DNA of 64,000 nt from positions 669,501 through 733,500 of the forward strand of contig NZ_CP018221.1 of assembly GCF_001890385.1 (NCBI RefSeq). The letters run 5' to 3'. Below the pieces are notes generated by a model. The model saw only the letters and a program-made list of their open reading frames with translations, made no database searches and was not told the DNA's origin. A program made the position numbers and the translations under genes. The number at the start of each line of letters is the position of its first letter. Positions within the stretch are counted from its first letter, which is position 1. The DNA comes from Tardibacter chloracetimidivorans (GTDB lineage Bacteria; Pseudomonadota; Alphaproteobacteria; Sphingomonadales; Sphingomonadaceae). Positions 1 to 64,000 of this stretch are shown here, in pieces.

Positions 1-1328
1 TCTTCTTCCTCGATCGCTGCTTCCAGCTCGGCGCGGGTCACGCTCCGGTCGGTGATTTCCGCCTTTTCCAGCAGGAAATCGACGACCTTCTCCTCATACA
101 GAGGCGCGCGGATCTGCGCCTGTGCCATCGCGTTCTGCTGGACATATTCGAAGAACCTTTTCTGGTCCTCCGGGCGATACTGCTGCGCGGCCTGCGCGAT
201 CAGCCGGCTCATCTCCTGCTGGCTGATCTGCACGTCGTTGGCCTGGCCGATCTCCGACAGCAAAAGCCCCAGACGCACGCGGCGCACGGCGATGGCGCGA
301 TAGTCCTCGCGCTCCGCCTCCAACTCGGCCTTGGCGGCCTCGACATCGTCTTCATGGCTCGCCTCATGGAGAAGCTGCTGCCAGATCTGCGAGAACTCCG
401 CCTCCACCATAGACGGCGGCACATCGAAATCATGGGTGGCGGCAAGCTGGTCGAGCAGCTTGCGCTTCATATGCGTGCGCGTCAGCCCGTTCAGTTCCTG
501 CTCGACCTGGCCCTTCAACAGCTCGCGAAGCTGGTCCACGCCCTCAAGGCCCAGCGACTTGGCGAAGTCGTCATCGGCCTTGGCCTCCTTGGGCGACTTC
601 ACCTCGGTGACCTTCACATCGAAGGTCGCGGCCTTGCCCTTCAGATAATCGACATTGTAATCCTCGGGGAAGGTGACGTTCAGCGTCTTCTCGTCCCCCG
701 CCTTCACGCCGGCAAGCTGGTCCTCAAAGCCCGGAATCAGCCGTCCGGAGCCGATCTCGACCGACATGCCTTCACCGGTGCCGCCTTCAAACGGCTCCCC
801 GTCGACCTTGCCGACGAAATCCATCACCACCAGATCGCCGAAGGCGGCCTTATGGGTCTTCGGCGCTTCCTCGAAGCTCTTCTGCTGGGAGACGATGCGC
901 TCCAGAGCCGCCTCGATTTCCTCGCCGGTCGCCTCGACCATCAGCCGCTCAAGCTTCAAGCCTTCGATCTGCGGCGTCGGGATCTCGGGAAGCACTTCCA
1001 GCTCCACCGTCACCTCGGCGTCCTTGCCGGCTTCATAGCCCTCCGCCAGATCGACCGAAGGCTGCATCGCGGGGCGCAGCTTGTTGTCGGCAAGCAGCTT
1101 CTGAACGCTGTCCTGAACCGCCGTCTGCAAGGCTTCCTGCTCCAGCGCCGGGCCGTGCATCTTGCGGACGAGATTGGCCGGCACCTTGCCGGGGCGGAAG
1201 CCCGGCATACGCACCTGCGGGGCCACGGCGGCCAGCTGGATATCAACGCGCTGCGCGATGTCCTTCGCCGGAATCACCAGCTTGTAGGCGCGCTTCAAAC
1301 CCTCGTTCAGCGTCTCGGCAGTCTGCAT
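1..1328 (-). CDS. tig: Trigger factor, 3' end beyond window
   Basis: Ribosome-associated peptidyl-prolyl isomerase and chaperone that binds nascent chains at the exit tunnel. The minus-strand frame is open from 1328 to the window edge and starts MQTAETLNEGLKRAYKLVIP. It contains the ribosome-binding N-terminal region with GFRPGKVP (a variant of the family GFRxGK signature, about residues 44-51), an FKBP-like PPIase domain (GDLVVMDFVGKVDGEPFEGG), and the helical C-terminal chaperone domain up to a run of glutamates at the edge. The wording of the N-terminus is typical of Sphingomonadales, which is the main clue to the host. It is the only host protein gene seen. It lies 41 bp downstream of the att repeat, so its native upstream region has been displaced by the prophage. 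Confidence 0.93.
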   Translation of the reverse strand, partial: MQTAETLNEGLKRAYKLVIPAKDIAQRVDIQLAAVAPQVRMPGFRPGKVPANLVRKMHGPALEQEALQTAVQDSVQKLLADNKLRPAMQPSVDLAEGYEAGKDAEVTVELEVLPEIPTPQIEGLKLERLMVEATGEEIEAALERIVSQQKSFEEAPKTHKAAFGDLVVMDFVGKVDGEPFEGGTGEGMSVEIGSGRLIPGFEDQLAGVKAGDEKTLNVTFPEDYNVDYLKGKAATFDVKVTEVKSPKEAKADDDFAKSLGLEGVDQLRELLKGQVEQELNGLTRTHMKRKLLDQLAATHDFDVPPSMVEAEFSQIWQQLLHEASHEDDVEAAKAELEAEREDYRAIAVRRVRLGLLLSEIGQANDVQISQQEMSRLIAQAAQQYRPEDQKRFFEYVQQNAMAQAQIRAPLYEEKVVDFLLEKAEITDRSVTRAELEAAIEEE

Positions 1329-1369
1329 GCTCAAGGCAACCTTCCTGAAATCGTAATCCTTTGGGGCGC

Positions 1370-1449
1370 GCCCGTCCGCATTCGCAGCGGTCTGGTGCGG
1401 GCGAAGGGACTCGAACCCCCACATCTTGCGATACTGGAACCTAAATCCA
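1370..1449. repeat. Prophage P1 att site, tig side, with tRNA-Leu 3' fragment
   Basis: An 80-bp perfect direct repeat of 51669-51748. Bases 1393-1449 are the last 57 nt of a minus-strand tRNA-Leu (part of anticodon stem to CCA). The remaining 23 bp are conserved 3' flank. The repeat stops inside the 5' strand of the anticodon stem, which fits a tyrosine-recombinase crossover near the anticodon loop. The integrase gene stops 33 bp further on. Confidence 0.93.
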
Positions 1450-1482
1450 TGAAATCACAAGATTCTCTCAGTTTTACGCCAC

Positions 1483-2547
1483 TCATCCCAAGGCTCCCAC
1501 GATGGGAGAGGCTGCTATAAGCGCGGTGGGGGACGTGTCAACCTCTGTCACTTTTACACTGGTAAAGTGAGAATTGAGGGTAGCCAACGCGTCCACCAGC
1601 ATCCCATCGTTGACGTGAGCATACCTGAGCGTCGTCTCGATACGCTTGTGGCCCATGAAACGTTGGATGACCCTCAGGTTGACATTCGCCATCACAAGCC
1701 GAGTGCAGCATGTGTGCCTACAGGCATGGAAGACGAACCAAGGGTCACTCTTGAGGCCCATTGCCTCTCTCGCTTGCTCCCAGGCATACCGAAGCTGATG
1801 GACGTTAGGGATCGTTCGGTCGATCACAATCTGACTGAGGTTCTCGAAGGTCTCTTCATCTACCGGGATGGACCGGGGGGACCCGCTCTTGGTCTTCCAT
1901 AAGTGGACCCAACGATCCTGAAGCTGCTCACGCTCAAGCGTCAGTATCTCGCTCCGCCTCATTCCGGTCTTAATGTCTGCCTTGACGGTCATCCAGACGT
2001 TCTCAGGGAGATTATCTTTCAAGGCCATCTCTTCGGCAGGAGTGATCCACCGGATACGCCCCTCGTCCTCGTCCTTCCAAGGGAACTTAGGGAGGTCCTT
2101 GGTCCGCGCCCCTCTGTCCTTGGCCCACTTCATGAATGTGTGGACAGTTGACAGATAGCGATTGATTGTAGCTTCAGAGACTTTACGTTCGTATAGCCTA
2201 TCGACAAGGCTATCGATGTCTGTAGTGGTGATATCATCGATCTTCTTAGAGTGGCCTAGGATGTCCGCAGCAATCGTAAGTCTGCTCATGGACGTATGGG
2301 CACTCCTCTTGCCCCTCCAGATGGCAGGGGCCTTCTTCAAGCCCTCCAGGAGCGTCTCAGGGACCTCAGAGCGCCTCTTGGCCTCCTGTGCCTCTCCAGT
2401 GTCCAATCGCCGCTGGTAGTCCACCTCAGCGGCCTGTGCTTCCTCGTAGGTATCAAAGCGTCCCCGCAGCCTGAATGTGCCCTTCTGCGTCTCTACCCTC
2501 CAGCGCCCGGTCAGCTTACCGTTCTTTTTGTCAGGGTAGATAGGCAT
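1483..2547 (-). CDS. int: Tyrosine integrase of prophage P1
   Basis: Site-specific tyrosine recombinase of 354 residues that would insert and excise P1 at the tRNA-Leu att core. The N-terminus (MPIYPDKKNGKLTGRWRVET) is an arm-binding-like region, followed by a SAM-like core-binding segment and the catalytic domain. Visible catalytic residues are Arg in TGMRRSEIL, the HxxR box in HACRHT, the GH of FMGHKR, and the Tyr nucleophile in TTLRYAHV. A GGAG stands about 8 nt before the ATG. The gene follows the winged-helix gene by 4 bp, so the two form one operon. The P2 integrase (51812-52924) has the same layout but is clearly diverged. Confidence 0.95.
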   Translation of the reverse strand: MPIYPDKKNGKLTGRWRVETQKGTFRLRGRFDTYEEAQAAEVDYQRRLDTGEAQEAKRRSEVPETLLEGLKKAPAIWRGKRSAHTSMSRLTIAADILGHSKKIDDITTTDIDSLVDRLYERKVSEATINRYLSTVHTFMKWAKDRGARTKDLPKFPWKDEDEGRIRWITPAEEMALKDNLPENVWMTVKADIKTGMRRSEILTLEREQLQDRWVHLWKTKSGSPRSIPVDEETFENLSQIVIDRTIPNVHQLRYAWEQAREAMGLKSDPWFVFHACRHTCCTRLVMANVNLRVIQRFMGHKRIETTLRYAHVNDGMLVDALATLNSHFTSVKVTEVDTSPTALIAASPIVGALG

Positions 2548-2551
2548 TGGG

Positions 2552-2923
2552 CTAACTCCAGATTGCTACAAGATCAGATAGAATCTTCTTGCCGGATGGG
2601 CTAAGGGTGTATTTGGTCCGCGATAAGGACGTGTCACTCGCGTTGCGTAGCAGCCAACCCCTCCCAGGCTTGCCGTGTCGGTTCTTCTCGCTCATGTCGA
2701 GCAGAATACGACTTGCAGTAGGCATGGGTATTGATGCTTCCTTTGCAACATCGGAGGGGCCGAAAGAGTCTATACCTTCCGATACTCTCCCATCTTGTAA
2801 AGTATTTCTCATCACGAGGAGAAGTACCTTCACATCGGTTACTGAGAGCGACCGATCCAAGTCCAAGAGATAGCTCACCGTCTTATCCAGTCGTTTAACC
2901 ACCGACGATCGACTATCTTCCAT
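2552..2923 (-). CDS. Winged-helix (MarR-like) regulator upstream of int, P1
   Basis: Protein of 123 residues with a winged-helix pattern: a helical N-terminus with LSVTDVKVLLLVMRN, a helix-turn-helix (PSDVAKEASIPMPTASRILL, about residues 57-76), and a wing with GWLLRN and TKYTLSPSGKKIL. It resembles MarR-type DNA-binding proteins. It is the first gene of a two-gene operon with int and sits just downstream of a promoter that overlaps an 11-bp inverted repeat. Autoregulation and a role in lysogeny or excision control are inferred. No classical cI/cro pair is seen in P1, so this is the best candidate for a lysogeny regulator. P2 has a positional counterpart (52931-53278). Confidence 0.75.
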   Translation of the reverse strand: MEDSRSSVVKRLDKTVSYLLDLDRSLSVTDVKVLLLVMRNTLQDGRVSEGIDSFGPSDVAKEASIPMPTASRILLDMSEKNRHGKPGRGWLLRNASDTSLSRTKYTLSPSGKKILSDLVAIWS

Positions 2924-2974
2924 ATTATAGGTACCTCTTGGTCGAGCATTGATCCCTCACTGCCATTACGAAAA

Positions 2975-3015
2975 ACACTGATCCCTGCATAGTAGCAAAG
3001 TGGGATCAGTGTCAA
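2975..3015 (-). promoter_or_regulatory. Putative sigma70 promoter overlapped by inverted-repeat operator, P1
   Basis: On the minus strand a perfect -35 hexamer TTGACA (3010-3015) is followed after 18 nt by TATGCA (2986-2991), or after 15 nt by TACTAT. An 11-bp perfect inverted repeat, ACACTGATCCC (2975-2985) and GGGATCAGTGT (3002-3012), overlaps both promoter elements. A third half-site-like TTGATCCCT lies at about 2949. The promoter reads into the winged-helix/int operon. Confidence 0.72.
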
Positions 3016-3039
3016 TATGTAAAGCCTATGCGGATGTAA

Positions 3040-3441
3040 TTATTTTCTTATGCCGAAACGACTGACGAGCGCACGGATACCGAAGCTCGCAGCAACACTC
3101 GCGCCCACGATTGCAATGTACCAATCAGGCATGTGCGAGATGGCTGCGAACCCTTCGGTCACTCGCTGTCGTGAGCTATCCCCTAGGAAGGCAAGGATCA
3201 ACGGAAGGGACGCAAGGAACGTCCACCACTCATCTTTCCATGAGCCTCTCATCTGGGAGACCGCTTCGCTGTCCCAGGCTATCTCTGCGTCCTGAGCTTT
3301 CTCAAGGCGCTTTACCTCGGCTTCTGCTCTGGCAACAATGATACGGGCTTCAGCTTCAGCCTTGGCAGCTTGGCGGGCCTGTATATTCTGGAGGGCTGCT
3401 CCGCCTATGCCCAGTATCGTCTTTATGATCTCGAAGATCAT
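3040..3441 (-). CDS. Holin-like membrane protein (GTA 3-TM holin type)
   Basis: Protein of 133 residues with an amphipathic N-terminus, a charged Ala/Glu-rich coiled segment (about 25-55), then two clear hydrophobic segments (WTFLASLPLILAFLG and WYIAIVGASVAASFGIRAL). The layout resembles the 3-TM holins named after gene transfer agent release. It is the last gene of the late operon and overlaps the upstream T7-type holin gene by 4 bp. A role in lysis timing, or as an antiholin partner, is inferred from this position. No spanin is recognised nearby. Confidence 0.55.
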   Translation of the reverse strand: MIFEIIKTILGIGGAALQNIQARQAAKAEAEARIIVARAEAEVKRLEKAQDAEIAWDSEAVSQMRGSWKDEWWTFLASLPLILAFLGDSSRQRVTEGFAAISHMPDWYIAIVGASVAASFGIRALVSRFGIRK

Positions 3442-3602
3442 AGCTTGCCGTCCTTATGGTTGCGGTACGCTCTATAGAGAGCGAGAGCCGTCTGGATGAC
3501 CGTGTAGACAAGAGTGGCTACGAGAACCCAGTCCTGAAGGGACATCCCTGCGAGGGCTGCTGTGCTTACGGCGACCGGGGGAGCGGCCTTGGTTGCGTCC
3601 AT
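3438..3602 (-). CDS. Small T7 gp17.5-like class II holin
   Basis: Inner-membrane protein of 54 residues. The start chosen is the ATG at 3602 (MDATKAAPPVAV) because GGGGAG stands 8 nt upstream; an upstream ATG at 3644 would add 14 residues without a good site. The pattern KAAPPVAV...GMSLQDWVLVATLVYTVIQ matches the T7 holin, which has KAAPIVG...GLSLNEWFYVAAIAYTVVQ. One strong transmembrane helix is seen, followed by a basic tail. It would permeabilise the inner membrane late in infection. The P1 endolysin it would release is interrupted by insertion sequences. Confidence 0.75.
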   Translation of the reverse strand: MDATKAAPPVAVSTAALAGMSLQDWVLVATLVYTVIQTALALYRAYRNHKDGKL

Positions 3603-3640
3603 TAGATACTCCCCGGTACTCTGGTGATTCGTTAGTGAGG

Positions 3641-5158
3641 TCATGGTGTCTCAAGAGCCTCCACTCGGGCGGAGAGTTCCTGAACGGCAGCCACAAGGAG
3701 AGGAACCAGTTCGGAATACTTCACACTCAATAGGCCCTCGGGGAAATCGTCGGTGACTTGCTGGACGACAGCCTCAGGCAGAACAGCAAGGACATCTTGA
3801 GCAATGACCCCCGGAGTCTTAGGCTCTGCGTCAGCTTGTGCGTTCCAGTGGAAGGTCACGGCGCGAAGGGCAGCGACCTTAGCAACCGCCCCCGTGATGG
3901 AGGCGATGTTCTTCTTCAGGCGTTCATCGGAAGCACTCGCCCATGAAGTTGCACCATCAGCAAGCGTGACACCTGCGCCACCTTGGTTGGCAATAGTGAA
4001 CGATGCGTCCGTCGAGTGGCCGAATATCCAGAACTTACCTGCTGTCGTCCCTGTGCACCGAACGACAAGCTGCCGGTCGGAGGCATTGGCGAAGTTGTGT
4101 CTGGTTCCGGACAGACTGGAGGTGACCCCCGCGAGAATGGAGCCATCACACTGGACATCTAAGGTCGTGGAGACCCCCGACTCGCTGTTCAGCCGAACCG
4201 TAGTCACGCCGCTCGATAGCATATCGAACAGGCCGTTCCCTGCGGTTGTCTGGTATAGACCGCCAATCTGAACGCCAGAGGAGTTAAGCCACTTCTGCGC
4301 CCATGTATCTGCACCGGCAGCTTTAACTTCAAAACGGGTGGCGGGTGTCGCAATGCCTATACCCACCCTGTCATTCGCCGCATCAACAACGAGAGTGGAC
4401 GTATCGAATGTGACGTTTCCCGTAGCGGTAAGGGTCGTAAAGGCTCCAGACCCGGGCGTAGTTGTCCCGATGTTCTGAGGGCTTGCCCAATCAGCACCAT
4501 CAAGGAGGTCAGCGTTGAGGTTCGTTACCTTGGTCGTCGAGGAGACAGCGAGAGGTGCCGTACCTGTCGAGAGTGTCGAAGTGATCTGCCCCGTGGCGCT
4601 AAGGGTCGAGAAGGCCCCTGTGCCGGGTGTAGTGGCCCCTATGTTGGTATTGTCAATCGTACCGCCATTAATGTCAGCGGTCGTGATCTCTGCGGTGCCC
4701 AGGGTCGTAGCGCCAGTGACGCCTAACGTGCCGGAGAGTGACAGGTTGGTCAGGGTGCTATCACCCGTGACATCTAGCGTCCCTCCGACCGTTGTGTTGC
4801 CTGTGATGTCCGCATCGCCAGTCGCATCGATGTCCCCGGCAACTGACAGGTCCGTATCGACCGTGACGGTCCCAGAGGCACCTATAGTAAGTCTGGCAGT
4901 ATCGTCAGTCCCGAAGATAAGGCTGGAGGCTTCAAGCTGCCATAGCCTGCCTGAGCCATTCTGGAGGACCTCAAGGTTAAGGCCATCGGTCGTATCGTGG
5001 CCCGTGGTTTCGTTGGTGATCTTGATGGCAACATCGGCTTGCTCTAGCTTCTGTACGTGCAAGCGAGCAGCGGGAGAGCCACCAAGGCCAAGGTCGCCTG
5101 CGGTGTTCACAAAGAAGTCGTCAGACGATCCGATTAGCTGGTAGAATGAGTTAGACAC
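3641..5158 (-). CDS. Tail fibre with C-terminal S74 chaperone domain
   Basis: Protein of 505 residues. A short N-terminal anchor precedes a long, low-complexity Gly/Thr-rich fibre shaft with repeated units such as NIGATTPGTGAFSTLSATG (about residues 80-270) and a distal domain. The C-terminal 100 residues (SDERLKKNIASITGAV to the end, with GVIAQDVLAVLPEAV) form a peptidase S74 intramolecular chaperone, which trimerises fibres and is then cleaved off just before the conserved Ser (SDER). The last residues are a coiled coil. It lies between the adaptor gene and the holins and is probably a receptor-binding or side fibre. No counterpart appears in the P2 part of the window. Confidence 0.9.
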   Translation of the reverse strand: MSNSFYQLIGSSDDFFVNTAGDLGLGGSPAARLHVQKLEQADVAIKITNETTGHDTTDGLNLEVLQNGSGRLWQLEASSLIFGTDDTARLTIGASGTVTVDTDLSVAGDIDATGDADITGNTTVGGTLDVTGDSTLTNLSLSGTLGVTGATTLGTAEITTADINGGTIDNTNIGATTPGTGAFSTLSATGQITSTLSTGTAPLAVSSTTKVTNLNADLLDGADWASPQNIGTTTPGSGAFTTLTATGNVTFDTSTLVVDAANDRVGIGIATPATRFEVKAAGADTWAQKWLNSSGVQIGGLYQTTAGNGLFDMLSSGVTTVRLNSESGVSTTLDVQCDGSILAGVTSSLSGTRHNFANASDRQLVVRCTGTTAGKFWIFGHSTDASFTIANQGGAGVTLADGATSWASASDERLKKNIASITGAVAKVAALRAVTFHWNAQADAEPKTPGVIAQDVLAVLPEAVVQQVTDDFPEGLLSVKYSELVPLLVAAVQELSARVEALETP

Positions 5159-5161
5159 TAA

Positions 5162-5773
5162 TTAGTAATCCCAATCGTCTTGGAAACTGTAGGCTGGACG
5201 GATACTCAAGGGGCCTGAGAAGGAGTCGTTGATTATCTGCTCTTGGAGTTCCGCGAGGGCCGTTGCGTACTTCTGGGCAAACCGCTGTGTCCGGTCATCC
5301 TCGTAGAAGTCACCGGCCAACTCAGCGGCACCATAGACCACCGCATCCACAGCACTGACGGACCACCCATTCTCATCTGTGGAGTTCAATAGGTCCGGTT
5401 CGGTCCCATAATAGTGAAGGGTGATCTCAGTGCCTTCTTCGGGCGTAGGCTTGAGCTTGATGTTGGCCCCTACCCTCACAAAGTAGCGAGGAGTGCCAAC
5501 GTATTCAGTCGTATTGACGAACTCTCGCATATCAATCTGCTCAAGCTCGCCTTGGCTTGTGTAGAGGTTCGCAAGCTCCACATAGTCCGATGGGAGGACC
5601 AAAGTGTTTGTGCCGTCAGCCGTGTACTGCTGCGTCCTCTCCATGAACTGGGGACGCGATACGCGCTGAAGCCGGTCGATAGATTGCTTGATGAACTGAC
5701 CGGCGAGAGTATCGGTAATGTCTGTTCTGTTTATGAGCGACTGAAGGTAAGACTTTAATTCGCCGTAGTTCAT
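5162..5773 (-). CDS. Head-tail adaptor-like protein
   Basis: Protein of 203 residues, MNYGELKSYLQSLINR..., helical at the start and end with a beta-rich centre (TLVLPSDYVELANLYTSQG). Length and layout fit phage adaptor or tail-tube A proteins (T7 gp11 is 196 residues; SU10-type adaptors are similar) that join the portal to the tail. It sits between the capsid block and the fibre gene, which fits a connector role. The family call rests on pattern and position. Confidence 0.6.
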   Translation of the reverse strand: MNYGELKSYLQSLINRTDITDTLAGQFIKQSIDRLQRVSRPQFMERTQQYTADGTNTLVLPSDYVELANLYTSQGELEQIDMREFVNTTEYVGTPRYFVRVGANIKLKPTPEEGTEITLHYYGTEPDLLNSTDENGWSVSAVDAVVYGAAELAGDFYEDDRTQRFAQKYATALAELQEQIINDSFSGPLSIRPAYSFQDDWDY

Positions 5774-5781
5774 TTATGTTC

Positions 5782-6099
5782 CTAGAAGAGCCTCTTGCCG
5801 GTGGCGATGAAATGCTCCATGTCTTCTTTGTGGATGCGCTTCATAATGTCTTCGAGCTTCACGTTAGGGTCGTAGATGTTGAAGCCCTGGGCGAACCACT
5901 TTTCGACAACAACGGTCGGGATGGATGCAACCTTGTGGAAATCCCCGGTCCTATGGAACTCAGAGGAGCTTTCCGTCTTCATGTCCGACAAGTTGGAGAG
6001 GAAGCCGGAGTCGATCTCTTGGCTACGCTTAAAGATGGCCCGGTCATCATCGAGACGCACTTTGGTCTCAACGTCAATTAAGTTTATGTCTTGCATCAA
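5782..6099 (-). CDS. Conserved small virion-module protein of unknown function
   Basis: Protein of 105 residues, not recognised. Soluble and charged, it ends in KEDMEHFIATGKRLF. P2 encodes a clear counterpart downstream of its capsid gene (53656-53988, ending LTKFLATGWRP) with the same layout and position. This conservation supports a real gene, perhaps a capsid accessory or decoration protein. Confidence 0.7.
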   Translation of the reverse strand: MMQDINLIDVETKVRLDDDRAIFKRSQEIDSGFLSNLSDMKTESSSEFHRTGDFHKVASIPTVVVEKWFAQGFNIYDPNVKLEDIMKRIHKEDMEHFIATGKRLF

Positions 6100-6115
6100 A
6101 TGTAAACTGTAGGGT

Positions 6116-6146
6116 GACGGGGAGCCACTTTCGTAAACTCCCCGCC
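6116..6146 (-). terminator. Hairpin downstream of major capsid gene, P1
   Basis: Inverted repeat GGGGAG (6119-6124) / CTCCCC (6138-6143), extended by flanking pairs, in the gap after the capsid stop. There is no U-run, so it could be an attenuator, an RNA-processing site or a weak T7-type terminator. P2 has a stronger hairpin at the same place. Confidence 0.4.
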
Positions 6147-6154
6147 TCCACTGG

Positions 6155-7081
6155 TTAGGTGAGGTTCACCACAAGGCCGTCGCCAGCATAGTTCTTATGC
6201 TTCAGGCCAACTTCGCCAACAAGCTGGTTCTTCGTGGCGTCGCCGGTCTTAGCCAGCGGCTCACGAGTCCACTTACGCAGCCACACGGCTTTCCACATCG
6301 TAGGATCGAGGAGCCATGCGTCAGTCGTCTTCTGGAAGCGGTTGAGGACCACCTTGTACTCACCGAAGGGCGAGACATAGAGGTCAACCACGTTCACCAG
6401 CGACTTGGTGCCGTCGTTGAAGTTGCGCGAGCGGCCAGAGGCACCCGTGAAGCCAGCGACGATCAGAGCGTCAGCGGGCTTAATCATCAGGATCGACGGT
6501 TCGCCACCAACGTCATAGACAGCCTGACCGATGCCAAGCAGCGCCGTCTCGGAGAAGGCCGCAGCCGTACCCGTGGTACCACCAAGCGGCGTACCGGCAC
6601 CCATGTACCAGCGGTTCGAGGCAGTCGTGACCATCTGCGAGGCCGAAGCGGTCTTACGAGCCGTCGGACCCGAAGAGTCACCAACCACCTTCGCCTGGGC
6701 GAGACCAACGAACGCGTGTTCAAGGTCACGCTTCACTTCCTCGCCAGCCTTCATCAACTGGTAGGCAGTTTCCTTGGCGCGGCCATACTGGTCCACAGCA
6801 TCTTCGGTAGCGGAGACCTTGATGGTCTTCTCAAGAATCTGCGTGGTGTTATCACGGAGCGTCGGGGGCGTCAGGGTTGCATCCGAAGCGTCGGCACCTT
6901 CGACCGCAGCGTTGACCTGCACAGCACGGAGGCTATCTTCGAGCCACTGGAACGTTCGGTTCTTCGTGGTCTCAGAGCCAATCATGGTCTGGAACGGGGT
7001 CTTCGTCGGGCTAAGGTTGGAGATGACATCCGAGACATCTTCTTTGATGCCAACGGTATCGTAGGTAGTGTAAGTAGCCAT
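6155..7081 (-). CDS. Major capsid protein (SU10/DUF5309 type)
   Basis: HK97-fold capsid subunit of 308 residues. It starts MATYTTYDTVGIKEDVSDVI, followed by NLSPTKTPFQTMIG, the usual opening of DUF5309 capsid proteins, then an E-loop-like segment and a long helix (RAKETAYQLMKAGEEVKRDL). No maturation-cleaved delta domain is visible; scaffolding is supplied by the separate upstream gene. The P2 copy (54061-54978) aligns over its whole length, including MATFKTYDSVGAKEDVSSVI and the C-terminal GLKHKN/GLKHEN region. Confidence 0.92.
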   Translation of the reverse strand: MATYTTYDTVGIKEDVSDVISNLSPTKTPFQTMIGSETTKNRTFQWLEDSLRAVQVNAAVEGADASDATLTPPTLRDNTTQILEKTIKVSATEDAVDQYGRAKETAYQLMKAGEEVKRDLEHAFVGLAQAKVVGDSSGPTARKTASASQMVTTASNRWYMGAGTPLGGTTGTAAAFSETALLGIGQAVYDVGGEPSILMIKPADALIVAGFTGASGRSRNFNDGTKSLVNVVDLYVSPFGEYKVVLNRFQKTTDAWLLDPTMWKAVWLRKWTREPLAKTGDATKNQLVGEVGLKHKNYAGDGLVVNLT

Positions 7082-7119
7082 ATTATCTGTTTCTTATGGT
7101 TTTGGTTGTTATGGGGCTA

Positions 7120-8190
7120 TCAGTCTTCGGCTTGGGATTTCCAGCGAGCCAGCATGAGTTCAACAGCGTCATCCACAGTGCCTGAGGATTTGAACTTCTT
7201 GGCAACCTCCTGCGCTTCACCATTCTTGTTGGTGATGTTGGCAGATTTCTTATCGGACTTCATAACCTTCTTCGGGCTTAGTGCCTTCTTCTTAGTCACG
7301 ACTTCCTTGGTTGCCTTGTCGTATCTCATGGCTTTGTAGAGGAGCTTCAGGACGGTCGGGTTGACCACCTGATTGACCTCTGTTTCTGGGAGGCCCTCTT
7401 TGACGGCATAGGAGCGAATGTCATTATAGATATCCTGAGACCAATCCTTGATATGGTTGGGGCTTTCAGGGTTCGTAATGTCAGCAATCGCTTCCTTGGC
7501 TGCTGCCTGGAGGTCCTCGCGGCGTCTGGCCTCATTCTGCTTGACGAAGTTATCGACCTCTGTGTTGAGGTACTGGATTTCGTCATGGGCTTCTTTGGCT
7601 TGCTGCCTAAGACTGGCGAAGTCGTCTGGATCAAGCTGCTGTTGAGCTACAAGCCAATCAACATTGGCGTATGGCTCGAACTTCTTATTAGCTCTCTCCA
7701 CAAGCAACTGGAGGGCAGCGGCATGTTTAGCGCCTGTTTCTTCTGCCTTCTTTCGATGCTCTGCGACTTCTTGAGACTTACGAGTTAGAGAGGCTTCCTG
7801 TCCGTAGAGACGCTTAAGGTCCTTGACCGATACAGTACGGGTCTCCCCATCGATAGTGACCTCAACGAGAGCATCGTCGCCAGCCTTGGTAGGCTGTACG
7901 TCTTCCTCTTCGTCGCTATCGTCACCTTCATCGGAGCCTTCGTCCTGGTCTGCGTCGTCGGAGCCATCAGTCTCTTCGTCGGTATTGCCTTCTTCATCGT
8001 CTGTTTCATTGTCGTCCTCAAGGTCAGTCTCGTCGACCTGAGGCTTCTTTGCCCCTCCATCGTCTGTGGATAGCGATCCCGCGTCCACCCAACGCTTGAG
8101 TATGGCTTCGGCTCCGTCATCCAAAGAATCAAATGAGCCGGTTGCATTGAAGACGCCCGTGTCTTGGGTAGTCATCGTGGTAATAGTCAC
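7120..8190 (-). CDS. Scaffolding-like protein with acidic N-terminal domain
   Basis: Protein of 356 residues. An extremely acidic segment (about 50-105: repeated D/E with few other residues) precedes a helical, charged middle and a basic tail (TKKKALSPKKVMKSDKKS). Acidic-then-helical composition and the place directly upstream of the capsid gene fit a capsid scaffolding protein. P2 has the same arrangement (55038-56063), with VATKEVVTKKK-like and ELMLARWK-like ends matched by KKGEKVVTKK and VALLLGRWNVK. Confidence 0.8.
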   Translation of the reverse strand: MTITTMTTQDTGVFNATGSFDSLDDGAEAILKRWVDAGSLSTDDGGAKKPQVDETDLEDDNETDDEEGNTDEETDGSDDADQDEGSDEGDDSDEEEDVQPTKAGDDALVEVTIDGETRTVSVKDLKRLYGQEASLTRKSQEVAEHRKKAEETGAKHAAALQLLVERANKKFEPYANVDWLVAQQQLDPDDFASLRQQAKEAHDEIQYLNTEVDNFVKQNEARRREDLQAAAKEAIADITNPESPNHIKDWSQDIYNDIRSYAVKEGLPETEVNQVVNPTVLKLLYKAMRYDKATKEVVTKKKALSPKKVMKSDKKSANITNKNGEAQEVAKKFKSSGTVDDAVELMLARWKSQAED

Positions 8191-8202
8191 CTTGTTATGT
8201 GT

Positions 8203-8478
8203 TTAATCTAGGTCTTCGTCTTCAGCGTCTAGCCGTGCTGCAATCTGATCTTTTTGGTTGATCCTATGTCGCAACTCAGCTTCGATAGCCTTGAGACCCT
8301 GATAGAGATTGTAGGCATTCTCTCTCCCCGGTGTGTCGTGGGGATTTGATGCCATGAATGCTTCAAAGCACTGAAAGCCAATGCCTTGGATTACTGATAC
8401 GAATGTAGGGTTGCCTAAGAGGGCCTCCGCCTGGAGACCCCCTTCGACAATCGCCTGCTCCTGTTCGGAGAGGTCCAT
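8203..8478 (-). CDS. Small conserved protein between Tad2 and scaffold genes
   Basis: Protein of 91 residues of unknown function. The start at 8478 (MDLSEQEQAIVEGG) is preferred because its ATG overlaps the stop of the Tad2 gene (TAATG), which suggests translational coupling; a longer frame exists but overlaps Tad2. It is helical and acidic. P2 has a counterpart at 56079-56393 (LTEEEEQEILEGQAASDLL...), also just before the scaffold gene, so it is probably a virion-assembly accessory. Confidence 0.7.
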   Translation of the reverse strand: MDLSEQEQAIVEGGLQAEALLGNPTFVSVIQGIGFQCFEAFMASNPHDTPGRENAYNLYQGLKAIEAELRHRINQKDQIAARLDAEDEDLD

Positions 8479-8741
8479 TAAACTACCTGCTCCCAATCTT
8501 CCGCCAGAACGTCCGTCTGGGAGGCCAACCAAGGGACAACAGTGTCCTGAGCGGTCTTCATGTCGATATGTGCGTGGTAGTTAATCTCCGTGCCCTCCGG
8601 GTAAATCCCAAGGAGAGGGGCGCGGTTGACCTTAAAAGTAGAACCGGGGACAAGGAAGAGGAACATCCCCTTCCCGTTCCATCCCACACGGGCTACACGC
8701 TTGCCGTCTTTAAGATAGGCAAGTGCATCTCCAAAGTTCAT
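8478..8741 (-). CDS. tad2: Tad2-family (DUF2829) anti-Thoeris protein
   Basis: Protein of 87 residues matching the DUF2829/Tad2 family over its full length: MNFGDALAYLKDGKRVAR at the start, GWNGKGMFLFLVPGS, NRAPLLGIYPEG, YHAHIDMKTA and the closing PWLASQTDVLAEDW. Characterised Tad2 proteins form tetramers that sequester the cyclic ADP-ribose-type signal made by Thoeris ThsB and so block this defence. It sits between portal and scaffold genes, coupled to the next gene. P2 lacks it at the same position (56393-56403 holds no gene), so it looks like a moron. The family call is strong; activity here is inferred. Confidence 0.88.
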   Translation of the reverse strand: MNFGDALAYLKDGKRVARVGWNGKGMFLFLVPGSTFKVNRAPLLGIYPEGTEINYHAHIDMKTAQDTVVPWLASQTDVLAEDWEQVV

Positions 8742-8761
8742 ATATTTCCTTAATGTTGTGT

Positions 8762-10810
8762 TTAACTGTTCGGGCTGATGATAGCCGAAGTCTTCTTCTC
8801 GGCACCTTCGTCAGCGGCTGTTTCCTGAGCCAGCGCAAGTTCGGCAATAGCCGTCTCAATGCGGTTCTGGGTCTCAGCGTCCTTGCGGTCAGCTTCGCGT
8901 GTCTGAAGCATGAACTCGATGGTCTTGAAGCGTTGCTCCATGTCAAGCCTAGTCTGCTCAAGCTGCCCTTCGAGTTGGGCCTTCATCTGCTGTACCTGAG
9001 CATTGACGGCAATAGACTGGGTTTCAGCCTTCACCTTCTCAAGCTCTGCCATCGCCATAGGATCGGGTTCTGGAGGCTTCATCTTCGTAGGATCGTTGAC
9101 GAACTCAATGGGGTTCTTATAACCCTTGATGCCAAGAACCTTCTTGAAGAGATTGAACCTCTTGGCCTCATCGTAGAGACGCGAGGAACCCTCATCGCTG
9201 GTAAGCATGTTGTGGAAAGCCAGAAGCTCCTCAACCTGCCTCTCGTCCTCACGATAGCCCAAGCGAAGGTCTACAGAGACATCAATACGCTTGCGCCACT
9301 TGGAGGGCGTGACAGGGATATAGGCCCCAGCGACCTCAAAGACCCTCTCGTTCTTCTCGTTCTCGATAACCAATTGGTAGACTTCGAGGTAGAGAGGCTT
9401 GAGGAACTGGTTAGCGAACTGCCGGGCCATGATCTTCTGGCGCTGCATGGAGGCCGACATAAGCCGCTCAACCATTGCATCGGAGTTCTGATTGCTTACC
9501 GCGTCCTTGTTGAGACCCTGAGAGAGCCTGGAGACGCCTGTGCTGTCCTCTTTGTCCTCATCAAGCATCTGGAGCGTCTGGAAGACGTAAGGGTTTAGAG
9601 AGGCTTGAGGGAGCGGGAAGATACCATCAGGCCGCGTGACGTTGACCAAGCCGCCTATGCGGTTGTCGATCAGTTCACGAGGGTTGGTCAGTGCGCCCTT
9701 AACGACACCATAGCGAGGATTGTTCGTCACTACGGTATGGTCAAGGACCCCTCGCGTCAGGACGGTCTTAGCGTTCTGCGTAGGGACCACTCGATCAGCG
9801 TAGTTGTTGCCGTGGAACCTGTGAGGAATCGGGACGGGAGCGTAGGTAAGGAACGGATGCCTATCCACTTGCTCCTTGTCCAGAACCACTCCACCGGACC
9901 AAATGACCTTCCAGAAGCGATTGCGTCCAGAGCCGTCCAGGTCCAGCCATGTGTAGCTTTCGCGGACAAGGAACTTCTCTGAGGACGCCTGTGTGCTTTC
10001 GTCTCGGAGAGAGAGGTTATCGCCACCTACGGGATCGTAACGAGCCAGCTTCTCGGAATCCAGACCAAGCTCACCCTCTACAGGACCAATCTTGTCAATC
10101 TGGGAGGACTTATATCCCTCGGCCAGAAGCTCGCTGCGGGTCTTCTCCTCGATAAAGGAGCAATCCGTGGTGCGAGTGAACCTCTTGATCGCCGGGTTGA
10201 CGATGAACTGCTCTGGAGGAACCGGCTCGATCTTGACGCGGCTATTGTCCATCTTCCGGATAATCGTACCGCTGATGGCCCCGCTGTCGTCGATCTCGGC
10301 TTCGAGAAGCTCAACCTCAGGGTCACTCAGGAGGACATTGAACTTGTCCTCATCGTACCCTTCGAACTCCTCTTCGATCTCTTCGACGCACTCGTCCCAA
10401 TAGACACGTGCGACACCTGCGCGAGCGATGAGGCCGTCATGGATCACAGAGCCAAACACATGGTCCGCATCGTTCTGATTGAAGATGACGTACTTGGTGT
10501 AGTCCGTGCAGACCTTGGCTGCTTCAATGTCTTCAGGGCCGGTAGGACTGAATTGTACAATGTCCCTACCGCTGCTGAAGGTCTCAACGAGGATAGCCTT
10601 GGCAGACTCTACGCTGTCGTAGACATCCGTTGAGACATACTTGGAGTTACCACCGTGGACAGGGAGAGGCTTCTTGCCCTCATAGTAGTCTTGAACCCGC
10701 TCTCGCTCTTTGGAGAGCTTGGTGTTATTGTACTTCTCTCCAGATGACACGGCGCTGCGAAGAATGGAAAGCAGTTCTTCATCTGTCAGTTTCTTTTGTT
10801 TTCTTGCCAT
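8762..10810 (-). CDS. Portal protein (SU10-like)
   Basis: Protein of 682 residues forming the dodecameric portal at the capsid vertex, through which DNA is packaged and ejected. The N-terminus (KKLTDEELLSILRSAVSSGE) is followed by a wing/stem region (VYDSVESAKAILVETFSSG) and the helical crown with SRLSQGLNKDAVSNQNSD. A long coiled coil (about 570-660) forms the C-terminal barrel. It is larger than the T7 portal (536). The P2 portal (687 residues, 56403-58466) aligns throughout, including SRLSQGL and the ISPNS/ASPNS end. It lies 4 bp after the terminase gene. Confidence 0.92.
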   Translation of the reverse strand: MARKQKKLTDEELLSILRSAVSSGEKYNNTKLSKERERVQDYYEGKKPLPVHGGNSKYVSTDVYDSVESAKAILVETFSSGRDIVQFSPTGPEDIEAAKVCTDYTKYVIFNQNDADHVFGSVIHDGLIARAGVARVYWDECVEEIEEEFEGYDEDKFNVLLSDPEVELLEAEIDDSGAISGTIIRKMDNSRVKIEPVPPEQFIVNPAIKRFTRTTDCSFIEEKTRSELLAEGYKSSQIDKIGPVEGELGLDSEKLARYDPVGGDNLSLRDESTQASSEKFLVRESYTWLDLDGSGRNRFWKVIWSGGVVLDKEQVDRHPFLTYAPVPIPHRFHGNNYADRVVPTQNAKTVLTRGVLDHTVVTNNPRYGVVKGALTNPRELIDNRIGGLVNVTRPDGIFPLPQASLNPYVFQTLQMLDEDKEDSTGVSRLSQGLNKDAVSNQNSDAMVERLMSASMQRQKIMARQFANQFLKPLYLEVYQLVIENEKNERVFEVAGAYIPVTPSKWRKRIDVSVDLRLGYREDERQVEELLAFHNMLTSDEGSSRLYDEAKRFNLFKKVLGIKGYKNPIEFVNDPTKMKPPEPDPMAMAELEKVKAETQSIAVNAQVQQMKAQLEGQLEQTRLDMEQRFKTIEFMLQTREADRKDAETQNRIETAIAELALAQETAADEGAEKKTSAIISPNS

Positions 10811-10813
10811 TCT

Positions 10814-12421
10814 TTACAGTGCTTCAATATAAAACTCGTCAGTGGATTCCACAGGGTCGAAAGCGCCCTCATGGATATGATTAGCCAGCGCCAAGCTCAT
10901 TACGCAGTCATCATGGCAGCCTGCTTCGGCAGTCATCTTTCCGGCATCGTCAACAACAAAGGTCATCAGTTCTTCAATAGTAGTCTTGTCGTTTAACTGA
11001 ATGACACCTTCGCGGACTTCCGCCCTCAACTGGTCGATAATGAGCGGCTTGGTTTGGACGTTGGTTTGGAAACCTAGCTTGACGGTCTCTGTGTCTGAAA
11101 TCTTGTCATAGACCACTTCGGTATGGAGGTTCGGATAGTTGAAATCCTTACCTAACCGGGTGTTGGGAAGGATACCGTGGTTGTTTCTTTCGACGATAAG
11201 CCGCGCTTCGTTGAACAGCATACCTAGATGGTAGAGAACATAACTGTAGTAATCCGGGTCAACCTGTGACCTCCAGATAGCTACCTGTCTCTTCTTACTG
11301 TCCAATATCTGAGCGACAGACCAGTCAGACTTGTTGATGCCCAGGCTTCGTGTACCGTCAGCAACGTCAGCGCCTATGTAGTACTTCTCGCCTGGGTCTA
11401 TGTGCTTGTATAGTAGAAGCTCGCCGCGAGGGTCAGGTTCAAAGTGGAAGTCCGAATAGTGGCCTCCAGTCTGCACAAGGGCCATGCGATCCACAATGTC
11501 AGGGACATCAGGGAGGCGCTTTGCGAGGACATGGGAGTTGAACACAGGACGGCCAGAGGTCAGAAAGGCGTCCTCAGGGGTGTTAGGATACTCCTGGTTC
11601 CAGAGGTCCAGACCCTTCTCTGCGATCTTGCGGCGTCGGAACTGAAGTTGGGCATCGTCGAGACCAAAGCGTTCTACCAATGCCTCTTCGTCAGGGGTGC
11701 GTTGGAAGCCTGTAGGTACTTTTTCCCTGTAGCCTGGATCAATGAACCAAGGGAGGAACAGCGGATAGTAGCCATTCTTTCCTTGCTCTGCGCCCTTCCA
11801 GAACTCATAGAAAGGCCCTGAGACACCATTGGCGGTGCTTTCGATGAAGACCGCAGAGCCTCTAGAGTTAGGGATGGCGTCCAGAAGTCCACTCAGGATG
11901 TCGTTGGCGCTGGACTTAGGCCAGAAGGCCAACTCGGACAGGTGAGCAACGTTAATCGTTTCACCACGAGCCACCGAGTCACCACCAGCAGTCGCCACCA
12001 TGTACCCAGAGTCCAGAACGCCGAACTTGAGTTCTCGCTTGGATGAGTATTTGGTCTGAGGCTTAAGCTCTACAGGAGTGTTGTCGTAGAACCGCTTGGT
12101 CATATCGAACAAGGCTGCGGTGCTGTCTGCCTTGTGGGTCATAACGAGGGCTTTTTGAGCCTTACGCTGCGAGACCCACCAGTACATCCAGGCACCAACA
12201 GCCGTCGAAAGGCCCATCTGTCGGCCCTTCAGGATGACGATACGAACCTTCCCGTCTGTGCGGAGTTGAGTATCGATAACCTCCAGTAGTCGCTTCTGTG
12301 CTTCATTCAGCTTGAGAGGGAGGATTTCGCTCTCTTTGGTCCTGATTTGGAGGGCGACAGGAGCGTAGTAGTTGAAATCCTCCAGGAGCCGCTTTCGTAC
12401 CTTAAGAGTCTTCGGGTCCAT
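10814..12421 (-). CDS. terL: Terminase large subunit
   Basis: Packaging motor ATPase and nuclease of 535 residues from the ATG at 12421 (MDPKTLKVRKRLLEDF). The Walker A variant is KGRQMGLST (about residues 66-74) and the Walker B region is INVAHLSELAFW. Further on are a C-terminal RNase H-like nuclease (YYIGADVADG, then LIVERNNHG) and the conserved end with CHDDCVMSLALANHIHEG. The first 20 bases overlap the small-subunit gene, usual for coupled translation. In P2 only the CHDD...-containing tail of this gene remains (58463-58570), so P1 is the only source of an intact large terminase in the window. Confidence 0.93.
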   Translation of the reverse strand: MDPKTLKVRKRLLEDFNYYAPVALQIRTKESEILPLKLNEAQKRLLEVIDTQLRTDGKVRIVILKGRQMGLSTAVGAWMYWWVSQRKAQKALVMTHKADSTAALFDMTKRFYDNTPVELKPQTKYSSKRELKFGVLDSGYMVATAGGDSVARGETINVAHLSELAFWPKSSANDILSGLLDAIPNSRGSAVFIESTANGVSGPFYEFWKGAEQGKNGYYPLFLPWFIDPGYREKVPTGFQRTPDEEALVERFGLDDAQLQFRRRKIAEKGLDLWNQEYPNTPEDAFLTSGRPVFNSHVLAKRLPDVPDIVDRMALVQTGGHYSDFHFEPDPRGELLLYKHIDPGEKYYIGADVADGTRSLGINKSDWSVAQILDSKKRQVAIWRSQVDPDYYSYVLYHLGMLFNEARLIVERNNHGILPNTRLGKDFNYPNLHTEVVYDKISDTETVKLGFQTNVQTKPLIIDQLRAEVREGVIQLNDKTTIEELMTFVVDDAGKMTAEAGCHDDCVMSLALANHIHEGAFDPVESTDEFYIEAL

Positions 12422-13070
12422 CGGCTTCCTGCGCGGCGAGAGCCTCAAGCAGCGATTCGGCCTTGTGGATCGTTACGTCACTCTTGGACGCGGGCTTGGC
12501 TCTGGTATAATCAAGAACGAGCCTACTAGCGGACAGTTTGTGGGCCGTAGAGGTCGCCTTGTTCTTCATAATGGTGAGGGCTTCCAGGAGGGCCGCTTGG
12601 GCCATCTGGTCGTCTGGGACAAGTCCTTCGTCAGCCATGATATTAAACATTTTCCTTGCTTGTTTCTCGGCCTCAGCGACCTCAACAGCGTACTCTTTGT
12701 AATTCCATCCAGAAGGAACGCCGGTCTTGCGGCCTGTCTTTCCTATCGACTTCTCATGCAACAGTTTGCCAGCACGAGAACGCTGTTTAGGCGTCATGTT
12801 CTTCGTGTGGTTCCTGCGCTGTGACCTGCGCTTCTTCCTAAGTTTTTCGATTAGTTCTTTTGGCTGTCTTGGGGGCCGCTTTGTTGCTTCGTCGAGGGAC
12901 TGTAGAATGAAGTCCGTTAGTTGTTCGGGCTTCCTCTTGGTCGTCGATCCCTTCGGCCTGCCCCTCGGCTTCGGGACCGGCTTCGGCCACCACTTCGGCT
13001 TGTTCTTCGATCCCTTCGGTCTCCCGCGCTTCCGTGTTATCAATTCGACGGGAGCTTCTGGATTCTCCAT
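12402..13070 (-). CDS. Probable terminase small subunit with two AT-hooks
   Basis: Protein of 222 residues. The start at 13070 has a good AGGAG 8-9 nt upstream. Two AT-hook-like motifs, KRGRPKGSKNK and PRGRPKGSTTK, lie in the first 45 residues, followed by a very basic helical segment (ELIEKLRKKRRSQRRN) and an alpha-helical C-terminus. Position directly before terL, size, and DNA-binding character fit a small terminase. AT-hooks are unusual in that family and suggest minor-groove binding at AT-rich sequence. The first 233 bases are also covered by the end of another frame (12838-13254). Confidence 0.65.
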   Translation of the reverse strand: MENPEAPVELITRKRGRPKGSKNKPKWWPKPVPKPRGRPKGSTTKRKPEQLTDFILQSLDEATKRPPRQPKELIEKLRKKRRSQRRNHTKNMTPKQRSRAGKLLHEKSIGKTGRKTGVPSGWNYKEYAVEVAEAEKQARKMFNIMADEGLVPDDQMAQAALLEALTIMKNKATSTAHKLSASRLVLDYTRAKPASKSDVTIHKAESLLEALAAQEADGPEDS

Positions 13071-13254
13071 AAAGGCTCCTATTTATAGCGTTTTTGATCG
13101 GTGTGATGACGTTGGGACACCCAGAGAATGTTGGGTTAAGCAGTTCGCCCAGTTCAGTGACTATCTGCTTCTTTTCGTCATCTGAGAGGAGCTTAGACAA
13201 CAAGACGGTTTCGCAGTCCCGCAACAGAGAGACAGCTTCAGTAGCTTTCAGCAT
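12838..13254 (-). CDS. Overlapping small gene ahead of terS, uncertain
   Basis: Protein of 138 residues. The first 60 residues (MLKATEAVSLLRDCETVLLS...) lie in otherwise unassigned sequence and look like a normal helical domain. The rest overlaps the small-terminase gene in another frame and is low complexity (Glu/Ala/Gly-rich, then Arg/Lys-rich), as expected from reading AT-hook codons out of frame. An AAGGA precedes the ATG. It may be a short real gene with an overprinted tail, or the N-terminal part of a longer small terminase made by frameshifting. Confidence 0.5.
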   Translation of the reverse strand: MLKATEAVSLLRDCETVLLSKLLSDDEKKQIVTELGELLNPTFSGCPNVITPIKNAINRSLYGESRSSRRIDNTEARETEGIEEQAEVVAEAGPEAEGQAEGIDDQEEARTTNGLHSTVPRRSNKAAPKTAKRTNRKT

Positions 13255-13303
13255 AAAATCCTTGGAGGAGGTGGGAGGACCGAAGCCCTCCCGATAGGTG
13301 TGT

Positions 13304-15316
13304 TTACTTCTTGATTTGAGCCAGTAGAGGCTTGAGGAACAGTTCGCCTAGAGCCTTCTGGTCGTCTGGAAGGGACTCAAGGGCCGTCTGTACGACTGCC
13401 TCTGCGTCTGCCTTCTTGGATGTGTTGCCTAGCGTCGTCGCTGCTTCTGACAGGAGGGCCTTGGACGGCTCCGGGAGAGCCGCGTGTCCTTGGATGGCAG
13501 AGAGCGTCTGAGAGACCCTATTCTGGTTGCCTTGGGCGGTTGCTCTATAAGCCTCCGGGTTGCGGATGCCTGGGTCGCCTATGTCCACCTGTAGAGGCGT
13601 CTGGTTTCCCTTGCGGACACCCTCAACGATAGGAGCCTCTATGCCCCCGTCTATTGCCTGCTGCTTAAGGCGTTGGTACGTTCCGTCGTCCTCAAGGAAC
13701 TTTCGCATCAGAGGGGTTGCGGCACGTCCAAACTTACCCTTCGGGGTGAATGTAGCGTAACCAAGGCGGAGCGCATTAGCATCATCGGCCAGTTCTGGGT
13801 GTTTCTCTGCGATGAACTGAAGGGCACGTTTAGCATCTTCTGGCGGGACCCCAAGAGACCTAGAAGCGTAGTTCGCGGTGATTGCCGGGTTGCCTTCGAT
13901 ACCGTTGGCTATGTTCTTGCGTACCAATTCATCTAGAGCATCAGGTGCCTTCGTCTTCGGTAGCTTCGGGGCATCCACAATGTCGGCGTAATGCTGCTTG
14001 AAGGCGCGATCGGCTGCCGGTTGTGGCGAAGGTCCTGTCCTATCTTGGACATAACGATAGAGCTTGGCCTTCTTAGCGAGCTTTTCGGCACTGTTGACGC
14101 GAGCAGCTTCACCAGCGTCTGCGCTAAAGCCTCTAAGGAGGCGTTTTATGGCAGTGCCTGCACCAGAACCCATGAACGCCCCTGGTACACCACCCGTTAT
14201 GGCACCGCCCGCTGTAGCAGCGCCCTCAACCACATTAGCCGCTGCACGTCCAAAGCCACCTCTCGGAAGCTCTGGGGTGTAGTCGTAGGCTATCTGGGTC
14301 TTCTTGATGCCCTGCTTTAGTGCCTCTTTGGCCGCGGGGTCGGTTACAGGGTCCAGGAGGGCGTCCAGCTTGTCGGGAGTGATAGACCACTTCTGGCCTA
14401 TGGCTGTCCTGATCGCCGTCTTTTCGCTCTCCTTGATGGGCAGTCGGTTTATCATATTACCGTACTGCTCCATGTAGCCGTCAATAACGTCGTTCACCTG
14501 TTTAGCAGTGAACACAGCGCGGCCCTTGGGAGCGTTGGCTGACCTCTTGCCTGCTAGGTCGGCTAAGTCCTGCGCGAACTCAGCGACGTAAGGTGCATCC
14601 GGGTCCTTCGCTATCTGGCCAGCCTTAACGTACCGCTTGGCATCCCCTGCCCGCTCTATAGCATCTCCGGTTGCGTCTACGCCTGCCTTGATGCCTTTGG
14701 CTGTCTGGACCGGAAGACCCCCAGCAATACCGCCGACGAGCATACCTGCACCTTCAGCCCAAGGGTTTCCGGGGGCCACATCACGAGCAGCTTGTCCGCC
14801 TATTCCAGACCCAGCGCCTGCCATCAATTCCTGAGCAACAAAGCGCGTAGGGGTTGCGGTAGAGCCTTGCGTGAGTTGCGCCAGTGCCCTCTTGGCGGCT
14901 CCAGAGGTCTTGGTTAGGGTCTTGGCAGCATTGATAGAGATAGGCGCTGTGGACACTAGCCCACCTGCCGCCTGCCCTACGCCGCGTGAGAGAGACGAGA
15001 GATACTCTTCGCCCTTCGTTTGGGGCTTGTACTCTTCTTTTACCTGCCCAAAGCCGAGTTTGTGAAGCCCGGAACGGATAGACTCTGAGCCGCCTAAGGG
15101 TTTCTCTATGCCCGCACCGAAAGCGTTAAGGCCTGCCGTAACGAGGTCCACAGGGGCACCTAGCGTGTCTGCGATACCTTCGTTGATGGAGCCGCCTACC
15201 AAGCCGACCTTACTGGTCTTTGGTTTCTTTTTGGTCTTAGTGACCTCTCCGATCACAGGGGCTGACGCCCACGCAGGCGTACTTTCGCCCACTATAGGAG
15301 CGTCTTGCCATCCCAT
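13304..15316 (-). CDS. Large internal virion / ejection protein, P1
   Basis: Protein of 670 residues, MGWQDAPIVGESTPAWAS..., rich in Ala and Gly with glycine-zipper-like hydrophobic stretches (GAGSGIGGQAARDV, GGAITGGVPGAFMGSGAG) able to insert in membranes, and a coiled, helical C-terminus. It matches in layout the 707-residue P2 protein (59031-61154), including the GGSINEGIADTLGAP/GGYGDELAAGAE region. In short-tailed phages such proteins are carried in the head and ejected with DNA to form a trans-envelope channel; that role is inferred from position and composition. ATG at 15316 touches the stop of the next upstream gene. Confidence 0.7.
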   Translation of the reverse strand: MGWQDAPIVGESTPAWASAPVIGEVTKTKKKPKTSKVGLVGGSINEGIADTLGAPVDLVTAGLNAFGAGIEKPLGGSESIRSGLHKLGFGQVKEEYKPQTKGEEYLSSLSRGVGQAAGGLVSTAPISINAAKTLTKTSGAAKRALAQLTQGSTATPTRFVAQELMAGAGSGIGGQAARDVAPGNPWAEGAGMLVGGIAGGLPVQTAKGIKAGVDATGDAIERAGDAKRYVKAGQIAKDPDAPYVAEFAQDLADLAGKRSANAPKGRAVFTAKQVNDVIDGYMEQYGNMINRLPIKESEKTAIRTAIGQKWSITPDKLDALLDPVTDPAAKEALKQGIKKTQIAYDYTPELPRGGFGRAAANVVEGAATAGGAITGGVPGAFMGSGAGTAIKRLLRGFSADAGEAARVNSAEKLAKKAKLYRYVQDRTGPSPQPAADRAFKQHYADIVDAPKLPKTKAPDALDELVRKNIANGIEGNPAITANYASRSLGVPPEDAKRALQFIAEKHPELADDANALRLGYATFTPKGKFGRAATPLMRKFLEDDGTYQRLKQQAIDGGIEAPIVEGVRKGNQTPLQVDIGDPGIRNPEAYRATAQGNQNRVSQTLSAIQGHAALPEPSKALLSEAATTLGNTSKKADAEAVVQTALESLPDDQKALGELFLKPLLAQIKK

Positions 15317-16575
15317 TAGGGTTTCTTCCTTATCTTTCCGTCGGGGCCTATGAAAGTGGCACCGCTTGGCAGAGAGTTAAACTGGGCATCGGATGTAATC
15401 TTAGCGACGCCTTTAGACTTCCCGCCACCTGTGACCTGCTTCTCGAACGCCTTCTCATAGTTATCTTTCCAGTTGGTTGTGTACCGGATGTAACTTGTTC
15501 CGGGGTCCTTTTGGGCTTTATTGACGTAAGAGTTGAACATCCGAGTAGTTCGGATTGCGTTTGCTTCAAGAACCCCGAGAACCTTGTTGAACGCCTTGGG
15601 GTCGGTCGCCATGTTCGGGATAGAGCGACGAATGATCGCACGTTCCATCTCGGTCAACTGGCCTAGACCACGCTGACTCTGGGCTGCGCCTAGCTCAATC
15701 TTAGAAAGGAGTGCCTCAGCAAAGTTCTTGCTTGTGAGGTCAACGTCGCCAACGTCCATACCGAACGCCTGCGCAACTTGACGAACGCCGCCCTGCACAA
15801 CGCCTGCGCCTACCCCTGCTTTGCCGTACTCTTGACGCAACTGCCGGTAGACAGGTAGTGCATCGCTTGCTGCTAGAAAGTTGTCGTAGCCCTTCTCGAA
15901 CTGCTTCGCGTCGGCCTTCTCAACACTCTTCTCGAAGAACGAGGGCTGATTGCCACGAGATGCAGCGGCAAGATACGCACGTTCCATAGCGCCACTCTGT
16001 GCCATCATGGCACGTTCCATAGCAGCCGATTGCTGCATTGCGGCTCGTTCGTTTGCCATAGCGCCTTGGGCCAATATCTGGTCCATACGCTGATCGCCGC
16101 GAGCATCCAGCAACGCTTGCTGGCCTTCGAGCTTCTGGTTCGCAAGGCCGGACTGCCAATCCTGGACCGCCTCAACGGGGGCGTAGGACACCTTGCCGGT
16201 CATAGGATCGACGGAAGCCTGAATGGCCCCATCAGCAAGGAACTGCGTCTTGGGTTTCCTGCGGTCCTCTTCTTCTCGGAGCGTATCCAGGAAGGCAGAA
16301 GCTCCAGCGCCCATGCCCTGCCCGAAAGAGGGGGCTGCGAGCATGTTGGCACCAAAGGCAATGAGGGCCTCTGAAGCGCCTGGGCGGTTGAATAGGCCGG
16401 ACTTCTGCTCTGTTCCGGTTAGCTTTTGGCCTACACGGTCGTTTGCAAAGGTAGAGGCGCCACTAAAGCCGTTGTTGAGCCTGCGGTCCTCTGGGGAAAT
16501 AGGGTCCTTATCGCCTCCTCCGAGAATGCCAACACCAGAGAGACCCTTACCGATGAGGTCTAATATACCTGCCAT
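15316..16575 (-). CDS. Internal virion protein with Ala/Met repeats, P1
   Basis: Protein of 419 residues. A Gly-rich N-terminus (LIGKGLSGVGILGGG) precedes a helical centre with short repeats around AMERAMMAQSGAMERAYLAA (about 180-205) and a C-terminal helical domain (GLGQLTEMERAIIRRSIPN). P2 has two adjacent genes in its place (61151-62035 and 62039-62803); the N-terminal phrase SxGxxMxxxxxFGxxxxxAAxxxLxxxR and the later EMERA/RMEQLSLAMARS helix suggest they correspond to its two halves. The role in DNA ejection is inferred from neighbours. Confidence 0.65.
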   Translation of the reverse strand: MAGILDLIGKGLSGVGILGGGDKDPISPEDRRLNNGFSGASTFANDRVGQKLTGTEQKSGLFNRPGASEALIAFGANMLAAPSFGQGMGAGASAFLDTLREEEDRRKPKTQFLADGAIQASVDPMTGKVSYAPVEAVQDWQSGLANQKLEGQQALLDARGDQRMDQILAQGAMANERAAMQQSAAMERAMMAQSGAMERAYLAAASRGNQPSFFEKSVEKADAKQFEKGYDNFLAASDALPVYRQLRQEYGKAGVGAGVVQGGVRQVAQAFGMDVGDVDLTSKNFAEALLSKIELGAAQSQRGLGQLTEMERAIIRRSIPNMATDPKAFNKVLGVLEANAIRTTRMFNSYVNKAQKDPGTSYIRYTTNWKDNYEKAFEKQVTGGGKSKGVAKITSDAQFNSLPSGATFIGPDGKIRKKP

Positions 16576-16586
16576 CTATGGGTTCC

Positions 16587-17690
16587 TTAAAGTGAGATTT
16601 TGCCGAAGTTCAGCGAGGATGGAGCCATCGAAGCGAAGTCTACCAAAGGTGAACTCATGGCAGACGTTAAGCCTGCGGAGAGGCCACCTGTAGCACCACC
16701 TCCGAGACCTAAGAGACCTCCGCCGCCTCCGAGACCAAAGGCACCTGCGGCCATCGATCCGAGACCCATAGCGACCTGTCCGATACCCGGAGAAGACTTC
16801 TGAGTGGTGTTGGTCGTGCCTGTCTGGCCCCAGTTATTCGACCCTACGATACCATAGTAGCGATTGAGGAGGTCAGCGGCCCTCGTGTCGCCTCCCTGCC
16901 AAGCCTTGAAGAGAGCATCAAGCTCCCCTTGCTGGTCCTGCTGGTTCATCTGACCGGCTGTGGACTGCTTGGAGAGGTTCTGGTAGGCGAGGTCGCTGGC
17001 AAGAGCCGACTGTTGGCCCTGCCTGTCGATCCCTTGGCCGTAAAGCTGCGCTGCGTTGCCTGTTGCGCCTGTGTTGTACTGGCGGGCTGCTTCAGCCATC
17101 TGGAGGCCCTGAGAGTAGGCATCGCCGCGCATGGAGGCTGAGATGTCCCCAAAGCGGTCCTGAGCGCCTCTGAGGGCCACTCCTTCCGCAACGCCTGCCC
17201 TTGTGGAGTTGACGTTGCCTGTGCCGGTCGCTGCCCTGTCGATAGAGGGAAGTTCGTTCTCGCTTAGGTTGCGGGAGATGTCCCGGCCTACAGCATCAAT
17301 CTGGTCGTCTAGGTATGGGTTGGCTGCGTACATGCCTGCATTGGCAATGTTCTGCTGCGTAGGGTCGCCTGTAGCCATCCCATAGTAGCTATCGATGGCG
17401 CTACCATACTGAGGGGCCATGCCTCCCATCGCCAAGGCGTTCTGGGAGACCCCTGAGGCAAGGTTAGAGCCTGTGCCGGTAGCAAACTGATTGGTCCCCT
17501 GCACGGCTTGCTGCGTAAAGGGGTCCATGCCAGCATATATATCTCCCTGATACCAAGGAGTGCCTTGCTGGCTATTGTAGATATTCTGAGCCTCAGCGAA
17601 CGCATCCTTTACGTAAGGCTGCTGTCCACTCCAAGGCCCCATGTCTGTATTGGTCTTCGTTTTCGTCTTACTGCCGAAGATACCGCCCAT
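16587..17690 (-). CDS. Gly/Ala-rich internal virion protein, P1
   Basis: Protein of 367 residues starting MGGIFGSKTKTKTNTDMGPWSGQQPYV-type sequence. It aligns from end to end with the P2 protein 62808-63791: the WYQGDIYAGMD/YYEGETYAGMD, NVNSTRAGVAEG/INSSRAGVAAG and DLLNRYYGIVGSNNWGQ/DLLNRYYSIVGGNQWGQ blocks are shared. The C-terminal 80 residues are almost pure Gly/Ala/Leu/Ser and could insert in membranes. It is probably an ejection-machine or tail-tip component. There is no catalytic motif. Confidence 0.7.
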   Translation of the reverse strand: MGGIFGSKTKTKTNTDMGPWSGQQPYVKDAFAEAQNIYNSQQGTPWYQGDIYAGMDPFTQQAVQGTNQFATGTGSNLASGVSQNALAMGGMAPQYGSAIDSYYGMATGDPTQQNIANAGMYAANPYLDDQIDAVGRDISRNLSENELPSIDRAATGTGNVNSTRAGVAEGVALRGAQDRFGDISASMRGDAYSQGLQMAEAARQYNTGATGNAAQLYGQGIDRQGQQSALASDLAYQNLSKQSTAGQMNQQDQQGELDALFKAWQGGDTRAADLLNRYYGIVGSNNWGQTGTTNTTQKSSPGIGQVAMGLGSMAAGAFGLGGGGGLLGLGGGATGGLSAGLTSAMSSPLVDFASMAPSSLNFGKISL

Positions 17691-17693
17691 GTA

Positions 17694-18008
17694 TTATTCT
17701 TTCGTTTTGTATAGGTCAGTTGGGCCGTGCAAGTCGTCGTCGTAGTGATAGACAAACTCGAAACCAAACAATCGTAGGAACTTCTCGTGCTTAGTGTCTC
17801 CAGGGGTGTGGAGAGCAAACAATGTGTCGCCGTAGAGGCGCTTGAGAAGGCCCCAGTCTTCTTTTAGCTTCTTGTGTACACTGGGAGACCATCTACTCAC
17901 ACTACAGTGAACAAAGGTCATCCCAGGGACACGCTCGAACTTGATTACGTATTCTGGCGTCTGGACTACCGGGACCTTCCGCACAGAGACAGAAGGAGGC
18001 AGGAGCAT
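17694..18008 (-). CDS. Small GNAT-like virion-module protein, P1
   Basis: Protein of 104 residues. The segment WGLLKRLYGDTLFALHTPGD followed by KHEKFLRLFGFEFV resembles the end of a GNAT acetyltransferase fold, as seen in the T7 gp13-like accessory protein. A partial counterpart at the right window edge in P2 (63800-64000) shares LYALHPPEDRKH-like and KFLNRMGFKY sequence, so the gene is conserved at this position. Acetyl-CoA binding residues are not clear, and enzyme activity should not be assumed. Confidence 0.6.
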   Translation of the reverse strand: MLLPPSVSVRKVPVVQTPEYVIKFERVPGMTFVHCSVSRWSPSVHKKLKEDWGLLKRLYGDTLFALHTPGDTKHEKFLRLFGFEFVYHYDDDLHGPTDLYKTKE

Positions 18009-18329
18009 CTATCGCACCACAAGCCACGCTACGTCTGCCGTAGAAGACCCATTGGACGAATTGATCGTAAAGCCACTGGTAGTCTTCGAGGTCACGTAAA
18101 GGGTCTCGTTGACACCGGTGGACAGGAAGACCTCGTAGGTGTCGTCAGGCTCCTCAGGGTACAGGGAGACCGCTACCGTGCCCGAAGACAGAGTAGCGGC
18201 CCCCTTGCGGCCTGTGAGGTTGAAGGTCAGAGCCTTCTCTACCTTGTCAAGTTCATCCTCTACGTAGGTCGGAAGGCTTTCCTCTAGGACGGGCCTTGGT
18301 GCCCTAATGTAGTTGATGTACTCGTTCAT
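18009..18329 (-). CDS. Small virion-module protein of unknown function
   Basis: Protein of 106 residues. The N-terminal 35 residues are helical and charged, and the remainder is a Ser/Thr-rich beta domain (GTVAVSLYPEEPDDTYEVFLS, about 50-70). It lies immediately downstream of the tailspike gene and 3 bp after its stop. It may be a spike attachment or head-fibre protein. No family is recognised. Confidence 0.55.
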   Translation of the reverse strand: MNEYINYIRAPRPVLEESLPTYVEDELDKVEKALTFNLTGRKGAATLSSGTVAVSLYPEEPDDTYEVFLSTGVNETLYVTSKTTSGFTINSSNGSSTADVAWLVVR

Positions 18330-18332
18330 GGT

Positions 18333-21182
18333 TTAGAAGACTCTTGTGAAGCGCATTCCTGAGAACAGTGCGCCTCTGATGGGACCTTTAAGTGTGACAG
18401 GAGAGGAAGGAGCGGTGACGGTCCACACAAAGCTGTCTGCTACAGAGCCGTCCGCGTTCGTTGACGTCACTTCAGAAGCGAACGGGCTGGATGCGGCAGC
18501 ACCTACGGAGATTGTGCCTCCTATGACGCCCGAGACACTGTTGATGCTCAAGCCAGTTGGAAGGCTGGTAGCCGAGTAGCTCGTAGCCCCTGTGAAATTA
18601 CCAGACACATCAAGGCTGATAACATCGCTCTCATCGCTAGACTGGTCAGAGATCGGAGTGGCAACAACCGGAGGCGTCGGATCGTCAGCCTGAATGCCAA
18701 CCGTCGTGTCGGTTGCCTGTAGGATAGATCGGAAGGCCGTACGGAACTCGCTTGTAGTGTTCGAGCCATCGTCGGTTAGGGCATAGCCCCACCAGTTTCC
18801 TGAAGGCCCCTGATCGCGAGCGAACGTCCCTTCCAGGACAGTGCCCGGATCGGTTGCCGAGTCCCAATCGATGATGACATTGCCGTAGTCGCTGGCGACG
18901 TTGGGAGCGGTGGCTGTGGCAGCAAACTCGGATACGTTGTAGCGGGCGCGGACATTACCATCCGCCCCTAGCGCCCGGATAAGCTGAACGGACGGCCCAG
19001 ACCCTGCCGACATGCCGGAGGGCTTGGCGAAGGTGTTATATTCGACGTGCGCGAAGCCGTCGCCTATCTGGATGCCGTATGCGCCAAGAAAGCCGAGCGC
19101 ATTGTTGTTGAACGACACATGGACCGGGCAGTTCCTGCCTGAGTTGCTGTCGATGAACAGGCTTCGCGTCGAGCCGTAGCCGGTCGTATTGCCATCAGTA
19201 GCGTTGTTCAGGTCATTGTCTTCAACAACGATGTACATGTCGCTGGCGGTCGTATAATCCGCCACGTGGGTCCAGACGACAGTGCCGTCCGTGATGCCAG
19301 TCTCACCCTGCGTGGTGCGCATCGGGCCAGTGCCGCTGGCTTCTGTCGTGCCCGCCGTTGTGCACTCATAAATAGCAGGCGTGGGTGCCAGCATGTTGAG
19401 GGTTTTGGCACCGACGCTATACGCCTCGCCGGGGTCCCAAAGCGCGTTGGTGCCGAACGCCCTTATCTGAATGAAATCCGGGTGGATGCCGTTCGAATAG
19501 GCGGTGTCCCGCAGTTCATTCCGCAGCGTGTTCCCGACGATCCAGACATAGCAATTATCGTCGGCGAATACCCCTTGGGTCGAACCCTCGTTGAGTGCGT
19601 TGTTGATCGCGATGCAGTCGGCTAGACCGCGCTGGAGATCGTTCTCGGTTATGACCAGCTTGCGGACGCCGTTCGCCGCCACAGGGTTGCCGGTGCCATC
19701 GCAGGTATTGCCGTGGAAGTAGATGCTTTCGCCGTGTCCACAGGCGATGAATGCCGGGCCGTAACCAGCGATAATGGCAGCGTCGGTTGAGCCTCCTGTT
19801 GCGAACCCTTTACCTATCCGGTTGCCCGTGAAGGCGGCCTTGTTGAAGCGACCCGTACTGTTGATGCCCGTTGCGCCGGGATCGATGAACCGCCAGATGT
19901 AATATGCCTGATCTCCAGACATGCGGAGGTTTCGGACATGGAGGCCATGAACGTACAGATTGCCGTTGGCGAATGAGACGTTGAAGTCTGGATCATGGCC
20001 CGGATAAGGCTCTATCAACAGCCCACCGCCCGTCCCATAGGACCGGCTGAATGAATAGATGCCGCTGTAAGTCCCGTCCTGGACCTGAATGCGGTCCCAG
20101 CCGGTGCGATCATCGGTGTTGATGGAGGCAAGAGCAGCCGAGAACGAGGTGTTGTCAGTGACGATGAAGTTATTAGCTATCGTCTCGCCATCATAGCCGG
20201 TCCATATGTCGGCAACCGTGTCCGCCAACGGTTGCCGGTTGAGCCAGTTCTGGGTGGTGATCCTGCCTTGCCAGCCTGTCGTATTGCGCCCTTCGGACGA
20301 AATGACGTTACAGGTGAAATCAGTGGTGTAGGGGCTTCCACTGTACCCTGCATCGGTCTGGACAACCGAGAGCGAGCGCGAGCCTGCCAGCGCGTCGGGG
20401 AGTGATGTGGCGTTGTGAACGAGCCACAAGTCACCGCTGATGTCGACGACATCGAAGTAGGACGAAAGATCACCAGTGAGCGCGATGGAACTGGTTGTAA
20501 CTGCGCCTGCCGGGCAAGTGAGCTTGAACGCACGGGTGCCTTCCGGCTGTTGCGTCCAGACCGCTTTCGGGTCTGCATCAGGATCGCCAAGGTCGTCCGT
20601 CAGAACCGCTGCACCAAGCGGCGTCAGGTCCACCAGCATGAAGCCGATATGGCTCAAGCGCCATTGGCCGTACGACGAACCGGCTTTGATCGTGATGAAG
20701 CCCTGCGTGACCGTGACATCGATCTCTGCCGGCGTCGTCTCAAAGTCTGCGCGGGACTGAATGACAGTATCGATGCCCATCACGCTGGCACCGTCGATAG
20801 ACACGCCGGTCGCCTGCTCGGCAAGGGTGATCGTCGTCCCGTCGCGGACCATGAAGCTATTGGTCGAAGTTACGGCGATGCCGCCGATGGCCAGCCAGAG
20901 CTTGTAGTTCCCATTGGGGAGATCGATCCGAAAATAGGTGACGGAGCTGTTAACGAAGACCTGCCCTGCCGTTCTTGGATAGGTCGTATTCCTGTCCGCG
21001 TCTGAAGCGGTGAGGTTTGCAGACCAGCCGTGGTCAGGGCAGACGGTCGTACCGCCCGCGAACGCAACACCGCTGACCGGGTAAACCGTGCCATTGGCAA
21101 AGGCTATGTTCGTCGGATCGGTGACATAGCCGGAGTTTGCACGAAGGCTGATGCCGTAGCGGACGCCAGGGGTCAAAGACAT
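18333..21182 (-). CDS. Tailspike with beta-helix fold and Ig-like end
   Basis: Protein of 949 residues. The N-terminal 190 residues look like a carbohydrate-binding/galactose-binding-like domain (FRIDLPNGNYKLWLAIGG). The centre (about 330-760) has the Asn-rich, short-turn pattern of right-handed parallel beta-helix spikes (DNTSFSAALASINTDDRTGW, VRKLVITENDLQRGLADC, MYIVVEDNDLNNATDGN). Near the C-terminus is an Ig-like repeat (SLPTGLSINSVSGVIGGT). The likely role is surface polysaccharide recognition or cleavage. Its GC-rich central part reads differently from neighbouring P1 genes, suggesting exchange of the receptor module. Catalytic residues cannot be assigned. Confidence 0.8.
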   Translation of the reverse strand: MSLTPGVRYGISLRANSGYVTDPTNIAFANGTVYPVSGVAFAGGTTVCPDHGWSANLTASDADRNTTYPRTAGQVFVNSSVTYFRIDLPNGNYKLWLAIGGIAVTSTNSFMVRDGTTITLAEQATGVSIDGASVMGIDTVIQSRADFETTPAEIDVTVTQGFITIKAGSSYGQWRLSHIGFMLVDLTPLGAAVLTDDLGDPDADPKAVWTQQPEGTRAFKLTCPAGAVTTSSIALTGDLSSYFDVVDISGDLWLVHNATSLPDALAGSRSLSVVQTDAGYSGSPYTTDFTCNVISSEGRNTTGWQGRITTQNWLNRQPLADTVADIWTGYDGETIANNFIVTDNTSFSAALASINTDDRTGWDRIQVQDGTYSGIYSFSRSYGTGGGLLIEPYPGHDPDFNVSFANGNLYVHGLHVRNLRMSGDQAYYIWRFIDPGATGINSTGRFNKAAFTGNRIGKGFATGGSTDAAIIAGYGPAFIACGHGESIYFHGNTCDGTGNPVAANGVRKLVITENDLQRGLADCIAINNALNEGSTQGVFADDNCYVWIVGNTLRNELRDTAYSNGIHPDFIQIRAFGTNALWDPGEAYSVGAKTLNMLAPTPAIYECTTAGTTEASGTGPMRTTQGETGITDGTVVWTHVADYTTASDMYIVVEDNDLNNATDGNTTGYGSTRSLFIDSNSGRNCPVHVSFNNNALGFLGAYGIQIGDGFAHVEYNTFAKPSGMSAGSGPSVQLIRALGADGNVRARYNVSEFAATATAPNVASDYGNVIIDWDSATDPGTVLEGTFARDQGPSGNWWGYALTDDGSNTTSEFRTAFRSILQATDTTVGIQADDPTPPVVATPISDQSSDESDVISLDVSGNFTGATSYSATSLPTGLSINSVSGVIGGTISVGAAASSPFASEVTSTNADGSVADSFVWTVTAPSSPVTLKGPIRGALFSGMRFTRVF

Positions 21183-21194
21183 CTAGCCGTCCCT

Positions 21195-21488
21195 TTAGTT
21201 GTCTGAGTAGCCGTGGATGACGAGAGTATCCCCGGTGCCTGTGTCTCTGATGTATTGAGCGCGAACCGGCTCCTGAACGAGCGCACCCGCTGGAATCGTC
21301 AGGGACACATCGGCACCGTCGCCAATCGCTCGAAGGGCAACAGTTCCTGCCGTGGCCTCAGGGTTCCAGATGCGGAGACCCTTAACGCCTTTGGTAATCT
21401 CGTTGGTGTCGTGAGGGGTGATAAGGAATATAGAAGAACTAGCCGCATCCATATCGGTGCGGCGTTCCCTCTGATAAGGGTCCTGCAT
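21195..21488 (-). CDS. Spike base protein (GTA rcc01079-like)
   Basis: Protein of 97 residues: a short charged start, then a beta-rich domain (SIFLITPHDTNEITKGVKGL...IPAGALVQEPVRAQYIRD...TLVIHGYSDN). Size and pattern resemble the capsid spike base proteins described from the Rhodobacter gene transfer agent and many phages, which anchor head spikes. It sits directly upstream of the tailspike gene, which fits a base-and-spike pair. Confidence 0.65.
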   Translation of the reverse strand: MQDPYQRERRTDMDAASSSIFLITPHDTNEITKGVKGLRIWNPEATAGTVALRAIGDGADVSLTIPAGALVQEPVRAQYIRDTGTGDTLVIHGYSDN

Positions 21489-21512
21489 GGTGATGTTTCT
21501 TGTTTCTTATTA

Positions 21513-23159
21513 TTAGCCGCGTCTGCCGCGTAGGGTTACTTTGATATCGAAGCCACTAAGGGCGAAGTCGGTAGAGCCTGTATGGAGCATCCGATACGCG
21601 AGGTATCTTCCGGTCTCTCTGACATCGATTTTATTGTCTGTGGTGGGCGTATAGGTCGTGTAGTCGCTCCAGTTAGGCTCTTGGCCGACTATCGAGGACC
21701 CTCCGAAGCCGAACGATGTCCCTGAAGGGAGTTCGGAGACGGAGTGCTGTGGATAGATGGCATGGAGAGCCTTGTAGAGCGTCAGATTGGCCCCTACTTC
21801 GTCAAGATCGATGCCTACACGCTCGATATACGCGTCCTTGAGGGCTTCAGTCTCGATAGGAGCCACAAGACGGCCACCTGTAATCAGGTCAAACCCGTAC
21901 AGGCGGTTCTTTGTGAGACCCTGGGTAGTGTCGAGAGGCCCTGTGAACAGCGTCAGAAGTCCTTTGTCGTCCTCTGCGCCTGACCATGTGCCTCCCATGT
22001 CCTCCCAGCTTACATCATCGATGCTCGTCCAGGTATCGCCTGTCTCAAGAGACCCCAAGCAACTGCCGGTGACGTTAGCGAGGTCAACAAAAGACCCAAT
22101 TCCGCGCCTGTAATTGTAGACGTAAGCGCGATTGCAGCCTCCTGAGGGATTCGAGAAGCCAACTTGGGCGTCGTCAGAGGCGTAGCAGAAGTAGATTTCA
22201 TTGAGGACCGGGTTATGGGTGACAAAGGCATACTTGGTGAGGTCTGACCTGAGGCCCTCAAAGATGAAGTCCTTGTTGGCACCATGTACGATAGACTTCT
22301 TGGTGGCCCCATCGTGCATGTAGATGTCGTTACGGTCAAAGACGTAGTGGACACCATCAATCTGCACGACACAGTTCTGGTTTATGATCCCTGCATTATC
22401 GAACAGCTTGCGGAACCTGAAGATCAATGAGCCACCAATGTAGTCCATAGCCCAGGATTCGGTTGCCCCATAGAGGATGAAGCTGTCCCTGAGAGTAAGA
22501 CCATCGATTAGCTGGTCCCTCATCTCATTCAGGATGTTCTCGCCTGCACTGTTGGTTGTCGAGGTCTCATCCCATGAAGCGGGGGGCGCACCATAGCCGG
22601 TTATATCCGACCACTTTACCATCGTAGGGTAGCTGGTGGCCCCTTTCGTGACATTCAGAGCCACAAGGAAGTCTTTGTATGAACGGAGAGACCCGCAACG
22701 CCACCCGCTGTCCCAATCGCTGTCCGTGAGGGGCTTGAAGATCGTGTCAGAGGGGGTCTTGTAGTAGGGTATATGGGTAGAGCGATTGAGGTACGCTACA
22801 GCCCCAAGGAAGGTATCGGTGAAGGGTTCGGTGCTTGAGACCCCTACGATGCCTGTAGGCGATACGTCGCTTTCGGTGGCCCCCGAGTAACTAGCGACCT
22901 CTGAGAAGTCGTTATTGGGGACAACCATCGTGTAGTAGCCGCCAGTGGACACCGGGGGTATGGCGAACATGTGCCTGGGATAGAAGGTATCCGAGAACTC
23001 ATGGACACGCCTGAAGACAGGTGCCCGGCTGACCTTACCGTTCTCGAAGCGAACATTTACGCCTCCAGAGAAGGCATTGGGCGGGAGGTCATAGGGGTTT
23101 ATGTCTGAGATGATCCCAGCGCCCCCCAGCCCACGGACGGGAAGTATCTGGGTATTCAA
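21513..23159 (-). CDS. Large tail protein, probably tail nozzle/DNA-stabilisation type
   Basis: About 548 residues if translation starts at the TTG at 23159 (then NTQILPVRGLGGAGIISDIN), which has GTGGA 9 nt upstream and avoids the overlap with the membrane gene upstream; an ATG at 23267 would add 36 non-phage-like residues. The opening pattern (NPYDLPPNAFSGGVNVRFENG) and beta-rich repeats are typical of podovirus nozzle or P22 gp10-like tail proteins. A conserved adaptor-nozzle pairing with 5162-5773 is likely although the genes are distant. Confidence 0.6.
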   Translation of the reverse strand: MNTQILPVRGLGGAGIISDINPYDLPPNAFSGGVNVRFENGKVSRAPVFRRVHEFSDTFYPRHMFAIPPVSTGGYYTMVVPNNDFSEVASYSGATESDVSPTGIVGVSSTEPFTDTFLGAVAYLNRSTHIPYYKTPSDTIFKPLTDSDWDSGWRCGSLRSYKDFLVALNVTKGATSYPTMVKWSDITGYGAPPASWDETSTTNSAGENILNEMRDQLIDGLTLRDSFILYGATESWAMDYIGGSLIFRFRKLFDNAGIINQNCVVQIDGVHYVFDRNDIYMHDGATKKSIVHGANKDFIFEGLRSDLTKYAFVTHNPVLNEIYFCYASDDAQVGFSNPSGGCNRAYVYNYRRGIGSFVDLANVTGSCLGSLETGDTWTSIDDVSWEDMGGTWSGAEDDKGLLTLFTGPLDTTQGLTKNRLYGFDLITGGRLVAPIETEALKDAYIERVGIDLDEVGANLTLYKALHAIYPQHSVSELPSGTSFGFGGSSIVGQEPNWSDYTTYTPTTDNKIDVRETGRYLAYRMLHTGSTDFALSGFDIKVTLRGRRG

Positions 23160-23178
23160 TGTTAGTAGTCCACAGTGT

Positions 23179-23469
23179 CTAGAAGAGTACCAAGGCCAGC
23201 AAGACCACAAGAGGAGGAACGACACCTGAGAACCAGTCGCGCTTGTCGTCCTTGGTCCTGAGGGCATGTAGAGGGTTCAAGTCTGCCCAAGGTCTACCGG
23301 GGGCCTCAGGATGCTTCGCTGAGAACTCCCCGGCCTCCTTGGCGATGAACCAGAGAGAGCCTAGCAGGAGACCTAATGGAGACCCTGTAAGGAAGACCAT
23401 TACACCACCCAAGGCGAGGCTTAAGGCCGCGTGGGCCGCGTAGTTTCCAAGGGAACCGTTGAGAGGCAT
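23179..23469 (-). CDS. Two-helix membrane protein of unknown function
   Basis: Protein of 96 residues with two hydrophobic segments (LALGGVMVFLTGSPLGLLLGSL and the C-terminal VVPPLVVLLALVLF) separated by a charged loop that includes ADLNPLHALRTKDDKRD. Holin or envelope-modifying roles are possible. It starts directly after the collar-fibre stop. Confidence 0.6.
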   Translation of the reverse strand: MPLNGSLGNYAAHAALSLALGGVMVFLTGSPLGLLLGSLWFIAKEAGEFSAKHPEAPGRPWADLNPLHALRTKDDKRDWFSGVVPPLVVLLALVLF

Positions 23470-24249
23470 TTAGACCTTCATGATGTAGTAAAGTGCCAAG
23501 TACGGCTGGATTGTGGACACAGTGGTCGAGTGCGTATGGTCACTTGCAGTCGTGGTGGTCAGGGTGTGGTTATGGGACCCATCGCTACTGATCGAGTGTG
23601 TATGACCCTCACCGCCCCCTACAGTGGATGTGTAGCCCTGATAGGCACCTGCGCCACTGTCGAGGTTGAGGCGAGATGAGCCACCGCCTGACGATAGAGA
23701 CCCATAGCCAAAGTTCGTGGTCTCACCAGAAGCAACACCGTTACCATGCTTGTGGGCTGGCATCTGGGCTTCGGTAAGGGCTGTCGAGCCTGTAGCGCCT
23801 GAGTGGCTATGGGACCCATCAGTGCTTGTAAGGGCGGTATGGCTATGGGACCCTGCGGCACTTGAGGTAGCGGCAGAGGTCGTTGCGCCCCCTGTGGTAC
23901 CCTGGGTGTACGATGATCCGGCACCAATAGCCACGCGATCCCGGAGGTCGGGTACAGTGATCGTGCCGCTGCCATCGGACTTGTTGACCGTGGAACCATC
24001 GCAGATAGACCAGCCAGAAGGGACCGCCCCACTAGACCCATACCAGAGGCTTATGACGCCTACAGGGATCGTAGCGAGACTTGAGAGTTCCTCATCGGTG
24101 GAAGAGACGGGACCATTGATGTTGGGGAAGGTAGCCTTGAGGGCAGCCTTAATGAGTCGAATGTGGTCATCACCCTGTCTTAAGCCGTCTGTGGCGGCAG
24201 GATTGGAAGACACAAGATCAGAGATATAGGTAGCAGATTCTAGGGCCAT
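23470..24249 (-). CDS. Tail collar-domain fibre protein
   Basis: Protein of 259 residues carrying the phage tail collar domain (GVISLWYGSSGAVPSGWSIC then DG...ITVPDLRDRVAIGAG, about 60-110). A His/Ser/Gly-rich repeat region (AAGSHSHTALTSTDGSHSHS) follows, with the usual family ending QPYLALYYIMKV. HxH repeats in such tails can bind metal ions along a trimer axis. It is the first gene of the late operon. Confidence 0.85.
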   Translation of the reverse strand: MALESATYISDLVSSNPAATDGLRQGDDHIRLIKAALKATFPNINGPVSSTDEELSSLATIPVGVISLWYGSSGAVPSGWSICDGSTVNKSDGSGTITVPDLRDRVAIGAGSSYTQGTTGGATTSAATSSAAGSHSHTALTSTDGSHSHSGATGSTALTEAQMPAHKHGNGVASGETTNFGYGSLSSGGGSSRLNLDSGAGAYQGYTSTVGGGEGHTHSISSDGSHNHTLTTTTASDHTHSTTVSTIQPYLALYYIMKV

Positions 24250-25040
24250 CTAAAGTTTCTTATGGTTGGGGTCATAGAAAAGGAGGAAGACCCATATATG
24301 GAGAGCTAAAGGAGAGCTTAAGTTAATCTAATGATACGATATGAGATACACTGGAAGTCTCTTATAGGTTTACATATCGAGACATTAGAGTGCTTAAGTC
24401 TTACTATAAGATATAACTATAATATATCACTTCTAGTAAACTTAAGGAGAACTAAAGAGAACTGTAGTGTCTATAGTGTCTATAGATACTATATGCCCCC
24501 TATAGTCCCCCATAGAGGCTTGTCGCTCGGTCAGGTGTCTGGAGAGGTCTTGGAGGTGTCTGGAGGGGGCTTGGGAATTATGTTTAGATCTTTAAGTAGC
24601 CCTTTTAGAACATCCCTTTGTTTTCAATACGTTACAGGGAGGCATCTGGAGTGTCTTTTCGAGGCTAAATGGGACCCATCGAGAGACATTAAATGGCATT
24701 ATTTTTCCTGGGTATCTCTCGACACTCTCGCCACTCTGAAGAGTCGAACTAACAACAACAACAGGCGCTTTAGGCTCGCTTTTTGAAACGCCAATTCAGT
24801 CCGATCCAGGGTACCAAAATGCTAGGAAATGGTACCTAAATTGTCTTGTAACTGGATCATAGAACCACACGAGAACGTAACGTTGTCAGTAAGTTAGCTG
24901 TCGAGTGGGGTATGCCTGGTGGGGTAGCAGAGGACATGCGCTTACCATTTAGGCATATGTAATTTCGGTTACATCTGGAGGGACATTGGACATTTTCGAC
25001 AGGTCCGCAAAATAAAAATAGTGTGACATTTATGCAACAG
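24250..25040. other. AT-rich non-coding region between middle and late operons
   Basis: About 790 bp without a convincing gene. Open frames of 151 codons on plus (24331-24786) and 70 on minus lack ribosome sites and phage-like protein character. The region holds a cluster of TATAG words at 24467-24520 (see promoter entry), many short AT-rich stretches and GGAGAGCT repeats at about 24300-24320. It separates a terminator from the late gene block and therefore probably acts as the late control region. Confidence 0.7.
24467..24505 (-). promoter_or_regulatory. Candidate phage RNA polymerase promoter(s) for late genes
   Basis: On the minus strand the sequence GACACTATAGAC (24469-24480) closely matches the core of the SP6 promoter (GTGACACTATAGAAG), and CTATAGGGGGC (24495-24505) resembles a T7-type start. 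TAGTGTCTA is directly repeated here. Orientation is into the collar-fibre and other virion genes. Since P1 encodes its own T7-type polymerase, this is a natural late promoter candidate. Confidence 0.5.
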
Positions 25041-25066
25041 AAAAGGGCAGACGTGATAGCCTGCCC
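25041..25066 (-). terminator. Intrinsic terminator at the end of the middle operon
   Basis: On the minus strand the stem GGGCAG (25061-25066) / CTGCCC (25045-25050) has a 10-nt loop and is followed by TTTT then CTGTT. It lies 20 bp after the stop of the last small gene (25086). Confidence 0.65.
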
Positions 25067-25085
25067 CATGTTCTCGTATGTCCTC

Positions 25086-25217
25086 TCAAGCCTCTAAACG
25101 CCACCTAACGACCTTATAGCACCCCCAGACCACTAACGCCACAATCGCCACTGGAGCAAGCAATAGGCCGCACAGGAGAGCCTTAAGCAATGCATCTTCC
25201 ATATCGTTGGGGTTCAT
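25086..25217 (-). CDS. 43-residue single-pass membrane peptide
   Basis: MNPNDMEDALLKALLCG followed by a strong hydrophobic helix (LLLAPVAIVALVVWGCY) and a short basic end. The ATG overlaps the stop of the upstream gene by 4 bp (ATGA), indicating coupled translation. Last gene before the terminator; function unknown. Confidence 0.65.
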   Translation of the reverse strand: MNPNDMEDALLKALLCGLLLAPVAIVALVVWGCYKVVRWRLEA

Positions 25218-25474
25218 GCTGCTTTCCTCTCTTTTGTTGCCCAGTAATCAATATATTTCATTGCGTAGGCTTTAAGATACTCCTCATTGCCGTTGTTCAA
25301 TGCCTCAATTGCCTCTTGAATATCCTCAGGCAGCGTCCATCCTTTAGGTTTCTTGTGCCTGGTAGCATGGCTGTTATACCAAGCTACGTAGGCTTCTTTA
25401 GCCCTAGCGATATTGATTGTTTGGACGCGGGTGTAAACAACGGACGCTCCCGGCCACATTGGTAGATTATTCAT
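25214..25474 (-). CDS. Hypothetical small protein
   Basis: Soluble protein of 86 residues, helical, with several Trp/Tyr (AKEAYVAWYNSHATRHKKPK, YLKAYAMKYIDYWATKE). Not recognised. Coupled to the downstream membrane peptide gene by a 4-bp overlap and 10 bp after the upstream acidic gene. Confidence 0.6.
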   Translation of the reverse strand: MNNLPMWPGASVVYTRVQTINIARAKEAYVAWYNSHATRHKKPKGWTLPEDIQEAIEALNNGNEEYLKAYAMKYIDYWATKERKAA

Positions 25475-25484
25475 TGGTCTGCCC

Positions 25485-25850
25485 TCACCTTATCCAGTAT
25501 GTTTCGCCGTCAAAGTCTAGCGATGTATAATCTTTCTGAACGTTCTTCGCGGTCGCTTCCCAATCGATCTCAATCCATGACGGGAAGTCTTTAGGAATGT
25601 AACCACATTCTTCTAATAGCTCTCTGGTGTACTCCTCAAAATAATCTTCATGGACCAACGTCGCCCCATACTGCCAATCGTCACAATAGGGCTCGCCTTG
25701 TTCCGCTAGCTTCTCAAGGGCTGTTAGTTCCTCTTGTAGCTCCTCCAGGTCATCACCTGCATCGTCTAGCAGGTCTTTAATCTCTCCTATCCGGTCAATA
25801 ATATCTCGGCTGTCAATAATGCTGTCTGTGTTTGTTATGGATTGTCTCAT
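25485..25850 (-). CDS. Acidic conserved phage protein, possible DNA mimic
   Basis: Protein of 121 residues with a strong excess of Asp/Glu. A helical N-terminal half (GEIKDLLDDAGDDLEELQEE) is followed by a conserved-looking block, LVHEDYFEEYTRELLEECG then IDWEATAKNVQKDYTSLDFD and GETYWIR. The second block recalls sequence found in ArdA-type antirestriction and related plasmid/phage proteins, which mimic DNA. This link is by pattern only. It lies in the nucleotide/DNA-processing operon near an orphan methyltransferase-like gene. Confidence 0.6.
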   Translation of the reverse strand: MRQSITNTDSIIDSRDIIDRIGEIKDLLDDAGDDLEELQEELTALEKLAEQGEPYCDDWQYGATLVHEDYFEEYTRELLEECGYIPKDFPSWIEIDWEATAKNVQKDYTSLDFDGETYWIR

Positions 25851-25889
25851 CTCTCATACTCTCTCAAATTGGATAGTGATTAGATACAG

Positions 25890-26555
25890 TTATGGCAGGC
25901 TTTTGATTGCCTCAGTTACCAATGCATCTAATTGTTCTTCAGTCATGCTAGCGAACACATCAGCGTCTATTGTTCGCTTGAATGTCCCCACAGTTTGATT
26001 TGGATTAGACCCGTGGCACCTAAGCCAGCTTATATGGTCTCGGCCATAGTTTAGGTCTGTGTTCAGGTATGCATCTAGGTAGACTTCAAGCTTTCCAGTT
26101 TCATTCTGTGGATCACCTGGAGCAAGGAACATGACTCTAGCTTTCCAAAAGTAGCAGCTATCATCACCCTGCCAGCTTTCCATTTCATATTCTTGTGCTT
26201 GTTCCTCTAGTTCCTGCCCATGTTCACCTAAGACACACTCGAGGAACGGAGGCCTATCAGGGTATTGCTGTTTCCATGTATCAGCGATCAAATCAGTTTC
26301 GTTATCTATTATCTTCTGGATAGGCTCAGGTGCGCTCCCGCTTCCCCAGGCATGGCTAAGGCTAGCAGGTAAGCAAACTTCATATCCACCGCTAGTCCAC
26401 GGAATGAACCCGTCCCTTGCTTCCGTCTCTATCTCCTCAACACGCTTATGGGGTTCATACTCAAATATAGCGTCATCATAGGAGCCTAGTGCCTCAGCCA
26501 TGGAATGTATCCAATGTTCGGCGCTAGACTGTAGTGCTATTGATACACAGTCCAT
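25890..26555 (-). CDS. Hypothetical protein, 221 residues
   Basis: Not recognised. The start at 26555 (MDCVSIALQSSAEHWIHSM) is chosen because GGAAGGA lies about 8 nt upstream and the preceding small gene ends 5 bp before. A longer frame up to 26690 would overlap that gene. The protein is acidic and Trp/Tyr-rich, with ISWLRCHGSNPNQTVGTF near the end and a closing helix (MTEEQLDALVTEAIKSLP). It has no membrane segments. Confidence 0.6.
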   Translation of the reverse strand: MDCVSIALQSSAEHWIHSMAEALGSYDDAIFEYEPHKRVEEIETEARDGFIPWTSGGYEVCLPASLSHAWGSGSAPEPIQKIIDNETDLIADTWKQQYPDRPPFLECVLGEHGQELEEQAQEYEMESWQGDDSCYFWKARVMFLAPGDPQNETGKLEVYLDAYLNTDLNYGRDHISWLRCHGSNPNQTVGTFKRTIDADVFASMTEEQLDALVTEAIKSLP

Positions 26556-26559
26556 TGTC

Positions 26560-26733
26560 TTATCCTTCCACCAGTTGACTATCGGGACCACAGACAAACA
26601 CCAAGCTAACCTTGCACAACTGACGTGCTTTCTGTGCATGTAGTGTCGCAAGTTCCTTAGTTCTGAATGTGACCTTGGCACGTTGGCCACTCGGTGCGTC
26701 TACTATTACTGACCACATTGTAAACCATCTCAT
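26560..26733 (-). CDS. Small hypothetical gene, 57 residues
   Basis: MRWFTMWSVIVDAPSGQRAK then a basic segment with KELATLHAQKARQLCKVSLV. AAGG stands about 10 nt before the ATG, and the stop is 4 nt before the next start. The tight spacing supports translation; function unknown. Confidence 0.5.
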   Translation of the reverse strand: MRWFTMWSVIVDAPSGQRAKVTFRTKELATLHAQKARQLCKVSLVFVCGPDSQLVEG

Positions 26734-26749
26734 TCTGTAACGCCTTAGC

Positions 26750-26869
26750 TCAAACTAAGAGCGTGATATAAATCAATATAGGCAAGCTAATGGTAAGGAA
26801 TACAGTCTCGGATAGAGGCATAGGGCCTTCCCTGTATGCTTGCTTTATCTTGTGTAGGGCCTGTTTCAT
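26750..26869 (-). CDS. 39-residue membrane peptide
   Basis: MKQALHKIKQAYREGPMPLS followed by a hydrophobic helix (TVFLTISLPILIYITLLV). Its ATG overlaps the stop of the upstream peptide gene (TAATG). Function unknown. Confidence 0.55.
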   Translation of the reverse strand: MKQALHKIKQAYREGPMPLSETVFLTISLPILIYITLLV

Positions 26870-26958
26870 TACTTTCTAATCCCTCTAGCTAATATCCCGA
26901 TAACGATAGCTGCCAGCATTGCTAAGGCAACGAACGGGGCGAGTAGTATGCGAACCAT
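26869..26958 (-). CDS. 29-residue membrane peptide
   Basis: MVRILLAPFVALAMLAAIVI plus a short basic end (GILARGIRK): essentially a single transmembrane helix. AAGGAA lies 6 nt before the ATG, a good ribosome site, and the stop overlaps the start of the next peptide gene. Confidence 0.6.
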   Translation of the reverse strand: MVRILLAPFVALAMLAAIVIGILARGIRK

Positions 26959-27298
26959 TTGTTTCCTTTCGTTCAATCTCAATATGGCGACAGTCCCACA
27001 TATGAAACCCCTGGTCAACAATAAAAATGCACCCAGGGGACACAGTATGCCTCTATTCGCCTCTATAATGCACCGCAGGCGCGTGATGTGTACTAGATGC
27101 CACCCATGTAGCCAAAAGTTACCGACGCCTCTCTACGGGCATCCTAGGGCAATCTAGAGGCATATGCCACTTAGGCGGAAAAGGTCCACGATTGCCATCA
27201 ATCAGGATTTATCTCAGGCCTTACTATCAAATGATTTACCAAATCCAAAAACACAGAGCCACAAGCACCATAAGATGCGAGTAGCTCTGCGTAGGAGT
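26959..27298. other. Intergenic stretch without a convincing gene
   Basis: 340 bp. Only very short frames on either strand. On minus a TTGACC (about 27015-27020) followed by CATATG could be part of a host-type promoter, but the match is weak. GCCTCTA/TAGAGGC words recur (27048, 27130, 27157), possibly forming RNA structure. Confidence 0.4.
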
Positions 27299-27625
27299 CT
27301 AGGTGATGTCGATAGTGACCACGGGCCTTGCTGTAGCAAGCCTGTCAGCAAGCACGTTGGCGCTATAGCCTGCCACTTGCTGTATTGTTGCTATCCATCC
27401 ATTTAGGGTATTAAGGCCTCTGCCTCCGGACATTTTAGTCCACTGAACGACATTCTTGAGCTTAATCTGGATGACAGAGTGAGCATAGTCGCTAGGGAGA
27501 ACAAGAGTCTCAATGATAGCTTCAGTTACATCTCGCAGTTCTTTAGTGTCTTTTATCTGCGAGAGATCTATGGTTGCTATAGCGTACCCATCAGGGTCGT
27601 AGGTAACTTTAGTTGTGTCAGTCAT
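27299..27625 (-). CDS. Hypothetical protein, 108 residues
   Basis: Not recognised. MTDTTKVTYDPDGYAIATID... is mixed alpha/beta with a central basic segment (IQIKLKNVVQWTKMSGGRGL). It lies 4 bp after the methyltransferase-like gene, in the same operon. Confidence 0.6.
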   Translation of the reverse strand: MTDTTKVTYDPDGYAIATIDLSQIKDTKELRDVTEAIIETLVLPSDYAHSVIQIKLKNVVQWTKMSGGRGLNTLNGWIATIQQVAGYSANVLADRLATARPVVTIDIT

Positions 27626-27629
27626 TTCT

Positions 27630-28205
27630 TTATGGGTTGGCCTTAAAGAAGGCGTTGGCCCATCCTGGAGGTGTTGCGGATCGTAGTCGTGCGCGTTCGG
27701 GACCCGGAGGGAGCTTCCACATCTTAGAGCCTTCTGAGGGATGCACCCACGCCTTCTCAGGGATATTGAAGCGGCCCCATATCAAGGTTTTCTTGGTGTA
27801 AGGATCGCCGTAGTCGTTAGGGTGAAAGGTATGGAGAGGATCGCCGTAGTATGTCCTGAGCCTGCCTACAGGGTTCTCCAAGGCCCACCATGCAGGCTTA
27901 TGAAGAAGAACTATACGGCAACAAGCATCAGCTACAGACAATGCCTCCAGTAGGGCTTGCTCACCCTTGGCTTCCCACCAGCGGGCACCTGAGCCGCTCA
28001 AGTGAGTACAAGGGGGAGCGGCCAGTATCCCATGCACCTTACGCTTCTTGAGATGCTCAAAGAGCCTTACGTCCCCGGTCCCCGGATCGTCCGGTAGCCA
28101 TTCCTGAGGGTCCACAATCAGGACCTCATATTCATCAGGACATTCAGCGTAGGGCTTAGACCACGATCCCGTACCTCCACAGAGGTCTAGGATCAATTTC
28201 TTCAT
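27630..28205 (-). CDS. C5-cytosine methyltransferase-like phage protein
   Basis: Protein of 191 residues with the reduced signature of cytosine-5 DNA methyltransferases: the SAM-binding start LDLCGGTGSWS, a Pro-Cys catalytic loop in APPCTHLS, an ENP-type motif VI (WALENPVG), KKTLIWG at the place of motif VIII, and a C-terminal PPGWANAFF like motif X. The family usually has 300 or more residues with a target-recognition domain; this one lacks that domain. It may modify phage DNA or be a degenerate, SAM-binding relative. No restriction partner is seen. Confidence 0.7.
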   Translation of the reverse strand: MKKLILDLCGGTGSWSKPYAECPDEYEVLIVDPQEWLPDDPGTGDVRLFEHLKKRKVHGILAAPPCTHLSGSGARWWEAKGEQALLEALSVADACCRIVLLHKPAWWALENPVGRLRTYYGDPLHTFHPNDYGDPYTKKTLIWGRFNIPEKAWVHPSEGSKMWKLPPGPERARLRSATPPGWANAFFKANP

Positions 28206-28208
28206 ATA

Positions 28209-28712
28209 TTAGTTCTGGGCGCTATCCATCGCTACCATTCGCTTCCCAAAGAACTCTACCTTCTCAGCGTCATAGATGAGGCTGTTCCCAGGCTTACCTT
28301 TGCCCATGCGGTTGGCTGCATGTCTCCACACGGCCTTGAAGACATTACCTTCAGCGAAGTTCATCTGGAGGGCTTCGATGATGTCGTTGCATTCGGCTGT
28401 GTAAGTCTCACGCTCTCCGGTAGGGTTGGAGACATGGACCTTGTAGTAGTCTGAGGAATAGCCGGTGAGCATCTCCGGTCCGTAGTTATACAGTGTATCA
28501 ACTAGACCCGCTGTAAGTTCTCGATAGGCTATGATGTCGCTGATATTATCCTCGTGCGTCCACCTCCAGGTTTCGGCAGGATAACCATTTAGATCAATTT
28601 CGCCGTCCCTGAACTTAACTACGACTGGAGTTTCTCGAGGAAGGTCAGGACCAGATGGATTAGAGCCGTCCCACTTATGCCACGGCACTCTTGAGCACTC
28701 CAAGCAACTCAA
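28209..28712 (-). CDS. DUF3310-like protein (SaV-like)
   Basis: Protein of 167 residues. The C-terminal half carries the DUF3310 pattern: YYKVHVSNPTGE, then CNDIIEALQMNFAEGNVFKA, WRHAAN and a Lys-rich closing helix. This family occurs in many phage replication modules and is often annotated as a nucleotide kinase-like or SaV-like protein, with unclear function. The N-terminal half, with CLECS and GEIDLNGYPAETWRW, is additional. It begins inside the end of the upstream gene (38-bp overlap). Confidence 0.65.
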   Translation of the reverse strand: MSCLECSRVPWHKWDGSNPSGPDLPRETPVVVKFRDGEIDLNGYPAETWRWTHEDNISDIIAYRELTAGLVDTLYNYGPEMLTGYSSDYYKVHVSNPTGERETYTAECNDIIEALQMNFAEGNVFKAVWRHAANRMGKGKPGNSLIYDAEKVEFFGKRMVAMDSAQN

Positions 28713-28959
28713 AGATCATGTCCTTGCTCAAGACCACTACAGCCTCCTCATTGCCGTCATACTGGGTCAATGCGAGGGCATCAGGGCCAAGGAGTTCAAC
28801 AGCCGTCGCACCATACTGGGTGTCAGTGATAGAGACTGAAGCAGAGCCGGTAACAGGTGGAAGAGGCTCTTCGAAGGCTACGAACGGCTCCGAGTTGCCG
28901 AGGAAGTCGTTAATTTCACCGAAAATGAAGTTGCTATAAGGGTAATCGTGATTAGGCAT
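28675..28959 (-). CDS. Hypothetical protein, 94 residues
   Basis: Acidic protein, MPNHDYPYSNFIFGEINDFL..., with a beta-rich middle and a hydrophobic end (KDMIFELLGVLKSAVA). Overlaps neighbours on both sides (8 bp with the MazG-like gene, 38 bp with the DUF3310 gene), as is typical of compact phage operons. Not recognised. Confidence 0.6.
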   Translation of the reverse strand: MPNHDYPYSNFIFGEINDFLGNSEPFVAFEEPLPPVTGSASVSITDTQYGATAVELLGPDALALTQYDGNEEAVVVLSKDMIFELLGVLKSAVA

Positions 28960-29416
28960 ATATTAGGTCCTTAAGATTAGGTGGTTGGTAGTGTGGCCCT
29001 TTAAGGACCTTTCCTCGCCCATCGCGGGCTACCCGCTTGGAGAGGGGATCAATCTTGCTCATGTTGCTTTCGTGGACCCGTTGAAACCCTAGTTCCAGGT
29101 CGAGACCAAGGGACACGGCAGTACCGCTTATTACGTACTGCACGTCAGCAAGTTCTTTGAGTATTCTTTCGGCTGCGTTTCGAGACGGAAGTGTATCTAA
29201 TGTAGCCGCAGTTTCCAGTTCCTCCATTAGCTCATGGAACTCTTCCCTTATCAACCTTACTCGGTGATTAAGGAGCGTGGTGGTCCATTTGTTACGAGGG
29301 ATGTCCACCGCATCATTCGTTGCGATATGGAACTGAGATACAAGGTCTTCCCTGGTTAACGCGGTGATGTCTGAGATGGTGTCCAAAGCCTCACTTGCTT
29401 CCTTTCGCTGTCCCAA
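28952..29416 (-). CDS. MazG-like NTP pyrophosphohydrolase
   Basis: Protein of up to 154 residues with an all-alpha NTP-PPase core: the metal-binding EEFHELMEE helix (about 56-64) and KELADVQYVISGTAVSLGLD (about 89-108, E..D) followed by FQRVHESNMSKID and KVLKGPHYQPP. Such enzymes hydrolyse (d)NTPs to monophosphates and may adjust nucleotide pools or alarmone levels. The annotated start overlaps the exonuclease gene by 61 bp; a TTG some 30 bp later with GGAAG upstream is an alternative start. Confidence 0.8.
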   Translation of the reverse strand: MGQRKEASEALDTISDITALTREDLVSQFHIATNDAVDIPRNKWTTTLLNHRVRLIREEFHELMEELETAATLDTLPSRNAAERILKELADVQYVISGTAVSLGLDLELGFQRVHESNMSKIDPLSKRVARDGRGKVLKGPHYQPPNLKDLIYA

Positions 29417-30105
29417 TCGCCGAATCGCAGGATACGCGCGAGTCGGGCTTGTAGGACAGCATGTTCTTCATCTGTTCCTGCCTTGAGAAACGCCTGTCTG
29501 ACATTTTCCCACATGGACCCAGGCTTCGAGAGGATCGCTTCAGCCTTCACAGCGCCTATCCCCGGACAGCCCTTATAGCCGTCTGCCGAGTCCCCTGTGA
29601 GGGTCTGGAGCATCCAATAGCGGTCTGCCTGGGCTTCAGTGATCTCAAGCATCTCGCCGTTGCGCCAGAGGCTACAAGGGATGGTCTGCATGTCCTTATC
29701 TTCGGAGACGATGCAGCGGCCCTTGCCTCTCTGGGGATCGGTCGCGAGGATGCCCATGTAGTCGTCAGCTTCCAACATGTCGTTGGCTTTGACCCTCTCA
29801 GGGCCATACTCTTCATAGAGCCAATCCTTGAGGGCCTTGAAGCCTAGAGGCTTGCGTACACCCTTGCGGTTGCTCTTGTAGGTAGGATCGAGGTCATATC
29901 GGTAGTTCTTGGACCCGGACAGGATGATGACGATATCCTTCGAGCCTATGTCTGAGATGTATTTATCTATCTGACTCTTGAAGGAATCTTTGGCTTGTGT
30001 TAGGTTGGTTGAAAGGACCCATGTGTCGTCGCCCCAGTCGCACTCAAACTCTGAGGAGGCTGCGGAACGATAGAGGCAGAGGTCCCCATCGATTAGGAGT
30101 TGCAT
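29356..30105 (-). CDS. 5'-3' exonuclease (T7 gp6 type)
   Basis: FLAP/5'-nuclease of 249 residues. Metal-binding acidic residues are visible at LIDGDLCLYR, MLEADDYMGI, VSEDKDMQ and LTGDSADGYKGCPGIG; the last also provides the helix-hairpin-helix DNA contact. It would remove RNA primers and degrade host DNA during replication. It is read after ThyX and before MazG, within a T7-ordered replication block. Confidence 0.9.
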   Translation of the reverse strand: MQLLIDGDLCLYRSAASSEFECDWGDDTWVLSTNLTQAKDSFKSQIDKYISDIGSKDIVIILSGSKNYRYDLDPTYKSNRKGVRKPLGFKALKDWLYEEYGPERVKANDMLEADDYMGILATDPQRGKGRCIVSEDKDMQTIPCSLWRNGEMLEITEAQADRYWMLQTLTGDSADGYKGCPGIGAVKAEAILSKPGSMWENVRQAFLKAGTDEEHAVLQARLARILRFGDWDSERKQVRLWTPSQTSPR

Positions 30106-30205
30106 TGAAATGTTGTACGTCCTGAAGGAAATCGTTTGGTACGGATTCCTGCTTGGTATGGGCTTATGGGTCGTATCGATTTTTATCGGTATGCTCAGGA
30201 ACTAA

Positions 30206-30325
30206 CTACCGGATGATACGATAGTACATGGAGTCCACGATCCGCGAGGCAAGGGTAAACCCGATACCGAACGCGAACCCTGAGAGCATGATGAAGCTGA
30301 AGGGCAATACGTCGCTAACTGACAT
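30206..30325 (-). CDS. 39-residue membrane peptide
   Basis: MSVSDVLPFSFIMLSGFAFG followed by IGFTLASRIVDSMYYRIIR: one transmembrane helix with a positively charged end. The start lies inside the last codons of thyX (11-bp overlap). Function unknown. Confidence 0.55.
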   Translation of the reverse strand: MSVSDVLPFSFIMLSGFAFGIGFTLASRIVDSMYYRIIR

Positions 30326-31025
30326 TGATTGAATCCTTAGGCCCCAGTGCCTGCCAAGACACAGGGAAGTGTGTTGCGAGGGCCTGAGAGATATCCTCCG
30401 CTACCCATCGCGTCTCTCGCTGTGCCGATGGGTGCAGGCGCTCCTTACAGACACGAGAGAAGGCGTAGAGGCTTCCACTCCATATCCATTCGGTCATAGT
30501 AGATTGAGGGAGAACCATACGGGCTTGCTCTGGACATACTCCCTGCTCCAATAGGCCATTATAGTTTGCTAGAGGAACACCAATCAGAGCATCTAGAAAC
30601 ATGTCTTCGTATGTGAGATCGACGGACACGACTTCATCGCTACTGCCTTGCTTCTTGTCCTCAGCCTTCTTTCGCCACTCTCGCGGCACATAGAACTCAG
30701 GCTCACTATCGACATAGCGACGTGAGACTTCATTCCACGATAGGCCAACTTGGTGTTTCTGAAGCTGTCTTGCGACAAAGATTGGAGCCTTGACGCGGAA
30801 CTTCAGGAACGCATGAGCGAAAGGCGACCAATGGCCTTCTTTGGCTAGGTAGTGGATGAGCTTCTGGTCTCGCGCCGAGAGAACCACATGACTAGGTTCA
30901 ACCGGGTCATTGTCAGATACCCAATCGCTCTCCTTATCAAAGCTAACCCTGGCTGCATTGACTACAGAGAGGTCAGTACCCATCGTTTCTAGGAGTGTCG
31001 CTCCGTATTCATTGGTAGTCTTCAT
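30315..31025 (-). CDS. thyX: Flavin-dependent thymidylate synthase ThyX
   Basis: Protein of 236 residues converting dUMP to dTMP with FAD, NADPH and methylene-tetrahydrofolate. The family signature region reads ARQLQKHQVGLSWNEVSRRY (about 85-104), a common phage form of the RHRxxxxxxxS motif, with the SRRYV and PQSTMTEWIWSGSL segments that line the active site. With ribonucleotide reductase and a MazG-like enzyme, it gives P1 its own dNTP supply. Overlaps the upstream gene by 4 bp. Confidence 0.9.
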   Translation of the reverse strand: MKTTNEYGATLLETMGTDLSVVNAARVSFDKESDWVSDNDPVEPSHVVLSARDQKLIHYLAKEGHWSPFAHAFLKFRVKAPIFVARQLQKHQVGLSWNEVSRRYVDSEPEFYVPREWRKKAEDKKQGSSDEVVSVDLTYEDMFLDALIGVPLANYNGLLEQGVCPEQARMVLPQSTMTEWIWSGSLYAFSRVCKERLHPSAQRETRWVAEDISQALATHFPVSWQALGPKDSINVS

Positions 31026-31270
31026 TCATCCCCCATAGCCCCAAGGTACTCGATCTCATCAGCGCGTCCTGCATCAAGGAGGTACTTCTCGCGTTCCTTA
31101 AGGTTCATTCTTCGGGGGAGGACCCAGCCAGCCATTTCAGCGATGGCCTCTAAGATGCGGGAAACGCCGTAGCTATCCGTTCCGCCCACATAAGTTCCCG
31201 CATCCATGTCTTCGTTGACTTGGGCTTCGCGGTAAAGGTCCACGATTCTAACAGGGGCAATTGTCATCAT
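31022..31270 (-). CDS. Hypothetical protein, 82 residues
   Basis: MMTIAPVRIVDLYREAQVNE..., acidic, helical, with GGTDSYGVSRILEAIAEMAG and RRMNLKEREKYLLDAG. Not recognised. It overlaps both neighbouring genes (23 bp upstream, 4 bp with thyX). Confidence 0.55.
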   Translation of the reverse strand: MMTIAPVRIVDLYREAQVNEDMDAGTYVGGTDSYGVSRILEAIAEMAGWVLPRRMNLKEREKYLLDAGRADEIEYLGAMGDE

Positions 31271-31484
31271 AATTCTCCAGTATCTCTAGTCCCTTAACTG
31301 TCACTCGCCACTCCCGGCCCCATACGTCTTTCCCTTGTTTCAAGGTGATAAACCCTAGACACGCCAAGATGCCTATGTCCTCGACATGTTCTCGTGCGAA
31401 GTCTGATCGGGTCTTGCAGGGGGTCAGGTAGATGGCTTGGAGAGCTTCTTTAAGGCCTTGTGATTGCAATATCTCTTTAGCCAT
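31248..31484 (-). CDS. Small winged-helix-like protein
   Basis: Protein of 78 residues with a pattern resembling a minimal winged helix: FAREHVEDIGILACLGFITL (helix-turn-helix-like), then a wing EWRVTVKGLEILENY. It may be a DNA-binding regulator; weak support. It overlaps the genes on both sides. Confidence 0.5.
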   Translation of the reverse strand: MAKEILQSQGLKEALQAIYLTPCKTRSDFAREHVEDIGILACLGFITLKQGKDVWGREWRVTVKGLEILENYDDNCPC

Positions 31485-31591
31485 TTAATCGTTTCATAGG
31501 CAGATGATGTTTCACTATGGCCTCGCTTCTCGAACACTCTTCTGACGCGCTCTAGGTGACGTAAAGGGACCTCTACGCCTGCACAGCGCAT
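31424..31591 (-). CDS. Small basic hypothetical protein
   Basis: 55 residues from the ATG at 31591 (MRCAGVEVPLRHLERVRRVF), with a basic helical end (IKWLKRYCNHKALKKL). The frame is open further upstream and overlaps the end of the next gene, so the start is uncertain. Confidence 0.45.
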   Translation of the reverse strand: MRCAGVEVPLRHLERVRRVFEKRGHSETSSAYETIKWLKRYCNHKALKKLSKPST

Positions 31592-31658
31592 CCACTCGGT
31601 ATAACGCCCATCTTTGTAAGCTGTCCCTCCGGTCGTTATTGAGGTGTCATAGATAGTC

Positions 31659-31931
31659 TTATGCGTAGTAGATCGGGAGGTCACTGTACTCTTCCATGAA
31701 GGCTTTAGCCTCTTCAAGAGTTGCGAAGAATTCCCAAGTCCTCCAGCCATAATATCCGCCAATCCCCTCCGAGTAGGAATGATATCCCCATCGGCTAACT
31801 ACGAAAGGCTTGTCATCATCTGACACACAGGCATCGATCTTGAACTTAGGGTGGCGTTGTGCGTCTTCCTCAGCATCTTTTGGTGTTGGAGGCACGCGCT
31901 TCAGTTTATCCATTAGTGACATTCTGCCCAA
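31659..31931 (-). CDS. Hypothetical protein, 90 residues
   Basis: N-terminal basic segment (MGRMSLMDKLKRVPPTPKDA), then a compact domain with many aromatics (VVSRWGYHSYSEGIGGYYGW, RTWEFFATLEEAKAFMEEY). Not recognised. The start overlaps the end of the DNA polymerase gene by 19 bp. Confidence 0.6.
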   Translation of the reverse strand: MGRMSLMDKLKRVPPTPKDAEEDAQRHPKFKIDACVSDDDKPFVVSRWGYHSYSEGIGGYYGWRTWEFFATLEEAKAFMEEYSDLPIYYA

Positions 31932-33802
31932 TTCCTTCCAATCTTAAACTCAACATCAAGCGGACAGTTGAACCCATAAGGCTCCCCTGCCATGCGCCCC
32001 GTATCTACGGCTGTCTTGGAGACAATCTCGATGAGCTTCGGGTCGTCCTTTACGGCTACTTGGGCTTCATCGTGTGACCATGAGAGGAACACAAAGTCCC
32101 CATCCCAGCCATACTTTAGACCCTGAGCTACAAGGGCGTCCTCATAATCAGCGATCCATTGCTTGCAGATGATAGCTCCGGAGTTCTGGAGCCGCGTATT
32201 GAGCGCCGCGTGTTCACTCCTTACAGGGAGCTTGCGGCCATCAATACCCTTAATCCAGCCTCTCCTGGCAGCCGTCTTGACTGCGTTGATTAGCTTGTTG
32301 AGGGCCGGGGTTTTCTTCAGGAAGGCATCACGTAGCTGCCTGCCCTTCCCTGCGCCCCCATTGGCTATCGATCCGATCTTCTCCGGGCCTGCCCCGTAGA
32401 GGAAGGCGTAGATGAATGTCTTCGCTTGGTCTCTGGTAGTTAAGCCTGCTGCCTGTTGATTGGCCGTATGGACATCGCCTGTGGTGACGATCTTTCCATA
32501 CGCTCCTCCATCGAAGGATGCCATGTCGGAAGCGAGGCACCTTAGTTCCAAGCCTGACTGATCGGCACCGATTTGGACCCACCCTGAAGGCACATGGAAT
32601 AGTTCACGACACTCCCGTCCGAAAGGACTTGATATACGCGGGACCTGTGAGATGTTTGGCTTTGAGTGCGTTGCGCGGCCTGTGACAGCCCCATTGGTGT
32701 TGTAACGTGCATGGATTTTCCCGTTCTTCTGGACCTTGAGCCACGCTTCGTTGCCTTCAGCTATCTGTCCGATACGCTTCTCAATCAGGAAGTATCGTGC
32801 GAGCTTCTTGGCCTCTGGGTATGGCAGGGAATTGAGGACCTCATCATCGATCTTGGGGGACCCAGGCTGTATCCATGTGCCGTCTTCATCCTTGATACGC
32901 TCTTGGGTGAAGACCTTGGGTTCCCATCCGTACTTGTCGATCAGCCGGTCAGCGATGTGCTTCCTAGAGGCCGGGTTGAACTCATGTTCCTTCCAGCGTT
33001 CTACTGGCTCACCTTTGACGTAGCCTTTGGTCTTGTTGTCTCTGGCAGGCACAAAATCAGGGAGACGTACCTTCCAGTTAGGGAATAGGCCGACTAGCTC
33101 GCGCCTTAAGCCTTCCCTCTCGTTAGAAAGTTGGGCATATAATTCTGACGCCTTATGGACATCAAAAGGAAACCCATTCCTCTCCATCTGAGCACATAGC
33201 CAAGCTACGCGATGCTCAAGGACGATGGACTGCTCAGAGGGCTGTTGAGCCATGAGCTTCTTGTAGAGGTCGTAGGTAACTTCAGCGTCTTGGAGCATGT
33301 AAGAGAACATGTCTTCGCTGAAAGTCTCCCATCCGCCCTTATAGTCGCCCTTGAAGTTGCCTAGCCGCTGTCCCCAAGCCTTCAGGCTGTGGGCACCTAT
33401 TAGATTACCGTCGAAACGAGGAGGGACATGAGAAATCCCGTCAGGATAAGTAGTAGAGCATCCGAGGTCTGTTTTGGCATAAGGTTTCCACCTTTCGTAT
33501 CTCTTGAAGTCTGATTGCTTGATATCTGGATAGACCAGCCTGCCTAAGATGAGAGTATCGCGCACCTGAGATGCAGGATAATCCCAACCATGTAGCTTCT
33601 TAAGGACCTCATGATCATAAGAAATCCAGTTGTGGCCTACGATCAACTCAGCCTTAGAAGCTATATCCAGGTACTTATCGATCTCATGTGGTCTGAAGCC
33701 TCGCACTTCGCCCGTATCAATGTCTTTCAGTACCGCACAGTGTATCTTAGTGACTTGATCTAGGAGGCCATCAGTTTCTAGGTCGCTTATGTATCGAGCC
33801 AC
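31913..33802 (-). CDS. DNA polymerase, family A (T7 gp5 type)
   Basis: Replicative polymerase of 629 residues. The N-terminal 3'-5' exonuclease shows D7/E9 (SDLETDG), VGHNWISYDHEVL (about 55-67) and QDAEVTYDLYK (about 171-181). The polymerase domain has motif A GADQSGLELR (412-421), motif B RDQAKTFIYAFLYG (457-470) and motif C SHDEA (576-580), so both activities look intact. T7 gp5 has 704 residues; this is a slightly short member. It lies between the primase-helicase region and the nucleotide genes, as in T7-like phages. Confidence 0.95.
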   Translation of the reverse strand: MARYISDLETDGLLDQVTKIHCAVLKDIDTGEVRGFRPHEIDKYLDIASKAELIVGHNWISYDHEVLKKLHGWDYPASQVRDTLILGRLVYPDIKQSDFKRYERWKPYAKTDLGCSTTYPDGISHVPPRFDGNLIGAHSLKAWGQRLGNFKGDYKGGWETFSEDMFSYMLQDAEVTYDLYKKLMAQQPSEQSIVLEHRVAWLCAQMERNGFPFDVHKASELYAQLSNEREGLRRELVGLFPNWKVRLPDFVPARDNKTKGYVKGEPVERWKEHEFNPASRKHIADRLIDKYGWEPKVFTQERIKDEDGTWIQPGSPKIDDEVLNSLPYPEAKKLARYFLIEKRIGQIAEGNEAWLKVQKNGKIHARYNTNGAVTGRATHSKPNISQVPRISSPFGRECRELFHVPSGWVQIGADQSGLELRCLASDMASFDGGAYGKIVTTGDVHTANQQAAGLTTRDQAKTFIYAFLYGAGPEKIGSIANGGAGKGRQLRDAFLKKTPALNKLINAVKTAARRGWIKGIDGRKLPVRSEHAALNTRLQNSGAIICKQWIADYEDALVAQGLKYGWDGDFVFLSWSHDEAQVAVKDDPKLIEIVSKTAVDTGRMAGEPYGFNCPLDVEFKIGRNWAECH

Positions 33803-34188
33803 TGGGCCTCCTTAGACTTGAACATGAGGCCCCGAGGAGCGCATGGTTCCCCCGGTTCTCTCGCCTCTTTGGTGGGGAGATTCGTGAGGCCACAGCGCCG
33901 GTCTTCTTGCCTGTAGTGGGTGCATTCCTGGCAGGGCTTGGGTGTGCCTTCGATACCCTTAAGAGGAATGAAGCGCCTAAGGACCCGCTGCTCCTCCTGC
34001 CATCTCTGGATAAGGAGAGCCGATCCGACGTTGTGGGGGTTCTTAGGGCCTAGCTTGGCTTGTTCTTCCCATATCCAGGCACTTCGGTCCCATAGGGCCT
34101 TAATGATTTCCGATGGGGGCTGCTTGCTCCAGAACTCAACGTCTATACTGATTTTAGGCGCAGATGTGCCTGGGCCAATAGCGCCCAT
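33787..34188 (-). CDS. Cys-rich hypothetical protein near DNA polymerase
   Basis: Protein of 133 residues with a possible zinc-binding cluster at KPCQECTHYRQEDRRC...PCAPRG (about 85-118). The N-terminal half is helical (QPPSEIIKALWDRSAWIWEE). Overlaps the polymerase start by 16 bp. A replication accessory role is plausible but not shown. Confidence 0.6.
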   Translation of the reverse strand: MGAIGPGTSAPKISIDVEFWSKQPPSEIIKALWDRSAWIWEEQAKLGPKNPHNVGSALLIQRWQEEQRVLRRFIPLKGIEGTPKPCQECTHYRQEDRRCGLTNLPTKEAREPGEPCAPRGLMFKSKEAQWLDT

Positions 34189-34203
34189 AGAAACGTCTCC
34201 TTA

Positions 34204-35820
34204 TTAGAACTCGCTTTCAGTGAGCCTGCCGGTCTCCCGGTCGTATCTTAAGGTAGCCGCATGGCCTCGTTCGCCAGTCAGCCGGTTCTTGGCTACCCCC
34301 ACCTCCACAGTGTCTCCTGTAGGATCGTCAGAGGGCTTTTCGACCGTGAAGATCATGTCGGATAGTTGTGCGATGGCGTGAGAGCCTCGAAGCTGCTTCA
34401 GGCGAACCTTGGCTCCATCCTCGTGCCCTTTGTCTCCATCAGGCCGCGTAAGGTGGCTAATGACGTACATTCCGATCCCGGTCTCTTCGACAAGGGTACG
34501 GAGCTTGGTCATTGTCATGTCGATCAGCTTGCGCTCATCGGTGCTTTCGGTTCCGCTTATGAGGATCGAGAGGTGGTCAAGGATAACCCAACGACACCCG
34601 CAGACCTTCGCCAGATAGCGGATACGGTTGATGATGTTGTCTACATCGGTAGAGCCAAAGTGGTTGAACAGATAAAGCTCACGCCCATTGCCGAAGAGTT
34701 CTTCCTTGGCATTCGCTAGGTCGCTTGGGGTGACTTGTGACTGATCTACAACAAGGTTCTTGGAGAGGTGGAGGCCAACGATAGACCTTAGGGTCCGTCT
34801 GTTGTTCTCTTCCAGCATGAGCATCCCAACGGTCTGCTTGTGGTGCTGGTGGAGGTGATAGGCGATCTCTCGTGCGAGGGTAGACTTACCAATCCCTGAG
34901 CCTGCCGTGATGACGACTAGCTCACCCTGTCGGGCACCTAGCGTCAGCCGATTCAGGCCATCCCAGGGGTACGGTAAGCCCCTCTCGTCTTCCCCTAGGA
35001 TATCATCGAAGACATCAAGGGCCGTGACGATACCATCAGGTCTGTAAGCCTTAGCGTTCCAGAAGGCTTGAGTAATGGCACCCGGCTTACCGTCGGCCAA
35101 GGCCTCATTGGCATCCTTGTAGGGAGCAATGTCGGCAATTAGCACTTTGTCAGGCGGGAGCATCTCAGCGCAGCGCATGGCTGCTTCTCGTCCCGGTTCG
35201 TCACTATCGAACATGAGGACGATCTTCTGGAACTCACAGAGCCAATCATAATTCTCTTTGACTGACTTGTGGGCACCTTGGGCACCGTTAGGCAGGCTTA
35301 CGACAGGATATTTGTGACCTTGGGCCTGAGAGACCGATAGAGCATCCAGTTCACCTTCAGTGATGATGATGGAGCGCCTATCGTTAGGCCACAGCCACAT
35401 CCCATAGAGAGGGAGCTTAGTGCCCTTATCCTTCAGAACCGGGAAGTCCTTTGCCCCTGTACGGAGCTTCTGGGCTACAAGAGTTCGGGCTGTGTCTCGA
35501 TAGTTGGCGATATGGCACGGTTCGCCTCTTGAAGTCTCTCCCAGTCGATAGTCCCAGATGCGACAGGTCTCTTCGCTGAGGCCCCGCTTGGGAATGGAAG
35601 ATATGGTTCCGTCAAGAGGCTCAAAGCGTCGTCCAGGTGTAGCCTCACGTCCGGTCGCGTCGAAAGCATTCTCGCTATCCCCAGCTTGGCCGTCACCTTT
35701 CTCAAAGTGGTTGCATCCAAAACAATGTCCGTGACCATCTGAGTATCTAGCGAGGTTGTCTCTGGAGCCGCATTGGGGGCAAGGTTCGTGGGCGATGAAG
35801 ACACTATCGTCGGTACTCAC
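34204..35820 (-). CDS. Primase-helicase (T7 gp4 type)
   Basis: Bifunctional replisome protein of 538 residues. It has an N-terminal zinc finger (CPQC at 14-17 and CFGC at 33-36), a TOPRIM primase domain (ITEGELDAL with E155, and MFDSDEPG with D205/D207), and a RecA-like hexameric helicase with Walker A AGSGIGKST (306-314), Walker B WVILDHL (D415), and a closing HAIAQLSDMIFTVEK segment. It unwinds DNA ahead of the polymerase and primes lagging-strand synthesis. Downstream it is followed after 15 bp by the Cys-rich gene. Confidence 0.95.
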   Translation of the reverse strand: MSTDDSVFIAHEPCPQCGSRDNLARYSDGHGHCFGCNHFEKGDGQAGDSENAFDATGREATPGRRFEPLDGTISSIPKRGLSEETCRIWDYRLGETSRGEPCHIANYRDTARTLVAQKLRTGAKDFPVLKDKGTKLPLYGMWLWPNDRRSIIITEGELDALSVSQAQGHKYPVVSLPNGAQGAHKSVKENYDWLCEFQKIVLMFDSDEPGREAAMRCAEMLPPDKVLIADIAPYKDANEALADGKPGAITQAFWNAKAYRPDGIVTALDVFDDILGEDERGLPYPWDGLNRLTLGARQGELVVITAGSGIGKSTLAREIAYHLHQHHKQTVGMLMLEENNRRTLRSIVGLHLSKNLVVDQSQVTPSDLANAKEELFGNGRELYLFNHFGSTDVDNIINRIRYLAKVCGCRWVILDHLSILISGTESTDERKLIDMTMTKLRTLVEETGIGMYVISHLTRPDGDKGHEDGAKVRLKQLRGSHAIAQLSDMIFTVEKPSDDPTGDTVEVGVAKNRLTGERGHAATLRYDRETGRLTESEF

Positions 35821-36092
35821 TTCGTCAGTTCATTGAGCCTGTGGCTGATACGGTATGCCCGATCGATCTCGGAGTTCCTGGCTTCGATTTCACGCTGCAC
35901 AGACTCTCGGATAGCTGCCAGCTTCTTCAGGTTCTCGTGAGAGTCCACAAGGAACTGATCGAGCTTACGGCTCGCCTTATCGAAAGCAGCTAGCGCCCCT
36001 GAGAGGTCCTTGCGAAAGATGCTGAGAGACTCTCGGAACCAGGAGACGATACGTTCGTATAGTGTACGAAAGAATGATTTGATCTCTGACAT
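35817..36092 (-). CDS. Small amphipathic helical protein
   Basis: Protein of 91 residues, almost wholly helical and charged, with an amphipathic start (SFFRTLYERIVSWFRESLSI) and a coiled-coil-like remainder. It overlaps the primase-helicase start by 4 bp (ATGA). The minus strand inside the gene contains ACACTATAC (about 36056-36066), a word shared with other promoter candidates. Not recognised. Confidence 0.55.
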   Translation of the reverse strand: MSEIKSFFRTLYERIVSWFRESLSIFRKDLSGALAAFDKASRKLDQFLVDSHENLKKLAAIRESVQREIEARNSEIDRAYRISHRLNELTK

Positions 36093-36116
36093 GGAATGTC
36101 CTATTGTGATACACAG

Positions 36117-36206
36117 TTAAAGGAAGCGTAGGAGGTACATCACCGAGAGGGTTGCCAAACTCATTACGGTCATGTAATCCCCCGGCTCCGGGGGTCGGAT
36201 AGCCAT
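36117..36206 (-). CDS. Possible 29-residue membrane peptide
   Basis: MAIRPPEPGDYMTVMSLATL then SVMYLLRFL. A hydrophobic segment is present, but the ribosome site is poor; an internal ATG (MTVMSL) with GGGGGA upstream may be the true start. A CCCCCGG/CCGGGGG inverted repeat lies in the coding region at about 36179-36194 and could be the reason for the sequence instead. Confidence 0.35.
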   Translation of the reverse strand: MAIRPPEPGDYMTVMSLATLSVMYLLRFL

Positions 36207-36259
36207 CTCGATATGGCCTTAGGGGTTCAAGCTAGAGAGCCTTATCTGACCCCCAGCTT

Positions 36260-36478
36260 TTACGCCCGGCCTTCCAAGACATATTCGGCGTACCGCTGTC
36301 CGGTAATCGGATGCTGCTTGATGTTGCTGATGATGCCGTAGCCCATCTTACGCAACTCTGAGATACGCTTAGTCAGCGACTGTATGCTGTAGTCAGCCAT
36401 TGCCTGACGCTGTGTGATCCGGCCTGCCTTGATGAAATGCTTAAGGAGGCGGGAGTTCTGGGATTCAATCTTTTTCAT
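36260..36478 (-). CDS. Small helix-turn-helix protein
   Basis: Protein of 72 residues from the ATG at 36478 (MKKIESQNSRLLKHFIKAGR). The HTH pattern AGRITQRQAMADYSIQSLTK followed by RISELRKMGYGI matches the small phage HTH_39-like proteins, which bind DNA through a winged helix ending in a beta hairpin (GQRYAEYVL). A local regulator of the replication operon is likely. The preferred start is 2 nt after the preceding stop. Confidence 0.7.
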   Translation of the reverse strand: MKKIESQNSRLLKHFIKAGRITQRQAMADYSIQSLTKRISELRKMGYGIISNIKQHPITGQRYAEYVLEGRA

Positions 36479-36480
36479 TT

Positions 36481-36630
36481 CTATCTGTCCTCTAAGGTCC
36501 AATAGATGCGGTCGAAGGCTTCAAGGGAAGCGAGGAGTAGCCAAGGGCTGATACAGACCCACCAAGACCAAGGCAGGACTCCTGAGGCTTTCAGGATTAT
36601 TAGGAACATGCCAAGGATCGCGATCATCAT
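36481..36630 (-). CDS. 49-residue two-helix membrane protein
   Basis: MMIAILGMFLIILKASGVLP then SWWVCISPWLLLASLEAFD: two hydrophobic segments and an acidic end. GGAGG lies 6-7 nt before the ATG. Its start overlaps the stop of the upstream gene. Function unknown. Confidence 0.6.
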   Translation of the reverse strand: MMIAILGMFLIILKASGVLPWSWWVCISPWLLLASLEAFDRIYWTLEDR

Positions 36631-36749
36631 AAGGTCCTCCGATCAATCTTGTCACAACGCTTGCAGTAGCGTTCTTGGTAAGAAATGAGAGTCGCGCCCA
36701 AGCGTCGGGCCTGAGACCAGTTGCTCCATCGATGCCAAAAGCACCTCAT
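36627..36749 (-). CDS. 40-residue basic Cys-containing protein
   Basis: MRCFWHRWSNWSQARRLGAT, then YQERYCKRCDKIDRRTL: a CxxC plus N-terminal Cys/His could bind zinc, as in several tiny phage proteins. Both ends overlap neighbouring genes by 3-4 bp. Confidence 0.55.
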   Translation of the reverse strand: MRCFWHRWSNWSQARRLGATLISYQERYCKRCDKIDRRTL

Positions 36750-36898
36750 GACGCTGTGTTCCCTTCAGTCGGCACTTCGCCGCCTAAGAGCCTGATGTGA
36801 TGCTCAAGGAGGTCAAGGCGATCATCAATCTCATCTTGAAGATCGATCAGTGCTGCTCGCTTGGCGTAGAGAGCCGTGAGGTTTACTTCTTGTTCCAT
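36746..36898 (-). CDS. 50-residue helical protein
   Basis: MEQEVNLTALYAKRAALIDL then QDEIDDRLDLLEHHIRLLGG: a single long amphipathic helix, acidic. Overlaps the next gene by 4 bp (ATGA). Not recognised. Confidence 0.5.
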   Translation of the reverse strand: MEQEVNLTALYAKRAALIDLQDEIDDRLDLLEHHIRLLGGEVPTEGNTAS

Positions 36899-37044
36899 AG
36901 TGATTATCGCCTTTCACTCGTTAATTCAGGTAGATGCGGCTATTGAGCCAACCAAAGACAAACTCTTCGTTGGCTTGACGCCCTTGTCAACGGCGGAGCA
37001 AAAGTCGGCCATTCGGCGGCGTAAAACCAGGCCATCGTGTTACA

Positions 37045-37095
37045 TGCCGGGGGGAGTGGCGTGAGGGCGTAGCCCGAGGGCCACTCCCCCCGGCA
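37045..37095. repeat. Perfect 16-bp inverted repeat inside the IS21 end
   Basis: TGCCGGGGGGAGTGGC (37045-37060) and its exact complement (37080-37095) with a 19-nt loop, between the IS end and the istB stop. It should form a very stable hairpin in RNA or extruded DNA and may block transcription leaving or entering the element. Confidence 0.85.
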
Positions 37096-37107
37096 TTGGT
37101 GTAATTT

Positions 37108-37875
37108 TCAGGGTCTGGTTTTGGCCTTGCGGGCCCGGCTGTGCGCGAGGCGATAGCTTTCGCCGTTCATCTCGAGGATGCTGACGTGATGGGTCAGGCG
37201 ATCGAGGAGCGCGCCTGTGAGACGCTCAGATCCGAAGGTTTCGGTCCATTCGTCGAAGGGCAGGTTGCTGGTGATGAAGGTGGAGCCGCGTTCGTAACGC
37301 TGGGAGATCAGCTCGAACAACAGTTCGGCGCCGGTCTTGGAGAGCGGCACAAAGCCCAGTTCGTCGATGATGAGCAGCTTGTATCCGGCCATCTGCTTCT
37401 GGAAGCGCAGAAGACGGCGCTCGTCGCGGGCCTCCATCATTTCGCTGACCAGCGCTGCCGCGGTGGTGAAGCCCACCGACAGTCCTTTCTGGCATGCTGC
37501 CAGTCCGAGCCCCAACGCTACGTGCGTCTTTCCGGTGCCTGATGGCCCCAGAGCGATGGCGTTCTCACGCCGCTCGATCCACTCGCAGCGCGCCATCTCG
37601 AGCACCTGCATCTTGTTGAGCCTGGGGATGGCGGCGAAGTCGAAGCTGTCGAGGCTTTTGACGGCGGGGAAGCGCGCGGCCTTGATGCGCCGCTCGACCA
37701 TGCGACGCTCCCTGTCGATCATTTCCATCTCGACGAGGCGGGCGAGGAAGCGGATATGATCGACGCCTTCAGCGGCACATTGCCGCGCGAGCTTGTGATG
37801 CTCACGCAGGCACGTAGGCAGCTTGAGCGCCTTGAGATGGTGAGCGAGAAGGATCTCCGGGGCCTGATCGCTCAT
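37108..37875 (-). CDS. istB: IS21 helper ATPase IstB
   Basis: AAA+ helper protein of 255 residues from the ATG at 37875 (MSDQAPEILLAHHLKALKLP), which overlaps the istA stop by 4 bp. Walker A is LGPSGTGKTH, Walker B is LLIIDELGFV, and an arginine-finger region is GSERLTGALLDRL. IstB assembles on target DNA and stimulates the IstA transposase. A frame open further upstream is the out-of-frame part of istA and is not used. Confidence 0.93.
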   Translation of the reverse strand: MSDQAPEILLAHHLKALKLPTCLREHHKLARQCAAEGVDHIRFLARLVEMEMIDRERRMVERRIKAARFPAVKSLDSFDFAAIPRLNKMQVLEMARCEWIERRENAIALGPSGTGKTHVALGLGLAACQKGLSVGFTTAAALVSEMMEARDERRLLRFQKQMAGYKLLIIDELGFVPLSKTGAELLFELISQRYERGSTFITSNLPFDEWTETFGSERLTGALLDRLTHHVSILEMNGESYRLAHSRARKAKTRP

Positions 37876-39380
37876 GCGGCCTCCTGCCGGTCGGAGAGCA
37901 GGCTCAGATAGGCTCTGGCAAAGGTCTTCTCGACCGTGGTGCGTGGCAGGAAGGGATAGACGTCCAGGTCCAGCCTGGGCGGTACGCGTTCGATCCGGCA
38001 CAGGACGAGGTGCTTGACGGCATCGAAGCCGATGGCGCCAAGATCGATGGCCTGTTCGACCGCCGCCTGGAGATCGGCGAGGGTGAACGTTTCCAGCAGG
38101 CGCAGTACCTGCACATATTCGCGCTTGCCATGTTTGTGCATGCGCCCTTCCATCAACCGCTGCAGTGTCGTGAACGCTTCGGGCAGGTCCCAGCCCTGCA
38201 AAGGCGCAGCCTGGTCGAATGCGTTGATCTTCTGCTCGATCAGCGGGAGATAATGGAGCGGGTCGAAGACAACCTCCTCGCGGGCATAGCAACGAGGATG
38301 ACGGGCGATGACTTCGCTGCGGCAGCCGATCACCACCTCATCGACATAGGCCCTGATCCAGACCTCCTGATGGCCCCAGGCCACCGGAACCGAATAATCG
38401 TTGGTCCTGTAGCGCACCAGGGATTGCGAGGAGACCCGCCCGCCTTTCTGATCGCAGGCCTCGAAGGGTGTAGCGGGCAGAGGCTGCATGGCCGCGAGAT
38501 CGCGTTCCAAGCGCTCACCGATCGTCTCGCTCTGCCCGCGCACCTTGTCCTGCTGGCGCTTGCGGCATTGCTCCTCCAGCCACAGGTTGAACGCCTCCCA
38601 GGTCGGGAACTTCGGGATCGGCACCATGAAGTTGCGCCGGCAATAGCCTACCAGCCCCTCCACATTGCCTTTCTCGTTCCCCTTGCCCGGGCGAGCATAG
38701 CGGTCGCGGATCACGTAATGTGACAGGAAAGCGCTGAACAGCGTGGCACGCTGCCGCGTGCCGTCGGGCAGGATCTTCGCCACAAGGCAGCGATCGTTGT
38801 CATAGACGATCGAGCGCGGTACCGCGCCGAAAAACGCGAAGGCATGCACGTGTCCGTCCACCCAGGCCTCCGCCACCGCCGCCGGATAGGCCCGCACATA
38901 GCAGGCATCACTGTGCGGCAGATCGAGCGCGAAGAAGTAGGCCTTCTGCTCCACCCCGCCGATCTCCACCAGCGCTTCCCCGAAATCGGCCTGCGCATCT
39001 CCCGCAGGGTGCGCCAGCGGCACGAACATCTCCCGGCTGCGCTGTTCGCGCTCCCGGATGTAATCCTTGATGATCGTATAGCCGCCGGTGAAACCATGCT
39101 CGGTGCGCAAACGGTCGAATACCCGCTTCGCCGTATGGCGTTGCTTGCGCGGGACACTGCGGTCACCCTCAAGCCATCCATCAATGATCGCCACAAACCC
39201 GTCCAGCTTCGGGCGCTGCGGTACGGACTGGCGCCGGTAACCCGGCGGCGATGAAAACGACAGCATCTTGCGTACCGTATCGCGCGACACATTGAAACGC
39301 TTCGCCGCCGCCCGTTGGCTCATGCCATCCGCGCAAGCCAGACGGACCTGAAGATAAAGTTCCACGCTGTAGATCCCCAC
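37872..39380 (-). CDS. istA: IS21 transposase IstA
   Basis: DDE transposase of 502 residues. It starts MGIYSVELYLQVRLACADGM with an HTH (QRAAAKRFNVSRDTVRKML). The rve-type catalytic core has DAQADFGEALVEIG (first Asp), SIVYDNDR (second Asp) and KGNEKGNVEGLVGY (Glu). A C-terminal target/end-binding region follows. It looks intact, so the element may be active. Confidence 0.93.
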   Translation of the reverse strand: MGIYSVELYLQVRLACADGMSQRAAAKRFNVSRDTVRKMLSFSSPPGYRRQSVPQRPKLDGFVAIIDGWLEGDRSVPRKQRHTAKRVFDRLRTEHGFTGGYTIIKDYIREREQRSREMFVPLAHPAGDAQADFGEALVEIGGVEQKAYFFALDLPHSDACYVRAYPAAVAEAWVDGHVHAFAFFGAVPRSIVYDNDRCLVAKILPDGTRQRATLFSAFLSHYVIRDRYARPGKGNEKGNVEGLVGYCRRNFMVPIPKFPTWEAFNLWLEEQCRKRQQDKVRGQSETIGERLERDLAAMQPLPATPFEACDQKGGRVSSQSLVRYRTNDYSVPVAWGHQEVWIRAYVDEVVIGCRSEVIARHPRCYAREEVVFDPLHYLPLIEQKINAFDQAAPLQGWDLPEAFTTLQRLMEGRMHKHGKREYVQVLRLLETFTLADLQAAVEQAIDLGAIGFDAVKHLVLCRIERVPPRLDLDVYPFLPRTTVEKTFARAYLSLLSDRQEAA

Positions 39381-39806
39381 ACCTCCCTGACTCGGCAGAA
39401 AGGCTTCAAGGTGGACGACTTTTACGCCGCCCGCAGCAGGACTATCCCGCCGCTACCGTGGTCGAATATTGCTCCGCCGTTCTCACCAACTCAATGTACC
39501 GGGCACCCTGGAGGCAGTTGAGGGCCTTGAGAACCACAGACTCTCCAGTGTCCCCTCGCTTCGTGATGAAGGCTTTGAGGGCAGCGCAGGTAGCAGGACC
39601 AACATTCCCATCAACGGTAAGGTCAGCGTAATCCCTGCCTTGCCTATTGAGTGCGTTGAGAGACCTCTGGAGAAACACTGAGGCCACCTTGGGACCCATG
39701 TTCACTCCAGTATCGAATAGCTCCGTAGCGACGCCTGGAGAGACCTGAGAGAGCTTATCGAACCCCGGCCCCGTCCAGTATTGCTTGCGGTAGATTTCCT
39801 TGGCTA

Positions 39807-40857
39807 GAGCGGTTTCCGATCATGCTGCATCGTATCCGCAGGCGGTGAAATAGTTGGCGCATTCTTGCGGGGTGTAGAGGTCGAGGATGCGGCCGATAGC
39901 GGTCCAGAGGCCGTGGATAGTGCGTTCGGCGGCTTTGCGCAGGTGCGCTTTGAGCTTCGAGAATGCTTTTTCGATCGGATTGAAGTCGGGGCTGTAGGGC
40001 GGGAGGAACAGGAGCGTTGCGCCCGCCGCCTCGATGGCCTCGCGCACCTCGGCGCCCTTATGGCTCGACAGATTGTCCATGACGACGATGTCGCCGGGGA
40101 CGATCTCGGGGACGAGCACCTGGGTGATATAAGCGGTGAAGGCGTCGCGGTTAATTGGCCCGTCGAGCACCATCGGCGCGACCATGCCCGTGTTCCTGAG
40201 GCCTGCCACGAACGTCGTCGTCTTCCAGTGTCCGTGCGGAACGCCCGCGCGCAGCCGCTCGCCCTTGCGGCAGCGACCGTGGCGGCGCGCCATGTTCGTG
40301 CTGGCCCAGGTCTCGTCGATGAAGATCAGTCGGTCGGGGTCGAGATCGACCTGGCTCTCGAACCAGTCCCAGCGGCGGGCGAGGATGTCGGGCCGGTCCT
40401 GTTCGGTGGCGTGCGCGGTCTTTTTTTACGCGTGATCCCGTGCCGGTCGAAGAACCGCCACAAGGTACCGATCCCCACCGACACACCGTGCCCGCGCAGC
40501 ATCGCCATCAACTCTTCGAGCGTCATGTCGGGCGTCTCGGCAATGGCGGCCCGGATGAGATCGCCGTGCGCCTCGATCCGCGCCGAACGGCGGTCGCCGC
40601 CCTGCGGGCGCGGTGCTACCGAGCCCTTGGCAAGCAGCCTTTGCCGCCACCGGATTGCGCTCGACACGCTGATCCCGAACCGCGCCGCCGCAGCACGGCA
40701 CGACAAGCCGTCTTCGACCGCCGCCAAAACACGCTCGCGCAAATCCACAGACAAGGCTCGACCCATCCCATGCCGACCTCCTCACCGGCAAATCGGATGA
40801 ATCAGAAAATATGCCGCTTGGGAATCCCTCGCGATTCAATCAGCTCGGAAACCGCTC
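39807..40857. mobile_element. IS630-family element, copy 1
   Basis: 1051 bp with terminal inverted repeats GAGCGGTTTCCGA / TCGGAAACCGCTC and flanking TA on each side (39805-39806 and 40858-40859), the expected IS630 target duplication. It interrupts the endolysin gene. The two reading frames are identical in protein sequence to those of the inverted copy at 41329-42379. Confidence 0.93.
39820..40766 (-). CDS. IS630 transposase, copy 1, read through a -1 frameshift
   Basis: Two frames on the minus strand. The first (40766-40326) is an HTH protein of 146 residues (MGRALSVDLRERVLAAVEDG, AAARFGISVSSAIRWRQR). The second, ending at 39820, carries the DDE nuclease (IFIDETW, VVMDNLSSHKG, YSPDFNPIEKAF). 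A run of seven A (T on plus, 40421-40427) lies where slipping back one base fuses RKK to KTAHATEQD and onward in the second frame, giving about 315 residues. This is a usual way for such elements to make transposase; both copies share it, so it is not a random mutation. Confidence 0.85.
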
Positions 40858-41012
40858 TAACGCTAGAGGGAGGTCCTTCATGGGGCCTGAGTAGCCGTTC
40901 GCTACCGCTACCCCCCGAGTGATGCCCCAGTTGGTTTCGCCACCTGTGTCGTTGGGGTTGTTGACGTAGCCCCCTTCGCGGTGAAGGAGAGCGTTGAGTT
41001 CACTTTCGATGT

Positions 41013-41189
41013 TCACAGTCCAACGATATCCTTGGTGATGTAGTAGAAGTCCTCGTATGGAATGGAGAGAAACGGGGAATCTGCGTACTCCCGTGTAAAA
41101 TCGACGTATTCACGCCCGATATCCACGAAACCGGCTACGAGGCCGTCTTTATCTCTAACTTCGTACCTCTTGATGATCTCCACAGACAT
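41013..41189 (-). CDS. Small hypothetical protein between endonuclease I and endolysin
   Basis: 58 residues from the ATG at 41189 (MSVEIIKRYEVRDKDGLVAG), preceded by AAGGAGAAATA. The ATG overlaps the endonuclease I stop (TAATG), and its own stop overlaps the endolysin GTG (GTGA). Tight coupling on both sides suggests a real gene. Acidic, beta-rich, not recognised. Confidence 0.65.
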   Translation of the reverse strand: MSVEIIKRYEVRDKDGLVAGFVDIGREYVDFTREYADSPFLSIPYEDFYYITKDIVGL

Positions 41190-41328
41190 TATTTCTCCTT
41201 GATCCACTCCTCGGGAATGGTCTTGTCAGCATAAAGAAAGCCGTTCTTCTCACACCAAGCACCAAGAGTTGTCTTTGAACCCTTGTAGATTGGCGAAGAG
41301 GAACGGCTGAAAACGAAACGGATATCTA

Positions 41329-42379
41329 GAGCGGTTTCCGAGCTGATTGAATCGCGAGGGATTCCCAAGCGGCATATTTTCTGATTCATCCGATTTGCCG
41401 GTGAGGAGGTCGGCATGGGATGGGTCGAGCCTTGTCTGTGGATTTGCGCGAGCGTGTTTTGGCGGCGGTCGAAGACGGCTTGTCGTGCCGTGCTGCGGCG
41501 GCGCGGTTCGGGATCAGCGTGTCGAGCGCAATCCGGTGGCGGCAAAGGCTGCTTGCCAAGGGCTCGGTAGCACCGCGCCCGCAGGGCGGCGACCGCCGTT
41601 CGGCGCGGATCGAGGCGCACGGCGATCTCATCCGGGCCGCCATTGCCGAGACGCCCGACATGACGCTCGAAGAGTTGATGGCGATGCTGCGCGGGCACGG
41701 TGTGTCGGTGGGGATCGGTACCTTGTGGCGGTTCTTCGACCGGCACGGGATCACGCGTAAAAAAAGACCGCGCACGCCACCGAACAGGACCGGCCCGACA
41801 TCCTCGCCCGCCGCTGGGACTGGTTCGAGAGCCAGGTCGATCTCGACCCCGACCGACTGATCTTCATCGACGAGACCTGGGCCAGCACGAACATGGCGCG
41901 CCGCCACGGTCGCTGCCGCAAGGGCGAGCGGCTGCGCGCGGGCGTTCCGCACGGACACTGGAAGACGACGACGTTCGTGGCAGGCCTCAGGAACACGGGC
42001 ATGGTCGCGCCGATGGTGCTCGACGGGCCAATTAACCGCGACGCCTTCACCGCTTATATCACCCAGGTGCTCGTCCCCGAGATCGTCCCCGGCGACATCG
42101 TCGTCATGGACAATCTGTCGAGCCATAAGGGCGCCGAGGTGCGCGAGGCCATCGAGGCGGCGGGCGCAACGCTCCTGTTCCTCCCGCCCTACAGCCCCGA
42201 CTTCAATCCGATCGAAAAAGCATTCTCGAAGCTCAAAGCGCACCTGCGCAAAGCCGCCGAACGCACTATCCACGGCCTCTGGACCGCTATCGGCCGCATC
42301 CTCGACCTCTACACCCCGCAAGAATGCGCCAACTATTTCACCGCCTGCGGATACGATGCAGCATGATCGGAAACCGCTC
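41329..42379. mobile_element. IS630-family element, copy 2, inverted
   Basis: 1051 bp, the reverse complement arrangement of the copy at 39807-40857, with the same terminal repeats and TA duplications (41327-41328 and 42380-42381). It interrupts endonuclease I. Identity of both frames with copy 1 points to recent transposition. The 471 bp between the two copies is flanked by inverted 1-kb repeats. Confidence 0.93.
41420..42366 (+). CDS. IS630 transposase, copy 2, read through a -1 frameshift
   Basis: Same two frames as copy 1 but on the plus strand: the HTH part is 41420-41860 and the DDE part ends at 42366. The seven-A slip site is at 41759-41765. It is the only well-supported protein gene on the plus strand of the window. 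Confidence 0.85.
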
Positions 42380-42638
42380 TAGGTGGGAGTGCTGCTTCTT
42401 AACGAGGACATGCTTGTGTCTATCCTCAGCATCGAATATACCCTTGGCCTCTACGATGATGCCGTTAGGGAGTATGAAATCGGGAGTGTACTTGGCGTCC
42501 CTCTCAGGGATCGAATAGCCTACCTTCATTGTCTCATACTCATAAGGAACTCCTCGCTCCTCAAGGTCCTTGGCGATCTTCGCTTCGAGACCTGAACGAT
42601 AACCGTTAGCTAAACGAGGAGCCTTGCCAGCGGCTCTA

Positions 42639-43172
42639 TTAGAGGTCCAACGCCGAACCAGAGGAGCTTTCGCCACCTTCCGCGTCACCTTCGTCAAACC
42701 CGCCAGAACCTTCGTACTCATAGCCGTCCTCGACCTCATCGAAGTCAGAGGAAGCAGAGGCAACAGACTTCACCTGGGCCTGCTTAAGCTGGAACGAGAT
42801 GCCCTTGTCGTACTCGATCAGGAACCCGGAGAGACGAAGGACACTTCCGCCACCGATGGTTACATCCTTGCCGATCTTCTGGTTCTTCGCATCGAAGACG
42901 GCTGGTTCGTATTGTGTCTTAGCTGTCAATACGATCTCGCCGGCGTCCTCGTCGATCACATAGGGGACGTGCTTCTTGGCCCACTGCTTACCGTGGACCT
43001 CCTCAGCGAAGGCATCGATCTTCTTGACCATGGCATTGACATCCTCGTCATCGATCTTGAAGACGAGCTTGGTCTTGTACTTATTGTCTGCATATTTCCC
43101 CGTGGAGTCCGGCTTGGAGATATGCGGGTAACGTGCGCTGCCAAAAGGCGTCGCTAGTTTGGTTTTCTTCAC
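42639..43172 (-). CDS. ssDNA-binding protein (T7 gp2.5-like)
   Basis: Protein of 177 residues: basic start (MKKTKLATPFGSARYPHISK), an OB-fold-like beta-rich centre (KTKLVFKIDDEDVNAM...VTIGGGSVLRLSGFLIEYD...GISFQLKQAQVKSV), and a very acidic C-terminal tail (DFDEVEDGYEYEG...). A C-terminal acidic tail is the hallmark of gp2.5, where it contacts polymerase and helicase-primase. The end overlaps the start of endonuclease I by about 80 bp, as genes 2.5 and 3 are neighbours in T7. Confidence 0.85.
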   Translation of the reverse strand: MKKTKLATPFGSARYPHISKPDSTGKYADNKYKTKLVFKIDDEDVNAMVKKIDAFAEEVHGKQWAKKHVPYVIDEDAGEIVLTAKTQYEPAVFDAKNQKIGKDVTIGGGSVLRLSGFLIEYDKGISFQLKQAQVKSVASASSDFDEVEDGYEYEGSGGFDEGDAEGGESSSGSALDL

Positions 43173-43420
43173 TGTAGTAATTTCCGTTTAATGGCTTCGG
43201 TCAAAATAGAATGATTATCCGACAGGATTAGGACCTTACGTATATCCCAGTCTTGGAATGGCTCATTATCTCTGACCTCACGCACGAACTCTTGGACGAT
43301 GAATATCTGGTTAAGTGTGAATTTCTGAAAGCTGGATACGTTAGGACATGTCGGAATACGTGACAGCATTTCCTGACCGTTGACATGCGCAGACGGTCGG
43401 CAAACATTTAGTTTTACCAA
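43169..43420 (-). CDS. Small protein before ssb, probable TTG start
   Basis: About 83 residues if it starts at a TTG near 43420 (VKLNVCRPSAHVNGQEMLSR follows), which has a perfect AGGAGG 5-6 nt upstream. In-frame starts 18-30 bp further upstream lack a ribosome site. The C-terminal part (WDIRKVLILSDNHSILTEAI) looks like an alpha/beta fold. Not recognised. It overlaps the ssb start by 4 bp and is the first gene after the promoter-like element at 43898-43928. Confidence 0.55.
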   Translation of the reverse strand: MVKLNVCRPSAHVNGQEMLSRIPTCPNVSSFQKFTLNQIFIVQEFVREVRDNEPFQDWDIRKVLILSDNHSILTEAIKRKLLQ

Positions 43421-43897
43421 GTGTCCTCCTAAGGTCATATATGGTCTCAATTGTTCACCCGCTAGAGACCAATGCGGGGATTAGAAGGTACCCATCCACT
43501 AAGGCCAAAGCCCGGAGGCCGGTCGCTAAGCCCACACATGGAAGGCTTGGATGGCTGGAGGTGGCAAGCGCATGATTACCCGTCATGTCGCCCATGTTGC
43601 GTCAGGCCGCAGCGTACCTTCTTGGGTAAAAATGATGGTGAAGACCCTGTGACCATCGGCACGGTAGCTATCATTGAGGGTATCCCCTCTAAGCTAACTG
43701 ACAGTGTGCATCGTTGAGAGGCATTCAGTGTTCCATTAGTGTGCAGGGCTTCCACCTGCTGCCCCTAGCTAGCGTCGCCACATAGGAAGTAAGGAGTGAG
43801 CGGTTGTCGGGTCTTATGGGTTGTGCCCCATCGTCAGCCTTTCCCCGTCGAGAGAGGTCTTGAGAGACTATAAGCCCGGTACGAGACAGGTGCTTAT
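43421..43897. other. Leader region between RNR and ssb block
   Basis: About 480 bp without a convincing gene. An 81-codon plus frame (43472-43717) and a 32-codon minus frame (MIATVPMVTGSSPSFLPKKV...) lack support. A hairpin GAGGG-GATA-CCCTC (about 43673-43686) sits in a stretch resembling the 31-bp element (CAGTTAGCTTAGAGGGGATA). This may be a long 5' leader for the ssb operon. Confidence 0.45.
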
Positions 43898-43928
43898 AGT
43901 GTAAGTATCCCCTTTAGAAAACTGTCTC
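43898..43928 (-). promoter_or_regulatory. 31-bp promoter-like element, copy B
   Basis: 28 of 31 bases match 51491-51521. On minus the shared core is GGGATACTTACACT; here it continues ATAAGC, giving ACACTATA, as in T7/SP6-class promoters. It lies just after the RNR stop and directs into the ssb/replication operon. Confidence 0.6.
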
Positions 43929-43941
43929 ACATTTGAGAGGC

Positions 43942-45618
43942 TTAAGCCCCACAGGAGCCGCCCTTGCCGCTCACGTCACAAATGTCATGGACTTGCTCGC
44001 TAAACTCCTCTCCTTCGAGAATCCTTGCGTCCCCATAAGGAACAGGCGTCAAGGGCTGACCGCCACGAGCGCCATTTGGATAGCAAGTAAAGCCGCGTAG
44101 CCGCTTGGCGTATCGGGCAAGAGTAGAGCTAAAGGTATCCACAGTATCTTCATTGTTCAGGTCGCTTCCCCACTCAGGGAGATTGATAGTGGAACTGATT
44201 GCCATGTCCACATAATCCTGAACGTCCGCCTGGAAAGCTATGCGCCTCTCAAAGTCACCTGCGAGGTCCATAGCAGACTCAATCTTCTCTGGGTCGGCCC
44301 CATAGAGGTCGATTAGCTCCTTAGCTGTCCCATCGATCACGTACTGGTAGACCCAGTTGGTTCCATCCTTGAGGTAGCGTCGTTTGTAGGCCACAGCAAA
44401 CAGTGGCTCAATTCCGGTGCTTGTGCCTGCAAGGATGCCGATAGACCCAGTAGGAGCGATAGCTCTGTTTGCGACAGGTTGCGACACGGATAGAGTGGAT
44501 GCAAATAGTGCCGAAGTTGCATCACTAACGTCTCGATAGACGGCGAGCCACTCGTGCAGTTCTTCGGTGACTTCATAGCGATATCCTTTCTTGATGAGCC
44601 ATTCGTGGACCCCCATGAGACCCAGGCCCAGCCTGCGGTTCTTCTCGCGGACCTCATAGACCTTCTGGTACGGGAGTTTGGCTTTAAGGGTCCCGCAGAT
44701 GAGGAACTTGGTGGCTAATTCAGTAACATCCCTAAGCTCCTGAAGGCTCTCTATCCGCCCTAGATTGAGAGACCCAAGGTTACACACGTCGCTATCGTCA
44801 GCACTAGTAACCTCAGTGCAAGCGTTACGGAGGGTTTCATGCGCCTTGTCTCCAAAGTTGAACGAGAAGCCCGGCTCTGCTGTCTTAAGAGCCTGGCGCA
44901 CATTGAGCCTGAATGTCTCTCCTACATCCCCTGTGGCCTCGTATTGGCACAGCCAAGCATCATCATAATTCAAGCTGATGTTGGTCATGTCCAAGGGGGC
45001 GGGATAGTTAAAGTCCTGCTCCTTGATGTCCTTGAGGGTGTAACCTGTGGAGCCTACCGGGTATTGATCCCAGTCCTTGATCGTAAGGAACTGCCGGGCA
45101 TCATCATGTTGCCAGTTGAGGCTTGCGTAGATCGCAGAGCGCCTGGAGCCTCCCTGCATGACCCTACGGCCAATCTCGTTTATCATCTCCATCTTAGGGA
45201 GCGGGCCGGACGCTTTGCCTCCTGTGCGGGCTATGGGGGCACCTGAGGGCCTATAGATCGAATAGTCGGCCCCTATGCCTCCTCCGGTCATCAAGCAGGA
45301 TTCGGATTTCCATGAGAGGTCCGCCCAGTCTTCTCGGGAGTCCTCTTCGGCCTTAAGCAAATAGCAATTATTGAAGAAGGCGTTAGGCCGTCCAGCGTAG
45401 TATAAGTACCTTCCTCCAAATATCACCTTCATTTCAACCATGTACTGAATAAGCTGGTTAACATCGGAGTGGGACATGAGACCATCGCAGACCTGATGGC
45501 CTAGCGTGTGACAAAGCTCCTCCCAGGTCTCAGCGCCTTCGTGGCGGTACTTTTGATTGAAGATGTCCTCAGAGAACTTTGAGCGGAACTGTGGGTTGAC
45601 GTTGGATCGCCAAGTCAT
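43942..45618 (-). CDS. nrdJ: Ribonucleotide reductase, probably class II (B12-dependent)
   Basis: Protein of 558 residues that reduces ribonucleotides to deoxyribonucleotides. The active-site pattern is visible: SCLMTGGGIGADYS, the NACTEVTSADDSDVCNLGSL segment with catalytic Cys and Glu, GLGLMGVHEWLIKKG, and APTGSIGILAGTSTGIEPLF. The C-terminus ends in a Cys pair (CDVSGKGGSCGA) for re-reduction by thioredoxin. No small radical-generating subunit is next to it, and the short single-chain form fits adenosylcobalamin-dependent enzymes of marine podoviruses. The gene stands alone between an upstream terminator and a downstream promoter element. Confidence 0.85.
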   Translation of the reverse strand: MTWRSNVNPQFRSKFSEDIFNQKYRHEGAETWEELCHTLGHQVCDGLMSHSDVNQLIQYMVEMKVIFGGRYLYYAGRPNAFFNNCYLLKAEEDSREDWADLSWKSESCLMTGGGIGADYSIYRPSGAPIARTGGKASGPLPKMEMINEIGRRVMQGGSRRSAIYASLNWQHDDARQFLTIKDWDQYPVGSTGYTLKDIKEQDFNYPAPLDMTNISLNYDDAWLCQYEATGDVGETFRLNVRQALKTAEPGFSFNFGDKAHETLRNACTEVTSADDSDVCNLGSLNLGRIESLQELRDVTELATKFLICGTLKAKLPYQKVYEVREKNRRLGLGLMGVHEWLIKKGYRYEVTEELHEWLAVYRDVSDATSALFASTLSVSQPVANRAIAPTGSIGILAGTSTGIEPLFAVAYKRRYLKDGTNWVYQYVIDGTAKELIDLYGADPEKIESAMDLAGDFERRIAFQADVQDYVDMAISSTINLPEWGSDLNNEDTVDTFSSTLARYAKRLRGFTCYPNGARGGQPLTPVPYGDARILEGEEFSEQVHDICDVSGKGGSCGA

Positions 45619-45647
45619 TTGTTATTAGGTACTTTCATGTGTGAGTT

Positions 45648-45680
45648 AAAAAGAAAACGCCCCGCTTACTAGGCGAGGCG
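45648..45680 (-). terminator. Strong intrinsic terminator after the early operon
   Basis: On minus the stem CGCCTCGC (45673-45680) / GCGGGGCG (45658-45665, one G-U pair) with a 7-nt loop is followed by TTTTCTTTTT (45648-45657). It follows the last small early gene (45706) and precedes the RNR gene. Confidence 0.85.
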
Positions 45681-45705
45681 CTGGGAGTCTTGGGAAGGTG
45701 AGAGG

Positions 45706-46107
45706 CTACTTCAGGGGCATGGCGCGGATAGGCATCCACCATTCCGGCGAAAGAATGTCGCCATCTGTGCTCCAATCGCTTTCGTCGTGTTCGACAAGCT
45801 CTTGGATATGGTCGCTAACGTATTCCCACCGTTCGACCTTTCGGGTTTCCCACCGCGCTAGCCCAACTGGTGGCAAATCTTCGCGGTCGAAACGTTCGCC
45901 ACATGCGAGAAACCATGTGCCATCCTTGGGCGCAGTCTCTCCCGGATGCCAGCCTTCCGCGCTCATGGTGCTGGCAAGCTGATCGAGCGCCCATCTGATA
46001 GCCGCGCGGGCGATTAGCGCCTCACCTGTATTCATTAAGAACAGGTGCCGCCTGAGGTTATCGGTGGAGAGGTCTAGCCCCTTCGCCAGTTCTGCTGGAT
46101 CGGTCAT
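45706..46107 (-). CDS. DUF551-like early protein
   Basis: Protein of 133 residues. The second half fits DUF551-type phage proteins: GWHPGETAPKDGTWFLACGE, then a Trp-rich stretch (RKVERWEYVSDH) and the ending SPEWWMPIRAMPL. Function unknown; common in early/accessory regions. ATG overlaps the upstream stop by 4 bp. Starts MTD..., like three neighbours. Confidence 0.65.
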   Translation of the reverse strand: MTDPAELAKGLDLSTDNLRRHLFLMNTGEALIARAAIRWALDQLASTMSAEGWHPGETAPKDGTWFLACGERFDREDLPPVGLARWETRKVERWEYVSDHIQELVEHDESDWSTDGDILSPEWWMPIRAMPLK

Positions 46108-46364
46108 TCGATCAGCCCTTCTTTCCTCGCCTGTGCCTCACTTGTCATCAGGCGGTCACCGCAGATCGGGCAGTCGAATTTTGGCATCGCTGCCATGACT
46201 AGCGATCCCCTCGGCAGGCCGACCTTTATGATATAGCCGCAATGTTCGAATTGGAAATGAACATCGCCCATCTCTGGGGCCTTTGGGTAGCCCGCCATGT
46301 CTTCGCCTTCATATGACACAGTGCTGCGGAAGTTGATCCCGCTCCGAATGTCCTTGTCGTCCAT
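46104..46364 (-). CDS. Small zinc-ribbon-like early protein
   Basis: 86 residues from the ATG at 46364 (MDDKDIRSGINFRSTVSYEG), which has AGGAGA about 8 nt upstream. A CPICG motif near the end (KFDCPICGDRLMTS) and an earlier FEHCGYIIKVG could bind zinc. Coupled to the DUF551 gene. Not recognised. Confidence 0.6.
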   Translation of the reverse strand: MDDKDIRSGINFRSTVSYEGEDMAGYPKAPEMGDVHFQFEHCGYIIKVGLPRGSLVMAAMPKFDCPICGDRLMTSEAQARKEGLIE

Positions 46365-46380
46365 CACGCTTTCTCCTCGC

Positions 46381-46638
46381 CTAGAGCCTCGACGTACCAC
46401 TACCGTAGAAGCTGAGCTGATCGCGACACTTTCGCAGCGCCTCCTCGGCCTTGGCGGCGCGGTCTTCTGCTGCCTTGCGCTTGCTGTACAAGCCTCCGCT
46501 AACCAAGCATTGAAGTATCTCCACCTCTGCCTTTAGTTCCTTGATGCGGGCGGCTGCTTCCTTGAGCAACGAGGGTGTGCGCGAGCCGTCCGCTTGCGTA
46601 AGAAGGCGCTCAACCAGATCGTCGGGTTGATTGGTCAT
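46381..46638 (-). CDS. Ead/Ea22-like early protein
   Basis: 85 residues, helical: MTNQPDDLVERLLTQADGSR, then KEAAARIKELKAEVEILQ and a coiled-coil tail (AKAEEALRKCRDQLS). The opening and heptad pattern are common in Ead/Ea22-type phage accessory proteins of unknown role. The ATG overlaps the upstream stop by 4 bp. Confidence 0.65.
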   Translation of the reverse strand: MTNQPDDLVERLLTQADGSRTPSLLKEAAARIKELKAEVEILQCLVSGGLYSKRKAAEDRAAKAEEALRKCRDQLSFYGSGTSRL

Positions 46639-46868
46639 GGGAGATCATCCTCTACGGTAGAGCGGTATAGACACTCTTGCCCTTTATAGGCGACAGGTTC
46701 GAGCGCGAGGATATAGTAATCTGGCGCTTGGTCTTTGTTGTTGCGCTTCTTATTGTAGGCATTCCGAAACACGTTGGCCGCATCTATTGTTTCAAACGGC
46801 CCAGCGTATCCATCAATCTTTGCGCCCCATCCTCGCTCGCTCTCGTACATAGGTACAACGTACTCCAT
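46635..46868 (-). CDS. Hypothetical early protein, 77 residues
   Basis: MEYVVPMYESERGWGAKIDG, then GPFETIDAANVFRNAYNKKR and YYILALEPVAYKGQE. Small alpha/beta protein, not recognised. The ATG starts at the base after the upstream stop. Confidence 0.55.
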   Translation of the reverse strand: MEYVVPMYESERGWGAKIDGYAGPFETIDAANVFRNAYNKKRNNKDQAPDYYILALEPVAYKGQECLYRSTVEDDLP

Positions 46869-47381
46869 CTACCCCTCCTCCCGCATGGCTGCGATGGCTG
46901 CCGCTAGTTTACGGCCGCCGGACGAGAGGGCGACAACAAGCCGGAACTCATCTGGCAGGCTCTCAAGTTCCGCGATCAGCCGGTTCACCCTCTCCACCGT
47001 CGCATCGTCTGCTTGGTGGTGGGCGCGACCATCGGCTAGACCGCGTTCGTAACCGGCTTCTTCGGCTGCCATGATCTGCGCATTATGGCGCGTGGTCTGC
47101 GAAGCGTAAAGACGATAGGCTTCGCAGGACTCGTCGTGGAGGAGCCTGCGCATCTCCTCCAGGTCGGCCTCCGCCTTCCGGAGCGCCATCACGAGGCCAC
47201 GTTCCGCGCCGAGCTTGATCCGGCAGGCTGGGTCGGATGATGGATCGAACCCGAAGTGATAGCGGGCACTACCCGGCGTGGTGAAAGTCTCGCCGCAATG
47301 GAAACACGTCCACCCGTGCGGGGGCTTCTCGTAAGTCTGAGCCTCCGTTAGCGATGCTGCCAGCTTTGAGAGGTCAGACAT
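46869..47381 (-). CDS. Zinc-finger and coiled-coil early protein
   Basis: 170 residues from the ATG at 47381 (MSDLSKLAASLTEAQTYEKP), whose first 8 bases overlap the upstream stop (ATGTCTGA). A C2H2-like finger WTCFHCGETFTTPGSARYHF lies at about residues 25-44, followed by a helical coiled coil. A C-terminal helix (IAELESLPDEFRLVVALSSG) follows. Possibly nucleic-acid binding. Confidence 0.6.
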   Translation of the reverse strand: MSDLSKLAASLTEAQTYEKPPHGWTCFHCGETFTTPGSARYHFGFDPSSDPACRIKLGAERGLVMALRKAEADLEEMRRLLHDESCEAYRLYASQTTRHNAQIMAAEEAGYERGLADGRAHHQADDATVERVNRLIAELESLPDEFRLVVALSSGGRKLAAAIAAMREEG

Positions 47382-47721
47382 TCTCGCCTCCATCGTTGGG
47401 GAGGTGGTTGAAGGCGCGGAGGTTGCCGGAAATATGCATGGCTTCAATTGCCATGCTTTCATGATCCCGCGCCTCTTGCCGCTGCCTCCGCTTCAATGCA
47501 TCCGTCTGGGCAGACTTGCGATGCTGAGCGTGTTTGACGGCCATCTCAGCCGCCAGTTGCGTCGTCAGCTTGATCGCGGCGAGGGCGATTTGCACCGCGT
47601 TAGTGTCGTCATACCCGCCTGCGTCGAGATGCGCTTCGTCCAGCTTCATGGGGGCGACAATACGGATCAGGTAAGGCTTGGCCACCTTCCGCGCCAGTTT
47701 CAGCGCACGTTCGTCAGTCAT
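47374..47721 (-). CDS. Hypothetical helical early protein
   Basis: 115 residues from the ATG at 47721 (MTDERALKLARKVAKPYLIR), with GAGGA 9 nt upstream. Mostly helical; basic stretch ALKRRQRQEARDHESMAIEA. Not recognised. Confidence 0.55.
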   Translation of the reverse strand: MTDERALKLARKVAKPYLIRIVAPMKLDEAHLDAGGYDDTNAVQIALAAIKLTTQLAAEMAVKHAQHRKSAQTDALKRRQRQEARDHESMAIEAMHISGNLRAFNHLPNDGGENV

Positions 47722-47725
47722 CTGC

Positions 47726-48001
47726 TCAATCCTCAACCCAAAGCCACTTCTTGTCATCCCAAACGCGGCCGGATGGCGTGGTCATCTGAAGCGGTGTATT
47801 GATCTCTTCGGCGGTCACGCGGAACTTGGTCGCCAAGCCCTTCGCTTCTGCCAGTTCCATAAAGCAAGCCGAGCACACCATGTCGTTGAACTCTGGCTCG
47901 CCGTTGATGCAGCCACCACGCATGACAGCGTTCCAAAGCGGGGAATGGGCGACCCAGATCGCGTTTTCGTGTCCACATCGCGTGCACTGTTCGTCAGTCA
48001 T
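47726..48001 (-). CDS. Cys-rich early protein
   Basis: 91 residues from the ATG at 48001 (MTDEQCTRCGHENAIWVAHS). Two Cys pairs, CTRC and CSAC, frame a small domain likely to bind zinc; the end is WDDKKWLWVED. The ATG overlaps the upstream stop in an ATGACTGA word. Confidence 0.6.
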   Translation of the reverse strand: MTDEQCTRCGHENAIWVAHSPLWNAVMRGGCINGEPEFNDMVCSACFMELAEAKGLATKFRVTAEEINTPLQMTTPSGRVWDDKKWLWVED

Positions 48002-48128
48002 CAGATTGTCCTTTGAGGTAGTCCCAATCGCGGGTTGACCAGTTCCATACGAGCCAACCGCCATGAGGCCATTTCACCCGGATAAGGGGCTGTCGCCGCG
48101 ATGCTGCCAGAGATGAGAGGTCAGTCAT
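47994..48128 (-). CDS. 44-residue early protein
   Basis: MTDLSSLAASRRQPLIRVKW then PHGGWLVWNWSTRDWDYLKG: a compact Trp-rich protein. The start overlaps the preceding stop as ATGACTGA, and its own end overlaps the next start in the same way. Confidence 0.5.
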   Translation of the reverse strand: MTDLSSLAASRRQPLIRVKWPHGGWLVWNWSTRDWDYLKGQSDD

Positions 48129-48330
48129 TGGGGGCCTCACGTGCTGCGAGCATGGCGTCTGCGATAAGGTACGCGCAATGAGCAAAACCACTGGCGTCCC
48201 CGGGACCGAACGTGCCTCTGTTCATGATTCCCGCCAGCGCTTGCCCGGCGAACCAGTCCCGAAGCGACATGCCTCCGAATGGCCCTTCCGGGGATAGGCT
48301 CTGCGGAAAGACGGGCGTGCTCTTGTCCAT
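48121..48330 (-). CDS. Conserved small phage protein
   Basis: 69 residues with the phrase GMSLRDWFAGQALAGI and the end AYLIADAMLAAREA, a pattern common in small prophage-encoded proteins of unknown function. It starts at the base following no gap after the upstream gene (stop at 48331). Confidence 0.65.
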   Translation of the reverse strand: MDKSTPVFPQSLSPEGPFGGMSLRDWFAGQALAGIMNRGTFGPGDASGFAHCAYLIADAMLAAREAPND

Positions 48331-48849
48331 CTACTTCTCTCCCCTCTTCGTGAGAAAGGCGCGGGCGATCTCTTCCTCGGTTTTCCCCGTCATCTGAAGA
48401 ACCGTGTTGTTGGCTTGCCGCTCTGGCGCGAAGGCGTCGCTAAACGCCATGTTCACTTCTGGCGGACATTCGGAAGAGTGGCGGAAGCCGTTTCTGAACA
48501 CCCAAACAAGCGCTCGCCACGCCTCATCACGCTGACGAATAATGGTTGACGCCGAGCGAAGCGCGTCTCGTTCCTTCACCGCCTCTGCAAGAGCGCGTTC
48601 GGCTGCTTCGGCTCGTTCTTCGTGATGGACGGCAATCTTGAATAGCCTGTCGCTGTCGGCGGTGCCCTTCTCCACCCGCGCTTCAAGAGCGTCGATGTGA
48701 GATAGGATGTCCGTTACGGCTTCGGCCAAGTGCCTACGCCACCAGAACCCCTGCCCCTGAACCGTGTCATCGAACCAATAGCCCTCCAATCGCGCGTGCC
48801 CACAGAGGAAGGCCGCAACCTCCCGCATCCGCTCTATCTTCTGTTTCAT
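48331..48849 (-). CDS. Coiled-coil early protein (Ead/Ea22-like)
   Basis: 172 residues. N-terminal helical part with GYWFDDTVQGQGFWWRRHLA, a central coiled coil (HHEERAEAAERALAEAVKER, about 95-114), and a C-terminal helix EEEIARAFLTKRGEK. First gene after the RNA polymerase gene (29-bp gap). Unknown function. Confidence 0.55.
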   Translation of the reverse strand: MKQKIERMREVAAFLCGHARLEGYWFDDTVQGQGFWWRRHLAEAVTDILSHIDALEARVEKGTADSDRLFKIAVHHEERAEAAERALAEAVKERDALRSASTIIRQRDEAWRALVWVFRNGFRHSSECPPEVNMAFSDAFAPERQANNTVLQMTGKTEEEIARAFLTKRGEK

Positions 48850-48878
48850 ATCCGTTACTCTCTCATTTTGTATATTCT

Positions 48879-51461
48879 CTACGCAAAAGCATAGGGCGCG
48901 TCAAGTACCTCACGTACCTCCCAGTTCCCAATTGTCGGGACCTCTGGGAGCCTAGAGGGATCGTCCAGTGATCTTGCAGCATTCTCATAGACCTCTGTGA
49001 GAGGGCAGTAGTTTTCATACATGTCCACGAACGCCTCTCGTATTATGTGAAAGAACCTTTCGGTAGACCCTGCATGGGTTCCAAAGCTGTCGTGGATTAG
49101 GCTGAAATGCTCAATACCCTCAGCCTTCGATGCCAGCACAGTGAGCATGAGGTGGGCAGCATCCATAGAGTGAATGACGTTAGGGGCCACAGCGTTCTTA
49201 GCTTTCTCTTTGTCGATCCTGTCGAGAGGCTTAGTGCGGATGTTAGCCCGGACTTCTCTTAGTGACCCTTCCTCCGCCTGTCCCACCAAAGCAACGTCAC
49301 GGTCGAACAGAAACATCTTGACCCTCTTCACGTCCCATTGAGTGTACTTGTGGAGGACAGGAAGCCCTACCGGAGTTACCCAAGTCAGGGGCTTGCCTTC
49401 GTGGGCCAGTGTTCCCGCAACCTTCTTGAAGAACGACATGCCCTTAGAGGCTTCAGTGACCACAGCGTTGACTGAATGCCAGACCTTAGCGGCGATGTAG
49501 TGAGCTAATTGGACACCGTTGTCAGGCTCTCCGTACCTCTCGCTCTTAGGGTCGAGGATAGGAAGCTCATACTTGTTTCGATCCTTCAGTCCCTTCAAGA
49601 CAGCATCGTTCTCTGGACCCATGGTATCTTTCACTTGCTGCTGTCCAAAGCCAAACTGTTCGCTGCTATAGGCGAAGGTCATAACGTTACGCTTGGCGAT
49701 CTTTCGATCCAGTCCGCCTAGCTCAAGCAGCTTAAGCGCCCTTACGTCTCCATTGGCAGCATCCAGCTTCACCAGTTCGTTGGCTGCATCTGCTACAATC
49801 TGATAGGCGTCCGCAGGCTCCAAGGCTTCGGTAAGGCATACCATCGCTGCCTCTCTCTCGCACCTCAGGGCTGCCGAGTAGTGCTGCAAGCCACTGTTGG
49901 AACCATCCAGGGCTACGGGCAGGTAGCTTATGAACTCTTCGCTTGATCCTGATGACCTCCACTTCGCGTACTCCATGCAGGCTGCAAGGTACATGAAGGG
50001 ACTGTCTGCTTGTGACCAGTGATCCAAGGTGCCTATTGGGTCGTTGGCTGTAGCTATTATCTGATCGTGATTGTCCTCTACCCACCTCAATCGGTCTCCA
50101 AAGGGCCTCTTGGAGACACGCTCAAAGTCTCCGCAGTTAGCGAGATGGACACACAGCCAAGACGCTCCAGATGGGCCGAGAGGCTTTCCATCAGCAAACC
50201 TGAAGAGAGCCTTGACGTGATCCGACCGCTGATTATTGAAGTGACATACGGGGTAGACCCTTCCTCGGAAGTCGAGATTGCAGGGCAGGTAGAATCTATC
50301 ATAGTCCATGAGTTCCTTGGCGGTCGTAAGGTCGTCCAGCATGATCTTAACGTCCGCATCGATTGATCTATTTTTCTGGTGTATCTGAGCAACTGTGAGG
50401 CGTTTGCCCTTACGCTGCCTTTGGTCCATCTGTTCCCACACCTCAGCGTCTACACGAGGAGGCAGGTCGATCCTTTGGGAGCGAGGGAAGCCTTCGATCT
50501 CTATGTTGTTCTCCCAGGCCCACTTGATGACACCATAGACAGGCTCATTGATGGCGAAGGGCGTCTCCTGGATGGCGTTAAGGGCCTCAAGGACATATGC
50601 CATCTGTCCGTTGCCTAGGGACACCTTCAGGAGCCTCCTGTGGTCCTTCTGGGAGGTCCGCATAAGAGGGACAGTCCGGGCAAGCCTCTCATCGTAGTAG
50701 CAGCCGGTATAGAAGCTCTCCCAAGGCCGGGGAGCGACAACCATAGGTCTCAGGACAGGGCGCATCCATGACGCAGCCTCTCGGATGTCCCTAAGCAGGG
50801 AAGACCCCTCATCCGTCAAGACAATCAGGTTCATGGAGGAGCCACGCTTGACGAAGACCGTCTCCAGCTTGAAGATGTCAGGGAGGGCCTTGAGGACAGC
50901 GTTGACCAGCGGTTCGCCTACCTTGGCAGAGACATCAGCGGACCAGTCATCAAACTCAATGTCTTGATCCTCCACCAGCTTCTTGAAGGCTTTGGACCTG
51001 TTAGCAGAAGACCCCTGCATAGAGAGCTTCTTGCCTATCCTCTCAGCAATCTTCTTGCCTCTCTCTCGCTCCAGCTTGAGAGCCACATGCTCGCTATGAA
51101 CCATACGTCCACAGGTAACTAGAGTTTGGCTTAAAGGCTTCTGTGAGCCTATAGCATTGATAACTGAATTAAGACCAATGTAAGCAGCTTTGGAAGGATC
51201 AAAGTCTCTTAAGACACTAAAGGAGAATGGGGTCTTTCCTTTCCCTAGTTTATCTTTAGTCTCACTAAAGTATCTTTCGATCTCTTTAGTTACTAAAGGT
51301 ATACATCCTCTAATAACTTTAGAGGACTCTAGAGTAGCGTAAGCTCCTTCGTTCTTCTCAAGTCTCTTTTGGTTCTCATTGAATCTTATGTAACCATCAG
51401 CCAGCGATAGAGCGTCGCGCTCTGCTTGGGCTTTCAAGAGGTCTTCGCTATCTAGAAACAT
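48879..51461 (-). CDS. Single-subunit DNA-directed RNA polymerase (T7 type)
   Basis: 860 residues (T7: 883). Catalytic residues align with T7 RNA polymerase: Asp519 in ALDGSNSGLQHYSA (T7 D537), Lys590 and Tyr598 in KIAKRNVMTFAYSS (K631, Y639) and Asp791 in LIHDSFGTHA (D812). LPCNLDFRGRVYPV and the C-terminal foot ending YAFA (T7: FAFA) are present. It would transcribe middle and late P1 genes from its own promoters. It is the first gene inside the att end, with a 31-bp promoter-like element 30 bp upstream of the ATG. Its presence in a prophage implies tight repression or silent promoters during lysogeny. Confidence 0.96.
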   Translation of the reverse strand: MFLDSEDLLKAQAERDALSLADGYIRFNENQKRLEKNEGAYATLESSKVIRGCIPLVTKEIERYFSETKDKLGKGKTPFSFSVLRDFDPSKAAYIGLNSVINAIGSQKPLSQTLVTCGRMVHSEHVALKLERERGKKIAERIGKKLSMQGSSANRSKAFKKLVEDQDIEFDDWSADVSAKVGEPLVNAVLKALPDIFKLETVFVKRGSSMNLIVLTDEGSSLLRDIREAASWMRPVLRPMVVAPRPWESFYTGCYYDERLARTVPLMRTSQKDHRRLLKVSLGNGQMAYVLEALNAIQETPFAINEPVYGVIKWAWENNIEIEGFPRSQRIDLPPRVDAEVWEQMDQRQRKGKRLTVAQIHQKNRSIDADVKIMLDDLTTAKELMDYDRFYLPCNLDFRGRVYPVCHFNNQRSDHVKALFRFADGKPLGPSGASWLCVHLANCGDFERVSKRPFGDRLRWVEDNHDQIIATANDPIGTLDHWSQADSPFMYLAACMEYAKWRSSGSSEEFISYLPVALDGSNSGLQHYSAALRCEREAAMVCLTEALEPADAYQIVADAANELVKLDAANGDVRALKLLELGGLDRKIAKRNVMTFAYSSEQFGFGQQQVKDTMGPENDAVLKGLKDRNKYELPILDPKSERYGEPDNGVQLAHYIAAKVWHSVNAVVTEASKGMSFFKKVAGTLAHEGKPLTWVTPVGLPVLHKYTQWDVKRVKMFLFDRDVALVGQAEEGSLREVRANIRTKPLDRIDKEKAKNAVAPNVIHSMDAAHLMLTVLASKAEGIEHFSLIHDSFGTHAGSTERFFHIIREAFVDMYENYCPLTEVYENAARSLDDPSRLPEVPTIGNWEVREVLDAPYAFA

Positions 51462-51490
51462 CTCACGCCTACTCCCCGCTCGCTCTTTCC

Positions 51491-51521
51491 AGTGTAAGTA
51501 TCCCTTTTAGGAAAGTGTCTC
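51491..51521 (-). promoter_or_regulatory. 31-bp promoter-like element, copy A, upstream of RNA polymerase
   Basis: Minus-strand GAGACACTTTCCTAAAAGGG then ATACTTACACT, differing at 3 of 31 positions from 43898-43928. It is followed by GGAAAG rather than TATA. It lies 30 bp before the polymerase ATG. It could be a self-amplifying phage promoter or a host-type early promoter; TTGAAA stands directly upstream. Confidence 0.55.
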
Positions 51522-51668
51522 GTTTTCAATACCATATACCGAATGAGATTGTCTACAGAAATGTTACCCCACTTTTAGTCCCGCACTGGGACACTATCAC
51601 TGGAACCTTAGTAAAGTTTGGTGCCCGTCTCGCCCCTCTTGAGGCCCATAGAAACCAAGGAAAACAAG
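51522..51668. other. Early control region between att and RNA polymerase
   Basis: About 150 bp without a gene. It contains a 5-bp perfect dyad GTCCC-GCACT-GGGAC (51578-51592) and, on minus, TAGACA 17 bp before GTATTG (roughly 51530-51558), a weak sigma70-like pair. No copy of the GATCCC half-site from the int operator is present here. Confidence 0.4.
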
Positions 51669-51748
51669 GCCCGTCCGCATTCGCAGCGGTCTGGTGCGGG
51701 CGAAGGGACTCGAACCCCCACATCTTGCGATACTGGAACCTAAATCCA
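51669..51748. repeat. Prophage P1 att site, RNA polymerase side
   Basis: 80-bp exact direct repeat of 1370-1449. It makes up most of the intact tRNA-Leu gene (51692-51748) plus 23 bp of 3' flank. Confidence 0.93.
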
Positions 51749-51776
51749 GCGCGTCTACCAGTTCCGCCACGCCCGC
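51692..51776 (-). tRNA. tRNA-Leu (anticodon UAG), complete with CCA
   Basis: On minus: acceptor GCGGGCG pairs with CGCCCGC, D-arm AACTGGTAGACGC, anticodon stem CTGGA / TCCAG with loop TTTAGGT (anticodon TAG), a long variable arm TATCGCAAGATG, T-arm GGGGGTTCGAGTCCC and encoded CCA. The long variable arm marks a class II tRNA (Leu). The stop of the P2 integrase is only 35 bp from its 5' end, so a normal tRNA promoter would have to lie inside the integrase gene. Confidence 0.95.
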
Positions 51777-51811
51777 ATCAACAAAAGGGCCGCTTTCCGT
51801 CGTTTTTGTCA

Positions 51812-52924
51812 CTACGCGGCTCGGCTCATATTGGCAAGTTCCCCTCCTCCCCCAGCCCCGTGGGGGACCTGGAAAGGCGTGGGAATGCTGGGGTTTTCCT
51901 CCAGCTTGGAGAAGTAATCCCCCACCTTTACTAGCGCATCCTCCAGATTTTGCTGTTTCACATGGGCATAACGGAGGGTGGTTTCTAGCCGCTTGTGGCC
52001 CATCCATTCCTTGATGACGAAGACGTTGATCCCCGCATCGACCATCCGAGTGGCCCTTGTGTGACGGCAAGCGTGGAAGACGAAGTCCTTGTCGTCCTCA
52101 AGGCCCATCTTGGTCCTGGCGCGGTTCCACCAGGACCTCAGGTTGCGCCTGGTCGGCATCTTCTTGGACTTAACCAGCTCAGTCAGCATTCGGGTCGTCT
52201 CTTGCGACATGGGCACGGTCCTGGGGGTTTTCGTCTTGGTGTTCCAGAGGTGGAGGCGCGTCCCATTGATCTGTCCGGGCTCGACTGTCAATAGTTCGTC
52301 CCGGCGACAGCCGGTCTCGATAGCCACCTTGGTGAGCTTCCAGACGTTGTCGGGGAGGTACTCTTTGAGCTTCTCCTCCTCCCCCAGGGTGATCCACCGG
52401 ATGCGGCCCTCGCCCTCCTCCTTCCACCCGAAGGAGATGCCGTCCTCACCCGCGACAGGCTTGGTGCGGTAGCCCCGTTTCTTAGCCCAAACCAGGAAGG
52501 TCCTCAGGTGCGAGAGGTACCTGTTGATCGTGGCTGGCGCACGTCCCCTAGCGGCAAGCTCCTGGATGAGCTTGTCGATGGAGTTGGTGTTAATTTCGTC
52601 CAGCCGGGTGGTCTTGCCCAGGATGTCAGCGATATGGCCCAGACGGGCGAAGTTGGTCTCCGTGGTGGCGTCTCCGTCCCACAGGAGCCCCTTGGCGGCC
52701 TGGATGGTCGCTGCGAGCGAGTTGACCGGCAAGGCCTCCTCTTGGACAGCCGGAGCGGGCTTCAGGCTCTCACCACGCGCCCAGGCGTCCAGAACGCGCT
52801 TCTCGTCCTCTATGGCGTCCGCGTGGTTGTCCCAGCGCTTCCTATAGCGCTCACCGGCCCTTTGAAGCTCGACGCGCCAGCGCCCGGTTACCTGGCCGTC
52901 CTTCTTATCGGCATATATTGCCAT
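51812..52924 (-). CDS. int: Tyrosine integrase of prophage P2
   Basis: 370 residues, a diverged relative of the P1 integrase with the same order: MAIYADKKDGQVTGRWRVEL, core-binding domain, and catalytic residues in ETGCRRDELL, HACRHTRAT, WMGHKRLE and TTLRYAHV. GGAGG lies about 12 nt before the ATG. Its 3' end abuts the tRNA-Leu gene. Because the P1 att uses the same tRNA, both enzymes probably recognise the same core. Confidence 0.95.
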   Translation of the reverse strand: MAIYADKKDGQVTGRWRVELQRAGERYRKRWDNHADAIEDEKRVLDAWARGESLKPAPAVQEEALPVNSLAATIQAAKGLLWDGDATTETNFARLGHIADILGKTTRLDEINTNSIDKLIQELAARGRAPATINRYLSHLRTFLVWAKKRGYRTKPVAGEDGISFGWKEEGEGRIRWITLGEEEKLKEYLPDNVWKLTKVAIETGCRRDELLTVEPGQINGTRLHLWNTKTKTPRTVPMSQETTRMLTELVKSKKMPTRRNLRSWWNRARTKMGLEDDKDFVFHACRHTRATRMVDAGINVFVIKEWMGHKRLETTLRYAHVKQQNLEDALVKVGDYFSKLEENPSIPTPFQVPHGAGGGGELANMSRAA

Positions 52925-52930
52925 GTGTGG

Positions 52931-53278
52931 TCAATCCTCCAAGAGATCGGCGAGGACCTCAGCGACCTGTCGGCCACGAGGCGTCAGGGTGTAGAAGTTC
53001 TGCTTGAGGTTCGATGGGTTAACCGTGCGCTCCACGAGGCCGTAGCCCGGCTCCATCCTGCGGTTGCGTTCGCCGAGGTCCAGCAAGTGACGGCTGACCG
53101 TGCTGTCGCTAATCCCCATCATCTTGGCCAATTCGTGGAGGCTCTTGCCCTCGTTGAGGGCTACCACATAGAACGTCCGGGCAAGCTGCATCGGGATGGT
53201 GGTCCCGATCATTGCCTGTATCTGAGTGAGGTGTCGGTAGCCTTTCGTCAGGCCACGTCTACCCTGTTTGTCGGCCAT
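52931..53278 (-). CDS. Winged-helix (MarR-like) regulator upstream of int, P2
   Basis: 115 residues from the ATG at 53278 (MADKQGRRGLTKGYRHLTQI), which has GGAGG about 8 nt upstream. The HTH is KSLHELAKMMGISDSTVSRH (about 46-65), followed by a wing (GLVERTVNPSNLKQNFYTLT) and TPRGRQVAEVLADL. Typical MarR-like layout. It is the first gene of the int operon, as in P1, though the sequence is only weakly similar. The likely role is control of its own operon and of lysogeny (inferred). Confidence 0.78.
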   Translation of the reverse strand: MADKQGRRGLTKGYRHLTQIQAMIGTTIPMQLARTFYVVALNEGKSLHELAKMMGISDSTVSRHLLDLGERNRRMEPGYGLVERTVNPSNLKQNFYTLTPRGRQVAEVLADLLED

Positions 53279-53307
53279 GTCTCGGTCCTCCGTATTCATC
53301 GCACATA

Positions 53308-53354
53308 GGCGACTATTGCTTATCTGATTTTATTGCTGATCGTCAACAGTCGCC
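53308..53354 (-). promoter_or_regulatory. Putative promoter with inverted-repeat operator, P2
   Basis: Arms GGCGACTATTG (53308-53318) and CAACAGTCGCC (53344-53354) match in 10 of 11 pairs across 25 bp. On minus, TTGACG (53341-53346) stands 16 bp before GATAAG (53319-53324), so the arms overlap a sigma70-like promoter for the regulator/int operon. Confidence 0.65.
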
Positions 53355-53361
53355 AGATAAA

Positions 53362-53395
53362 AACCCCTCATCACCATCAGGCTGAGGGGTTTTGT
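53362..53395 (-). terminator. Strong intrinsic terminator ending the P2 late operon
   Basis: Stem AACCCCTC / GAGGGGTT with A- and T-runs on both sides (53361-53394), so it can work in both directions. It separates the small membrane-protein gene (ending 53399) from the int operon promoter. Confidence 0.9.
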
Positions 53396-53398
53396 GGG

Positions 53399-53659
53399 TT
53401 AGAAGAGGAGATTGAGAATGCGGTCACCGAAGACCGTGAGGAGCGCTAGGAGGACGCTGCCGATCCAGGCCAGGAGGTTGAAGCGGGTCTTCATGCGGTC
53501 CTGATCGGTTTCCAGCGCCGTGATCCGGTCGCCGTGATCGGCAAGGTTAGCGTCGGTCTTCTCGTTCCGCTCGCGCTGAGCGTCGAACTTCCCTTCGAGG
53601 CGGCCAAGGCTTTCCCGGATGTCGCCTAGAATGTGCCAGGGCGTCTGGTCCGTAATCAC
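53399..53659 (-). CDS. Small coiled-coil membrane protein (holin/XhlA-like), P2
   Basis: 86 residues from a GTG at 53659 that overlaps the upstream stop (GTGA). A helical coiled coil (ESLGRLEGKFDAQRERNEKT, HGDRITALETDQDRMKTRF) is followed by one C-terminal transmembrane helix (LLAWIGSVLLALLTVFG). Such proteins are often found next to holins and endolysins. It is the last gene of the P2 late operon seen here. Confidence 0.65.
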   Translation of the reverse strand: MITDQTPWHILGDIRESLGRLEGKFDAQRERNEKTDANLADHGDRITALETDQDRMKTRFNLLAWIGSVLLALLTVFGDRILNLLF

Positions 53660-53988
53660 GGCCGCCAGCCCGTAGCGAGGAACTTGGTGAGGTCTTCCTT
53701 GATCAGGCGCATGACCACATCTTTGGCCGTGGCGCTGCCGTCGAAGACATTGAGGCCGGTGCGAGCCCAATGGTCTGCCACAGCGCCAGGAACCGAGGCG
53801 ACGAGCCGCAGCTCAAGGTCGTTGTCCCGTTTGCGGAACTTGGCGTCCTGCTCGGTTCGAATGTCCGCGAGGCGGCGGAGAAACCAGTCGGGTATCTCCT
53901 GGAAGCACTCGATGTGCGCCTCTTTGATCTTGAGGTTCTTGTCGACCTCCAGGTGTAGGCGGTCGGTACTGTCGATTATTTCTGGCAT
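53656..53988 (-). CDS. Conserved small virion-module protein, P2
   Basis: 110 residues, counterpart of 5782-6099 in P1: same place after the capsid gene and a shared end (RLIKEDLTKFLATGW versus RIHKEDMEHFIATGK). Function unknown. Confidence 0.72.
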   Translation of the reverse strand: MPEIIDSTDRLHLEVDKNLKIKEAHIECFQEIPDWFLRRLADIRTEQDAKFRKRDNDLELRLVASVPGAVADHWARTGLNVFDGSATAKDVVMRLIKEDLTKFLATGWRP

Positions 53989-54011
53989 TTGAAACTGATA
54001 AATGGGACAGG

Positions 54012-54044
54012 AAGGCCCCCAGGTCCATCAGGACCCAGGGGCTT
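54012..54044 (-). terminator. Hairpin after P2 major capsid gene
   Basis: AAGCCCCTGGGTCC-TGAT-GGACCTGGGGGCCTT on minus: a long stem with one bulge, just after the capsid stop. No U-run. Same place as the P1 hairpin at 6116-6146, but with unrelated sequence. Confidence 0.5.
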
Positions 54045-54060
54045 GCGTTAGGCCTAAGCC

Positions 54061-54978
54061 TTAGTCGTCCGCGTCCGTGCCGGTGACGTCGAGGGCCTCA
54101 AGGAGGACAGCGCCCTTCCGGTTCTCATGCTTCAGGCCATATTCGCCAGCGAGCATGATCTTGGTGTTGTCGCCGGTCTTCGCCAGCGTTTCGCGGAACC
54201 AGCTGCGGCCCTTCAGGTTCGTCTGCTTCCACATGCTGGGATCGTAGAGGAGCGCAAAGTCGCTCTTGATCTCACGGTTGATGGTCACCCGGAGGGTGCC
54301 CAGAGCGGTCGTGTAGATGTCGACCTTCACGATCACCTTCGACGGGTTGATGCCCACGTCGCGGACACGGTCGGCCGAGCCAGCGAACTCCGAGATGGCC
54401 TCGGCGTCGGTCGGCTTAACCATGAAGGTCTCAGCGCCGTCAGAGCCAGCGTCGTAGGCCGTGCGGATCGCCTGCTTAACGAGCGTCTCGCTGATCGCAG
54501 CGCCTGCGGCGTCGATCTTGTTGTCCGCGTGGATCAGCTGGGAAGCCGAAGCGAACCGGCGAGCCACCGCGTCGGAGCCCAGGACCATCGCCTGGTCGAC
54601 ACCGACGTTCGCCCGTTCAAGGTCGAGGCGGAGCGATTTGCCCTTTTTCACCAGCTGGCGGGCAAGCTCGTTGGCGCGGCCGTGATGGTCGGTAGCCTGG
54701 AGCGAACCGGAGAGCTTGATGGTGCGGCTCAGAATCTGCGTGGTGTTCTGGAGCATCTCCGTGGTGTTGCAATCTTCCTCGGTGGCGTCGAAGCCTTCGA
54801 CCTGGGCGTTATCCTGCGCCGGGTCCAGCTCGTCTTCCTGCCACTGGTAGACCTTCTGCTTCACGACTTCGGAGCCGATGGAGGTGCTGAAGGGAACCTT
54901 ATGCGGGGTCAGCATGGAGATGACGCTCGAAACGTCTTCCTTAGCGCCAACGCTGTCATAGGTCTTGAAAGTAGCCAT
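54061..54978 (-). CDS. Major capsid protein (SU10/DUF5309 type), P2
   Basis: 305 residues, homologous along the whole length to the P1 capsid: MATFKTYDSVGAKEDVSSVI, LTPHKVPFSTSIGSEVVKQK, the NTTQILSRTIKLS and DHHGRANELARQLVKKGKSL helix, and AGEYGLKHENRKGAVLLEAL. Higher GC and codon use unlike P1 show long separation. Confidence 0.92.
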   Translation of the reverse strand: MATFKTYDSVGAKEDVSSVISMLTPHKVPFSTSIGSEVVKQKVYQWQEDELDPAQDNAQVEGFDATEEDCNTTEMLQNTTQILSRTIKLSGSLQATDHHGRANELARQLVKKGKSLRLDLERANVGVDQAMVLGSDAVARRFASASQLIHADNKIDAAGAAISETLVKQAIRTAYDAGSDGAETFMVKPTDAEAISEFAGSADRVRDVGINPSKVIVKVDIYTTALGTLRVTINREIKSDFALLYDPSMWKQTNLKGRSWFRETLAKTGDNTKIMLAGEYGLKHENRKGAVLLEALDVTGTDADD

Positions 54979-55037
54979 TGTTTACGTGTGTTCTTCGTTG
55001 TTGAACTGATTGTTGATAAGGGTTGGCAGCTTGAGGC

Positions 55038-56063
55038 TTACCGGCTCTTGACGTTCCAGCGTCCAAGCAGGAGCGCTACGGCGTCATCATCGGTGGCCCG
55101 ACCTGTCTGGAGCTTCTTCTCCAGGGCCTTCAGGTTCTTTGAGGGAGCGTCGGCGATTGCTTCCCGGCCGCTGCTCTTCTTCACTCGGGTGGGCGTCTGG
55201 TTGATCTTCTTGGTGACGACCTTTTCGCCCTTCTTGTACTGCATCGCCATGTGCAGCAGCTTGAAGACCTTCGCATTGGCGATCCTGCGAACGTCTGCCT
55301 CGTCCAGGCCCTGCTCGATACCGAACTGCATGACCTCGGCGTACACCTGGTCATTCCAGCCCGGAATGTCGGCCTCAAGCTCCTTGCGGGCCTCTGCGGC
55401 CTGCTCGCGGATGATGTTGGCCTGACGGGCTTCGACGATCTGTTCGAAGTTCTTCCCGGCCTCCATGAGCTTCGAGAAGCGCTTCTGGTTCTTGGTGAAG
55501 TTCTCGCGGTGCCACTTGAACTCCTCCGGGTCGAGGTCGTTTCTGAGGACCTCCCAGTCGGTGTCCTTGTAGGGCTCCAGCTCCTCCAGGACACTATCAA
55601 GCGCCCCTTGGATAAGCATGGCCGCACGGCCGCCCACAAGCTCAGCTTCCTGGCTCTTCTTGGTGAGCGCAGCTTCCTGGCCCGCAAGGCGCTTCAGGCT
55701 GCCAACCGTAACTTCGGTTTCCTGGCCGTCGACGACTACCTTGACGACCGCATCGTCTGCGATCTCCTTGGCCTCGGGGGCGCGTTGGTCGTCCCCTTCG
55801 TCATCTTCCTCGCCTTCGTCAGCATCGTCGTCATCTTCGTCCGTGCTGTCGTCGTCGTCGCCTTCGTCCTCTTCAGAAGACGTATCATCCTCATCGTCCT
55901 CCAGGTCGTCTTCGTCCTGGGCGATCTCGTTGCCCTGATCGTCCTCGTCGTCTGCGTCGGGATCGGGGGCCTGCTTCTTACTAGCCGGGATGAGAGAGGC
56001 GGTCAGTTGTTCAATGGCGCTGTCGTCTGACAGGCCGGTATTGTCGTCCGGTTGGATAGACAC
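55038..56063 (-). CDS. Scaffolding-like protein, P2
   Basis: 341 residues with an acidic block (about 35-90, dominated by D/E), a helical middle, a basic stretch (KKGEKVVTKKINQTPTRVKK) and the end DAVALLLGRWNVKSR, matching the P1 scaffold layout. Confidence 0.8.
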   Translation of the reverse strand: MSIQPDDNTGLSDDSAIEQLTASLIPASKKQAPDPDADDEDDQGNEIAQDEDDLEDDEDDTSSEEDEGDDDDSTDEDDDDADEGEEDDEGDDQRAPEAKEIADDAVVKVVVDGQETEVTVGSLKRLAGQEAALTKKSQEAELVGGRAAMLIQGALDSVLEELEPYKDTDWEVLRNDLDPEEFKWHRENFTKNQKRFSKLMEAGKNFEQIVEARQANIIREQAAEARKELEADIPGWNDQVYAEVMQFGIEQGLDEADVRRIANAKVFKLLHMAMQYKKGEKVVTKKINQTPTRVKKSSGREAIADAPSKNLKALEKKLQTGRATDDDAVALLLGRWNVKSR

Positions 56064-56078
56064 GTTTTTCGGTTACTT

Positions 56079-56393
56079 TCAAAAGTCGTCGAGACTGTCG
56101 GGATCATCCTGGACAGACTCGTCGGTGCGTAGCGCGGCATTCTGCAACACGGAGGCCCCAACGGCAGCAATTTGCGCCAGTTTCTCGGTGATAGCGGTCA
56201 GGCCGCGCGATAGGTTGTAGAGGTCTTCACGAGCATCCCTTCGGTCGGGAGGGCTCGTGAGGATGCCTTCGGAGCATTCCCCGCGCACCCGCTCAATGGC
56301 GAGAAGGAACGCGGGGTTATCCAGAAGGTCAGACGCTGCCTGACCCTCAAGGATTTCTTGCTCTTCCTCTTCGGTGAGGACGATTTCGGACAC
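56079..56393 (-). CDS. Small conserved assembly-module protein, P2
   Basis: 104 residues, counterpart of 8203-8478 (EEEEQEILEGQAASDLLDNP versus SEQEQAIVEGGLQAEALLGN). It follows the portal gene directly; the Tad2 gene found here in P1 is absent. Confidence 0.7.
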   Translation of the reverse strand: MSEIVLTEEEEQEILEGQAASDLLDNPAFLLAIERVRGECSEGILTSPPDRRDAREDLYNLSRGLTAITEKLAQIAAVGASVLQNAALRTDESVQDDPDSLDDF

Positions 56394-56402
56394 TGTGGCT
56401 CC

Positions 56403-58466
56403 TTAGCTGTTCGGCGAGGCGATAGCGGTAAGCCGCGTATTCTCGGGCGAAGCGTTCACCTGTGCCTCAATGGCCAGGTCAAGCTCAGCAAGGCCGATGT
56501 CGATCCGGTTGTCCGTCTCGCGGTCCTTGCGGGCCTGCTCGGCCGACTTCAGCTTGATGCCCTGGAGGGTGTCGATCCGGCGAATAGCCAGCTCTGCATC
56601 CTTGCGGGAATCTTCGCGTTCCACTTGGCGTTCGCGGAGAGCCATCTGGCGCTCAGCAACGTCAATGTTCTTGAGCTTCTCGTCCAGCTCCGCCTTCTGG
56701 AGCGGGTTAGGCTCTGGCGGCGGCAGGGTGTCGGGATCGGTGATGATCTCCTGGATGTTCTTCCATCCTTTGATCTCCATCGCCCTCTTCCAGACGTTGT
56801 AGGACTGCTTGTCGCCATACCAGCGGGCCTGCTTCTCACTGAGGGCCTTGTCGGCCACCAGAAGCTCTTCGACCGCCTGGTCCCTCGCGCCGTAGCCCAG
56901 GGTCATGTCCACAGCCACGTCGCGCCTTGAGCGCCACTGGGAGGGAGTTGCCCGGACGAATGAGCCAGCGATCTCGACGATCTTCTCTTCGGTCTCGTTC
57001 TCGATAGCGAGCTGGTAGACCTTCAGGTACAGCTGGGAGACGAATTGAAGCGCGAAGTTGCGGGCGATGATCTTCGTCCGGCCCTGGCTGTTTTCCGTCA
57101 GCTGTTGGACAAGGCCCTGGCTGTTCTGGTGGCTCAGTGCCTTCTTGTCGAGGCCCTGTGAGAGCCTGGAGATGCCGGTGGTGTCCTCGCGGTCGCTGTC
57201 GACCATCTGGATCACCTGGGGGACGAACGGGTTGATGTTCGTCGACGGGAGCGGCGCAACGCTGTCGGTCAGTGACCTGACGTTGACCACCCCTCCCCTG
57301 CGGTTGTCGATCAACTCCCGTGGGTTCGCAACGCCGCCACGGGCAACCATCCAGCGAGGGTTCGTGGCGTCCACGGCCTGTTCGATGACAGCGCGGGCCA
57401 GGACCGTCTTGGTGTTGGCGTGTTGGATCGTGCGGGCGGCGAAGTTGTTCCCGTAGAAGGTGTGAGGGATCGGCTGGGGGACGTAGGCCACGAACGGGTG
57501 ATCGTTGACCTTCTGCTTCTCCAGAAGCACCTCGCCGACGTGAACCACCTTCCACAGCTGGCGGCGGCCGGTGCCCTCGAAGTCGATGCGGATGTAGCTC
57601 TCATAGACTGTGACCATTCGGCCCGCTTCGTCCACGTTGTCCTCGTCGTTGAGGAAGCCGCTGGTCGTCTCTTCTTCGCGCTGGAGCTTCTCGGCGTCCA
57701 TCGCCAGGTCGTCGTCGGACCCAGTGATCGAATAGACCAGGTCCGCGTCGTAGCCATCGTCCACCAGGTCGCCGAGAGTGCAGCGGTAGCGGTGGGCAAG
57801 ATAGTCGGCCTTGTCGAGGTATCGGGAGCGTCCGGTCTTGATGAACTCTTCCGGGGGGATAGGCTCGATCACGACCTGTGAGGCGTCGGTGATCTCTTCG
57901 ACCTCGCCGGACAGGAGGACCGTTCCGTCCTCGCTCTGGGTGATCGTCGGCTTTCCCTTCAGCCGGAACTGGGGGTTCATCAGGAGCCGGATGGCCTGCT
58001 CTTGGGTGATGTTCTCGAAGCTGTATTCTTCGATTATCTCCCGTCTGTCCCAGTAGACCTTCGCCAGGCCGACGCGGTTGGTGAGGCCATCGTGGACCAC
58101 GTCCTGGAAGACCTCCAGGCCTCGGTTCTGGCGGTGGACGACATATTCGCAATATGCGGTCGACTGCTTGGCCAGAGGAACGTCGTCGTCGTTCTGGGGG
58201 CTGAAGGTAACGATATTGCTACCGGCCCCGAACGTCTCGACGATCTCTGCCTTCATGGTCTCGACCGATAGGTAGACGTCCTGGCTGACGAACTTGGAGC
58301 CGCCTTCGCGGGCCTGATAGGGCCGCTGGCCGAGGTAATATTCGGTGACCTTGCGCCGCTCGTCGGCCAGGTTGGTATCCACAAAGGTGGAGCCCGCATC
58401 GGCCTTCGACCGGCAAGCGTTCAGCAGCTCATCTTCAGTGAGCGGCCGGATGCGTTCGTTTTTCAT
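56403..58466 (-). CDS. Portal protein, P2
   Basis: 687 residues, aligning with the P1 portal: PLTEDELLNACRSKADAGST, VETMKAEIVETFGAG, the SRLSQGLDKKALSHQNSQ crown segment, a C-terminal coiled coil and the ASPNS end. The ATG overlaps the stop of the terminase remnant by 4 bp, as expected for a former terL-portal junction. Confidence 0.92.
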   Translation of the reverse strand: MKNERIRPLTEDELLNACRSKADAGSTFVDTNLADERRKVTEYYLGQRPYQAREGGSKFVSQDVYLSVETMKAEIVETFGAGSNIVTFSPQNDDDVPLAKQSTAYCEYVVHRQNRGLEVFQDVVHDGLTNRVGLAKVYWDRREIIEEYSFENITQEQAIRLLMNPQFRLKGKPTITQSEDGTVLLSGEVEEITDASQVVIEPIPPEEFIKTGRSRYLDKADYLAHRYRCTLGDLVDDGYDADLVYSITGSDDDLAMDAEKLQREEETTSGFLNDEDNVDEAGRMVTVYESYIRIDFEGTGRRQLWKVVHVGEVLLEKQKVNDHPFVAYVPQPIPHTFYGNNFAARTIQHANTKTVLARAVIEQAVDATNPRWMVARGGVANPRELIDNRRGGVVNVRSLTDSVAPLPSTNINPFVPQVIQMVDSDREDTTGISRLSQGLDKKALSHQNSQGLVQQLTENSQGRTKIIARNFALQFVSQLYLKVYQLAIENETEEKIVEIAGSFVRATPSQWRSRRDVAVDMTLGYGARDQAVEELLVADKALSEKQARWYGDKQSYNVWKRAMEIKGWKNIQEIITDPDTLPPPEPNPLQKAELDEKLKNIDVAERQMALRERQVEREDSRKDAELAIRRIDTLQGIKLKSAEQARKDRETDNRIDIGLAELDLAIEAQVNASPENTRLTAIASPNS

Positions 58467-58570
58467 ATCATCTCAATGAACATGTCGTCGGTCACCGGGA
58501 TGAGGTCCCAGGAGCCTTCATGAATGTGGTTGGCAATGGCGAGGGCCATGACGCAGTCGTCGTGGCATCC
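58463..58570 (-). pseudogene. Remnant of the large terminase 3' end, P2
   Basis: About 35 codons reading GCHDDCVMALAIANHIHEGS then WDLIPVTDDMFIEMI and stop. They match the P1 terminase end (CHDDCVMSLALANHIHEG). The ATPase and nearly all of the nuclease domain are gone; the reading frame breaks at 58570/58571. The deletion also took the small terminase. Confidence 0.9.
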
Positions 58571-58982
58571 TACTGATCGGGGCGGCCAGAGGTGCGGCGA
58601 GCATCCCGGCGTTGAGCGCCAGGTCCGTTACGTCAGCGCCGGTCCCGTCAGTGAGGCGGCGGGCTTGGGTTCCGACGATGTCCGCGCCGGACAGTGGGTT
58701 CCAATCGTAATTGAACTCCTCGAAGGACCTTCCGGCCCTAGCCGCGCCCTGTTCTGAAGCGCCGAGGGCTCTGAGGCCCTGCTCGACCAGCGACGAGGCG
58801 GACTTGGTGAGAGCCCCACGCGGCCGTGGAGCGGAGAGGACGCCTCGCGTCTTGGGTTGGTTGCGGAAGCGGTCTGCGGTCGTCCGGGTTATGGACGGCA
58901 TAGGCAGCGCAGAGCCGCCATAGGTTGCCGCCAGGGCAGCATTGATCGCCTCCTGGGACAGCGCCCCATGAGTTGATGGCAT
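58518..58982 (-). pseudogene. Truncated P2 gene fused out of frame to terminase remnant
   Basis: Reads MPSTHGALSQEAINAALAAT..., a plausible phage protein up to LAAPLAAPIS (about residue 137), then enters terminase DNA in another frame and ends after 17 unrelated residues (RMPRRLRHGPRHCQPHS). The junction is at about 58570. The original function is unknown; position suggests a gene that lay upstream of the terminase genes. Confidence 0.75.
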
Positions 58983-59030
58983 GTAGTGATTTCCTGAGTG
59001 TGCCGGGGGCCAGGGTTAGCCCCCAGCCCC

Positions 59031-61154
59031 TCAGTCCGTTGGGCCGTAAAGCCCCGTTTCGTCTCCCGACTGTCCGACAGCCTGGATGGTGCCCACCTTG
59101 GTCAGCTCTGCGGCTGCCTTCTGGAGCTTCTCGGCGAATGCCGCGTCCATGGCTGCTCTCTGCTCCACGAGGCGCATAGCGTCCTCAACGGACGAGACGT
59201 TCGTGTCGGTGAGCATCCGGGCCAGCTCGGCCTTCAGGTCCTCGCCGTAGCGGCCGAAGCGTCCCCGGCCTGCGTCGGACAGGATCGTCCAGGCCGCTGC
59301 GAGCGGTCGCCCTGAGGCCAACTGAGTGGCCACCTGGGTGCCAGTCGTCGCGTCCATGCCCTCGTCGACCGCCTGGCGGCCACGGGTGGCTGAGTTGCCG
59401 AACACCTCACGGTAGGTCAGGTGGGCGTCACGCTCTGCGGTGGCCCGTTCCATCAGCTGATCGGTCGCCTCGTCGCCATGGATCGACCTGAGGAGGTCTG
59501 TCCGGGCGTCATTGGCGTTGATCGGTGCCGTCGCGTCCCCCCAGCGCCGGACCCCGCTCTTGCTTCCGTAAATCTCATCGGCAAGGCGGGTGCGGTCACC
59601 AAGGCGGAACTGCTCCGTCTGGCTGTCGTTGAGGCGGCCCATCTGGTCGGTTGCATCGTTGGCGGTGTTGCGCCGGGAACCTGGGAGGTCCTCAAGGCCG
59701 AGGCGGAATGCCTGCTTGTCCTTGGTGGGACCCTCAAAGGCCTGGCGGGCCTCGCGGTAGACCGGAACCTGTTGGTCCAGCTCGTCCAGAAGCTGGCGGC
59801 GGGTGAGGTCAATCGCTCGGGTATCCGAGGTCATGCCTTCCGGCCGGGCAATGAACGGGCTGTTGGTGTCGAACTCCAGGTCGTCCAGATAGCGCTTAGC
59901 GCCATCCCAGGTCTCAAGGACCGGGACCTGGCCGGTCTCGTAGAGCGGAGGGTTGCCGCCAGGCGCTCCAAGTCCCTGTTCGGGGACGAAGCGTGGCCCT
60001 GGGCGGAAAGGTGCTTCCGATCCGGGGTTGCGGCGGGCCATCGGCGTCTGCCGTATCTGCCGGGCACCCGCTGTGATCGCGGCGGGGCCAGCGGGGCTGG
60101 TCGCCACTTCATGGAGCCCTGGGGTCTGGATGACCGGCTGCTCATAAGCCTCACGGTAAAGCGGGGCGGCTCTGGTGCGGGCTTCCTCGGTCAGCCGTGC
60201 GGACTGTTGGTGCGGGTTGACCGTCGAGCCCAGCGTGTCGTCGACGTGCTGCCGGGTGCGCTGGGCCATATTGCTCTGACGCTTCTTGACCGCCTCTCTG
60301 ACTGCCCGCTGTCCCGGACCCATGCCTCTGGAGGCGTAGCCGGTGAGCTGGCGGGTTGTGTCGTCAAGGTCGGACACGGAAGCAGGGACGTTGAGTGCCG
60401 CGCGGTCGCGGACAGCATCGGCCGCTTCGGTTGGGGTGAAGCCAGCGTCGGCCAGGGCCGTGTCGATCTCGCGGTGCGCTTGGGCCTGAGCGACCTTCCG
60501 TCCGCCCTCGCGGGAGATGTAGGGCAGCAAGGCGTTTCGGACGTTGCGTCCCACAGCGGTTACCCCGCGAGCGAGTGGGTCGGCGGCAAGGCCAGTTCCC
60601 GCGCCAAACAGTGCGCCTTCGACGGCATTACGAGTGCGTTCGCCTAGTCCGTCTCCCTGGCCAGCGCCAGAAACGCCGCCGTAAAATGCGCCCGTGGCGA
60701 CGTTGTCGACGGTTCTGGCCACGGCTCCAGCGCCTTTGGCGACCTTCAGGCCCGGCATGAGCATGGAGCCAGCAATGCCGGTTCCTGTGGCTGCGCCGGA
60801 GCTTACGCCGTGGTTGCGGCTGAAATCGGCCTGCTCGTCCTGGAAGTTCTCCTGAGCTTCGTCGAAGTCTCTGCCGGTTCCTTCGAAGCCGAAGGTCGTC
60901 TTGAGCTTGTTCCCAAGGACCTCGGCACCGGCCGCCAGCTCGTCCCCGTATCCACCCGTGAGGGTGTCCACCACCTTGCCAGCTGCGTCACCGATAGTAG
61001 CGCCCAGTCCCCTGCCCTTCTTGGGCGGGGCTTTCGGGAGCTTGGGTGCCTGACGGCTCGCCCACACCTTCCTCGCGGCGGCGGCGGCTGCCTTCGGATC
61101 GTTTGTTGCGATCTCGATTATCTCGCCATTCGGGAGGCGTATTGGAGTCGTCAT
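59031..61154 (-). CDS. Large internal virion / ejection protein, P2
   Basis: 707 residues, positional and compositional counterpart of 13304-15316. It begins MTTPIRLPNGEIIEIATNDP, has glycine-rich hydrophobic stretches (AATGTGIAGSMLMPGLKVAK, GAFYGGVSGAGQG), and a long helical C-terminal half. Likely a head-internal protein ejected with DNA. Overlaps the next upstream gene by 4 bp. Confidence 0.7.
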   Translation of the reverse strand: MTTPIRLPNGEIIEIATNDPKAAAAAARKVWASRQAPKLPKAPPKKGRGLGATIGDAAGKVVDTLTGGYGDELAAGAEVLGNKLKTTFGFEGTGRDFDEAQENFQDEQADFSRNHGVSSGAATGTGIAGSMLMPGLKVAKGAGAVARTVDNVATGAFYGGVSGAGQGDGLGERTRNAVEGALFGAGTGLAADPLARGVTAVGRNVRNALLPYISREGGRKVAQAQAHREIDTALADAGFTPTEAADAVRDRAALNVPASVSDLDDTTRQLTGYASRGMGPGQRAVREAVKKRQSNMAQRTRQHVDDTLGSTVNPHQQSARLTEEARTRAAPLYREAYEQPVIQTPGLHEVATSPAGPAAITAGARQIRQTPMARRNPGSEAPFRPGPRFVPEQGLGAPGGNPPLYETGQVPVLETWDGAKRYLDDLEFDTNSPFIARPEGMTSDTRAIDLTRRQLLDELDQQVPVYREARQAFEGPTKDKQAFRLGLEDLPGSRRNTANDATDQMGRLNDSQTEQFRLGDRTRLADEIYGSKSGVRRWGDATAPINANDARTDLLRSIHGDEATDQLMERATAERDAHLTYREVFGNSATRGRQAVDEGMDATTGTQVATQLASGRPLAAAWTILSDAGRGRFGRYGEDLKAELARMLTDTNVSSVEDAMRLVEQRAAMDAAFAEKLQKAAAELTKVGTIQAVGQSGDETGLYGPTD

Positions 61155-62035
61155 TTAATAGGGTTTCCGTTGATGTCGTAGACCACACGGCCGCTTGTCT
61201 TAGCGCCTTTCCGGGTTGACGGGGGGGCACCTTTAAGGGCCTTCCGCCTCTCAAGGGCGCGGTTCATCTGGGACGAGTACCAGTCGGACCAGTGCTGGGC
61301 CTTCCGTACCGTTCCGTCCCGGTTGATGATGGGGTTGGCTTCCCGGTACTTGGCCCATTCGGTGTCCGATCCGACGAGCGTTCCGTTGGCCTGGAGGTAG
61401 GCCTCGCGGAACTGTTGCATGTCGATCTGCCGCTGGGACAGTGCTTTCCCGGCCTCAATGAACGCCTCGTTGGTCGCGTAGGGCCGGTTGTAGCCCCCGG
61501 ACATTTTGGCGAAGATGCGGCCTTCCCAGTCAGACACAGGGCCTTCGCCGGGCTGGCGCATAGAGCGGGCCATGGCCAGCGAGAGCTGTTCCATCCGGGA
61601 CAGGTCGCTGTCGCCGAAGGTCTCTCGGATGGCGTTGAAGCCCCGGTTGATCAGGCCCCCGGTCGGCCGGACGCGGTCGTTGAGTTCCGAGAACTCATCG
61701 TAGGACGCGAGGGCGTTCCGGGCCTTGTCGATCTCGGGCTGGGCCTTTTCCAGGACCTTGGCCCCGTTGGCCATCATGCGGCCCTTGGTCTCTTCTCGGA
61801 CCTTGGGGTTCTCAATGCGGAGGAACGGGTCCCGGATGGGCTCCACGGCTGGCATCCCCGCCTGTCTGAGGCTGATTCGGCTCTGGATGTCGTCCCGGTC
61901 CACGCCCGGCTGAGCGCCCTTGACGAGGCCCTGGGCGGTGTAGCGGTCAAGCTCCGCCTGGTGTTCCGGTTTGAGCTTGCCTTGGGCGGCCCCCATCTGA
62001 AGCAGGGAGATGCGTTCCTTGAGAGGGTCGGCCAT
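61151..62035 (-). CDS. Internal virion protein B, P2
   Basis: 294 residues, helical: MADPLKERISLLQMGAAQGK, then RMEQLSLAMARSMRQPGEG and an end VVYDINGNPIK. Probably equals the C-terminal half of the P1 419-residue protein, so a single P1 gene corresponds to two P2 genes. Role inferred from neighbours. Confidence 0.6.
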   Translation of the reverse strand: MADPLKERISLLQMGAAQGKLKPEHQAELDRYTAQGLVKGAQPGVDRDDIQSRISLRQAGMPAVEPIRDPFLRIENPKVREETKGRMMANGAKVLEKAQPEIDKARNALASYDEFSELNDRVRPTGGLINRGFNAIRETFGDSDLSRMEQLSLAMARSMRQPGEGPVSDWEGRIFAKMSGGYNRPYATNEAFIEAGKALSQRQIDMQQFREAYLQANGTLVGSDTEWAKYREANPIINRDGTVRKAQHWSDWYSSQMNRALERRKALKGAPPSTRKGAKTSGRVVYDINGNPIK

Positions 62036-62038
62036 CGG

Positions 62039-62803
62039 TTATTGTCCTAGAAGGTAAGAAAGGTCGGCGTTGTTCGGGTTAATCCGACTGCGGCGGGTGC
62101 TGGGGGGCGCGTTCAGTTTCTGAGATTGAATCTGGTAGTCACGCTCATCGTCGATGCGGCTGTCCTCAGCCCGCTGGCGCAGAATGTCGATCTTCAGCTG
62201 ATCGGCTGGAGAAATCGCCCTGTCCCGGTAGGTCGTGGCGATGCCTTCGTCCCACGTCGGCGGGAGGCCGAGCGCTGCGAACTGAGGATCGGAGACCACC
62301 CGCTCATAGAGGGTAGCCCGTTGTTCCTTCGGTGCCTGGAGGATGGACCCCATCACCGCTCCCCGCTGCTTGATTACATCATCAGCTTTGGGTTGGTTCT
62401 TGGATGCCTTCTGTTCCTCCAGGTAATTCTGGAATGCTTGGACTGGCGTGTAGGACCGCTCGCCCGTTTCGGGGTCAACCGTGATCTCGAAGGCATCGTC
62501 CGGCCCGCCCAGAGTGGACTGGCGGACGTTGGCCTTCCTCAGGTCCTGTCGGCGCGACAGGATGGTATCGGCGGCGTTGGCCAGGCTCTCGCCGAAGTTT
62601 CCGCCGCGCATCATCCCCGATCCGATGGCCAGAAGGGTATCGCTTCGGTTTTCCTTAGCGAACGGGTTGGTGGACCGTGTGGGTGGAGCCTTGGGCAGCC
62701 TGCTCAGAAAGTCCGTGTCGGGTCCGTCAAAGACGGTTGGTTTTCTGTCGGCGTGTCCCAAGGCGCGTTGAATCCTCGGGTCATCCCATGGAAGAAGTGT
62801 CAT
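62039..62803 (-). CDS. Internal virion protein A, P2
   Basis: 254 residues from the ATG at 62803 (MTLLPWDDPRIQRALGHADR), 5 bp after the upstream stop; a longer frame overlaps that gene. Contains LLAIGSGMMRGGNFGESLAN and RSYTPVQAFQNYLEEQ, which parallel AFGANMLAAPSFGQGMGAGA and SYAPVEAVQDWQSGLANQ of the P1 protein 15316-16575. Confidence 0.65.
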   Translation of the reverse strand: MTLLPWDDPRIQRALGHADRKPTVFDGPDTDFLSRLPKAPPTRSTNPFAKENRSDTLLAIGSGMMRGGNFGESLANAADTILSRRQDLRKANVRQSTLGGPDDAFEITVDPETGERSYTPVQAFQNYLEEQKASKNQPKADDVIKQRGAVMGSILQAPKEQRATLYERVVSDPQFAALGLPPTWDEGIATTYRDRAISPADQLKIDILRQRAEDSRIDDERDYQIQSQKLNAPPSTRRSRINPNNADLSYLLGQ

Positions 62804-62807
62804 TGTG

Positions 62808-63791
62808 TTATTTTCCGCCGCTGAAAGCGCCCGCAGCGCCGATTGCAGCACCTGCCAGCTGCCCAAAGATATTCCCGCCGCTCTTCGTCTTCGAAGTGCC
62901 GCTGGAGGTCCCGGACTGGCCCCACTGGTTCCCACCGACAATCGAATAGTACCTGTTCAACAGGTCCCAATCGCGCTGGTCCATGCCCTGCCACTTCTCG
63001 AAGTCGGCATCCATCTGGCCCTGTCGGTCTGCCTGGTCGATCATGCCCGCCTGGGTCATCTTGTCGAATGCGCCCATGGTCATGTCGTTACCAGCCGTCA
63101 TCGCGCCGATGCCCTGACCTGTCAGGTTGCTGGCGAGTCCGGCTGAGGTGCTGAGAGCCCCCAGCTTGGCCGCACGGTCGCCCTGAGCCAGCGAGAGGCC
63201 GCGATTGTACGCATCGCCCCTCAGAGTAGCGGAGATGTCTGCGATGCGGTCCTCAGCGCCTCTACGGGCAATTCCGGCCGCAACGCCCGCACGGGAGCTG
63301 TTGATGCCTCCGGTGGCTGTCGCCTGCCGGTCGATGCCGGGGAGCGTCTCCTCGTTGAGGTTACGGACCACATCCCTGGAGTTGGCGTCGATCATGCCTT
63401 GGACGTGAGGGTTGTCCGCGTACTGTTGGGCGGCCTTGATGTTGGCTGTGGTCGCGTTCTCGCCTGCTAGGGACGTGAAGGCGTCAAGGGCCGAGAGGGC
63501 GCGTGAGGAGCCTGAGGAGGCGAGATTGGAGCCGATGGAGCTGATGGTCCCCGCGTTACCCATGGCCGTGGAGCCCGCGTAGGCTTTAAGGCGCTCAAGG
63601 GTGCTTCGGGTATCCGCGTCCATCCCGGCGTAGGTCTCGCCCTCGTAATAGGGGGAACCGGCCGAGCTTCCGTAGATGCGCTGTGCTTCGCCGAACGTCT
63701 GGTCCAGCCATGGCTTCTGCCAGCTGCTAGGACCCGTATCGAACTTTTCGTTGGTGGTTGTCTTTTGTGAACCGCCGAAGAGGCCGCCCAT
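62808..63791 (-). CDS. Gly/Ala-rich internal virion protein, P2
   Basis: 327 residues, homologous to 16587-17690 in P1: MGGLFGGSQKTTTNEKFDTG, SPYYEGETYAGMDADTRS, GGINSSRAGVAAGIARRG, DLLNRYYSIVGGNQWGQS. The Gly-rich tail is shorter than in P1. Confidence 0.75.
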   Translation of the reverse strand: MGGLFGGSQKTTTNEKFDTGPSSWQKPWLDQTFGEAQRIYGSSAGSPYYEGETYAGMDADTRSTLERLKAYAGSTAMGNAGTISSIGSNLASSGSSRALSALDAFTSLAGENATTANIKAAQQYADNPHVQGMIDANSRDVVRNLNEETLPGIDRQATATGGINSSRAGVAAGIARRGAEDRIADISATLRGDAYNRGLSLAQGDRAAKLGALSTSAGLASNLTGQGIGAMTAGNDMTMGAFDKMTQAGMIDQADRQGQMDADFEKWQGMDQRDWDLLNRYYSIVGGNQWGQSGTSSGTSKTKSGGNIFGQLAGAAIGAAGAFSGGK

Positions 63792-63799
63792 AGTTATTC

Positions 63800-64000
63800 C
63801 TAGATGCTATAGATTTCCATGGGTCGGCCTTTCTTGTCCTTGTAGGACGCGGCGTATTTGAAGCCCATGCGGTTGAGAAACTTGAAGTGCTTGCGATCCT
63901 CGGGAGGATGAAGCGCGTATATTGGTCCCCCATGTAAATCACGGAGAGAGCCTAAATCTTGCGTCAGGCGGCCGAAGACGCCTTTCGTCCATGGGACATG
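63800..64000 (-). CDS. GNAT-like virion-module protein, P2, partial at window edge
   Basis: Minus frame open to the edge; the last 66 residues include GSLRDLHGGPIYALHPPEDR, KHFKFLNRMGFKYAASYKDK and the end PMEIYSI. It matches the P1 protein 17694-18008 (LYGDTLFALHTPGDTKHEKF). The start lies beyond 64000. Confidence 0.75.
   Translation of the reverse strand, partial: HVPWTKGVFGRLTQDLGSLRDLHGGPIYALHPPEDRKHFKFLNRMGFKYAASYKDKKGRPMEIYSI

Follow-up and report, generated by a model that had tools for sequence, protein, structure and literature searches.

A candidate MarR-like lysogeny switch in one of two temperate T7-like prophages that share a tRNA-Leu gene

Results

Two T7-like prophages meet in one tRNA-Leu gene

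The DNA analysed here (the window) comprises 64,000 nucleotides of the 3.79-Mb genome of Tardibacter chloracetimidivorans (C1:669501-733500). It contains the prophage P1 and one end of a second prophage, P2. T7 is the textbook example of a strictly lytic phage; P1 and P2 are temperate T7-like prophages, each of which encodes its own T7-type RNA polymerase (RNAP). They share a layout in which the RNAP is the first gene, the regulator and the integrase are the last ones, and everything lies on one strand. P1 extends approximately from window position 1381 to 51748, and its ends are two copies of the 3' half of a tRNA-Leu gene (att core at 51680-51748, minus strand, and at 1381-1449; 69 bp, 100% identical). 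P2 is approximately 41 kb long (about C1:721231-762301), lies mostly outside the window and has at each end a copy of the initial 46 nt of tRNA-Leu, the 5' half (att core at 51731-51776, minus strand, and at C1:762256-762301; 46 bp, 96% identical). The P1 RNAP (48879-51461, minus strand; PF00940, E 2.6e-90) is the first gene of its phage, and that of P2 (C1:759395-761998) is found outside the window, beside the second att copy.

An intact tRNA-Leu(UAG) gene (51692-51776, minus strand) is situated between the P2 integrase and the P1 RNAP, its 5' half coming from the P2 side and its 3' half from the P1 side. Each prophage occupies a different half of this tRNA-Leu(UAG) gene, which is why the sole intact copy detected sits between them. 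No second intact tRNA-Leu(UAG) was found in the genome by a tRNA search which returned only 37 tRNAs and may be incomplete. The insertion of P2 leaves the presumed host tRNA promoter (TTGCCC-N16-TATAGA) beyond P2, where it faces the P2 RNAP, and the rebuilt tRNA therefore needs a promoter from the phage side.

P2 encodes a MarR-like regulator directly upstream of its integrase

The preliminary description of this region had placed a winged-helix gene and an integrase gene behind the P2 promoter, and both open reading frames are indeed there (52931-53299 and 51812-52924, both on the minus strand). The latter encodes a tyrosine integrase (PF00589 and phrog_1), and the regulator gene lies directly upstream of it in the same direction. 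Its reading frame opens at ATG 53299. However, the likelier start is ATG 53278 (regulator at 52931-53278), because this codon is preceded by GGAGGA, whereas ATG 53299 is without a ribosome site and about 15 nt or less from the predicted start of the transcript.

The P1 and P2 regulators both match phrog_9665, annotated as "transcriptional regulator" (E 8e-20 for one and 3e-7 for the other). An AlphaFold model of the P2 protein, made with 20 homologues, reaches a pLDDT of 91, and the top solved structures that Foldseek recovers with it are all MarR proteins (MarR, FabT-DNA, MexR, MepR-DNA), several of them bound to DNA. A profile search with the regulator family likewise finds MarR chains. As modelled, the P2 regulator has the MarR winged-helix fold with N- and C-terminal helices. 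It misses the gathering cut-off of Pfam family PF01047 (19.7 versus 24.6 bits), which is matched at E 0.01 or better by nine of the 20 members of the regulator family. MarR proteins are dimers that bind palindromes.

Two quasi-palindromic sites frame the putative P2 promoter

Read on the gene strand (minus), the P2 switch region consists of a terminator, a dyad arm on the hexamer TTGACG, 16 nt, the hexamer GATAAG, the second dyad arm and the regulator. The intrinsic terminator (53360-53393, minus strand) separates the late genes from the switch; it has a perfect 11-bp stem with a folding energy of -20.8 kcal/mol and is followed by TTTTT. The promoter, TTGACG-N16-GATAAG, was read by eye and agrees with the sigma70 consensus at 9 of 12 positions. 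Its -35-like hexamer (53341-53346, minus strand) fails the strict scan, its -10-like hexamer (53319-53324, minus strand) is weak with 4/6 matches, and a strict sigma70 scan of the switch region found no promoter.

An inverted repeat of the type GGCGACTRTTG around this promoter had been reported and is present, with its arms GGCGACTATTG at 53308-53318 and CAACAGTCGCC at 53344-53354. The arms are complementary in 10 of 11 positions and separated by a 25-nt spacer. When the 69-bp promoter region was shuffled with its dinucleotides preserved, 33 of 3000 sequences contained a repeat of equal quality; among 586 tiles of 70 bp taken from P2, 8 did. Locally, the dyad is an event of about 1%, which is beyond chance but not overwhelming. 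Because one arm overlaps the -35 hexamer and the other abuts the -10 hexamer, it was correct to call the promoter embraced by the dyad; its description as sigma70-like has to be qualified, since the promoter is weak and negative in the strict scan.

Each of the arms is itself nearly palindromic (GGCGA-N3-TTGCT and GGCGA-N3-TTGAC). From their sequences, we prefer to read the dyad as a pair of quasi-palindromic sites of 13 bp, which we treat as putative operators: O2, GGCGACTGTTGAC (53342-53354, minus strand), is the left arm on the gene strand and overlaps the -35 hexamer, and O1, AGCAATAGTCGCC (53308-53320, minus strand), directly follows the -10 hexamer. The whole dyad resembles two members of a multi-copy family more than one single operator.

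A 24-bp element is repeated across P2

Beyond the dyad, P2 has 11 copies of a 24-bp element (consensus approximately ATCCACACTCGGCAATAATCCCAC) that score 21-34 bits, compared to a best score of 11.8 in shuffled sequences. The RNAP gene has a copy 30 bp before it and two immediately behind it; others are found beside att, upstream of the gene that follows, upstream of the late genes (739.6 kb), at the junction between regulator and integrase, and as tandem pairs near 740.4 and 741.5 kb. The tandem copies are spaced by 17 bp (740375/740358 and 741494/741477), and 4 of the 11 copies are antisense to transcription. The copy GACCACACATGGCAATATATGCCG (52909-52932, minus strand), which lies over the regulator stop and the integrase start, scores 23.2 bits, a value that may partly reflect conserved integrase codons. 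The element was not recovered by a strict palindrome search. Approximately 6 kb of P2 (C1:739300-745300) have few credible minus-strand genes and two oppositely oriented tandem pairs of the element.

The dyad arms had been left out of the P2-element matrix. Scored with its 13-bp core and in the better orientation, O1 reaches 11.15 bits (rank 18 of 82118 positions) and O2 10.1 bits (rank 24 of 82118); about a dozen other untrained positions in the 41 kb score as high, and on the full 24-bp matrix the arms are at or below zero. We estimate the joint chance of both arms at approximately 2-4%, because they mirror each other. These scores are suggestive of a relation between the dyad arms and the core of the element.

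P1 and P2 share the gene order of the switch but not its exact layout

The P1 regulator (2552-2923, minus strand; phrog_9665) and tyrosine integrase (1483-2547, minus strand) are preceded by a dyad, ACACTGATCCC-N16-GGGATCAGTGT (2975-3012, minus strand), that is perfect over 11 bp and encloses TTGACA and TACTAT. A third half-site, GGGATCAATG (2947-2956), is present 3' of it. The P1 dyad is at the same time an intrinsic terminator, since TTTTTCG follows directly and the fold has an energy of -22.6 kcal/mol. Terminator and dyad are thus merged in P1, whereas they are separate in P2. The suggestion that both prophages have the same switch layout therefore holds for the order of the winged-helix and integrase genes, but not for the dyad. 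Much the same applies to the view that a conserved architecture contains a diverged protein and a diverged operator. The regulators are homologous but have diverged, with 38% of residues identical over 66 aa and 23% when taken from the alignment of the family. Identity between the integrases is 44%, and the operator-like sequences differ; the layouts, however, are not strictly the same.

The P2-element matrix finds no site in P1 (best score 14.9 bits, cut-off 20.5), and a search of the intergenic DNA of P1 revealed no significant palindrome cluster. Neither the regulator nor the integrase of P1 has close relatives that we could find in IMG/VR. The nearest other regulator to that of P2 is approximately 50% identical to it and has different sites in its promoter. 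The presence of a P2-type element in P2 but not in P1, together with the different operator-like sequences, fits separate immunity of the two prophages, which is plausible on these grounds. The phages use different halves of the tRNA gene, however, and their coexistence therefore need not rest on divergence of immunity alone.

P2 is a further member of a known lysogeny module

Searching with the P2 regulator for the phrog_9665 family recovered LUZ100, RHEph01, P-SSP7 gp0.7, pelagiphages and others. The order regulator-integrase-RNAP is found in LUZ100, P-SSP7, RHEph01, RHEph21, S-CBP2, HTVC200P, YIMV22061 and Pasto, and in the free genome of P2 the RNAP adjoins the integrase across the attachment site. 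The P2 regulator, P-SSP7 gp0.7 and LUZ100 gp10 belong to the "MarR-int-att-RNAP" lysogeny module. The module itself is known, LUZ100, P-SSP7 and Pasto having been discussed as T7-like phages that are temperate or integrate and have MarR-like regulators, and P2 is a further member of it. In IMG/VR we detected 21 regulator loci, including P2 itself. Integrated relatives have the RNAP and the regulator at opposite contig ends, while four (G127, G128, G129 and G130) show regulator, integrase, tRNA-Leu 5' half and polymerase consecutively. The 5' half of tRNA-Leu lies between integrase and RNAP in nine relatives, P-SSP7 and S-CBP2; shared with P2, this attachment site is therefore an old feature of the module. 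Most relatives (L059, L061-L064, L067-L069) also have a strong hairpin with a T run, similar to an intrinsic terminator (e.g. GGTCTCCCATCGTCCGTGGTGGGGGACCATTTTTCG), between the tRNA 5' half and the RNAP. Such a hairpin would make sense at this place as a shield for the RNAP, because integration into the 5' half leaves the host tRNA promoter facing the RNAP gene.

LUZ100 (gp10 MarR-like protein, gp11 integrase, gp13 RNAP; PMC10134795) resembles P2 in having the regulator and then the integrase upstream of a T7-type RNAP in the same direction, a host promoter for this pair, of which P2 has a weak candidate, a terminator between integrase and RNAP, and a phage-wide palindromic repeat, which in P2 is quasi-palindromic. 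The two regulators are 36% identical over 86 aa. A mapped host promoter in LUZ100 yields joint transcripts of regulator and integrase, a pair that has been proposed to form a lysogeny switch; most transcripts stop at the terminator after the integrase and some read on (PMC10134795). Unlike in P2, the cassette of LUZ100 is preceded by early genes with two strong host promoters. The palindromes are found in these two, whereas the promoter of the LUZ100 regulator, P3, has no clear copy; the site sequence, TATCCACYAGYGCATA, also differs from that of P2. Moreover, LUZ100 did not yield stable lysogens, in contrast to P2, which is integrated as a prophage. P-SSP7 (gp0.7-int-attP-RNAP; likewise S-TIP37; PMC8776855) shares with P2 the gene order, an attP in the 5' half of tRNA-Leu and a homologous regulator. 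In contrast to P2, these cyanophages integrate without giving rise to stable lysogens in culture (PMC8776855), and we found neither a dyad nor a repeat family in P-SSP7. For Agrobacterium phage Pasto, one of the temperate Autographiviridae, MarR sites flanking a promoter upstream of the RNAP have been proposed (Boeckman et al. 2022, Virology 568:86, as reported in PMC10134795). Pasto has the P2-like order of HTH regulator, integrase and RNAP, but its site sequence differs from that of P2 and its tRNA-Leu is whole and on the other strand.

Phage-specific palindromes recur in relatives

A search without a prior motif, in which palindrome clusters were counted and compared to the maximum in shuffled sequences, was limited to intergenic DNA, because repeated 18-mers from whole genomes were swamped by codon-like repeats. 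It detected 11 copies of TATCCACYAGYGCATA in LUZ100 (shuffle maximum 5), 11 copies of AATCCACCMGTGGATT in RHEph01 (6), 11 copies of a GTCACTCAAGGGTGAC-type palindrome in Pasto (5), including those at 8768 and 8868 before the RNAP, and 10 copies of GTCCGCAATTGCRGAC in the metagenomic relative G120 (7), one of which is at the regulator promoter. The sequence is different in each of these four. G130 has eight copies (shuffle maximum 6). No clear family was found in Limnohabitans phage YIMV22061, Caulobacter phage S2B, P-SSP7 and HTVC200P.

In LUZ100, two palindromes (374-393 and 575-594) exactly fill the -35/-10 spacers of the mapped strong early host promoters P1 and P2 of that phage, and its mapped phage promoters have a different motif, AATTACCACACAG. 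The palindrome of LUZ100 is thus placed like an operator and is not the phage promoter. Neither "operator" nor "palindrome" appears as a word in the text of the LUZ100 paper (PMC10134795).

The matrices of P2, G120, LUZ100 and Pasto each find sites in their own phage and almost nothing else: the P2 matrix hits ten places in P2, two in G124 and none in P1, and the G120 matrix additionally hits four places in G131. Across 17 phages, the DNA upstream of the regulator and upstream of the RNAP match better within a phage than between phages (16-mers; permutation p 1.5e-4, with composition partly controlled); for P2 alone, this test was not significant. As for the expected co-variation of recognition helix and site, the helix motif ST(V/M)SRHLLDLG (P2, G124) occurs with GGCGA-type sites and (G/A)TMSRHLLDLS (G118, G120, G121, G131) with GTCYGC-type sites. 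The pairing exists, but common descent accounts for it no less well than selection.

T7, the lytic control, returned 15 copies in the same search, and these are the quasi-palindromic T7 promoters. We therefore dropped palindromy alone as proof of an operator.

Discussion

A probable temperate T7-like lysogeny switch in P2

Our preferred reading, which we consider probable on the sequence evidence, is that the P2 region is the lysogeny switch of a temperate T7-like phage, whose MarR-like repressor would regulate its own synthesis through two 13-bp sites and act phage-wide. The MarR-like protein would be the phage repressor and would be made together with the integrase from a weak host-type promoter. 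We infer that the winged-helix protein binds GGCGACTGTTGAC and AGCAATAGTCGCC, covers the -35 hexamer and the start region and in this way represses its own promoter. It probably acts also at the related sites beside att, before and after the RNAP and ahead of the late genes, and the sites around the RNAP gene would keep the phage polymerase and its transcription off. In free phage DNA, regulator, integrase, attP, terminator and RNAP follow each other in one direction. Given this co-directional order, repression of this promoter in a relative that enters the cell would also reduce transcription reading through into its RNAP. Integration via the 5' half of tRNA-Leu moves the RNAP to the other end of the prophage. 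Such a repressor would exclude phages with the same site. Because the operator-like sequence differs between the two phages, P1 and P2 would be expected to ignore each other for the most part, and separate immunity could follow.

The most serious competitor, in our judgement unlikely, is that the P2 element represents the promoters of the phage's own T7-like RNAP, with the dyad arms as degenerate copies, so that regulator and integrase would be transcribed by the phage polymerase as well. The T7 control is the reason to consider it: 15 bona fide promoters emerged there as a quasi-palindromic intergenic cluster, and the elements of P2 and G120, which come without mapped promoters, could be of the same kind. 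Copies of the P2 element 30 bp before the RNAP, after it and ahead of the late genes are also where the mapped LUZ100 phage promoters are found, and the P2 core, GGCAATAATCCCACA, resembles the LUZ100 promoter phi1, GGCAATTACCACACA. However, a promoter would hardly be expected against the direction of transcription, as are 4 of the 11 copies, nor in tandem at a spacing of 17 bp; palindromes and promoters form two separate motifs in LUZ100; and the dyad arms point towards each other, with scores of zero or less on the full 24-bp matrix.

Still less probable is that the inverted repeat arose by chance or matters at the RNA level, for example as a hairpin in late transcripts that read through, and is no operator. 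As RNA, the dyad region folds at -19.5 kcal/mol (z -3.05), equal repeats turn up at the low frequency given above both in shuffles and in P2 tiles, and the P1 counterpart clearly is also a terminator. In P2, on the other hand, a separate and better terminator is located just upstream, and the dyad is not followed by a run of T. Its arms lie exactly on the -35 hexamer and just after the -10 hexamer, they match the repeated core of P2, and relatives have palindromic sites in the same promoter region. That the arms are arm-type sites of the integrase, or sites of a DNA-binding phage protein other than the winged-helix regulator, is very improbable: element copies do flank the att core (P2, 762248 and 762040; G120, 1438 and 1473), but most are tens of kilobases away from att, more than 1.5 kb separate the dyad from it, and the LUZ100 set overlaps early host promoters.

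A possible network of sites in temperate T7-like phages

Extending the MarR-like switch of P2 to temperate T7-like phages as a group is more tentative, and we would put it at somewhat below even. Such phages would have a stoperator-like network of about ten phage-specific palindromes, read by the MarR-like protein and placed at host promoters of the early region, before and after the RNAP gene, next to attP and where genes end. With divergence of the regulator, all copies of the site would change their sequence in concert. The P2 dyad would be the regulator's own two sites, and divergence would let two such phages share one tRNA gene.

Stoperators are known from cluster A mycobacteriophages (L5), where repressor sites occur genome-wide, differ in sequence between relatives and set the immunity group (PMC6550527, PMC9283540). 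These sites are asymmetric and bound by a monomer, whereas those of the P2 relatives are palindromic and occur with a MarR-like protein, and the repressors are unrelated. The P2 regulator has a MarR fold instead of homology to the L5 repressor, and the relatives of P2 have palindromic instead of L5-type asymmetric sites. By analogy, the P2 system may work like stoperator immunity without being a member of that class; the two are alike in logic, not in parts.

How temperate relatives of T7 stay silent is a question for which MarR-like control has been proposed, and in the literature searched we found no demonstrated operator. As a natural double lysogen of diverged temperate T7-like phages in a single tRNA gene, P1 and P2 each provide a testable operator candidate and allow one to ask how immunity groups come about. 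If the palindromes that recur across each phage are indeed repressor sites, a simple search could find them in any such phage. The P2 switch itself could prevent two related viruses from silencing one another.

Possible coupling in the tandem array

The P2 promoter points through the integrase and tRNA-Leu genes towards the P1 RNAP gene, which has the same direction, and no terminator was called in between. P1 and P2 are for this reason possibly not independent, and P2 control might influence P1 in the tandem array.

Two further features of P1 were observed. A duplication of about 1 kb in inverted orientation (approximately 39820-40839 and 41347-42366), with identical ORF lengths in both copies, lies near a transposase-like ORF (37872-39380); these are probably insertion sequences within P1. 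Finally, TTTCCTAAAAGGGATACTTACA is repeated on the minus strand of P1 at 51514, upstream of the RNAP, and at 43921 and 24612, which makes these positions candidate promoters for the P1 phage RNAP; the relative G130 has TTCTAAAAGGGTTACCAC ahead of its RNAP.
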